A stretch of 38,921 nt of DNA, from the NCBI GenBank assembly GCA_009699125.1, contig WLOT01000003.1:1-38921 (forward strand). The letters run 5' to 3'. This document shows, in pieces, positions 1 to 38,921 of this stretch. This DNA comes from Actinomycetota bacterium (GTDB lineage Bacteria; Actinomycetota; Acidimicrobiia; Acidimicrobiales; Acidimicrobilacustridaceae). The translations under genes and the position numbers were made by a program. The first letter of the stretch is position 1. Every line of letters begins with the position of its first letter. The notes below the pieces were generated by a model. The model did not search any database. It worked only from the letters and a program-made list of their open reading frames with translations, and was not told the origin of the DNA.

Positions 1-665
1 ACGACGTCGAGAGCAAGATCACCGTCAAGCTCACACACCATTGATCCGGTCGAGCGCGTCACAGTGAGTGGCCCCAAGAGCGATGTAGATCCGAAGGCGA
101 GACTTGCCTGGGCTGCGGTGGAGCGGAAGGCAATGGCAATACAACCGTGGCGCCGACCCGATGCTTCATACAGCAACGGCGCACCGTGTGAACCCGAGAG
201 GAGTCCGCCGGCGATGACCTTGTTCGTTCGAAGTTCGCAGAGTTGGTCGATCGTTTGCGTCACCATTGGCAACGATGGGTCGCCGAGAACGATGACAGAT
301 TCCGCCGAAGCGAGAAGTCGCGTTGAGAGGTAGTTGAGGTCTTCCACGCCGTTATCGAGACTGATGAATTCAATGTCATGGTCATGTGTCTCGGACCAGA
401 AGGCCCACAGGCTGAGTGCGGCTCCTCGTGAGACTTCGGAGCCAGCTCCGATAACGCCGGAGGAAGCGACGAAGAGCAAGTGTCGCGGCCCGAGAATGGT
501 CTCGACCGCTTGCGCTATGTCCTCTGCGGCGCCGCTAAACGCAGACGTCGCAAACACCATGATGAGGTCCGGAGCTTCATTACCAGAATCAAGAATGTCA
601 GCGATGACGTCGCCGGTTGCATGCGATGCAAGCGGATGCGTGGAAAGCGCAGCGGCGCTGCGCAT
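1..665 (-). CDS. FIST N-domain-containing protein (partial, runs off the left edge)
   Basis: Reverse-strand translation is open from ATG at 665 to position 1: MRSAAALSTHPLASHATGDVIADILDSGNEAPDLIMVFATSAFSGAAEDIAQAVETILGPRHLLFVASSGVIGAGSEVSRGAALSLWAF...; FIST-like pattern. Not in the ORF track because it has no stop in the window. Confidence 0.8.
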   Translation of the reverse strand, partial: MRSAAALSTHPLASHATGDVIADILDSGNEAPDLIMVFATSAFSGAAEDIAQAVETILGPRHLLFVASSGVIGAGSEVSRGAALSLWAFWSETHDHDIEFISLDNGVEDLNYLSTRLLASAESVIVLGDPSLPMVTQTIDQLCELRTNKVIAGGLLSGSHGAPLLYEASGRRHGCIAIAFRSTAAQASLAFGSTSLLGPLTVTRSTGSMVCELDGDLALDV

Positions 666-1051
666 CAGGAAACTGGAGGCAGCAGCGTGAATGGAACGAC
701 GGTGACTGGCCCGAGATCGACACGACAATGCGCTTCTATCGTTCCGTATTCTTCAAATGACAATTCGGCACGAACGAGTCGGTAATTGAACTTTCCGGGT
801 TCAACCTGGAGCGGCTGGACGTTTCTCGCCAACTGTTCTTCGCCCTTGAGGTACACGACCTCTAAGGCTCCAGAATCGCGTGAGCCCGGTGGACAATGAA
901 CAATCACGCAAAGGTGAGGCTCCATCGTCACGGGAACTGCATGCGGCGCAGCGGCCGAGAATTGAATGCCTGTGATGTCGATGCGCGTGGAAGGGCCAGC
1001 GACCTGGCGAGTATCGATGCCTTCGATGAAAAGTGCCGAGAGGATCTCCAT
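665..1051 (-). CDS. Conserved hypothetical protein (DUF6941-like)
   Basis: Minus ORF 665..1141 with likely start at internal Met (MEILSALFIEGIDTRQVAG...). Its TGA overlaps the ATG of the FIST gene (TGATG), consistent with an operon. Confidence 0.55.
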   Translation of the reverse strand: MEILSALFIEGIDTRQVAGPSTRIDITGIQFSAAAPHAVPVTMEPHLCVIVHCPPGSRDSGALEVVYLKGEEQLARNVQPLQVEPGKFNYRLVRAELSFEEYGTIEAHCRVDLGPVTVVPFTLLPPVS

Positions 1052-1110
1052 CAATGAGACGGTAATCGGAGTCACCTGCCGGGGGAACAGACCACCGCTA
1101 GCCTTGGCAG

Positions 1111-1722
1111 ATGGCCGTAGGCGAAGGTGTGACACCAACACGTGAGGTAATCCTCATTGAGGCAGAGCTCTGTTTCGCAGAAAACGGGTTCGATGGGACC
1201 TCACTGAATGACATTGCTGGTGCAGTTGGCATCCGCCGTTCGAGCGTTCTTCACCATTTCCCTTCAAAAGAGGCCATCTACAAAGAGGTCTTTGATCGTG
1301 CGCTAGCGGGCTGGATTATTCAGGTCGACAACGCAACCGATTCTCCGGTTCAGGGCTGGGAGAAGGTCGATCTCGTTCTCACGGCTGGCTTCTCATTCTT
1401 TATGGAGAACTCAGAATTTGTTCGCATCGTTCGTCGCGAGGCGCTTGACGGCGGACGGAGGCTTGGTGTCGACCTTGGCGTGGCGTTGCGTCCACTCTTC
1501 GAAAAAGCGGTCGACTACTTCACAGTCGAGATGGAAGCAGGCACCTTCCGAAGGTTCGACGCCGAGCAACTCATGCTCACTGGTTATGGCGCCCTCTTGA
1601 GCTATTTCAGCGACCTTCCGTTCATTGAGGGTCTCCTTGATCGAGATCCACTTGCACGTGATGCGCTCGAACAGCGACTTGAACACCTGCGTTTGTTCTT
1701 CAGGGCAGCGCTTGAGGCATGA
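1111..1722 (+). CDS. TetR/AcrR family transcriptional regulator
   Basis: N-terminal [55 protein letters not shown]. Confidence 0.9.
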
Positions 1723-2381
1723 GCACCACCCTTTCTGAATCCGACTCGAAAACTTTGCTTTCTGGTTTCGGAGTGCGCTTTCTCCCGGAGTCTTTGGCGA
1801 CGGGCCCAGCCGATGCGGTCGCATTCGCGGCTCAGTGCGGAGGACCGATGGCCCTCAAGCTCTGTGGGGCCAATATCGCCCACAAATCTGAACGAGGCCT
1901 CGTGCACCTAGGCGTTGTGGGGGCCGACGCGGTCAGTCGCTCATGTCAGGAATTGCTCGACGCAGCGCGACCCGAGGACAACGCAACCGGTGTCCTTATT
2001 GCTCCTATGGCAATCGGGCTACGTGAGTTCATCGCAGGTATTTCTGTTGACCCGGTTTTTGGGCCGACGGTCGTGTTCGGACTCGGGGGAGTCCTCGCTG
2101 AGGCAATCGCCGATGTGACCGTTCGGCTTGCACCGCTGCGTCGATACGACGCGTTCGACATGCTTCATTCCTTGCGAAGTCAATCGTTGTTCGGGCCATT
2201 CCGAGGAGAGCCAGCGGTCGATCTCGAGGCGCTCGCCGATTTGCTGTGTGCACTCTCTGCAGCTTCTTCGCAGATCGAAGGCTTGATCTCAATCGATCTG
2301 AACCCGGTCATGATCGTTGACGGATCACCGGTTGCACTCGATGCTCTTGTCGAAGTGACTGCGGCGGACGTGGTTTCGTGA
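1719..2381 (+). CDS. ATP-grasp domain protein, beta-type subunit of ADP-forming acyl/acetyl-CoA synthetase
   Basis: [54 protein letters not shown] motifs; overlaps the TetR stop and is followed by the CoA-binding partner. Confidence 0.8.
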
Positions 2382-3856
2382 TCTCCACAGAACACTTCAC
2401 TGCGCTTTTTGATCCGCGAGCGATCGTGGTGGCAGGAGCCTCGACACATCCTGGCAAGTTCGGATTCGTCGCTCTCCACAACATTCTTTCGTGCGGTTAC
2501 AGCGGCGAGGTTTTCGCCACAAACCGAGAGCGTGCTGAAGTACTCGGCCGGTCAACCTTCGCGGACCTCACCGAGATCCCCGACGGAGTCGTCGATCTTG
2601 TTTTTGTTTGTACCCCTGCTGCTTCCAACCCTGAGTTGCTGCGTCAGGCCGCCTCAAAGGGAATTCGAGCGGCGTTTATCGCTTCGGCTGGTTACGGCGA
2701 GTCAGGAGAAGACGGTCGCCGGCTCCAATCCGACCTTGTCGATCTTGCGAATGAACTCGACATGGTCATCGTCGGCCCAAACGGGCAAGGTCTGATTTCG
2801 ACGCCTTCGTCTCTCTGCGCGCAGATCGTTGCTCCCTTCCCGCCCGCGGGTCGTATCGGGATCGCTAGCCAGTCAGGGAACTTCGTTTCTTCGTTTATGA
2901 ATCTTTCTCGACAGAGTGGCGTCGGAGTCAGTCGCGCAATTTCGGTCGGCAATGCTGCCCAGGTTGGCGTGATCGACATGCTTGAGTACTACGCCGACGA
3001 TCCAGAAACCGCCGTAGGACTTGTGTATCTCGAAGGTGTTCCCGATGGTCGTGAATTCGCGAAGCGCCTTGAAGCGGTCTGTCGCCGAATGCCGGTCGTG
3101 ATTGTGAAGGGCGGAGCCTCAGGGTCGGGGGCCAAAGCTGCCGCGAGCCATACCGGTTCTCTTGCGACAGACGATCGAGTTTTCGATGGCATGTGTCGTC
3201 AGGTTGGCGCGAGTCGGGCGTCTTCGGTTGCGGAGGCGTTTGATCTTGCTGCAGCTTTCGCGACCCTTCCTGCTCCGTCAGGGCCGCGGCTGGCAATCGT
3301 CACCACCGTGGGAGGATGGGGTGTGCTCGCAGCCGACGCAACTTCCAACACGAGCCTCGAGCTCGTCGATCTGCCTGACGATCTGCGCACCACGCTCGAC
3401 GGGCTTCTGCCGCCACGTTGGAGCAGGAATAACCCGATCGATCTTGCTGGCGGGGAAACAAAAGATACGGTGCCGGCAGTTCTTGATGCAGTCGTTCGCC
3501 ATCTCGACGTTGACGCAACATTGGTCCTCGGCATGGGGATCCAGTCGAATCAGGGTCGGCTTGAGCGCGAGGGTCCCTTTTATCCGGACCACGGTCTTGA
3601 GCGGATTGTTGCGTTCCACGATCGTCAGGATTCTCGTTACGTTGAAGTCGCACTCGCAGCTTCTGCTGCGTCGAACAAGCCAGTACTAATTGCTTCGGAA
3701 TTAGCCGTTGCCGATCCTTCGAATGCTGCTGTCTCAGCGGTTCGAGAAGCGGACCGTTACTGCTTTCCATCAGCAGAACGGGCGGTGAAGGCTCTTCACT
3801 TCATGTACGAACGTGAGCGATGGCTGGCGTCATTCGCCAGTGAGTCGTCCAACTGA
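2378..3856 (+). CDS. CoA-binding / succinyl-CoA ligase-like alpha-type subunit of ADP-forming acyl-CoA synthetase
   Basis: FDPRAIVVAGASTHPGKFGFVALHNIL..., VGPNGQGLIST, GIASQSGNFVSSFMNLSRQSGVGVSRAISVGN, AAASHTGSLATDD. Confidence 0.85.
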   Translation: MISTEHFTALFDPRAIVVAGASTHPGKFGFVALHNILSCGYSGEVFATNRERAEVLGRSTFADLTEIPDGVVDLVFVCTPAASNPELLRQAASKGIRAAFIASAGYGESGEDGRRLQSDLVDLANELDMVIVGPNGQGLISTPSSLCAQIVAPFPPAGRIGIASQSGNFVSSFMNLSRQSGVGVSRAISVGNAAQVGVIDMLEYYADDPETAVGLVYLEGVPDGREFAKRLEAVCRRMPVVIVKGGASGSGAKAAASHTGSLATDDRVFDGMCRQVGASRASSVAEAFDLAAAFATLPAPSGPRLAIVTTVGGWGVLAADATSNTSLELVDLPDDLRTTLDGLLPPRWSRNNPIDLAGGETKDTVPAVLDAVVRHLDVDATLVLGMGIQSNQGRLEREGPFYPDHGLERIVAFHDRQDSRYVEVALAASAASNKPVLIASELAVADPSNAAVSAVREADRYCFPSAERAVKALHFMYERERWLASFASESSN

Positions 3857-3862
3857 TTCCAG

Positions 3863-5275
3863 ATGTCGACACGCAAACTCTTCGCTGCAGCAATCGCGAC
3901 CGTTCTGGTTCTGATTGCGTGCTCTGCCCCCTCTCAGGCAGCAGCGGGCCCCGAGTCTGACCAGACGACATCGTCCTCGGTGCGTCTGACGACGCCGCTG
4001 CTTTCAGCTCGCCGGTTCCCGGGTTCTCTGCAAGCCACGACCGCTGATCCCGAACTCTCTGCGTCAATTGATCAGTACGTGAACAAAGTCGTCGGTTCGA
4101 CCTGCGTGATCGTCGCCCAAGATGGTCGAGTCATTTACGAACGCGTCTCGAACGGTGCGTTAGCACCAGCATCTACGCTCAAGCTGGCGACCGCTCTTGC
4201 GGCACTCGACCTACTCGGCCCGGAGTCGACCTTCACAACGCGATTTGTCGCCTCGAAGCAACCTAAGAATGGCGTGGTCGACGGCGACCTCTACGTCGTC
4301 GGCGGTGGCGATCCGTTGTTTGCGACATCGGGATACAAAACAGTCTTCGACGACCCGGATCAGTTCTACGAAGACTTCACTGCTCTTGCCGATTCTCTGA
4401 AGGATGCCGGGATCAAAGAGATCACGGGGAACATCGTTGGTGATGATTCTCGGTACGACGCTGTTCGGTGGGTACCAACGTGGCCGACCCGGTATCAGAT
4501 CGGCGGGACTGTTGCGCCGCTGTCGGCACTCGTCGTCAATGACGGCAACACCGGTTACACAGACACGCCAAATGATGCAACGACAAACCGTAAGGCCGGT
4601 GATTCGCCACTTTTATTCGCGCAAACCCTCCGCACCGTTCTCAATTCCAAAGGGATCAAAGTAAGCGGCGCGGCGGCTACCGGCAGAGCGCCATCTGATG
4701 GCAAAGAAATTGCGTCATTCAATTCTGTTCCCATGACGCAGGTGGTGGCGGAGATGCTCACCAATTCCGACAACACCACAGCCGAACTCGTGATGAAAGA
4801 AATCGGTCTTCAGTCGAAGGGACAGGGCACAACTGCAGCCGGCGTTGAGGCCACCAAGGAATCGCTGATCCGTCAGGGCTTCGACCTCACTGGACTGGTC
4901 ATGCTCGACGGATCTGGCCTCGATACTGGTGATCGCATGACGTGCGAATTGAATCTGGCGCTCATCACCGCTGTCACACAGAACGATGAACTTTTGAAGG
5001 CCCTTCCGCTGGGCGGGAAAACTGGAACGCTGCGTAAGCGCATGGCGGCGACACCCTCGACCGGACGGGTACGAGCAAAGACTGGAACGTTGAACAGCGT
5101 CAACGCGCTCGCTGGTTTTGCGGACACACCGCAGGGCAACACGTTGTCGTTCGCTTTCATCCATAACGGCTCAGATGTCCGCACGACTGGGGTTGCCGAC
5201 GGATTTACCGATCGACTCATGGCCTATGCCAAAGGCCCCCGGATCAGCGCCCTCGGTCCGCTTCCAGTGAAATGA
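3863..5275 (+). CDS. dacB: D-alanyl-D-alanine carboxypeptidase/endopeptidase (PBP4, peptidase S13)
   Basis: Signal peptide; PASTLKLATALAALDLLG (SxxK), TNSDNTTAELVMKEIG (SxN), KTGTLNSVNALAGF (KTG). Confidence 0.9.
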   Translation: MSTRKLFAAAIATVLVLIACSAPSQAAAGPESDQTTSSSVRLTTPLLSARRFPGSLQATTADPELSASIDQYVNKVVGSTCVIVAQDGRVIYERVSNGALAPASTLKLATALAALDLLGPESTFTTRFVASKQPKNGVVDGDLYVVGGGDPLFATSGYKTVFDDPDQFYEDFTALADSLKDAGIKEITGNIVGDDSRYDAVRWVPTWPTRYQIGGTVAPLSALVVNDGNTGYTDTPNDATTNRKAGDSPLLFAQTLRTVLNSKGIKVSGAAATGRAPSDGKEIASFNSVPMTQVVAEMLTNSDNTTAELVMKEIGLQSKGQGTTAAGVEATKESLIRQGFDLTGLVMLDGSGLDTGDRMTCELNLALITAVTQNDELLKALPLGGKTGTLRKRMAATPSTGRVRAKTGTLNSVNALAGFADTPQGNTLSFAFIHNGSDVRTTGVADGFTDRLMAYAKGPRISALGPLPVK

Positions 5276-5931
5276 CGTCCAGCGAGACCCCGTGGAGACG
5301 CGAACTGCCAATGTTCCCGCTCGGCTCCGTTGTACTGCCGGGTGTCGGAATTCCGCTCCACGTGTTCGAGCCTCGTTACAGGGCCTTGGTGATGACCTGC
5401 TTGACCGATGACCGTCTGTTCGGATCGGTCCTCATCGAACGAGGGAGTGAAGTTGGTGGGGGAGACCATCGCGGCACGGTCGGCACGCTTGTGCGGATCA
5501 TCGAGGCCGAAGAGTCGCCAGATGGACGTTGGGCGGTCATGGGGATCGGTATCGAGCGTCTGCGCGTCTTGGAATGGCTTCCTGATGATCCATTTCCACG
5601 ATGCATCGCAGAAGCGTTGCCTGATGGGTCGACGACACCGGAGACGGAAAGCCTTGTGCGTCGCACCCTTGAAGAAACCCTGAGGCTTATGGAGCGATTG
5701 GGAGTGGACGGGATCGACTCCCAGTCACGTCCGGAACTCGATGACGATCATTCGGTGGCATCGTTCCAGCTCACCGCTCTGTCGCCGCTAGGGCCACTTG
5801 ACCGTCTCAAGGCTTTGAAGTCTCCCGATCCAGATTCCCGACTGACCGGTCTTCTGGATTCACTTGCTGATCAGACATCCATTCTCGACGCCATCGACAG
5901 CCTCAACGATGGAAACAATCCGCCAGATTGA
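5272..5931 (+). CDS. LON N-terminal (substrate-binding) domain protein
   Basis: LPMFPLGSVVLPGVGIPLHVFEPRYRALVMTCL...RLFGSVLIERGSEVGGGD is typical of stand-alone LON-domain proteins. Confidence 0.85.
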   Translation: MTSSETPWRRELPMFPLGSVVLPGVGIPLHVFEPRYRALVMTCLTDDRLFGSVLIERGSEVGGGDHRGTVGTLVRIIEAEESPDGRWAVMGIGIERLRVLEWLPDDPFPRCIAEALPDGSTTPETESLVRRTLEETLRLMERLGVDGIDSQSRPELDDDHSVASFQLTALSPLGPLDRLKALKSPDPDSRLTGLLDSLADQTSILDAIDSLNDGNNPPD

Positions 5932-6053
5932 GGCGATCCCAGCCGTCGGAGGGTCGTGCGGACTCCAAGAGCATCAATTGAGTGGGATACTTGTGGCCTT
6001 GGAGCGCCGGAGGGCCGGCGTCCCCTCAGTCAAGAGACTCCGAAGGAACAACT

Positions 6054-6401
6054 GTGGCGTCCTCAAAATCTATTTCTGAAATCGTGCAGGACCTTTGGGA
6101 TCTCCTCGTGGCATATGCCCGTCAGGAGACGATTGATCCGCTCCGCAACATCGGTCGCTATTTGGCCTTTGGTGTTGGAGGAATGATCGTGATCACTCTC
6201 GGAGTCTTCTTGCTTGGCCTTTCAGGATTACGAGCGCTCCAGACTCAGACCGGCGATGTCTTTGTCGGGTTCTGGTCGTGGGTGCCGTATTTGATCGTTG
6301 CACTTGTGTTCTCCGGCCTCGTCGCCCTCGCGATCTCACGGATCGGAAAGGGCAGTGTCGGGGCACGTTCGACAAGCGCACTTCCAGGAGCGAACCGATG
6401 A
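6054..6401 (+). CDS. Small membrane protein, phage-holin superfamily III-like
   Basis: GTG start at 6054 (VASSKSISEIVQDLWDLLVAYARQETIDPLRNIGRYLAFGVGGMIVITLG...), AAGGA upstream, two TM segments. The upstream part of the track ORF (5982-6053) is probably not translated. Confidence 0.6.
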   Translation: MASSKSISEIVQDLWDLLVAYARQETIDPLRNIGRYLAFGVGGMIVITLGVFLLGLSGLRALQTQTGDVFVGFWSWVPYLIVALVFSGLVALAISRIGKGSVGARSTSALPGANR

Positions 6402-6607
6402 GCCCCGACGGACCAATCACTAGAGATCACATCGAACAACGGTTCCGAGACATCCAGTCGGAAGTTGAAGGCGTTGAATCCGAGGCGCGCAGCTACACCA
6501 CCATTGCTGTCGCCGCAGTTGCTGTAACCCTCGTCGTCGTTGCCTTCGCGCTTGGAAGTCGACGCGGCCGCAAGCGCCGGACGTTTGTCGAGATTCGCCG
6601 AGTATGA
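6398..6607 (+). CDS. Small single-TM hypothetical protein
   Basis: ATG at 6398 overlaps the upstream stop; MSPDGPITRDHIEQRFRDIQSEVEGVESEARSYTTIAVAAVAVTLVVVAFALGSRRGRKRR. Confidence 0.65.
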   Translation: MSPDGPITRDHIEQRFRDIQSEVEGVESEARSYTTIAVAAVAVTLVVVAFALGSRRGRKRRTFVEIRRV

Positions 6608-6885
6608 GCCTGCTCTCCGACATTCGCCGCCAGGCCCTTACGAAGGGTCTTTTCGGGGGGAGCCGTCCATGGCTTCTCCTCGGCATCGCAGCTTGGACGT
6701 TTCGGGGTCTGCAATGGGCGCTTCGTCCAGAACCCAAGGTCGTGTATCGGAGCAAGCTCGAGGTAGGCGAGACCATCGTCCTGACCAACGAGCCAGCGGC
6801 TCCAACGCGTCGCCAACGCAAGAAGTTGCGGAAGGCCGAGAAGCGCTCTGACCGCAAGGCAGAACGCCTCTCAAGACGCGCCTAG
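6604..6885 (+). CDS. Hypothetical protein with basic C-terminus
   Basis: ATG overlaps the upstream stop; 93 aa with hydrophobic middle and a KKLRKAEKRSDRKAERLSRRA tail. Confidence 0.6.
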   Translation: MSLLSDIRRQALTKGLFGGSRPWLLLGIAAWTFRGLQWALRPEPKVVYRSKLEVGETIVLTNEPAAPTRRQRKKLRKAEKRSDRKAERLSRRA

Positions 6886-6912
6886 GAGTTTCACCCTCCG
6901 GCCTGCGATCAT

Positions 6913-7119
6913 GTGCAGGTGAAGGTTCGACTCCATAATCCGCGGCGGGACCTCGAGATCGAGGGACCGATCACCATTATCAATTTGCTCGCTCGGCTCG
7001 ACCTCAATCGGGAGGCGGTACTTGTCGTTCGAGACGGAGAACTCGTGCCTGGTGACGAAAGTCTGTCCGATGACGACAGCATCGAGATCCGTCCCGTGAT
7101 TTCGGGCGGCGCGTTGTGA
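6913..7119 (+). CDS. MoaD/ThiS/TtuB-like ubiquitin-fold sulfur carrier, C-terminus ...SGGAL
   Basis: 68 aa: MQVKVRLHNPRRDLEIEGPITIINLLARLDLNREAVLVVRDGELVPGDESLSDDDSIEIRPVISGGAL (GTG start); typical ThiS/MoaD pattern, overlapping a TtuA-like gene. Confidence 0.8.
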   Translation: MQVKVRLHNPRRDLEIEGPITIINLLARLDLNREAVLVVRDGELVPGDESLSDDDSIEIRPVISGGAL

Positions 7120-8090
7120 AGTGCGTGACCTGTCGCGGACCAGCGATCATCGACATACGTCGACACAATTCCAATTTCTGCGCAGAACATTTCATCGAGC
7201 AGTGTCACCGACAGGTGCGCAAGGCAATCGAGGAATTCGAAATGTTTGGGCCTGACGACAAACTTCTCGTTGCGGTTTCGGGCGGCAAAGATTCGCTTGC
7301 AATCTGGGACCTTCTTGTCGACCTCGGCTACGAGGCCGACGGTCTCTACATCGGACTGGGAATCGGCGACTACAGCGACACGTCACTAGATCACGCCCGG
7401 GCCTATGCACACTCGAGAGATCTTCGTCTGATCGAAGTCGATGTCCCGTCGACATTTGGATTCGACATTCCAAATGGATCCCGGGCCGCCAAGCGAGTCC
7501 CGTGCTCGGCCTGCGGTCTGTCGAAGCGCCATCTTTTCGATGAAGAGGCGATCAAGGGTGGTTACGACGTCCTTATCACCGGGCACAATCTCGACGATGA
7601 GGCAGCAGTTCTTTTCGGCAACACCCTGCATTGGCATACCGAGTACCTCGGTCGCCAACTTCCCGTTCTTCCTGCTCGCGACGGCTTCCCTCGAAAGGTG
7701 AAGCCGTTAGTTCGCCTCGCTGAACGAGAAACCGCCGCCTACTGCATCGTTAAGGGCATCGATTATCTCGTCGACGAGTGTCCGATGGCCGCTGGCAACA
7801 AACATCTCAGCTATAAGAATGCACTCAACGAGATTGAGGCGATGTCGCCGGGAGCGAAGCACTCTTTTTACTTCGGGTTCCTCGACCGAGCCGCCGCCTT
7901 CTTCGAAGTTGAGGCATCCATCGACCGCGAAGGCCTCGGAGCCTGTGCATCATGTGGGGCCCCAACGACCTCTGAAATCTGCGCCTTCTGTCGCCTCGTC
8001 GATCGAGCCGGAGGCCAACTTCCCGAACGAACCGGAGTTTCCGCTGTGTCAGTCGATCTTGGTCCAACCCGAACAGGATCAGTCCAGTGA
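7116..8090 (+). CDS. TtuA/NcsA/TtcA-type tRNA 2-thiolation enzyme
   Basis: N-terminal CxxC Zn site (KCVTCRGPA), PP-loop LLVAVSGGKDSLAIWDLL, PCSACGLSKRHL, TGHNLDDEAA, C-terminal CASCGAPTTSEICAFC. Confidence 0.88.
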   Translation: MKCVTCRGPAIIDIRRHNSNFCAEHFIEQCHRQVRKAIEEFEMFGPDDKLLVAVSGGKDSLAIWDLLVDLGYEADGLYIGLGIGDYSDTSLDHARAYAHSRDLRLIEVDVPSTFGFDIPNGSRAAKRVPCSACGLSKRHLFDEEAIKGGYDVLITGHNLDDEAAVLFGNTLHWHTEYLGRQLPVLPARDGFPRKVKPLVRLAERETAAYCIVKGIDYLVDECPMAAGNKHLSYKNALNEIEAMSPGAKHSFYFGFLDRAAAFFEVEASIDREGLGACASCGAPTTSEICAFCRLVDRAGGQLPERTGVSAVSVDLGPTRTGSVQ

Positions 8091-8860
8091 GTCGGTCGTT
8101 CGCCGTGGGCGACCGCGTGCTCCTAATCGACCCAAAGAAACGTCGCTACCTCATTACGTTGAAGCCAGCAGGGGAGTTCCACTCCCACTCGGGATTTGTG
8201 CCCCACGACTCACTGATCGGTTCACCCGAAGGCGTCACTGTGCAGTCAACAAAGAACGTCGCCTATTTGGCTGTGCGACCAACCTTGTCGGACTTTGTGC
8301 TGAAAATGCCGAGAGGCGCTCAAGTCATTTATCCGAAGGATCTCGGGCCGATACTCATGCACGCAGACATCTTTCCGGGTGCTCGAGTTCTTGAATCTGG
8401 TATCGGTTCCGGCGCACTCTCCATGGCGATGTTGCGAGCCGGCGCAGACATCATCGGATACGAACTCAGGGAAGACTTCGCCGATCGTGCGAAAGAGAAC
8501 GTCGAGGCGTTCCTCGGCACCGAGGCGCTCGATCGCTACCGCGTTGAATTGCGTGATTGCTACGACGGCATCGACGAAACCGATCTAGATCGAGTGGTTC
8601 TTGACCTTCCTGAACCGTGGCAGGTAGTTCCGCACGCCGCCAAGGCAATGCATCCGGGCGGAATCCTCTTGGCCTACACGCCGAGCATCGTTCAGGTGAT
8701 GCAACTTCGCCAAGCACTCGAACAGAGTCCTTTCGATATGCCCGAAACACTCGAAGTTCTCAACCGAACGTGGCATGTCGAGGGTGTTGCCGTTCGTCCC
8801 GACCATCGCATGGTTGCCCACACGGGATTCCTCACTCATGCGCGCTTGCTCGGCGGCTGA
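8087..8860 (+). CDS. trmI: tRNA (adenine(58)-N1)-methyltransferase
   Basis: YPKDLGPILMHADIFPGARVLESGIGSGALSMAMLRAGADIIGYELREDFADRAKENVEAFLG, DLPEPWQVVPHAAKAMHPGG; typical upstream neighbour of arc in actinobacteria. Confidence 0.93.
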   Translation: MSRSFAVGDRVLLIDPKKRRYLITLKPAGEFHSHSGFVPHDSLIGSPEGVTVQSTKNVAYLAVRPTLSDFVLKMPRGAQVIYPKDLGPILMHADIFPGARVLESGIGSGALSMAMLRAGADIIGYELREDFADRAKENVEAFLGTEALDRYRVELRDCYDGIDETDLDRVVLDLPEPWQVVPHAAKAMHPGGILLAYTPSIVQVMQLRQALEQSPFDMPETLEVLNRTWHVEGVAVRPDHRMVAHTGFLTHARLLGG

Positions 8861-8896
8861 ACGAGCCCTTGTGCTGATTGTCCGGCGGGCCTTTCG

Positions 8897-10072
8897 ATGA
8901 ACATTGTCGACATTGCGCTTCTCGTAGTCGTTGCCCTGGCCGCCTTCGGTGGCTACCGCCTCGGGTTCATCACGAGGGTCGTGTCATGGATCGGTTTGGC
9001 CGCTGGTCTTGCTCTCGCGGTGTGGCTCCTGCCCAAGTTCCTGAACCAACTCGGTTCTGCAAACCACGGCCTCGTGCTCGTACTCTCCATAGGACTACTT
9101 CTCATCGGAGCCTCACTCGGGCAGGCGCTTGGATTCGTCGTGGGTGGTCGCCTCTCCCCACATCGCCGCGATGGAGCCTTTGGCATCGTTGACCGAACGA
9201 TGGGAGCGATTGCAGGACTGGCCGGAGTTGTCGTCATCTTGTGGCTCGTCATCCCGGTGTTCGTTGCCAGTCCCGGGTGGATCTCCACCCAAACCTCGAA
9301 TTCCTGGATCGCTCGATCAGTAAATAACTCGCTCCCACCAGCACCTGACGCGATGCAGGCGCTCAGGTCGGTCATTGGGGACGGTTCGTTTCCGGACGTT
9401 TTCGATGCGTTGCGACCCTCACCTAATTTGGGCACGCCACCGCCGTCAACCGGACTCACTCTCGAAACCGCGGCGGCCGTGGCTCGTTCGGTGGTCAAGG
9501 TTGAGGGGCCAGCATGCAGCAAGATCCAAGACGGTTCCGGATTCGTCGTGCGAGAAGGTCTCATCGCAACGAACGCACACGTCGTTGCTGGTGAACGTAC
9601 AACCACGATTATCCGAAACGATGGTCGACGCTTCGAAGGATCCGTTGTCGCGTTCGATCCCGAGCGGGATCTCGCGATCGTTCGGGTGAACAGTTTCGAT
9701 CGCCCTGCGCTCCAAATTGCAAATGATCCAAAACCCTCCGGCGATGAAATAACCGGTGGAGTGTTTGGTCATCCGGGTGGCGAGCCACTCAGGATTGCTC
9801 CGTTCAAAGTCGCGCGAGTCATCAACGCAACCGGCCGCGATATCTATGGCTCGAACCGCACTGAGAGAAAGGTCCTCGAGCTATCCGCTTCCTTACGTCC
9901 CGGAGACTCGGGGTCTGCACTTGCGAACGCTGATGGGGTTGTTGTGGGAATTGCCTTCGCGATTGCCCGCGACGTCGAGAACGTCGCCTATGCCTTGGCG
10001 CCTTCAGAACTCCAGGACGTTCTCGCAACAGTGAACGGTGCGACTGTTAGTACTGGATCCTGCGTCAGTTGA
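8897..10072 (+). CDS. marP: MarP-family membrane serine protease (CvpA-like TM domain plus trypsin-like domain)
   Basis: N-terminal CvpA-like TMs (MNIVDIALLVVVALAAFGGYRLGF), protease motifs GSGFVVREGLIATNAHVVAG, DLAIVRV, LRPGDSGSAL. Confidence 0.88.
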   Translation: MNIVDIALLVVVALAAFGGYRLGFITRVVSWIGLAAGLALAVWLLPKFLNQLGSANHGLVLVLSIGLLLIGASLGQALGFVVGGRLSPHRRDGAFGIVDRTMGAIAGLAGVVVILWLVIPVFVASPGWISTQTSNSWIARSVNNSLPPAPDAMQALRSVIGDGSFPDVFDALRPSPNLGTPPPSTGLTLETAAAVARSVVKVEGPACSKIQDGSGFVVREGLIATNAHVVAGERTTTIIRNDGRRFEGSVVAFDPERDLAIVRVNSFDRPALQIANDPKPSGDEITGGVFGHPGGEPLRIAPFKVARVINATGRDIYGSNRTERKVLELSASLRPGDSGSALANADGVVVGIAFAIARDVENVAYALAPSELQDVLATVNGATVSTGSCVS

Positions 10073-10110
10073 GATCAGATTCTGCGAGCTGTTGAAGGAA
10101 ATCAGAAATG

Positions 10111-10141
10111 AAAGAGCCCCAGCATCGCTGGGGCTCTTTTG
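10111..10141. terminator. Bidirectional intrinsic terminator between marP and ferredoxin gene
   Basis: AAAGAGCCCCAGC-ATC-GCTGGGGCTCTTTT: 13-bp perfect stem, 3-nt loop, flanking A/T tracts, between convergent genes. Confidence 0.93.
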
Positions 10142-10168
10142 AAACTTCAGACGTTTTGGAAGCGGAGA

Positions 10169-10405
10169 TCACTCAACTTCAATGAAGATGCATTCTCCGG
10201 GGCACTCTTCGGCGGACTCAATGACACCATCAAGTTGACCGTCGGGGATGTTGGCGAGACCAGCCGCGCCGCCAGGATCGGAAAACACCTTGTCGCCCTC
10301 TTTGACATAAGCGAGACCGTCGTCAAGCAGCGTGAACACGTCAGGGGCGATCTCCTCGCAGAGTCCGTCGCCTGTGCAGAGATCCTGATCGATCCAGACC
10401 TTCAT
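10169..10405 (-). CDS. Ferredoxin, 3Fe-4S type
   Basis: MKVWIDQDLCTGDGLCEEIAPDVF...ESAEECPGECIFIEVE; CxxDxxC...CP pattern, Asp in the second Cys position. Confidence 0.9.
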   Translation of the reverse strand: MKVWIDQDLCTGDGLCEEIAPDVFTLLDDGLAYVKEGDKVFSDPGGAAGLANIPDGQLDGVIESAEECPGECIFIEVE

Positions 10406-10583
10406 GTGTCACTACACCTCTTCGTGAGGGGGAAATGGGAACGTCAGAAACCATAGTGGCTCCGGCACCGTTGGAAGAACCGGGCGGCTCATTCTTCTTG
10501 AATCTGCAGGTCACGCCTGTTCTGGTCAGTCACGGCGCGGAGAGTGCCGATAGGGTCCCTCGGACGACAAGGAGGTCTGTGCA

Positions 10584-12341
10584 ATGAGTCCCCAGGATCC
10601 GAATGTTGGCAACAGTTCTCCCGACGATGAGCTGCGTGAACAGTTCCGCGTTCTCGAAGAGGAAGTCGCGTCTCTACGCCGCCGCCTCCAAGATGCTCCC
10701 AAGCGAGTCCGAACCCTCGAGGAGCGCTTGCTCGAGACCAAGGGGCAGCTTTCTCAAGCGGTCAATCAGAACGAGAAGTTGACCTTTACATTGCGCGAGG
10801 CGAGAGATCACATCGCAGCACTACGGGACGAGGTTGAAAAGCTCAGTCAGCCTCCTGCGGCCTATGGCACGTTCATCGATCACAACGATGATGGAACTGT
10901 CGATGTCTTCTCTAGTGGCCGAAAGGTGCGGGTTTCTCTCCATCCCGATATTTCGGCTGCCGAACTCGTTCGAGGCTCCGAAGTCGTTCTTAACGAGTCT
11001 CTCAATGTCGTGCTTGCGCGGGCCCCAGAACGCACGGGCGAGGTCGTGACATTTAAAGAACTCCTGAGCGACGGCCATCGCGCAATGGTTGTTGGCCGCG
11101 CCGACGAAGAACAGGTGGTCGAGGTTGGCGCTGACCTGCTCGGCGTCAAACTTCGTTCTGGTGATTCGGTGCTCCTTGATCCACGTGCATCGATGCTGCT
11201 CGAGAAGCTCCCGCGCCCAGACGTCGAAGAACTTGTGCTCGAAGAAGTTCCAGACATCTCCTATGCCGACGTCGGCGGGCTCGATTCCCAAATCGAACAG
11301 ATCATGGATGCAGTTGAGCTTCCATTCCTGCATCACGATCTTTTTGCCGAGCACCAACTTCCCGCACCGAAGGGCATTCTTCTTTACGGTCCTCCTGGAT
11401 GCGGGAAGACGCTTATCGCGAAGGCCGTAGCCAATTCCCTTGCAAAGAAAGTGTCAGAGGTATCCGGCGACGAGCATGCTCGTAGCTATTTCCTCAATAT
11501 CAAAGGGCCCGAACTTCTCAATAAGTACGTCGGCGAAACCGAGCGCCAAATCCGACTTGTGTTCGAACGTGCTCGCGAGAAGAGCGAAGAAGGGTGGCCC
11601 GTCATCGTCTTCTTCGACGAGATGGATTCACTCTTCCGTACACGCGGAACCGGTATCAGTTCAGATATGGAATCCACCATCGTCCCGCAGTTGCTTGCAG
11701 AGATCGATGGTGTCGAGACCCTCAAGAACGTGATTGTGATCGGCGCTTCGAACCGCGAAGACCTCATCGATCCCGCGATCCTCCGACCTGGGCGACTCGA
11801 CGTGAAGATCAAGATCGAAAGACCCGACGAGAATTCGGCTGCGCAGATCTTTGCTCGGTATCTCACTGCCGATTTGCCACTCGACATCGTCGAAGTTGAT
11901 TCACTTGGCGGAGGAGATCCTGAAAAGACCGTTCGAGTGATGATCGAACAGACCGTTGCCGAGATGTACCGCGAGGACGAAGCGAATCAATTCCTCGAAG
12001 TCACATACCAAAACGGCGACAAAGAACTTATGTACTTCAAGGACTTTTCATCTGGAGCGATGATCGAGAACATCGTGCGTCGAGCGAAGAAACTTGCGAT
12101 CAAACGATTTTTGCGCACCGGTGAACGCGGCATCCGAGTCAACGACATGTTCGAGTCGATTCACCAGGAGTACAAAGAGCACGAAGACCTTCCGAATACG
12201 ACCAATCCGGATGACTGGGCCAAGATTTCAGGAAAGAAGGGCGAGCGGATTATTTACATCCGTACCCTTGTGAAGCATTCCGAATCAGAAACATCTGGTG
12301 GTCGCTCCATCGAGCGAGTTGGCACCGGTCAGTACCTCTGA
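10584..12341 (+). CDS. arc: Proteasome-associated AAA ATPase Arc/Mpa
   Basis: N-terminal coiled coil, OB domains, Walker [19 protein letters not shown], Walker [14 protein letters not shown]-terminal GTGQYL proteasome-docking motif. Confidence 0.97.
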
Positions 12342-12373
12342 GAATGAGCCGGAAGCATCAGTAGGGACTTTTC

Positions 12374-13885
12374 GTGGCGATCAGAAAGATCTGTGGAATC
12401 GAAACTGAATACGGCATCGTTCATCGCGGCGTCGACGATCCGAATCCGATTACCGCGTCTTCCATCCTGATCAATTCCTACCTCAGCGATCTCAGTAGAT
12501 CTGGCGGCGCCGTGCATGGAGCCCCTGGAGTTGGATGGGATTTCGAATTCGAGACTCCTGGTGCCGATGCCCGAGGTGTTGCCAATCCCTCTGCGATGCC
12601 CCCCGAAGTTGAGACACACATGGTGAATGCAGTACTCACCAACGGAGCTCGTTACTACGTCGATCACGCTCATCCGGAGCTGTCAACGCCGGAGTGTGGC
12701 GATGCTTTTTCGGTCACCACCTTTGACCGTTCAGCCGAACTGATTTTGGAGCGGTCGATGAGGGCCGCCGACTCTCTTTTGCCCGACGGTCAGTCCATCG
12801 TTGTCTACAAGAACAATTCCGATGGAAAGGGGAACTCGTATGGATGTCACGAGAACTACCTCATCGATCGAGACCTCCCTTTCGGCAGGATCGTGGCCGA
12901 GATCACCCCGCACTTCATCACCCGACAGATTTACTGCGGCGCAGGAAAAGTTGGTAGCGAACTCGGATTCCCATCTGACGTCATTCCGTTCCAGATCAGT
13001 CAGAGGGCAGACTTTTTCGAAGAAGAGGTTGGGCTTGAGACAACCTTGAAGCGACCGATCATTAACACCCGCGATGAGCCCCACGCCGATCCTCAGAAGT
13101 ACCGACGCCTACACGTCATCATCGGCGACGCCAATATGAGTGAGGTTGCGACATTTCTGAAGGTCGGCTCAACAGCCTTGGTCCTCGCGATGATCGAGGA
13201 CGACTGGATCAAGAGAGATCTCCGATTTGCCGCTCCGATTTATGCACTTCGTTCCGTCAGCACCGATCTTTCCCTGACCGTTGCGTTGCCGTTAGAGACG
13301 GGCGGCTCAGTGACAGCGCTGGAATTGCAGCGTTACCTCTTCGAACGAGCTGTCGATTGGGGCGAGCATCACGGCTTCTCTGTGGTCGGTGAGAACGTAG
13401 GGCCCGAAATCCTCCGTCGTTGGGACGAGGCTCTCGCCGGTCTTGAAAACAATCCTGAATCTCTAGCAACAACTGTCGATTGGATCGCGAAGTACCGACT
13501 TATCAACGCCTACCGAGAGCGACACGGTCTCGAATGGGGCGATGCACGGCTTCACGCACTTGATCTGCAATATCACGACCTCCGTCCAGAAAAGTCGCTT
13601 TCTCGGCGGGTAGGTCTCGAAACCATCTGTGGGAACGAGGAGATCCTCAATGGAATCTCTTTACCCCCAGAGGACACTCGTGCCTACTTCCGCGGCGCAT
13701 GTTTGGCGAAGTTTGGCGACGAGATCATTTCCGCGAATTGGGACTCTATGGTCTTCGACATCGGCACTGAACCGCTCCGGAGAGTGGCGATGATGGAACC
13801 GTCGCGAGGAACTGCCGCTCATGTGGCTAGCGTGATTGAATCCAGTCACTCCGCAGCTGAGTTGCTTGCCAAACTCGATGCGTAG
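12374..13885 (+). CDS. dop: Pup deamidase/depupylase
   Basis: GTG start; [79 protein letters not shown]. Confidence 0.96.
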   Translation: MAIRKICGIETEYGIVHRGVDDPNPITASSILINSYLSDLSRSGGAVHGAPGVGWDFEFETPGADARGVANPSAMPPEVETHMVNAVLTNGARYYVDHAHPELSTPECGDAFSVTTFDRSAELILERSMRAADSLLPDGQSIVVYKNNSDGKGNSYGCHENYLIDRDLPFGRIVAEITPHFITRQIYCGAGKVGSELGFPSDVIPFQISQRADFFEEEVGLETTLKRPIINTRDEPHADPQKYRRLHVIIGDANMSEVATFLKVGSTALVLAMIEDDWIKRDLRFAAPIYALRSVSTDLSLTVALPLETGGSVTALELQRYLFERAVDWGEHHGFSVVGENVGPEILRRWDEALAGLENNPESLATTVDWIAKYRLINAYRERHGLEWGDARLHALDLQYHDLRPEKSLSRRVGLETICGNEEILNGISLPPEDTRAYFRGACLAKFGDEIISANWDSMVFDIGTEPLRRVAMMEPSRGTAAHVASVIESSHSAAELLAKLDA

Positions 13886-13939
13886 GGGAGTGGTCTCCGT
13901 TACTACGGAACGTTTCGAACTCGACTTCTAGGAGGTGCC

Positions 13940-14134
13940 ATGGCTGAGCGTGAGCAGATCAAACGAACACCAACTGAGCGTTCCGAAGAGACAGTGGACG
14001 AAGCGCCTCCAAGTTCGGACGCGGGCGAAAAACTCAAGGCAGAACTTGATGATCTCCTTGATGAGATCGATGAAGTCCTCGAGACGAATGCCGAAGATTT
14101 TGTGCGGAGTTTCGTGCAAAAGGGTGGCCAGTAG
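13940..14134 (+). CDS. pup: Prokaryotic ubiquitin-like protein Pup
   Basis: 64 aa ending ...[20 protein letters not shown] (GGQ terminus, requires Dop deamidation), between dop and prcB. Confidence 0.97.
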
Positions 14135-14176
14135 CCGCCACAGGCGGACCGCAGCCAAACCGGTAGCCTCTCAACC

Positions 14177-15019
14177 GTGAGTATGCCGTTCTTCAATCCA
14201 GCCGAGGATCCAGGTCCCGACTTCGCCGCTCTCGCGAAGTTGCAGGGCCTCGTTCCAGTGCCCCCTTCTGCTGCAGTCGATGAGCGGCTTCAGATAACCC
14301 ATGCAACAACGGTCGTGGCCATTCGTTACGCCGACGGTGTTGTGATGGCTGGTGATCGGCGAGCAACGTCCGGACACATCATCAGCCACCGAGCGATCGA
14401 GAAGGTCTTTCCTGCTGATCGCCATTCCGGTGTCGCGATTGCCGGAGCGGCAGGACCAGCGATGGAAATGGTCAAACTTTTCCAGTTGCAGCTCGAGCAT
14501 TACGAAAAGGTTGAAGGCTCGCAGCTCTCGCTCGAGGGCAAGGCGAACCAGCTCGGTCAAATGGTTCGCAACAATCTCCCGGCGGCAATGCAGGGTCTAG
14601 CGGTGGTGCCTATTTTTGCTGGCTTCGACACGCGTCGTTCAATGGGTCGTCTCTTTCAATATGACATCACCGGCGGGCGGTACGAAGAGTCCAATTTCGC
14701 AACAAGCGGTTCAGGCGGATCCCTTGCGGGGTCAGTCGTCAAGATGCGGTTCCATGAGGGACTCACTCGGGACGATGCAGTTGATTTAGCGATTACTGCT
14801 CTGTTCGAAGCTGCCGATGAAGACTCAGCCACGGGTGGCCCAGACATGGTGCGAGGCATCTACCCCGTGATCGCCACGATTACCTCCAATGGCTTTGAGA
14901 GAGTGGCCGACACCGAAATCGCCCAACGATTCGTTGGGCTTCTCGACGCCCTCTCAAGTCGCGATGGCGGCGGCCGCTTGCCTGAAACCTCCACCGAAAC
15001 CGCAGGGGGTGCCCGATGA
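14177..15019 (+). CDS. prcB: 20S proteasome beta subunit
   Basis: Propeptide, then ...ITHA|TTVVAIRYADGVVMAGDRRATSG with catalytic Thr1 (residue 44). Confidence 0.96.
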   Translation: MSMPFFNPAEDPGPDFAALAKLQGLVPVPPSAAVDERLQITHATTVVAIRYADGVVMAGDRRATSGHIISHRAIEKVFPADRHSGVAIAGAAGPAMEMVKLFQLQLEHYEKVEGSQLSLEGKANQLGQMVRNNLPAAMQGLAVVPIFAGFDTRRSMGRLFQYDITGGRYEESNFATSGSGGSLAGSVVKMRFHEGLTRDDAVDLAITALFEAADEDSATGGPDMVRGIYPVIATITSNGFERVADTEIAQRFVGLLDALSSRDGGGRLPETSTETAGGAR

Positions 15020-15699
15020 GCATGCCGTTTTATGTCGCTCCCGAACAGGTGATGAAAGATCGGGCCGATTACGCCCGTAAGGGCATCGCTCGCGGCCGTT
15101 CACTTGTCGCCACGCAATTTGCCGGTGGCATCGCGATAGTTGCCGAGAATCCGTCAACCACCCTCCGCAAGGTCAGCGAGATCTACGACCGCATCGCGTT
15201 TGCTGGTGTTGGCAAGTACAACGAGTTTGACCAACTTCGGATCGCCGGCGTTCGTGCTGCCGATCTGAAAGGTTTCTCCTACAGCCGTGAAGACGTCGAC
15301 GCTCGAAGCCTTGGAAACCAGTACGCGCAAATTCTCGGTCAGGTCTTTACCCACGAGATGAAACCTATGGAGGTTGAGATCCTCGTCGCTGAGGTCGGAC
15401 TCACATCGGAAGATGATCAGTTCTTCCACATCCTCTACGACGGCACCGTGATGGACGAAGACCGATTCACTGTGCTCGGCGGCGATGCTGACGCTATTGC
15501 GAATCGGCTCGAAGAATCGTGGGCGCCCGAGCTCGACCTCCGAGGCGTCCTTGCAGTTGCGGTCGCTGCACTCGCTGGGCCCGATCGAACTCTCGAGGCA
15601 GCGGACCTTGAGGTCGCCGTTCTTGATCGGGGAGCCGATCGTCGAGCATTTCGGCGTATCGAGCGTTCCGAGTTGCCAAAATTCCTGCCCAAAAACTGA
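15016..15699 (+). CDS. prcA: 20S proteasome alpha subunit
   Basis: MSMPFYVAPEQVMKDRADYARKGIARGRSLVATQFAGGIAIVAEN; overlaps the prcB stop. Confidence 0.96.
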   Translation: MSMPFYVAPEQVMKDRADYARKGIARGRSLVATQFAGGIAIVAENPSTTLRKVSEIYDRIAFAGVGKYNEFDQLRIAGVRAADLKGFSYSREDVDARSLGNQYAQILGQVFTHEMKPMEVEILVAEVGLTSEDDQFFHILYDGTVMDEDRFTVLGGDADAIANRLEESWAPELDLRGVLAVAVAALAGPDRTLEAADLEVAVLDRGADRRAFRRIERSELPKFLPKN

Positions 15700-15747
15700 T
15701 TCCGATTTGATCACACCCCACCATGCGGTCGCCGATAGCGTGCCGGT

Positions 15748-17106
15748 ATGGAGCGGAGGATCTTCGGACTCGAGAATGAGTACGGCGTTACGTGCACTCT
15801 GCGCGGACAACGTCGGCTGAGTCCGGACGAAGTCGCCCGCTATCTCTTCCGCCGCGTTGTTTCCTGGGGGAGAAGCTCAAACGTTTTCCTCCAAAACGGC
15901 GCACGCCTCTATCTCGATGTCGGTTCGCACCCGGAGTACGCAACGCCTGAGTGTGACTCAATCCATGACGTCGTGGTCCACGACAAGGCGGGGGAGCGCA
16001 TCCTCGAGCAGTTGCTGACCTCGGCCGAGAAGCGTCTCGCCGACGAAGGAATCAACGGCGACATTTACCTCTTCAAGAACAACACCGACTCGGCGGGAAA
16101 CTCCTACGGCTGTCATGAGAACTACCTCACTGGCCGAAACGACGAGTTGGCTCACTACACCAACACGTTGATTCCGTTTTTGGTCACGAGGCAGATCTAC
16201 GCGGGCGCCGGGAAGGTCCTGCAGACCGCCCGAGGCGCGATGTTCTGCATCTCGCAGCGCGCAGAACACATCTGGGAAGGGACGTCGTCGGCGACGACCA
16301 GAAGTCGACCAATCATCAATACCCGTGATGAGCCACACGCTGACGCAGAGCGATACCGGCGCTTGCATGTAATCGTGGGCGACTCGAATATGAGCGAATA
16401 CGCAACGTTCCTCAAAATCGGAACGACGGCGATCCTCCTCAGAATGCTCGAAGAGCCAAACGTGATTATGCGGGACATGACGCTTGAGAACCCGATTCGG
16501 GCGATCCGCGAAATCAGTCACGACATGACTTGTACCCGCAAGGTTCGCCTTGCGAATGGTCGCGAAGCCACCGCTCTGGAAATTCAAAGCGAATACCTAA
16601 CTCGAGCGCTCCGCTACGCCGACCGCCGCGATTTGTCGCCGCTAGAAAAGCAAGCACTCGGAATGTGGGAAGAAGCGCTCACAACAATCGAAAAGGATCC
16701 TCTCGGCCAGGATCGTCAGGCCGATTGGGTCATCAAGTACAAGTTGATTGAGGCGTACCGAGAGCGCCACGGACTCGACCTCACCGATCCGAAAGTTGCG
16801 CTGCTCGATCTCCAATACCACGACATCAACCGAAGCCGCGGCGTCTTCTACCGCATGCAGGATCGGGGTCTTGTTGAACGAACTTGCGACGACACAGAAA
16901 TCGATGAAGCGATCGAAACGCCTCCCCAGACCACAAGGGCACGACTCCGAGGCGAATTTATTAAGAAGGCGAAAGAACGAAAGCGCGACTACACCGTTGA
17001 CTGGGTGCATTTGAAGTTGAATGATCAGGCACAACGCACAGTTTTGTGCAAGGACCCGTTCCGTTCGCACGACGAACGTGTCGAAAAATTGATTGCTTCG
17101 TTGTAA
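15748..17106 (+). CDS. pafA: Pup--protein ligase
   Basis: [38 protein letters not shown]..., [58 protein letters not shown]. Confidence 0.97.
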
Positions 17107-17140
17107 CCCTTCTGTTCCTCCCAGCCCAAGTGATGTGTGA

Positions 17141-18118
17141 ATGACTCCGACCGATAAATCTGCCGAGAAGTTTGAGCGCCAGATGAATCTGCTAGCAGCG
17201 TTGAGCGACACAGTCCAAGGCATTCGCGCCATTGACATCCAGCAGCGAGTGCCGGGCTATAACGCTGACCATGACTCGTTCCGCCGCACCTTCGAACGGG
17301 ACAAGAAAGACCTCCTGAGCCTCGGTGTTCCGATTGAGGTCGTTGCCGGAGCGACAGCTGATCTCACGGCGTATCGAGTCGACAAGTCAAAATACGAACT
17401 ACCCGACCCAGGGTTAGAGAGTGACGAACTCGCTGCTCTCCATCTCGCCCTTGAAACAGTGACTGTCGGTTCTTCTCCCGGCGATATGGCCCGTGCCATG
17501 TGGCGACTAGGGGGAGTCGTTGATGCCGCTTCGACCAACCCCGTCGGAGTTCCTGTGGGGGAGTTGACCGAAATCCCCAGCGACGCGTCACTCGTCCCTT
17601 TGTTCAGGGCGGTGATGGAACGTCGAGTGGTTTCGTTCACGTACGAAAGCACGTCTGGAACGTCGTTACGTTCCGTCGAACCATGGCACCTCGATTTCAA
17701 GCGGGGTCGCTGGAATCTCACTGCGTTTGACCTCGAGCGCAATGAACAACGAAATTTCCGTCTCGATCGTGTGCGTAGCGAGGTCGAAATGGCCGATGCG
17801 GGAAGTCAGTCTCACGGCGTCCCCGCGACTCCGACTGCACAGGCAGAACCATGGGAGTTCGGGGACAATGAACCCGTTGTGATCTCGGTGAAGTTCGACG
17901 CCGAGGTCTCCGAATTTGCTCGACAATCACTGGCCTCGTGTCCGGTGTCCGATCAGGCCGACGGGGGAGCGACATTCGAGGTCCCCGTTACGAATTGGCC
18001 CGCATTCCGGTCGTTTGTTCTCAGTTTCCTTGATCACGCAGAGATCCTCGCTCCTCCTGAATCGCGTGCGTCTCTCTCTCAATGGCTCGAGGCCATCGGC
18101 GGCGATGTCCATGGCTGA
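17141..18118 (+). CDS. pafB: WYL-domain regulator PafB
   Basis: N-terminal winged HTH (KFERQMNLLAALSDTVQGIRAIDIQQRVPGY), WYL-like core (FTYESTSGTSLRSVEPWHLDFKRGRWNLTAFDLERNEQRNFRLDRV), next to pafA. Confidence 0.9.
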   Translation: MTPTDKSAEKFERQMNLLAALSDTVQGIRAIDIQQRVPGYNADHDSFRRTFERDKKDLLSLGVPIEVVAGATADLTAYRVDKSKYELPDPGLESDELAALHLALETVTVGSSPGDMARAMWRLGGVVDAASTNPVGVPVGELTEIPSDASLVPLFRAVMERRVVSFTYESTSGTSLRSVEPWHLDFKRGRWNLTAFDLERNEQRNFRLDRVRSEVEMADAGSQSHGVPATPTAQAEPWEFGDNEPVVISVKFDAEVSEFARQSLASCPVSDQADGGATFEVPVTNWPAFRSFVLSFLDHAEILAPPESRASLSQWLEAIGGDVHG

Positions 18119-19061
18119 CATGACTGCTGCTGAGCGACTCGACCGCACCCTTGCCATTGTTCCCTGGGTTGCGAGTCAAACCAATGGCACCGCGACCATC
18201 ACCGAAATCAGCGAACGCTTCGCGATCGATGCCGACGATTTGCGTGATTGCCTGATCATTACGTCGATGGTCGGAGTTCATCCGTACACGCCAGATCTCC
18301 TCATCAATGCAATCGTCGACGCCGATACCGTGACGATCGAACTGCCTGACTATTTTCGGAGACCACTTCGACTCACCGCAGAGCAAACCTTTGCGCTGCT
18401 CACATCCGCGAAGGCGTTGCTTTCCGTGCCAGGCGCTGATCACTCAAGTGCGTTGGCTCGAGGTCTTGACAAGGTGTTGCGCACCCTGGGCGAGGGCTCG
18501 GAGACTGCAGTCGACATAGGCATCGATACCGCTCCCGATGCGATCACTGAACAGTTACGTTCCGCCGTCGAGAGGCGCGAGACCGTTGAAATCACGTACT
18601 ACAGCTACGGACGCGACAACACCGGTAGTCGTCGAATCGATCCTTGGGCGATTCATTCTGAAGGTGGTCTTTGGTATCTCCAAGGCTGGTGCCATGCGAG
18701 TAACGCTGAGCGTGTCTTCCGGATCGATCGGATTCGTGATGCAACTTCGACCAATACACCCTTTGTCGCTCCAAAGCCGTTACCGCCGTTCCAACTCTTC
18801 GACGGGTCGAATGCACTTGGTCGAATCACGTTGCTGCTTCAACCTGAAGCTCGATGGGTTACTGAGTACTACCCAGCAGAATCCATTGAGGTGCATCCCG
18901 ACGGAACGACGACGATCGTTCTTGCGATCGGGTCATTGGCCTGGCTCGAACGACTTCTGCTTCGTCTTGGGCCAGACGCCGAGGTCGTCGAAGCGTCCCC
19001 AAGCCTCCAAGGAGCAGGCGTAGCCGCGGCCCGAAGATTGCTCTCTGCCTACCGTGAGTAG
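18105..19061 (+). CDS. pafC: WYL-domain regulator PafC
   Basis: Start trimmed from the track ORF to MSMADMTAAERLDRTLAIVPWVAS; EITYYSYGRDNTGSRRIDPWAIHSEGGLWYLQGWCHASNAERVFRIDRI. Confidence 0.9.
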   Translation: MSMADMTAAERLDRTLAIVPWVASQTNGTATITEISERFAIDADDLRDCLIITSMVGVHPYTPDLLINAIVDADTVTIELPDYFRRPLRLTAEQTFALLTSAKALLSVPGADHSSALARGLDKVLRTLGEGSETAVDIGIDTAPDAITEQLRSAVERRETVEITYYSYGRDNTGSRRIDPWAIHSEGGLWYLQGWCHASNAERVFRIDRIRDATSTNTPFVAPKPLPPFQLFDGSNALGRITLLLQPEARWVTEYYPAESIEVHPDGTTTIVLAIGSLAWLERLLLRLGPDAEVVEASPSLQGAGVAAARRLLSAYRE

Positions 19062-19112
19062 TCTGAGCAGCGCCGGACCGAACCGGTCCCGTTCCAGCCC
19101 GAAAGCCCTTTT

Positions 19113-19739
19113 GTGACCAGTCCTGAAACCGATCCCGTCGCACCGGCTGGTTCTCGCCGATCGCGTCGCCGCTTCGAAAAATGGTTCGGACCGCGTGGTT
19201 CCGGAGTCGTTGAATGGGTCCTTGTCATCGTCGGAGCAATTCTTCTCGCTCTCGTCGTGAAGGTCTTTTTGCTTCAGGCCTTCTACATCCCATCGTTATC
19301 GATGTATCCGACGCTGCACGAAGGCGATCGAGTTCTCGTCAACAAACTGAGCTATCGGATCCACGATGTGAACCGCGGAGACGTGATCGTTTTCGAACGA
19401 CCAGCTACGGAAACGTCAAGCAACATTCCCGATCTCATTAAGCGCGTGGTCGGGTTGCCTGGGGAATCTGTCACGTTCGTCGACGGATCGGTATACGTCG
19501 ACGGTAAGCGCCTTGAAGAGTCCTACCTTCCTGACGGCACGGTCACGAGCAGTGCGAATGCGCCGAACAAGTGCACAGTCGAAACGCCATGCGTTGTTCC
19601 TGCGGGTCAGGTGTGGGTCATGGGCGACAACCGCGGTGATTCAAAAGACAGCCGGTACTTTGGCTCGATTGACCAATCGTCCATTGTCGGACGCGCGTTT
19701 GTCACGGTTTGGCCGCTTGGAAGATTCGGTCTTCTGTAA
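19113..19739 (+). CDS. lepB: Signal peptidase I
   Basis: FYIPSLSMYPTLHEGDRVLVNKLSYRIHDVNRGDVIVF, DLIKRVVGLPGESV, VWVMGDNRGDSKDSRYFGSI. Confidence 0.95.
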   Translation: MTSPETDPVAPAGSRRSRRRFEKWFGPRGSGVVEWVLVIVGAILLALVVKVFLLQAFYIPSLSMYPTLHEGDRVLVNKLSYRIHDVNRGDVIVFERPATETSSNIPDLIKRVVGLPGESVTFVDGSVYVDGKRLEESYLPDGTVTSSANAPNKCTVETPCVVPAGQVWVMGDNRGDSKDSRYFGSIDQSSIVGRAFVTVWPLGRFGLL

Positions 19740-19772
19740 TCACCAAATAACAGGTGATGGTGCGATCGCCGT

Positions 19773-20498
19773 CTAAACGTCGATCGAACCTGTTCCTGCC
19801 GCTCTTGCGATAGCAGTCATCATCGTGTCGACGTGGTCGCTGTAAACGCCATCGATTCCGCTCTCGAGTAGCCCGTCGAGTGTGCGATCAAACTGTGCGT
19901 CCCAGCCGAAAGCGAGCAGGCCAAAGCGATGGACCATCGCAATAGTGCCGCCACTCCAGTCACTGTGGTGGAGGTTGACCACTTCGATTCCAATTTCTGC
20001 ACTGCGGGCAATGTGGAGTTCCGGGCTTCCCTCGAACTTTGCGGCTCGGGTGGACTCGATCAGGCGAACCGAGGGGGAGAGCTCCCGCCAGGAACAAACG
20101 AGTTGCCGATCTGGGTGACAAAGCCAGAGCCGATCCTCGGCCCCTACGTCGCGAGCACAGGCAACGACTTCGGCAGCAGCATTGGGGTCCTTGATATCGA
20201 GAGAGAAGTCCACCGATGATCCAACGAGTTCATAGAACTCGCGCAGAGTCGGAATATGTTGCGGGAGATCTCCCGATGCGACCTCGGAAATGGGACGACG
20301 CAGTGGCCGTCGTCCGACCACTCCATCGTGGTCGAGGACGGCCACGCCGTCAGAGGTCATCCACACATCACTCTCAAGACCCGTGGCACCGAGGCGAAGG
20401 GCTAACTCGAACGCCTCCATCGTGTTCTCGGGGGCGTTGGCTCGCGCTCCACGATGAGCGAACCCGATGGGCGGTCGAAGAGAGGGGAGGCGAGTCAC
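19773..20498 (-). CDS. Glycerophosphodiester phosphodiesterase family protein
   Basis: GFAHRGARANAPENTMEAFELALRLGATGLESDVWMTSDGVAVLDHDGVVGR, DFSLDIKD, DGVYSDHVD. Confidence 0.93.
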   Translation of the reverse strand: MTRLPSLRPPIGFAHRGARANAPENTMEAFELALRLGATGLESDVWMTSDGVAVLDHDGVVGRRPLRRPISEVASGDLPQHIPTLREFYELVGSSVDFSLDIKDPNAAAEVVACARDVGAEDRLWLCHPDRQLVCSWRELSPSVRLIESTRAAKFEGSPELHIARSAEIGIEVVNLHHSDWSGGTIAMVHRFGLLAFGWDAQFDRTLDGLLESGIDGVYSDHVDTMMTAIARAAGTGSIDV

Positions 20499-20584
20499 TC
20501 AAACAGCCTGCCCTAAAGAAACGACCAGCCCTCGCATCTGACGTCGGGGGGAATCCAGTCGAACTCAGGAGTACGATTATCGAC

Positions 20585-20920
20585 ATGTTCAATGTCGGTG
20601 GCGGTGAGATCGTCGTGATCCTGCTGCTGGCACTTTTGCTGTTGGGCCCGGAGAAGTTGCCCGAGACCGCTCGAAAGGTCGGAAAGTTCCTGGCCGAGGT
20701 CCGCCGAGTCACCTCGGGCTTCGAGGAAGAAGTCCGAACCGCGATGGATATCGGCGATGCTCGAAACGTCGATGCTGCCCTTGACCGGATGACGGATGGA
20801 CCGCGCCTTGTGGCGCCGGTTGATCCCGTGATGCCGTCGACTCCCTCTGGATCTCCCACACCTTTTGTTGGTGACCTCTCAGCGACACGTTCCGAGAACG
20901 ACGATGCGGCGAGCGCCTGA
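20585..20920 (+). CDS. Twin-arginine translocase TatA/TatB
   Basis: Start trimmed to MFNVGGGEIVVILLLALLLLGPEKLPETARKVGKFLAEVRR; directly before tatC. The upstream part of the track ORF is antisense to the GDPD gene. Confidence 0.92.
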   Translation: MFNVGGGEIVVILLLALLLLGPEKLPETARKVGKFLAEVRRVTSGFEEEVRTAMDIGDARNVDAALDRMTDGPRLVAPVDPVMPSTPSGSPTPFVGDLSATRSENDDAASA

Positions 20921-20927
20921 GTAATCG

Positions 20928-21728
20928 ATGAGCACCGACACCGCCACAGCCCCCACGGGCCATATGACACTTTGGGAACACCTCGCAGAACTTCGGACAC
21001 GTCTGTTCCGCATTGCGATTGCCGTCGCCGTCGGGGCACTTCTTGGATGGTTTTTGTACCCGTATGTCCTCGCGATTCTCAAGCACCCATTCAACGAAGT
21101 TCAGCCGGGACAACCGTTCATCGCCACCGAGCCGCTCCAAGCATTTGGATTGCGAATCAAGATGTCGGCGTATATCGGGATTTCAATCGCGATGCCGATC
21201 ATCGTTTGGCAAGTATGGCGGTTTGTTACGCCCGGTTTGTACCCGCATGAGAAGAAATATGCGATTCCATTCACCGTTAGCGCAGTCGTACTTTTCCTTG
21301 GCGGTGCGGCAGTTGCGTACTACGTCCTGAACCCGACACTTGAGTTCCTCACAACTATTGGCGGATCTCAGATCGAGCCCTTCTATACCGCCGACAGTTA
21401 CGTCACGCTCATTGTGTGGATGATGCTCGCGTTTGGCGTCGGGTTCGAGTTTCCGGTTCTACTCGTAGCCCTCCAAATGATCGGTGTCATAACGCCGAGG
21501 AAACTCATCCAGTGGTGGCGCCAAGCGATTGTCGTCATTGCTGTCATCGCAGCAGTGATTACCCCGAGTGGCGATCCAATCTCGATGATCGCACTCGCTG
21601 TTCCTATGCTCATTCTTTACATCGTGTCGATCGGACTCGGCGCCACGATCCTTGCATTCCGCAGGCGTTCAAAGCGTAAGGCAGAGAAGAGCGAGGCAGC
21701 CGCAGACCAAGATGACTCTGCCGACTGA
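20928..21728 (+). CDS. tatC: Twin-arginine translocase TatC
   Basis: MTLWEHLAELRTRLFRIAIAVAVGALLGWF..., multiple TMs, FGVGFEFPVLLVALQMIGVITPRKL, VITPSGDPISMIALAVPMLILY. Confidence 0.95.
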   Translation: MSTDTATAPTGHMTLWEHLAELRTRLFRIAIAVAVGALLGWFLYPYVLAILKHPFNEVQPGQPFIATEPLQAFGLRIKMSAYIGISIAMPIIVWQVWRFVTPGLYPHEKKYAIPFTVSAVVLFLGGAAVAYYVLNPTLEFLTTIGGSQIEPFYTADSYVTLIVWMMLAFGVGFEFPVLLVALQMIGVITPRKLIQWWRQAIVVIAVIAAVITPSGDPISMIALAVPMLILYIVSIGLGATILAFRRRSKRKAEKSEAAADQDDSAD

Positions 21729-24375
21729 CGTGGCCGCACCTTTTGAACTCGACCAGTTTCAGAAAGATGCGAGAGACGTCATAGATCGCGGTCTATCGGT
21801 GTTGGTTTCTGCTCCGACCGGTTCAGGAAAGACAAAGGTTGCTGAGCATGCTGTGCAGGTCGCCCTTCGAGCAGGTCGACGGGTTTTTTACACAACTCCA
21901 ATCAAGGCGCTCTCAAATCAAAAGTTTCATGATCTAATAGAAGAGCACGGCAAAGACGCTGTAGGTCTTCTCACTGGCGACACTGCGATTAACGGCGATG
22001 CCCCAATCGTCGTCATGACCACAGAAGTTCTCCGAAACATGATTTACGCTCGGTCCTCCGCGCTTGATTCCCTCGATTGGGTAGTTCTCGATGAGGTTCA
22101 CTATCTCCAGGACTCCGCTCGTGGGTCTGTTTGGGAAGAAGTGATCATTCACCTCCCTCGACACGTTCGGCTGGTCTGCCTTTCAGCCACTGTGTCGAAT
22201 GCTGATGAGTTGGGGGAGTGGATTACCTCTGTTCGTGGTCCGACCGAGGTCGTGGTTGAAACGAAGCGACCCGTAGAACTCGATAACTGGTATCTCGTTG
22301 CCGATCGTCTGGACGACGGTCTTGCCCTGATTCCCACGCTGTCCGATGGCAAGCCCGATCGAAGGGGGCAGCAATACGACATTGACCCCCGAGATCGGTC
22401 CCGAGGCGGTCGTCGTCGCTATTCGACACCCGGTCGCGTTGAGGTCGTCGAGTTACTCGCAGAACGCGCGATGCTCCCAGCGATCTTCTTCATCTTCAGC
22501 CGAGCAGGCTGCGACGAAGCTGTCACTTCATGCACGCGAGCAGGTCTCAGGTACACGACCGTCGAGGAGCGCGACCGAATCAGGAAGATCGCCGAGTCGC
22601 ATGTCGAAGAACTTACGGACGAGGATCTGCGAGTTCTTGACTACGGCCGGTGGCTTGAATCACTCGAGCGAGGTATTGCCAGCCACCACGCCGGCCTCGT
22701 GCCTCCGTTCAAAGAAGCAGTGGAACAGTGCTTTGTGGAGGGGCTTGTTCGCATCGTGTTTGCGACCGAAACCCTCGCCCTCGGCATCAACATGCCGGCG
22801 CGGACAGTTGTCATCGACAAGCTCACGAAATTCACGGGAGAGGGACACGAGTTTCTCACTCCTGCTCAATACACCCAGTTGACAGGTCGAGCGGGCCGAC
22901 GCGGCATCGACAACCACGGAAACGCCATCGTGCTGTGGTCTCCGTTTGTCACCTTCGAGGATGTCGCAACGCTGGCTGCGAGCCGAAGCTTTCGACTCAC
23001 GAGTTCCTTCAGACCTACGTACAACATGGCGGCCAACCTCGTGCGCCGTTACGACGCAGGCGAAGCACACCGACTACTCGGTAACAGTTTTGCTCAGTAT
23101 CAGGCCGACGCCGACGTCGCCCGCGAAGAGCATCGCATTGAGATGCAAGTTGAGAAGCTCGAGCGACTCGAGATGGACACTGCGTGTGAGCACGGTGATG
23201 TACGCGCCTATAAGACTGCCTTGGATCGTGAACGGGGAGTCCGAACACCAGGGAGCGGTGGTTCTCATATCGAGCGAGCCCTCGGTTCGCTGCGGCCAGG
23301 CGACATCCTTTGGCTTGACGGGAGCGGCGGACACGACCGAGTCGTCGTCCTTTCGGTTTCCAATCGCAAGGGCGGTTCGGTCCGAGTGAAAGTTCTCAAT
23401 GCTCGACGCAATGTGCTCCAACTGGGCGCTCGCGACTTTGACGAATTACCAACGGTGGTTGCGCATATCGATCTGCCTGTGCCGTTCACGCCAATGAAAC
23501 CAAAGTTCCAGAAGGCGGTTTCGCTTGAGCTTGATCGTGTCGTCAATAGTCTTTCCCACGGTGATGAGCCTCGCGAGAATCGACGAGACGAAGACCGCTC
23601 AGCCCTCGAGCGGCATCCGGTTCATCAGTGTCCCGATCGTGACCGGCATCTTCGTGCACTGCGTGATGTGGAGCGAGTCCGTCGGGAAATCGATGGCCTC
23701 GAGAAGCGCATCCGGTCTCGCACCGGTTCCCTCGTCGAGCACTTCGATCGGATTCTTCAAATGCTCGAACAGTGGGGATATCTCGACGGTTGGAAACTTA
23801 CGGAACGAGGGGAGAAGCTCGTTCGCATTTATCACGAGTCCGATCTTGCGATTGCTGAAGCACTCGATGAGCACCTCTTTGATGACCTCTCACCATCGGA
23901 GCTTGCCGGTCTTGCAAGTTCTTTCGTGTATGAGTCTCGTGCTTCTTCCCCGGATCTTTCGCCTTGGTTCCCAAGTCGCGATCTCTCCGATCGATCTGAT
24001 CAACTTGAAGATCTCACTCGCACGATTGCCCGTGACGAACTCTCCCTCGGGATCTCGGTAACGCGCGCCCCAGATGCCGGGTTCTTCGCTCTTGCCCATG
24101 CGTGGGCAGCGGGCGATGACCTTGACCACCTGCTCGGCGACGACGACATGCCTGGCGGCGACTTCGTCCGCACCATCAAACAGCTTGTGGACCTGCTTCG
24201 ACAGATTTCCGAGACAGACGCTCCGTGCGCTCAGACAGCTTCAGATGCTGCCGACGCCCTTCATCGAGGCGTTGTGGCCGTTTCCGGGCGTGGGCGCGTT
24301 GGAGAAGACGGCGCAGACGAATCAGCAGACGGCGTTGATGACGTCGCTCAGGTCGTCCCGAGCGAACAACTATGA
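21712..24375 (+). CDS. Ski2/Mtr4-like DEVH-box superfamily II helicase
   Basis: FELDQFQKDARDVIDRGLSVLVSAPTGSGKTKVAEHAV, VVLDEVHYLQD, LSATVSNADELGEWI, QLTGRAGRRGIDNHGNAIVL. Start is 21712 (ATG) or 21730 (GTG). Confidence 0.93.
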   Translation: MTLPTDVAAPFELDQFQKDARDVIDRGLSVLVSAPTGSGKTKVAEHAVQVALRAGRRVFYTTPIKALSNQKFHDLIEEHGKDAVGLLTGDTAINGDAPIVVMTTEVLRNMIYARSSALDSLDWVVLDEVHYLQDSARGSVWEEVIIHLPRHVRLVCLSATVSNADELGEWITSVRGPTEVVVETKRPVELDNWYLVADRLDDGLALIPTLSDGKPDRRGQQYDIDPRDRSRGGRRRYSTPGRVEVVELLAERAMLPAIFFIFSRAGCDEAVTSCTRAGLRYTTVEERDRIRKIAESHVEELTDEDLRVLDYGRWLESLERGIASHHAGLVPPFKEAVEQCFVEGLVRIVFATETLALGINMPARTVVIDKLTKFTGEGHEFLTPAQYTQLTGRAGRRGIDNHGNAIVLWSPFVTFEDVATLAASRSFRLTSSFRPTYNMAANLVRRYDAGEAHRLLGNSFAQYQADADVAREEHRIEMQVEKLERLEMDTACEHGDVRAYKTALDRERGVRTPGSGGSHIERALGSLRPGDILWLDGSGGHDRVVVLSVSNRKGGSVRVKVLNARRNVLQLGARDFDELPTVVAHIDLPVPFTPMKPKFQKAVSLELDRVVNSLSHGDEPRENRRDEDRSALERHPVHQCPDRDRHLRALRDVERVRREIDGLEKRIRSRTGSLVEHFDRILQMLEQWGYLDGWKLTERGEKLVRIYHESDLAIAEALDEHLFDDLSPSELAGLASSFVYESRASSPDLSPWFPSRDLSDRSDQLEDLTRTIARDELSLGISVTRAPDAGFFALAHAWAAGDDLDHLLGDDDMPGGDFVRTIKQLVDLLRQISETDAPCAQTASDAADALHRGVVAVSGRGRVGEDGADESADGVDDVAQVVPSEQL

Positions 24376-24980
24376 CGATCCGAAAGGGAAGCGACTACGG
24401 CGTCGTTCAGCCACTACCCGAAGGCGCAGCAGTCGCTCGCTCCGATGCCGAGCTTCGCGAGTTGGTGCTTGCTTCCCGAGGACCTGGACACGATCGAGTC
24501 ACAATCGGTCTTGTCGGAGGTGACCTCTGTAAGACGTTGGGTGGCGCAGGCAACATCGAACGACTCAGCGGACCCGACGCTTTAACGGTCCCGATCGATC
24601 TTGCGATCGCTTCAATCGACGGAGTCGACGTTCCATTTGTTTCACATCTCATCGTCGGCAAACTCTTCCGGCGGAACTTCGCAGTCGTTATGAATGCGCA
24701 ATGGAGAGGTGAGCAAGACCTCGGCCCTCGGTCTCATCCTGGGGACGGATTCGTAGACATCACCACCGGGTCACTTCAGTGGCGGCAGCGCCGTGTAGCG
24801 CGTGCACGGTTAGTCACCGGCACGCACTTGCCGCATCCATCGTTGAACTATCGCCGAGTCCGCTCAGAGACGATCGCCTTTGATCGTTCGATGCCAATGT
24901 GTCTCGATGGTGAGATCAAGGTGAAAGGTCGGACGCTCGCACTACGGGTAGAACCGGACTCCTTTCACGTTGTCGTTTGA
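24372..24980 (+). CDS. Hypothetical protein resembling the C-terminal domain of YegS/diacylglycerol kinase-like lipid kinases
   Basis: PIDLAIASIDGVDVPFVSHLIVGKLFRRNFAVVMNAQWRGEQDLGPRSHPGDGFVDITTGS...CLDGEIKVKGRTLALRVEPDSFHVVV; no GGDGT-type catalytic N-domain. Confidence 0.5.
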   Translation: MTIRKGSDYGVVQPLPEGAAVARSDAELRELVLASRGPGHDRVTIGLVGGDLCKTLGGAGNIERLSGPDALTVPIDLAIASIDGVDVPFVSHLIVGKLFRRNFAVVMNAQWRGEQDLGPRSHPGDGFVDITTGSLQWRQRRVARARLVTGTHLPHPSLNYRRVRSETIAFDRSMPMCLDGEIKVKGRTLALRVEPDSFHVVV

Positions 24981-25018
24981 CCCTCCGCCACAAGCAACGC
25001 CCCATGTAGCGTGAGTCC

Positions 25019-26197
25019 ATGGATGCACATGAAGCGAAGCAGCGAGCTAAGGATTCCATCGATGCCCACCGGAACCTCCTTGTCGAGGTTTCACATTCGA
25101 TTCATGCACACCCCGAAGAAAATTATGCAGAACATCATGCCCATGAGGTTTTGACTGCGGCCCTAGACGATCTTGATTTCGACGTTACGCGAGGCGCTTT
25201 CGGAATGCCCACCGCGTTCAAGGCATCCACCGGAACTCGCGGTCCGCTCATTGCAGTGTTCTGCGAATACGACGCGCTCCCAGGTATCGGACACGCCTGC
25301 GGGCACAACATCATCGCCGCTGCTGGTCTTGGTGCCGCACTCGGAGCAGCTGCTGTCGCAGATGAGTTAGGCGGTCGCCTTGTCGTGCTCGGATCGCCTG
25401 CCGAGGAAGGTGGAGGCGGAAAGGTGTTCATGATCGATCGCGGTGCGCTCACGGGTGTCGACGCAGCGATGATGATCCATCCAGCCGACAGTGACCTTCG
25501 GTGGATGACCACAATCGCAGTTCAGCAACTGCGCATCACATGGAATGGCCAGGCTGCTCATGCGGCTGCTCATCCGTGGGACGGTCGCAATGCGCTTGAT
25601 GCGGCAGTGCTCGGGTATATGAACGTTGCCGCGTTGCGCCAGCACATTCGCCCTGAAGAGCGCATCCACGGTGTCTTCACCGACGGGGGAGACAAGCCAA
25701 ACATTGTTCCGGCCACCGCAGCGATGCATTGGTTCATTCGCGCGGCAAACCTTGAGCGGCTCGAAGCATTGAAGCCGCGCGTACTTGCTGCACTCAAAGC
25801 AGGCGGCGACGCAACTGGTTGCACGGTTTCGTACGAGTGGATTGACCCGGCCTACGCCGATCTCCTCCGCAACGAGCCATTCGAATCGCTCTATGCAGCC
25901 AATAGTGCTTCCCTCGGACGGGTTGTCCTCGAACCAGGTCCCGCAGGCGCTGTCGTTGGTTCCACCGATATGGGCAACGTGAGCCATGAGGTTCCCTCCA
26001 TCCATCCGATGGTGTCGGTTGCCCCGAGTGGCGTCGGTATCCACACACCGGGATTCGCCGAGTTTGCTGCATCACCGAGTGGCGACGACGGCGTCGTTGA
26101 TGGGGCCAAGGCGATGGCGATGACAATCATCGACTTGTGGAGCTCTTCTCAGGCGCTCGAATCGGTCGCCTCCGAGTTCGAAGCGACAAAGCGGTGA
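25019..26197 (+). CDS. M20 family amidohydrolase/peptidase (p-aminobenzoyl-glutamate hydrolase-like)
   Basis: HSIHAHPEENYAEHHAHEVL, FCEYDALPGIGHACGHNIIAAAGLGAALG, GSPAEEGGGGKVFMIDRGAL, GSTDMGNVSHEVPSIHP. Confidence 0.92.
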   Translation: MDAHEAKQRAKDSIDAHRNLLVEVSHSIHAHPEENYAEHHAHEVLTAALDDLDFDVTRGAFGMPTAFKASTGTRGPLIAVFCEYDALPGIGHACGHNIIAAAGLGAALGAAAVADELGGRLVVLGSPAEEGGGGKVFMIDRGALTGVDAAMMIHPADSDLRWMTTIAVQQLRITWNGQAAHAAAHPWDGRNALDAAVLGYMNVAALRQHIRPEERIHGVFTDGGDKPNIVPATAAMHWFIRAANLERLEALKPRVLAALKAGGDATGCTVSYEWIDPAYADLLRNEPFESLYAANSASLGRVVLEPGPAGAVVGSTDMGNVSHEVPSIHPMVSVAPSGVGIHTPGFAEFAASPSGDDGVVDGAKAMAMTIIDLWSSSQALESVASEFEATKR

Positions 26198-26255
26198 CCG
26201 ACAACCGATGGGCCATCCGCGGCGATAGCCGATAAAGGCCGTACGCTCGCTCGCC

Positions 26256-27863
26256 GTGAGCGTCTACGTCGCAGAAGAATTCAGCCCCGAAGAGGCGGAT
26301 GTTCTTCGTCGCTATTTTACGAACCTCTACGGGCCCGTTTTTGCGCTCGTAAATCTTCCTGAGGTCGTCAAAGGCGCATTGTTCGCGAGGTACTCGCGCT
26401 CGCCCAAAAGCCTCCGTCGGCTCTTCCTCGACGAGTTCGTTGGCGAACTCGACATCAGTGGAGACGACTCCATCGACGCAACGATCGGTCTGCGCCGAGC
26501 CGAAGAGCTCTACGACAAAGTCTTCTTCGAATACGGCGACGATTCGGTCGCACAGCTCGGTGGCGTTCATCTTGCGTGTGAACAGGCCTCAAATCTCCTC
26601 ACCAAGGTGCTTGAGTGGGGTCGCCTGATGGCCTACCTCGAACAGTCGACCCGGTACATCTCCTACGACGCTCGAATCGGTGGGCGCTACCGCTTCTACC
26701 GCCCACCCGAGGTGCTTCAGTCAAGTCTCGGCACTCGGTATGTGGGCGATATGGATCGTCTCTTCGATACCTATGCCGAGCTGCTCCCCATCGTTGTTGA
26801 CGACATCAAGGAGCGGATCCCAAAAGATCCCTCTGATAGTGACTTCGTTTACCGCCAAGCCATCCGAGCGAAGGCGTTCGATTCGATCCGTGGCCTTCTT
26901 CCAGCTTCATCGCTGTCCAACGTCGGCATCTACGGCACAGGACAGGGCTACGAGATGCTTCTGCTCCGTATGCGGGCCCATCCACTGCCCGAGGCTCGCA
27001 CCTACGCCGACCTCATGCTCACCGAACTTCGCAAGGTCGTACCGTCCTTCCTGAAGCGTGTCGATCTCGACGACAGGGGAGTCGCCTGGAGCGAGTACAT
27101 GACGAATAGTCGCTCTGCGATGGAGGACATCGCCGGCCGACTCTTTTCCGGCGTCGACGACATCGAACCAGCACCGGTTGTGGCGTTGGTCGATTTCGAT
27201 CCCGATGCCGAGATCAAACTCGTCACCGCAGCGCTCTATCCGCATTTGTCCCTACCAGAACGTCAGATCGAAGATCGTGTTCGAGCAATGACGGTCGAAG
27301 AACGCATCGCCGTGCTCACGGCGTACGAAGGCAACCGCGACAACCGCCGTCACAAACCAGGCCGAGCCCTTGAGCGTCCGTCGTACCGATTCGACATCCT
27401 CGCTGATTACGGCGCTTTCCGAGACCTACAGCGCCATCGCATGCTCACCATCGATTGGCAGAAGCTCACTCCGCTACACGGCTACACACGGCCAGCTGCT
27501 GTTGATGATGCCGGCGTGGGACCAATCTTTGACGAGGCCATGCAGCGGTCCGCCTCGCTGTATGAGGCTCTCGAAGAACGGTTCCCCGCTGAGTCGTCGT
27601 ACGCAGTCTCTCTGGCCTACCGAGTTCGTTTCTCGATGGACATGAACGCCCGCGAGGCCATGCATCTCATCGAGCTCCGAACCACGCCACAAGGCCATCC
27701 GGCGTACCGCATCGTCGGTCAGGAGATGCACCGATTGATCGCTGAACAGGCTGGACACCATGCCATCGCCTCGATGATGCGATTTGTTGACCACAGCGCT
27801 GAACCCGAACTTGAGCGCCTGCAGGCCGAACGGCGTGCGGAAAGTCGTCGTTTGGACTCCTGA
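26256..27863 (+). CDS. FAD-dependent thymidylate synthase (ThyX)-like protein, internally duplicated
   Basis: 535 aa with two ThyX-like halves: GGVHLACEQASNLLTKVLEWGRLMAYLEQSTRYI...FYRPP and YGAFRDLQRHRMLTIDWQKLTPLHGYTRP. Confidence 0.75.
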   Translation: MSVYVAEEFSPEEADVLRRYFTNLYGPVFALVNLPEVVKGALFARYSRSPKSLRRLFLDEFVGELDISGDDSIDATIGLRRAEELYDKVFFEYGDDSVAQLGGVHLACEQASNLLTKVLEWGRLMAYLEQSTRYISYDARIGGRYRFYRPPEVLQSSLGTRYVGDMDRLFDTYAELLPIVVDDIKERIPKDPSDSDFVYRQAIRAKAFDSIRGLLPASSLSNVGIYGTGQGYEMLLLRMRAHPLPEARTYADLMLTELRKVVPSFLKRVDLDDRGVAWSEYMTNSRSAMEDIAGRLFSGVDDIEPAPVVALVDFDPDAEIKLVTAALYPHLSLPERQIEDRVRAMTVEERIAVLTAYEGNRDNRRHKPGRALERPSYRFDILADYGAFRDLQRHRMLTIDWQKLTPLHGYTRPAAVDDAGVGPIFDEAMQRSASLYEALEERFPAESSYAVSLAYRVRFSMDMNAREAMHLIELRTTPQGHPAYRIVGQEMHRLIAEQAGHHAIASMMRFVDHSAEPELERLQAERRAESRRLDS

Positions 27864-27992
27864 CCTTACGTGTCGTTTGTCACCTTTCGTGGTGACTGAC
27901 CCGAAAGGCACCAATTTCACCCGCGACTGTGCCTATCATCCGCGGCACGAATTACCCCGGCTGCCTTCTGGTGGCCCCGACCTGAGGACTCC

Positions 27993-28694
27993 ATGGCTGA
28001 CGATCCCATCGACGAAGAATTCGACGAGGAAGAAATCGACGTCGAAATCGAGGGAGAAGACCTCGAGGGCGAACTCGTTGAGGACCTCGAAGAGGTTCTT
28101 GCCGACGACGTTGTTCTCGATGATGACGACGAGGATGAAGCTGCCGCCGACGCGGCTCTCGCTGCTCGGCCAAAGCGTGAAGACGAAGACGATGAGGAAG
28201 AGGATCTCAATCCCGACGATGTCGAGGCTGACCTTGACGCAATCCTCAAAGATCGAATTGCCGCCGCTGACGACGATGAAGAAGAAGACGAAGAAGTCGT
28301 ACCCGAACCTCGTGCTCCGGCTGACATCGCCGAAGGCGTAACGCCGAAGAAGGCGAACGAGTTCATGTGCACTGGCTGTTTCCTCCTCGTGAACCGCGGC
28401 CAATTCGGAGCCCCCGGTGCGATGCACTGCCCAGTTGGAGAAGCAGCCTGTCCGGCAATCGAGCACATCGAATCTGGTGCGCTCGATCGTCAGGTAAAAG
28501 CTGCAGCCAAGAGGCAGGCAGCCAAAGCTCCCACCAAAGTTCCTGCAAAGTCTCCTGTAAAGGCTGCGGCAAAGGCACCCGCCAAGAGCGCAGGAAAAGC
28601 AACAGCCAAAGCACCGGCCAAATCTGTAGCGAAGAAGGCCCCAGCCAAAAAGGCGCCGGCAAAGAAGACGCCAGCCAAAAAGGCGAAGAACTGA
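27993..28694 (+). CDS. DUF4193-like zinc-ribbon protein with acidic N-terminus and histone H1-like Lys/Ala/Pro tail
   Basis: Acidic D/E-rich first half; EFMCTGCFLLVNRGQFGAPGAMHCPVGEAACP; tail AKAPAKSVAKKAPAKKAPAKKTPAKKAKN. Confidence 0.75.
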   Translation: MADDPIDEEFDEEEIDVEIEGEDLEGELVEDLEEVLADDVVLDDDDEDEAAADAALAARPKREDEDDEEEDLNPDDVEADLDAILKDRIAAADDDEEEDEEVVPEPRAPADIAEGVTPKKANEFMCTGCFLLVNRGQFGAPGAMHCPVGEAACPAIEHIESGALDRQVKAAAKRQAAKAPTKVPAKSPVKAAAKAPAKSAGKATAKAPAKSVAKKAPAKKAPAKKTPAKKAKN

Positions 28695-28695
28695 C

Positions 28696-29199
28696 GTGGC
28701 TTCCTCGGCGAGCGATCCCGCCGTCGATCCGGTCGAGCAATTGCTCGATCTCTTTCTCTACGCGCCGATTGGTCTTGCCTCGAAAGGTTCCGAAGCACTT
28801 CCCGATTTGGTGAAGCGCGGACGCACACAGGCAGCCAATGCCCGAGTCATCGGCCAGTTCGCTTTGGGCGCGAGTAACGCGAAGGCGCGCAAGTCACTCG
28901 CCGATGCCGAGCAACACATTCAGGCATTCTTCAAAATCGTTGCTGATTCGGCGCGACCGACGCCCGCAGGGAACACACCTTCGTCAACTTCTGCATCGGC
29001 ACCGGCGGCAACGACGGCACAGACCCCTGAAGCCAGCATTGATGACCTCGTTGAGAACTACGACAATCTCACAGCGGCCCAGGTGCTCCCACTGCTTGCG
29101 CCACTAACTGCCGATCAGCTCAACCGCATCGAGGCATACGAGCGCTCACAGCGCGCTCGTAAGACCGTGCTGAGTCGCATCCGTCAGTTGCGGAACTAA
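28696..29199 (+). CDS. Hypothetical helical protein (lipid-droplet-associated-protein-like / conserved actinobacterial)
   Basis: VEQLLDLFLYAPIGLASKGSEALPDLVKRGRTQAANARVIGQFALG...; C-terminal IDDLVENYDNLTAAQVLPLLAPLTADQLNRIEAYERSQRARKTVLSRIRQL. Confidence 0.6.
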   Translation: MASSASDPAVDPVEQLLDLFLYAPIGLASKGSEALPDLVKRGRTQAANARVIGQFALGASNAKARKSLADAEQHIQAFFKIVADSARPTPAGNTPSSTSASAPAATTAQTPEASIDDLVENYDNLTAAQVLPLLAPLTADQLNRIEAYERSQRARKTVLSRIRQLRN

Positions 29200-29669
29200 T
29201 GGTTGCGGCGGTCTCGCGCCCGGCAGAACTCAGCGATCTGCACGAACTTTCGCAACTTCTCGTTGACGCCACAGCCGAGATGACAACCCAACGCGGGGGA
29301 GAGGCGTTGCTTGCGTCATTTCGGCGCTCGCTCACTCCATCCGAAACCCTCGAATCCGCAATCAGCGATCCGAATGCAATGGTGTGGTGCGGAGTTTGGG
29401 AAGGGGCGGTCGTTGGTTATTCGATTGCGGTCTCGTCGAAAGAAGGCGACTCTGACATCGTCTCGATCACCGATCTCTACACAACGCCAGAGGCTCGCGA
29501 CGTAGGAATAGGGGAAGTTCTTCTTGAGGCAGCAATCGCATGGGCAATCGGGATCGGTGCAACCGCCATCGATGCGCAGGCCCTGCCGGGAGCCCGCGAG
29601 TCAAAGAACCTGTATGAACGACTTGGTCTCACCGCTCGGCTTATAACCGTTCGACGAGACTTGCGTTAA
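29199..29669 (+). CDS. GNAT family N-acetyltransferase
   Basis: ITDLYTTPEARDVGIGEVLLEAAIAWAIGIGATAIDAQALPGARESKNLYERLGLTARLI. Confidence 0.85.
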   Translation: MVAAVSRPAELSDLHELSQLLVDATAEMTTQRGGEALLASFRRSLTPSETLESAISDPNAMVWCGVWEGAVVGYSIAVSSKEGDSDIVSITDLYTTPEARDVGIGEVLLEAAIAWAIGIGATAIDAQALPGARESKNLYERLGLTARLITVRRDLR

Positions 29670-29684
29670 TCGAACGCTGAACGT

Positions 29685-30461
29685 TCAGCGGGCCTTCCAC
29701 TGCGGCGCACGCTTTTCGATGAACGCCGTGAGCCCTTCGGTGGTGTCTTCAGATGAAAGCACGCGTCCGAACGCAGCAGCGGTGTTCTTGTTGATTGTCG
29801 CTTCGTCTTCCCAATCGGCAGCGATGACGAGCGCACGGCTTTCCCACACAGCGAGGGGAGCGTTCGCCGCTATTGCATTCGCGAGTTCCATCGCACCATC
29901 GAGTGCCTTGCCGTTTTCGGTGAGACGATTCACAAGGCCGAGTTCATACGCACGTTGTGCAGTGAGAGGCTCGCCGGTGAGGGCGACCTCGAGAGCAACG
30001 TTCTTGCCGACGAGCTTGGGCAGTCGGTAGAGACCGCCAGCAGCAGCGACAAGATTGCGCTTCACTTCGGCGAGACCGAACTGTGACTGCTGTGAGGCCA
30101 CGATCATGTCGGCAGCAAGAGCGATTTCGCAGCCGCCGGCCGTTGCGAGCCCGTCAACTGCAGCGATGATGGGCTTTGTGCGAGGGAAGGTGGTGAAGCC
30201 ACCGAAGCCACCCTTTGCAGTGGCGAGGTCGCCAGCACGACCAGCATTGATCATCTTGAGATCGGCGCCGGCGCAAAAGACCGGCGACTTGTGTCCAGTT
30301 GTATTCGCAGTGAGCACGCCGACCCAAACCTCGGGATCGGCTTCCATTTGTTCAAGCGCCGCGGTCATCGACTGGGCGACAACGTCGTTGACCGCGTTGC
30401 GAGCCTCGGGGCGATTGAGGGTGAGTACTCCGACATGTCCGTGAACTTCGTATTCGACCAT
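29685..30461 (-). CDS. Enoyl-CoA hydratase/isomerase (crotonase family)
   Basis: VGVLTLNRPEARNAVNDVVAQSM, FCAGADLKMI, PIIAAVDGLATAGGCEIALAADMIVASQQSQFGLAEVKRNLVAAAGGLYRLP. Confidence 0.93.
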   Translation of the reverse strand: MVEYEVHGHVGVLTLNRPEARNAVNDVVAQSMTAALEQMEADPEVWVGVLTANTTGHKSPVFCAGADLKMINAGRAGDLATAKGGFGGFTTFPRTKPIIAAVDGLATAGGCEIALAADMIVASQQSQFGLAEVKRNLVAAAGGLYRLPKLVGKNVALEVALTGEPLTAQRAYELGLVNRLTENGKALDGAMELANAIAANAPLAVWESRALVIAADWEDEATINKNTAAAFGRVLSSEDTTEGLTAFIEKRAPQWKAR

Positions 30462-30494
30462 TCCTGAACTCTAGCGACTCGACCGATCTCCATC

Positions 30495-30516
30495 AGTTTC
30501 GTCACGTGACGAAACT
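30495..30516. promoter_or_regulatory. 22-bp perfect palindrome, candidate operator between divergent genes
   Basis: AGTTTCGTCACGTGACGAAACT; 12 bp upstream of the HAD ATG and about 34 bp upstream of the crotonase start. Confidence 0.7.
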
Positions 30517-30527
30517 ACGCTGCGACA

Positions 30528-31109
30528 ATGAGCGAAGAGCAGGGGAGTCGACCGAAATCGGCCACCACACGCAAGGTTGCGGTTTGCGATCTTGATGGAA
30601 CGCTCATCGATTCCGATGCAGCGTTAGCGAATGCCTTCGTAGCTCTTGGCGTCGATAGGGAAGAGATCACGTTTGGCCACGTACTCGCCGATGAATGCGA
30701 TCGCCTCGGTCTCTCGGTCGAGGACTACCTCGCTGCCTACGACCCAACACAAGCCCTTCCGTTCGCAGGTGTCACCGAATTAGTGACGTCACTTGATCGT
30801 TGGGCAGTGTGCTCAAACAAGCACCCGCACTCGGGCCGAGCCGAACTCGAACGTCTGCAATGGCATCCGGAGGTCGCCCTGTTCGCCGATTTTTTCGGTG
30901 GTCCCAAGCAGTTGCCGCCAGTACTTCGGTTACTTGGGATTGCTCCAGATCAAGTGATCTTTCTCGGCGACACTGCGCACGACCGCCGCTGCGCGTCAGA
31001 CGCGGGAGTTACCTTCGCATTAGCCGGGTGGAACCCGCGAGCAACGGCTCACTCCAGTGACATCGTTTTGTCTCACCCACTCGAACTGCTCGAGTTGCTG
31101 GGGGAGTAA
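30528..31109 (+). CDS. HAD superfamily hydrolase (phosphoglycolate phosphatase-like)
   Basis: VAVCDLDGTLIDSDAALANAF, WAVCSNKHPHSGRAELERL, VIFLGDTAHDRRCASDAGVTFALAGWN. Confidence 0.9.
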   Translation: MSEEQGSRPKSATTRKVAVCDLDGTLIDSDAALANAFVALGVDREEITFGHVLADECDRLGLSVEDYLAAYDPTQALPFAGVTELVTSLDRWAVCSNKHPHSGRAELERLQWHPEVALFADFFGGPKQLPPVLRLLGIAPDQVIFLGDTAHDRRCASDAGVTFALAGWNPRATAHSSDIVLSHPLELLELLGE

Positions 31110-31110
31110 C

Positions 31111-32544
31111 TCAGGCGTTGTCGCCGGGTGCTTCCTCGACCGCTGCAGCGGCCGACTCTTCAGGCGTCGTTTCAACAGCCGTCTCTGGAGCATCGGCAAC
31201 CTCGATAGCGGGCGCGTCGTCTTCGACAACTGCGACAGGAGCGGCAGCGTCTGCAGAGGCTTCACTGGGCGCTGGTGCATCGGCGATCACCGGCTTCGGC
31301 GGACGAGGCTTCGCCGCTGGCTTCGACTTTGAAGGTGCGGTGACTTCGATTCCAAAGAGCGCCGCGATCTGCGGAAGGCGAGCAGCCACCTTCTTCACGG
31401 CAGCGACAAGCTCTGGTGTGGGTTCAGCAGGAATGCCAACTGGCGTCACCTGCGTGCGCACCGGAGAGAATGCGAGTGCATCGAGCACGGTTGCGAAGCG
31501 ATCCTGGCCAGTCTCTGCCGTAAGTGAGGCTGCCGCAGCTTCAGTGAGTTTCGCTGAAAGTTCAGCAGGAAGCGGTGCTCCGGCTTTGGGGGGACGTGAA
31601 CTCACGCGCAGTGCACGAACGGCGCGTCCGCCAGCAAGAAGTTCGCTGATTTCAGTGAGCCATGCAGCTTGTTCAGATTCGACGCGCTGGGCGAGGCCGG
31701 TCTTTAACTGTTCGGCAAGGGCACGAGTTTCGTCGTCACGTGCTCCAGCATCTGAAGCAACGACAACTGAACGAAGATCACGTAGATCGAGTTCAGGAAG
31801 ATCGGCAAGCGCAGCTTCGGCCTTATCGCGCCACTCAGCAGACCGAAGTGACGGCATCAATTGCTCTGCCAGTTGCAGCAGCGGAGCTGGGCTGATTTCC
31901 GGCTTGCCTTCGGCCTTATTGGTTTCGTTCTGCTTTTCGACTGCTTGACGTACTGCGGGAATTCCACCGCGCAGCACCTGCTCAGCGATCGGCTTCTGTT
32001 CGGCCGGAAGCGCAGCAAGTGCAGCGTTGCGGTGAGTGCGGCCCGCGCGAAGTCGCTTGGCCTTCGGCTTCGGTTCCGGAGCAGGTGATGTCGGGCGATT
32101 GGGATGATGAGCGCGAGTGCCGGTCTTGCGACGAGCGTCCTGTGATCCTTCGCCTTCAGTCCGAGGCTTGCGGTCACGCGGCGGACGACCGTCACGCTTT
32201 TCGCCGTCACCTTCGCGTCTCGGTTTGCGATCACGGCGATCTCCACCGCGACCCTTCGGAGCGAGCTTCGTCGTTACAAGCGGTTCGTCATCGCGGCGCG
32301 GCGTGCCAACGACCTCGATGCGTTCGGCCTCTTTACGCGCACCCTTTGGGGCGAGCACGGCGATGATGTCGATGCCATCCATCATGAAGTCCGCATCGGC
32401 TCGAACAACGTCGCCGACCTTTGCACCGTCAAAGAGCAATGAGCCATTGAGTTCGCCCTTGGGCAACTTGGCGCCGGCAGCTCGCCAGGTCCAGGTTCCG
32501 TCTTCACGAGTACTAGTGAGTTCAACTTCGATGCGGCGTGACAT
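31111..32544 (-). CDS. Hypothetical protein: N-terminal small OB/S1-like segment, basic RDRKPRR-rich linker, helical core, acidic Ala-rich tail
   Basis: 477 aa ORF; GDVVRADADFMMDGIDIIAVLAPKG, GRGGDRRDRKPRREGDGEKRDGRPPRDRKPR, C-terminal low-complexity AAPVAVVEDDAPAIEVADAPE. Confidence 0.7.
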   Translation of the reverse strand: MSRRIEVELTSTREDGTWTWRAAGAKLPKGELNGSLLFDGAKVGDVVRADADFMMDGIDIIAVLAPKGARKEAERIEVVGTPRRDDEPLVTTKLAPKGRGGDRRDRKPRREGDGEKRDGRPPRDRKPRTEGEGSQDARRKTGTRAHHPNRPTSPAPEPKPKAKRLRAGRTHRNAALAALPAEQKPIAEQVLRGGIPAVRQAVEKQNETNKAEGKPEISPAPLLQLAEQLMPSLRSAEWRDKAEAALADLPELDLRDLRSVVVASDAGARDDETRALAEQLKTGLAQRVESEQAAWLTEISELLAGGRAVRALRVSSRPPKAGAPLPAELSAKLTEAAAASLTAETGQDRFATVLDALAFSPVRTQVTPVGIPAEPTPELVAAVKKVAARLPQIAALFGIEVTAPSKSKPAAKPRPPKPVIADAPAPSEASADAAAPVAVVEDDAPAIEVADAPETAVETTPEESAAAAVEEAPGDNA

Positions 32545-32622
32545 AGGGGGACCACGCTAACGCTGAGCATGTGGGCAGAGCGAACGAGCCCATCGATGGG
32601 CACTCGCTGCTACCTTCCGGCC

Positions 32623-33321
32623 ATGACTGAGGATGAGGTTGAGTACGGTCAGCGTCCGTTTCAGGCACCACCGGGAGCGACCGAGGTCTTCTTGGTTCGC
32701 CACGGCCAATCAGCCGCCTTCAAAGACGGCGAGCCCTTCGCTCTCGTCGATGGCCAGGGCGATCCGCCTCTGACACCCCACGGACAATGGCAGGCGGTTC
32801 AGGTCGGAGAACGGCTGCGTCATGTCGCTCTCGCCGCTGTCTATGTCACGACCCTCCAGCGCACGATGCAGACTGCCGCGCCGTTGCTGGCCCACATCGG
32901 ACAGTCGGCAATTGTGGAACCTGATCTGCGCGAGATCCATCTAGGGGAGTGGGAGGGCGGCATCTTTCGGAAGAAGGTCGCCGAACGAGACCCAGCGTTC
33001 CTCGAGGTTGAACGCACGCAAGATTGGAGTGCAATCCCTGGCGCTGAATCGTTCGCTCAGCTGCAGGATCGAGTGGTTGGGGCAATCACCCGAATTCATG
33101 CCGCCCACCCCGGAGAGCGGATTGTGGCGGTCAGTCACGGGGGAGCGATCGGGGCTGCCCTCTCCTATGCGACTGGATCGAAGCCGCTTGCGTTCGCAGC
33201 CACCGATAACGCTTCAATCGCCCACCTCATCGTGCTCGGCGAGCGATGGATCCTGCGTCGGTATAACGACACCGGTCACCTCGGCGGCGAACTCTCAGCG
33301 GTCGCGGAAGGACTGACCTGA
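32623..33321 (+). CDS. Histidine phosphatase (phosphoglycerate mutase-like) family protein
   Basis: EVFLVRHGQSAAF (RHG), EIHLGEWEGGIFRKK, IVAVSHGGAIGAALSYATG. Start trimmed to MTEDEVEYGQRPF. Confidence 0.92.
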   Translation: MTEDEVEYGQRPFQAPPGATEVFLVRHGQSAAFKDGEPFALVDGQGDPPLTPHGQWQAVQVGERLRHVALAAVYVTTLQRTMQTAAPLLAHIGQSAIVEPDLREIHLGEWEGGIFRKKVAERDPAFLEVERTQDWSAIPGAESFAQLQDRVVGAITRIHAAHPGERIVAVSHGGAIGAALSYATGSKPLAFAATDNASIAHLIVLGERWILRRYNDTGHLGGELSAVAEGLT

Positions 33322-33352
33322 GCCCAAAGGCACCTTGCCATTTCTCCGTTCC

Positions 33353-33380
33353 GATGCCGATAATCCTCGTTATGTAAAGT
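33353..33380. other. dif: Putative dif site (XerC/XerD recombination, chromosome dimer resolution)
   Basis: GATGCCGATAA-TCCTCG-TTATGTAAAGT: 11-6-11 layout like E. coli dif (GGTGCGCATAA-TGTATA-TTATGTTAAAT); agrees at about 22/28 positions with the actinobacterial consensus as I recall it (TTSRCCGATAATVNACATTATGTCAAGT). Lies between convergent genes. Confidence 0.75.
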
Positions 33381-33421
33381 TATGGGTTGAATCCGGACAG
33401 GGCTCCAAAGCGGCCCACCGT

Positions 33422-33763
33422 TCAAACAATTGTCGCCATCCTGGGTTCAAGCCTTGCAGCCGCCAATGGCTGTGCGTTCTCCATGAGCCACGCCAATGCC
33501 TCGGAGACGTCCTGAGCCGTTGACGATGCGGCAAGGTCGCGCTGGACATCTTCGACGGCCGCCTGGAGGCAATACAGCAATCCTTGGAGCTCTTCGATGG
33601 CTGATCGGTCGACAATCACATCGTCGTCATCGAGCCCATGGCTCTGGGCCAACTTTCTGGCCATGTACGACTGTTGCTTGCAACCATCTCGGCAGAACGA
33701 CCGAGGTCGACCCGGGCCTTCGCGAGGCTCAACGGGCCGACCGCACCAGCGGCATCTCACCAT
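33422..33763 (-). CDS. Small zinc-finger-like protein (CRWCGRPV...SFCRDGCKQQSY)
   Basis: MVRCRWCGRPVEPREGPGRPRSFCRDGCKQQSYMARKL...; the track ORF extends to 33805, but an internal Met at 33763 (or 33790) is more likely. Confidence 0.7.
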   Translation of the reverse strand: MVRCRWCGRPVEPREGPGRPRSFCRDGCKQQSYMARKLAQSHGLDDDDVIVDRSAIEELQGLLYCLQAAVEDVQRDLAASSTAQDVSEALAWLMENAQPLAAARLEPRMATIV

Positions 33764-33791
33764 CGGATTCTCTCGGCCACTCTCACCCATG

Positions 33792-33819
33792 GGTAATTTC
33801 GTCACGTGACGATATTACC
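33792..33819. promoter_or_regulatory. 28-bp near-perfect palindrome sharing its core with the 30495 site
   Basis: GGTAATTTCGTCACGTGACGATATTACC, one mismatched pair; upstream of the zinc-finger gene. Confidence 0.65.
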
Positions 33820-33823
33820 GGAC

Positions 33824-35002
33824 TCAGCCTGTAAACGAGGGAACGGCAGGTTGTTCGCTTTGGTCGGCGGTTGGTGTCAGATCAGGGAGAACGCGGAATG
33901 GGAATGCCGAGAGGCTCAAGCCCCATACACCCTGATACGACGCCAGCAGATCGGGCACCCCAGGATTCCAGTTGGCGAAGAACGCTCCTGCATCGCTGGC
34001 CGGCGTAGAAAGCTGAAATGTGCCGAGCGCCGTAAGAGGATCTGCTCCACCGACTGACCAAGAGGAAGGACTCTGGCCCATCGAGGTGATCGCTTGGAGA
34101 ACGAGAGCGGTGGAATTGGCATCCACGTCTCCCCCAGCGAACCACGGAAACCCACCGGCAGCGGATCCGCTCGTCGCCTGTGCGTTCTGCAAGAACGTCA
34201 CCGCTGAAGCAACCGGAACCGTCCGACCAAACAATTGCAATGCTTGGACTGCAAACGCAGTGGAGTTGGTGTCAGCGCCTACATAGTTGATGGGGTCAGG
34301 TGCATCGCAGTCCTGAAGCACGTTGCCATTCGGTGCTCGAAAAGCTTGCCAGCCACCGAGCGAACTCTGCGGGTTGGAACCACCGACACATTGCTGATTT
34401 ACCAGCCAATCGATAGCAGCCGCTGGAGGGGTCGCCCCTACTGCTTGCAGCGCGATCACCATCAACGACTGATCCTGAATCGACGACCACGGTTCTTGGT
34501 ACCCATAAAAACTTGGGACAACTTGTCCGTACATCGCTTGGGCTCGAGCAACGAGATCCACCACTGGAGTCCCAAAGGCCCTCGGGTTTCCCCGTGTGGT
34601 GTTGACGAGCAGGATCAATGCTGCGAGTCGCTCAGGGAGGTCAGCGCCAGGTGGTGCAACGGTGCCACCGCTTCCGTCATTCGTGACCCATTCGTCGATA
34701 CTGCTGCTGAGCGAGAGATACGACATCGCACGATTCAGAGCATCACGCTGCTCCCCCGTCGCAGCAAGACCCTGAGCGACATACATCGTTTGCGTAACGA
34801 CCGACTGTGTGGCGCCGCTGATGTTCACTTCGCCCGTAGGACCAACCTGCGCTGCAAGCCAGTTCGAAGTGAGCGTCGACGCTGGTGTTGTAATTGCTGA
34901 CGATTGTGACTGTGAGGTTGCGAGTATGGCGACTGCGACGACGAACACAGCAACCGTTCCGCGACGGATGCGAGTCGAAACTCGAGTTGATTGGGTGCGC
35001 AT
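33824..35002 (-). CDS. Secreted prenyltransferase/squalene-oxidase-repeat (alpha/alpha-toroid) protein, possible transcobalamin-like corrinoid binder
   Basis: Start trimmed to MRTQSTRVSTRIRRGTVAVFVVAVAILATSQSQSSA (signal peptide); repeats such as VGADTNSTAFAVQALQLFG and GDVDANSTALVLQAITSMG; preceded by a cobalamin riboswitch. Confidence 0.8.
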   Translation of the reverse strand: MRTQSTRVSTRIRRGTVAVFVVAVAILATSQSQSSAITTPASTLTSNWLAAQVGPTGEVNISGATQSVVTQTMYVAQGLAATGEQRDALNRAMSYLSLSSSIDEWVTNDGSGGTVAPPGADLPERLAALILLVNTTRGNPRAFGTPVVDLVARAQAMYGQVVPSFYGYQEPWSSIQDQSLMVIALQAVGATPPAAAIDWLVNQQCVGGSNPQSSLGGWQAFRAPNGNVLQDCDAPDPINYVGADTNSTAFAVQALQLFGRTVPVASAVTFLQNAQATSGSAAGGFPWFAGGDVDANSTALVLQAITSMGQSPSSWSVGGADPLTALGTFQLSTPASDAGAFFANWNPGVPDLLASYQGVWGLSLSAFPFRVLPDLTPTADQSEQPAVPSFTG

Positions 35003-35084
35003 GATGTCCTTGTGTTGGACCGAGGTGGCGACGATGCCGGCCCTCGTCGAACACCAAATGGCGCTGGATTTGGGGCTCGACACC

Positions 35085-35275
35085 GCATTCCACGACGGTG
35101 AGTTGAGCTTCGCTCTCGCGTTCGGTGATCCGACTCGAATGCCAACCTCGGGCTTTCGCCGAAGGACCAACACTCACACGGTTGCGGGACAGCGCCGGAT
35201 TCGCACCGGACTTCCCCTCACACGAGAACAACTTGTTGCGTTCTCAGACAAACAGCAATCGGCACTCAGGTCAAG
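35085..35275 (-). ncRNA. Cobalamin riboswitch (approximate bounds)
   Basis: Minus strand reads GAGGGGAAGTCCGGTGCGAATCCGGCGCTGTCCCGCAACCGTGTGAG...GGCGAAAGCCCGAGGTTGGCATTCGAGTCGGATCACCG, matching the conserved cobalamin core GGGAA..GGTG.AA.TCC..C.G.CCCGC.AC.GT and a divergent B12-box-like 3' part. Confidence 0.88.
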
Positions 35276-35354
35276 GACGCCTTCCGATGCGAAGGCGGAC
35301 ATAGGATCACCGCATGGCAACGGGGTGACTCCCCCAACTGAATGGAGTGCTGCG

Positions 35355-36161
35355 ATGACCGCAAGTCTCGATCCTGACAATTTCGGCGTCGTTCGAGGGG
35401 CGAGCAAACCAATCCCCTACGACATTCCCGTGTTCGACAACTTCGAGGACGAACGTCAGCACCGCAAGGAGCGACTCGCTGCAGCGTTTCGACTTTTCGG
35501 GAAGTTCGGATTCGGCGAAGGAGTCGCCGGGCACATCACCGTGCGCGACCCTGAGCATCCCGATTGCTTCTGGCTCAATCCAATCGGTATGGATTTTCGT
35601 TTGATCAGCGTGTCCGATCTCATTCTCGTCAACCACGAGGGCGACATTCTCCACGGCGAGTATGCGATCAATCAGGCCGCGTTTGCGATTCATTCCGAGG
35701 TGCATGCGGCGCGGCCCGACGTCATCGCTGCCGCCCATACGCATTCGATCTATGGCAAAGCGTTCTCATCCCTCGGACGACTGCTTGATCCGATCACTCA
35801 GGACGCATGTGCGTTTTACGATGACCACGTTCTGTTCGACGACTACACCGGCGTCGTTCTCGATTCAAGTGAAGGCAGGCGCATCGCAGCAGGCCTTGAA
35901 ATGAAGAAAGCAGCGATCCTTCGCAATCACGGGTTGCTTACTGTCGGCCATTCCGTTGATGAAGCTGCCTGGTGGTACATCACCATGGAGCGCAGCTGCC
36001 AAGCCCAGCTTCTTGCCATGGCCGCCGGGTCACCGATTTCCATCGACGCCGAATGTGCCTCCATGACCCACGATCAGGTCGGTCACAACTTCGCAGGATG
36101 GTTCTCCTTCCAACCGTTGTACTCGACCATCGTGCGCGAACAACCAGACCTCTTCGACTAG
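35355..36161 (+). CDS. Class II aldolase/adducin family protein
   Basis: Start trimmed to MTASLDPDNFGVVRG; LFGKFGFGEGVAGHITVRDPEHPDCFWLNPIGMDFRLISVSDLILVNHEGDILHGE, AAHTHSIYGKAFSSLG, ILRNHGLLTVGHSVDEAAWWY. Confidence 0.92.
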   Translation: MTASLDPDNFGVVRGASKPIPYDIPVFDNFEDERQHRKERLAAAFRLFGKFGFGEGVAGHITVRDPEHPDCFWLNPIGMDFRLISVSDLILVNHEGDILHGEYAINQAAFAIHSEVHAARPDVIAAAHTHSIYGKAFSSLGRLLDPITQDACAFYDDHVLFDDYTGVVLDSSEGRRIAAGLEMKKAAILRNHGLLTVGHSVDEAAWWYITMERSCQAQLLAMAAGSPISIDAECASMTHDQVGHNFAGWFSFQPLYSTIVREQPDLFD

Positions 36162-36188
36162 GTTCAGAACCACAACTGACGCTGATCA

Positions 36189-36303
36189 CCGCTTGCGGGA
36201 GAGTCCAGCCACTCTCCTAACGATCACCACGATCGAACGGACATTGACTGGCGCCGAAGGAGCAACCCCCCGGGAAACTCTCAGGCACATGTACCGCTTG
36301 CGT
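36189..36303 (+). ncRNA. Glycine riboswitch, aptamer 1
   Basis: GCGGGAGAGTCCAG...TGGCGCCGAAGGAGCAACCCCCCGGGAAACTCTCAGGCACATGTACCGC. Confidence 0.9.
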
Positions 36304-36304
36304 A

Positions 36305-36436
36305 GGCAACTCTGGAGAGCAGTCGCCACATAAGTGGGTGACTCACCGACGGGGAAAGTCGACAACGAATGACGTGCCACTTTCGGCACAACAATTCGTC
36401 GGACACGAAACTCTCAGGTACCACAACAGAGCGGGG
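36305..36436 (+). ncRNA. Glycine riboswitch, aptamer 2
   Basis: CAACTCTGGAGAGCAGTCGCC...TCACCGACGGGGAAAGTCG...GACACGAAACTCTCAGGTACCACAACAGAGCGGGG; just upstream of gcvP. Confidence 0.9.
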
Positions 36437-36478
36437 TCCCGACCAAGGCGCTTTCGCGTCGCGACCATCGAGGCCACC

Positions 36479-38921
36479 ATGACTGATCCCCGCCCATCAC
36501 TCGAAGAACTTATTGCTGCCGATCAATTCGTCGGCCGCCATATCGGTCCTTCCGACTCCGATATCGAGCACATGCTCGCGGTTGTCGGTCAGCCAAGTCT
36601 TGAAACGCTTATCGATGCAGTCGTGCCGCCGTCGATTCGCTCCGCCACTCCCCTCGCCGTTCCTGCAGCGATTGACGAAGCAACCATGCTTCAGCGGTTG
36701 CGTTCGATAGCCGACCGCAACATTGTCCGTACATCACTCATCGGATGCGGTTGGTACGACTGCGTTACTCCCCCAGTTCTGCGACGTAACGTTCTCGAAA
36801 ATCCCGCCTGGTACACGGCCTACACCCCGTATCAACCAGAGATTTCTCAGGGCCGTCTCGAAGCTCTTCTCATGTACCAGACGATGGTCTGCGATCTCAC
36901 GGGTATGGACATCGCGAATGCATCGATGCTCGACGAGTCGACTGCTGCGGCTGAAGCGATGACGCTTTTGTATCGATCGAATGGAAAACGTGGCGATCGA
37001 TTTGTCGTCGACCGCGACACGCATCCCCAGACAATCGCCGTACTACAAACACGTGCTGAACCACTCGGTTTCACGATCGAGTTGGCCGATATCGATAACC
37101 CCATCGCTGACGATGTCTTTGGTGTGCTGCTCTCGCATCCGGGTTCTTCGGGTGCGATTCGCGATCTCGCTCCCGCAATTGATGCCGCTCATATCGCCGG
37201 AGCACTTGTGGCTGTCACCACCGATCTCCTTGCTTGCTGTCTCATCACTCCCCCAGGTGAGCTCGGTGCCGACGTCGTAGTCGGCTCGTCGCAGCGATTC
37301 GGGATACCTCTTGGGTTTGGTGGACCTAGCGCGGGCTTCCTCGCCACACGCGACGAACACCGGCGCGTTCTTCCTGGTCGCCTCGTCGGCGTTTCGATTG
37401 ATACTGCTGGTCGTCCTGCGTACCGATTGGCGCTACAAACCCGAGAGCAACACATTCGTCGCGAAAAGGCGACATCGAATATCTGTACAGCTCAAGTTCT
37501 GCTAGCAGTCATGGCTGCTCTCTATGCGGCATGGCACGGGCCACAGGGTCTTCGCCGAATCGCAACACGCATCAACAGACTGACCGCAGCGGCCGCCGAG
37601 GGATTCCGTGCTCTCGGAATCGCCGTTGTCAATGAGACCTTCTTCGACACGCTCACACTTTCGATTCCGTCAGGAACAGATGCTCTCGTTGCAACAGCGC
37701 GGTCAGCAGGCCTCGAACTGCGACGTGTCGACGCAGACACCGTTGCGATTTCGTTCGACGAGACCACAACTCCAGTGACTGTCGCTACGCTTCTGGCCTG
37801 CGCGGGGGCAAACGACGTATCGGTTGCCAAACTCGATGCGGCCGCGTATGAGTCGATCCCGGTTACGAGTCAACGCACCACGAGTTATCTCGATCATCCG
37901 AATTTCACGACCCACCACAGCGAGACCGAGATGGTGCGTTACTTGCGGAAGCTTGCCGATGTCGATCTCGCTCTCGACCGAGCAATGATCCCGCTGGGGT
38001 CGTGCACGATGAAGCTCAATTCTGCTGCCGAGATGGAACCAGTCACTTGGAGCCAATTTGCGGGGCTTCATCCCTATGTCGATCCAGCAGATGCAGCCGG
38101 CTACCGCACGATCATTTCTGATCTCGAGCGTTGGCTCTGCGACATCACTGGCTACGACGCAGTTTCACTTCAACCCAATGCTGGCTCGCAAGGCGAATTT
38201 GCTGGCCTCCTCGCGATTCGCGCGTGGCATCTCGGCAACGGAGACACGAACCGCACCGTTTGTTTGATCCCGGCGTCAGCACACGGAACAAATGCTGCCA
38301 GTGCGTCGATGGTCGGAATGCGAGTCATCGTCATCGCTTGTGACGACAACGGCAATGTCGACGTTGAAGATCTCAAGTCAAAGATCGCCGAAAACTCGGA
38401 GAATCTCGCAGCGCTCATGATCACCTATCCCTCAACCCACGGGGTCTTCGAAGAAGCCATCGGGGACATTTGTGCTGCGGTGCACGACGCAGGTGGTCAG
38501 GTCTACCTCGACGGCGCAAATCTCAACGCGCTTGTCGGCGTTGCGCGACCCGGACATTTCGGGGCCGATGTCAGTCACCTCAACCTTCATAAAACGTTCT
38601 GCATCCCGCACGGCGGAGGTGGACCAGGAGTTGGTCCTGTTGCAGTTCGTGCTCACTTGGCTCCCTATCTGCCTGGCCATCCTGTGGTGCCATCGGCAGG
38701 ACCGAACAGAGAGAGTTCTGTCACTGGCCCGCATGTCGGCCCTGTTTCATCTGCCCCCTATGGCTCAGCAAACATCTTGACGATTCCATGGTCGTACATC
38801 TCGATGATGGGTCCAGAAGGACTCGAACGCGCAACACACATCGCAATCCTCAATGCCAACTACGTCGCTCGCCGACTCGAAGGCGCCTTTCCGGTGCTCT
38901 ACACCGGCCGCGATGGCCTGG
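36479..38921 (+). CDS. gcvP: Glycine dehydrogenase (aminomethyl-transferring), P-protein, partial at the right edge
   Basis: Open from ATG 36479: [33 protein letters not shown]..., [52 protein letters not shown] (PLP Lys). Not in the ORF track because it has no stop in the window. Confidence 0.97.

Follow-up and report, generated by a model that had tools for sequence, protein, structure and literature searches.

Riboswitch and toroid gene

The window, by which we mean the whole stretch of 38,921 nucleotides that was analysed, carries on its minus strand a gene for a 392-residue protein predicted to be an alpha/alpha toroid, preceded by a putative AdoCbl-type cobalamin riboswitch (Table 1). 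That a cobalamin riboswitch lies here had been claimed in an earlier note made from the sequence alone, and the claim held up when the region was searched with Infernal: in a 551-base scan, cmscan aligned the aptamer to RF01482 over the full length of the model (positions 1-149 of 149) with 48.6 bits and an E-value of 6.3e-8, or 5.0e-8 when the search was genome-wide. The score falls 1.4 bits short of the curated gathering score of 50 bits, and a default Rfam scan therefore misses the element; two homologous leaders exceed this cut-off (52.6 bits in L021, 52.2 bits in L030). Against RF00174 the leader reached 30.7 bits, with a cut-off of 31.5. Going by the covariance model, we regard the aptamer as a probable AdoCbl riboswitch. 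What the default scan does return from the window is only a tandem glycine riboswitch (36186-36436, plus strand; 65 and 44 bits), which stands upstream of a glycine dehydrogenase (gcvP-like) frame and which many family members also have next to the toroid gene.

Table 1. Features at the toroid locus (window coordinates)
Feature	Position	Strand	Basis
AdoCbl-type cobalamin riboswitch aptamer (RF01482), putative	35073..35242	-	Rfam covariance search
Aptamer-to-start-codon leader	35003..35072	-	sequence; Shine-Dalgarno AAGGAC 35011-35006
Protein of 392 aa, predicted alpha/alpha toroid related to SCO2321; proposed alpha-half of a transcobalamin-like B12 binder	33824..35002 (ATG at 35002)	-	translation, NCBIfam, family profile
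Signal-peptide-like N-terminal segment, residues about 1-36	34895..35002	-	judged by eye
Repeat motif D-T-N-S-T-A, at the catalytic DxDD position of squalene-hopene cyclase	34256..34273	-	profile alignment to 1gsz
Second repeat motif D-A-N-S-T-A	34106..34123	-	translation/alignment
C-terminal tag P-S-F-T-G-stop	33824..33841	-	translation, alignment

Within the 70 nucleotides that separate the aptamer from the ATG, a short GTCC-N7-GGAC hairpin lies over the Shine-Dalgarno sequence and is kept in three close relatives (L001, L002 and L004). This is a weak indication that would suit translational control of the toroid gene, which would presumably be expressed when AdoCbl is low. We discarded, as a mechanism, an anti-Shine-Dalgarno helix that would join an aptamer arm to the leader: its pairing is about 0.8 in the window, but the helix is not conserved in the same three loci.

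The N-terminus of the encoded protein (P0001) and of its aligned relatives, judged by eye, combines an Arg-rich N-region, a hydrophobic core and small residues before position 36, a signal-peptide-like start from which we infer that the protein is exported. Both of the D-x-N-S-T-A repeats that the earlier note had pointed out, DTNSTAFAVQAL and DANSTALVLQAI, are found in the translation. NCBIfam SCO2321_fam (NF053823) matches residues 159-341 (model positions 30-196 of 405; E-value 5.2e-28) with 98.1 bits against an equivalog cut-off of 300 bits; by this profile the protein is a relative of SCO2321_fam and not a member. Single-sequence searches gave no match in Pfam, and thus no DUF4430 domain within this chain, and no credible match in the PDB. 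A profile of 36 homologs, in turn, matched squalene-hopene cyclases in the PDB (E-value 8e-26) as well as prenyltransferase beta subunits and the C3d/C4d (alpha-2-macroglobulin) thioester domains, all of them alpha/alpha toroids, which agrees with the fold class proposed for the protein at the outset. The AlphaFold model obtained with a 4-sequence alignment is too poor (mean pLDDT 34), and the toroid assignment therefore rests on sequence profiles. No relatives were found on viral contigs.

As squalene-hopene cyclases are the best PDB profile matches, and as Pfam SQHop_cyclase_C matches 13 of the 36 homologs, one could take the protein for a secreted enzyme of the terpene cyclase/prenyltransferase superfamily that is B12-regulated by happenstance. 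However, the DxDD motif of terpene cyclases, which the earlier note had singled out as a telling feature, was looked for and is absent from all 36 homologs, with DTNS aligned to its position, so that terpene cyclase chemistry is not expected. The signal-peptide-like start, a cobalamin riboswitch that is always present and the clustering with ECF transporter genes in other families (see below) likewise speak against an enzyme, an explanation that we consider extremely improbable.

The comparison drew on 61 related genomes; the counts below refer to 37 genomes of the window's family and to 24 genomes of other families (the outgroup). Direct comparison detected the toroid protein in 33 of the 61, and a profile search added six more carriers in other families of the order. 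Wherever the upstream DNA is intact in genomes of the same family, a cobalamin riboswitch directly precedes the toroid homolog (25 of 25; G001, G002, G007, G012 and G017, in which a contig end cuts this region, were left out), a recurrence that excludes chance. Toroid gene and riboswitch are each present twice in G033, and a toroid homolog of Embleya (Streptomycetaceae) also stands behind a cobalamin riboswitch (L190, 6598-6668). Neither an ECF gene nor a SCO2322-like one lies within 7 kb of the Embleya toroid, which counts against the reading favoured below.

Several minor observations concern the toroid genes and their surroundings. Tandem toroid genes with a cobalamin riboswitch between them occur in G041 (L121, 11377-14449); one homolog (L002/L009; G019:C13:69595-70761) contains a single in-frame TGA, by sequencing error or as a decaying copy; and one aligned homolog bears an S-layer homology domain. 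Directly downstream of the window's toroid gene lies a frame for a 127-residue protein (33422-33805, minus strand) with a CxxC-type zinc-ribbon-like start and no Pfam match, which is syntenic in the family and, at 48-94% identity, more conserved than the toroid. It was rejected as a candidate toroid partner, as in some family members (L020) it stands about 1 kb from the toroid gene and as it matches no Pfam family.

An ECF operon behind a second riboswitch

The only other cobalamin riboswitch detected in the genome (contig C148, 7671-7833; 31.7 bits) stands at the head of an operon whose first gene encodes a SCO2322-related protein; genes for EcfT, for a double ATPase and for a membrane protein that occupies the S position follow. 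EcfT scores above the cut-off of Pfam CbiQ (PF02361), the ATPase matches TIGR04521 with an E-value of 2.5e-91 and has two ABC domains in one chain, and the 279-residue S-position protein gives a weak S-component match (E-value 0.0045), so that the parts of an ECF transporter (EcfT, a pair of ATPase domains, an S component) stand together in one operon. The earlier remark that no transporter adjoins the toroid gene is true for the window; the transporter genes lie on another contig. Among the relatives, all 13 tested leaders of the ECF operon contain a riboswitch, some of them weak. About 1 kb beyond the operon lies a gene for a helix-turn-helix protein with a B12-binding domain and a CarH-like layout (L178 1471-2481, minus strand; G000:C148 about 13411-14259).

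The first protein of the operon matches SCO2322_fam (NF040672) with an E-value of 8.5e-16 and 59 bits against a cut-off of 85. Its N-terminus is signal-peptide-like and is followed by one small domain, from which a linker rich in Pro, Ser and Thr leads to a membrane helix and a tail rich in Arg. This C-terminal helix and tail are present in nearly all of 37 SCO2322-like members. When the small domain was compared with DUF4430 by hhalign, the two aligned over 94 columns with an E-value of 1.1e-6, while 20 column-shuffled controls and one reversed control gave 0.14-0.94. On the strength of this profile comparison, the domain appears to be a DUF4430 beta-grasp domain, and hence of the fold class of the second domain of transcobalamin; DUF4430 has been described as the C-terminal domain of transcobalamins (PMC4350170). 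The relation is found by profile-profile comparison alone, a direct search with Pfam DUF4430 (PF14478) giving no match to SCO2322-like proteins. In the PDB, a profile search with the beta-grasp family returned low-complexity antibody-chain matches only, a sequence search with a DUF4430 domain returned nothing, and neither the toroid nor the beta-grasp half had a sequence match to transcobalamin or intrinsic factor. There are also many DUF4430 genes in other parts of the phylum that adjoin EcfT homologs, and in G438 (L195) a DUF4430 domain and a toroid that the profile of the window's family matches occur in one chain.

Genomic linkage and the need for B12

The genes for the toroid, the SCO2322-like protein, EcfT and EcfS lie together in eight other families (L117, L118, L119, L120, L121, L123, L124 and L128), in clusters that bear cobalamin riboswitches. 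Genomes of the window's family, as well as G058, have the toroid gene apart from the ECF operon, each behind a riboswitch of its own. This split is not an assembly artefact, since in G027, an assembly of 7 contigs, the two loci lie about 860 kb apart on one contig. Across the outgroup, the toroid and SCO2322-like genes co-occur in nine of nine cases, and their presence or absence agrees in all 24 genomes (Fisher P = 8e-7).

The strictness of this co-occurrence, together with the adjacency of the two genes in the clusters, bears on a further explanation, namely that the toroid, while regulated by B12, acts as a surface or structural protein (an adhesin, or a wall or polysaccharide binder) and never contacts the corrinoid, capture being left to the beta-grasp protein. 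The versatility of the alpha/alpha-toroid fold, the wall-anchoring parts (SLH, DUF4214 or LPxTG-like) of outgroup homologs and, in the window's family, the location of the toroid gene away from the ECF operon could all be read in this way. Nevertheless, besides the co-occurrence, the existence of a DUF4430-toroid fusion and the fact that transcobalamin sandwiches B12 between precisely these two folds (PMC1796856) argue for a part in binding, and we think it unlikely that the toroid is a bystander of this sort.

A riboswitch-linked BtuC-like gene is present in nine genomes, none of which has a toroid or a SCO2322-like gene. The exclusion has a P value of 1.4e-6 overall and of 0.0095 over 24 families represented by one genome each, the latter being the fairer figure because the relatedness of the genomes weakens the former. 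The genome to which the window belongs encodes both MetH and methylmalonyl-CoA mutase, and CbiC, an enzyme of corrin-ring synthesis, is absent from it and from 35 of the 37 family genomes. Because this genome is only 81% complete, the absence is taken from the relatives as well, and it points to a probable B12 auxotrophy.

These observations also allow us to weigh the view that the riboswitch-linked ECF system and the toroid import cobalt ions instead of corrinoids, as CbiQ/CbiO-type proteins of other bacteria do. EcfT indeed falls in the Pfam CbiQ "Cobalt transport protein" family, the ATPase matches cbiO, and cobalt systems are known targets of cobalamin riboswitches (PMC2667541). Yet a cell that lacks CbiC would have little use for cobalt in B12 synthesis, the toroid/beta-grasp/ECF set alternates with riboswitch-linked BtuC, a corrinoid importer, and the toroid and beta-grasp folds are of the corrinoid type and not of the metal type. 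We therefore hold cobalt import to be very unlikely.

A proposed two-protein corrinoid receptor

The reading that we favour, and that we consider probable, is that the toroid is the extracellular alpha-half of a two-protein, transcobalamin-like corrinoid receptor that feeds an ECF importer. When AdoCbl is scarce, each of the two riboswitches would permit expression of its locus, be it the toroid gene or the ECF operon, and so link two loci that are physically apart in the window's family. The toroid would be exported and kept at or near the cell surface, perhaps via its PxFTG C-terminus. There it would bind the corrinoid jointly with the SCO2322-like beta-grasp protein, which is encoded in the same operon as the importer and would be anchored in the membrane by its C-terminal helix, much as transcobalamin holds B12 between its toroid and beta-grasp domains (PMC1796856). 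The S component of EcfT-EcfA-EcfS would then receive the corrinoid from the beta-grasp protein, and the imported corrinoid would serve MetH and methylmalonyl-CoA mutase in a cell seemingly unable to build the corrin ring. The earlier note had envisaged extracellular capture of corrinoids by a transcobalamin-like toroid. Capture is favoured by the context, that is, by the second riboswitch on the beta-grasp/ECF operon, the clustering elsewhere, the complementarity with BtuC and the retention of B12 enzymes despite the loss of corrin synthesis. However, the toroid would make up the alpha-half only, the beta-grasp half being a separate, membrane-anchored protein.

The idea of a bacterial toroid/beta-grasp B12 scavenger is not new. 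Burroughs et al. described in 2007 bacterial SLBB (DUF4430) proteins, often fused to a toroid and encoded near CbiO/CbiQ genes in bacteria that do not produce B12, and predicted them to be B12 scavengers; as holders of the transcobalamin-like clade they named mainly low-GC Gram-positives, along with planctomycetes and euryarchaea (PMC1796856). The system discussed here shares with theirs the toroid and beta-grasp domains, here presumably secreted, the CbiQ/CbiO-type transporter genes, the apparent loss of B12 synthesis and the predicted scavenging. In contrast, its two domains are separate proteins encoded at two unlinked loci, each with a cobalamin riboswitch of its own, its host is an actinobacterium, a group not named there among the transcobalamin-like holders, and its toroid ends in PxFTG. 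The split, two-riboswitch actinobacterial form is thus a variant of the scavengers predicted in 2007.

Animal transcobalamin, intrinsic factor and haptocorrin have the same two fold classes, act outside the cell and presumably share the manner of holding the corrinoid at a joint site, but they are single chains, whereas the halves are separate here and direct sequence similarity is not detectable. BtuFCD importers and the surface binders BtuG and BtuH of Bacteroides also capture or import corrinoids with proteins unrelated to the toroid/beta-grasp set; in this order, the BtuC genes are linked to cobalamin riboswitches and mutually exclusive with that set. As for the SCO2321 and SCO2322 families, which the toroid (5e-28) and the beta-grasp protein (9e-16) match below the curated cut-offs, NCBIfam lists SCO2321 as a membrane protein, while the window toroid has no C-terminal membrane helix. 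A literature search that covered few subscription journals turned up no paper on the function of either family.

If the proposed model is correct, actinobacteria that depend on B12 and apparently have to obtain it from their neighbours would possess a counterpart of the human B12 carriers, and one that can be put to the test. The SCO2321/SCO2322 gene families, so far uncharacterised, would be tied to corrinoid uptake, and the 2007 proposal on a bacterial origin of transcobalamin would gain support from a new lineage.

A recurrent C-terminal motif

The toroids of the window's family end in P-x-[FY]-T-G in 25 of 26 aligned sequences, the remaining one ending in PRYAG. A search of the genome to which the window belongs for PxFTG followed by a stop codon gave seven matches in the DNA against none for the reversed control. 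Each of the seven lies at the C-terminus of a long frame; six of these frames have, as judged by eye, a signal-peptide-like start, and the folds encountered are very diverse (TolB-like and YVTN propellers, among others). The pattern occurs 504 times in the 37 family genomes against 11 times for the reversed control, and is nearly absent from the 24 other families (26 against 12 times). At 29 further loci (proteins ending in PxFTG are found at L133-L168), almost every match closes a long frame; most of these frames have a signal-peptide-like start, and Thr/Pro/Ser-rich tails are frequent. PxFTG thus apparently represents a recurrent, undescribed tag; we found no paper on it, and no C-terminal NCBIfam model was reported on the four PxFTG proteins scanned.

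Substrates of LPxTG sortases continue from their motif into a membrane helix and a basic tail, whereas the family of the window stops right after PxFTG, without either; ending as it does in PSFTG-stop, the window toroid does not qualify as an LPxTG substrate. Some outgroup toroids, instead, end in LPVTG or SAVTG followed by a membrane helix and a basic tail. Sortases are encoded in nearly all genomes of both the family and the outgroup, and therefore do not by themselves explain the tag. It seems to us an even bet that P-x-[FY]-T-G is a new sorting tag of this actinobacterial family, which the putatively B12-capturing toroid shares with many exported proteins that are otherwise unrelated, and that the tag arose from LPxTG-type anchors, or took their place, while dispensing with the membrane helix. 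Were this so, the toroid would be a transcobalamin half shown on the cell surface by a further machinery, and a sorting signal of this kind would constitute a novel means by which Gram-positive bacteria handle surface proteins.

The seventh PxFTG protein of the genome has a ubiquitin domain, its relative in G006 matching Pfam ubiquitin with an E-value of 8e-30. Genes that combine ubiquitin, an unfamiliar domain and a PxFTG end, often in tandem, occur in several genomes of the genus (L139/L181 157-972, minus strand; L183 50-1575; L184; L185 6023-7646). Their products apparently have no signal peptide, and in both G000 (C203) and G009 (C160) the distance to a sortase gene is about 7.5 kb.
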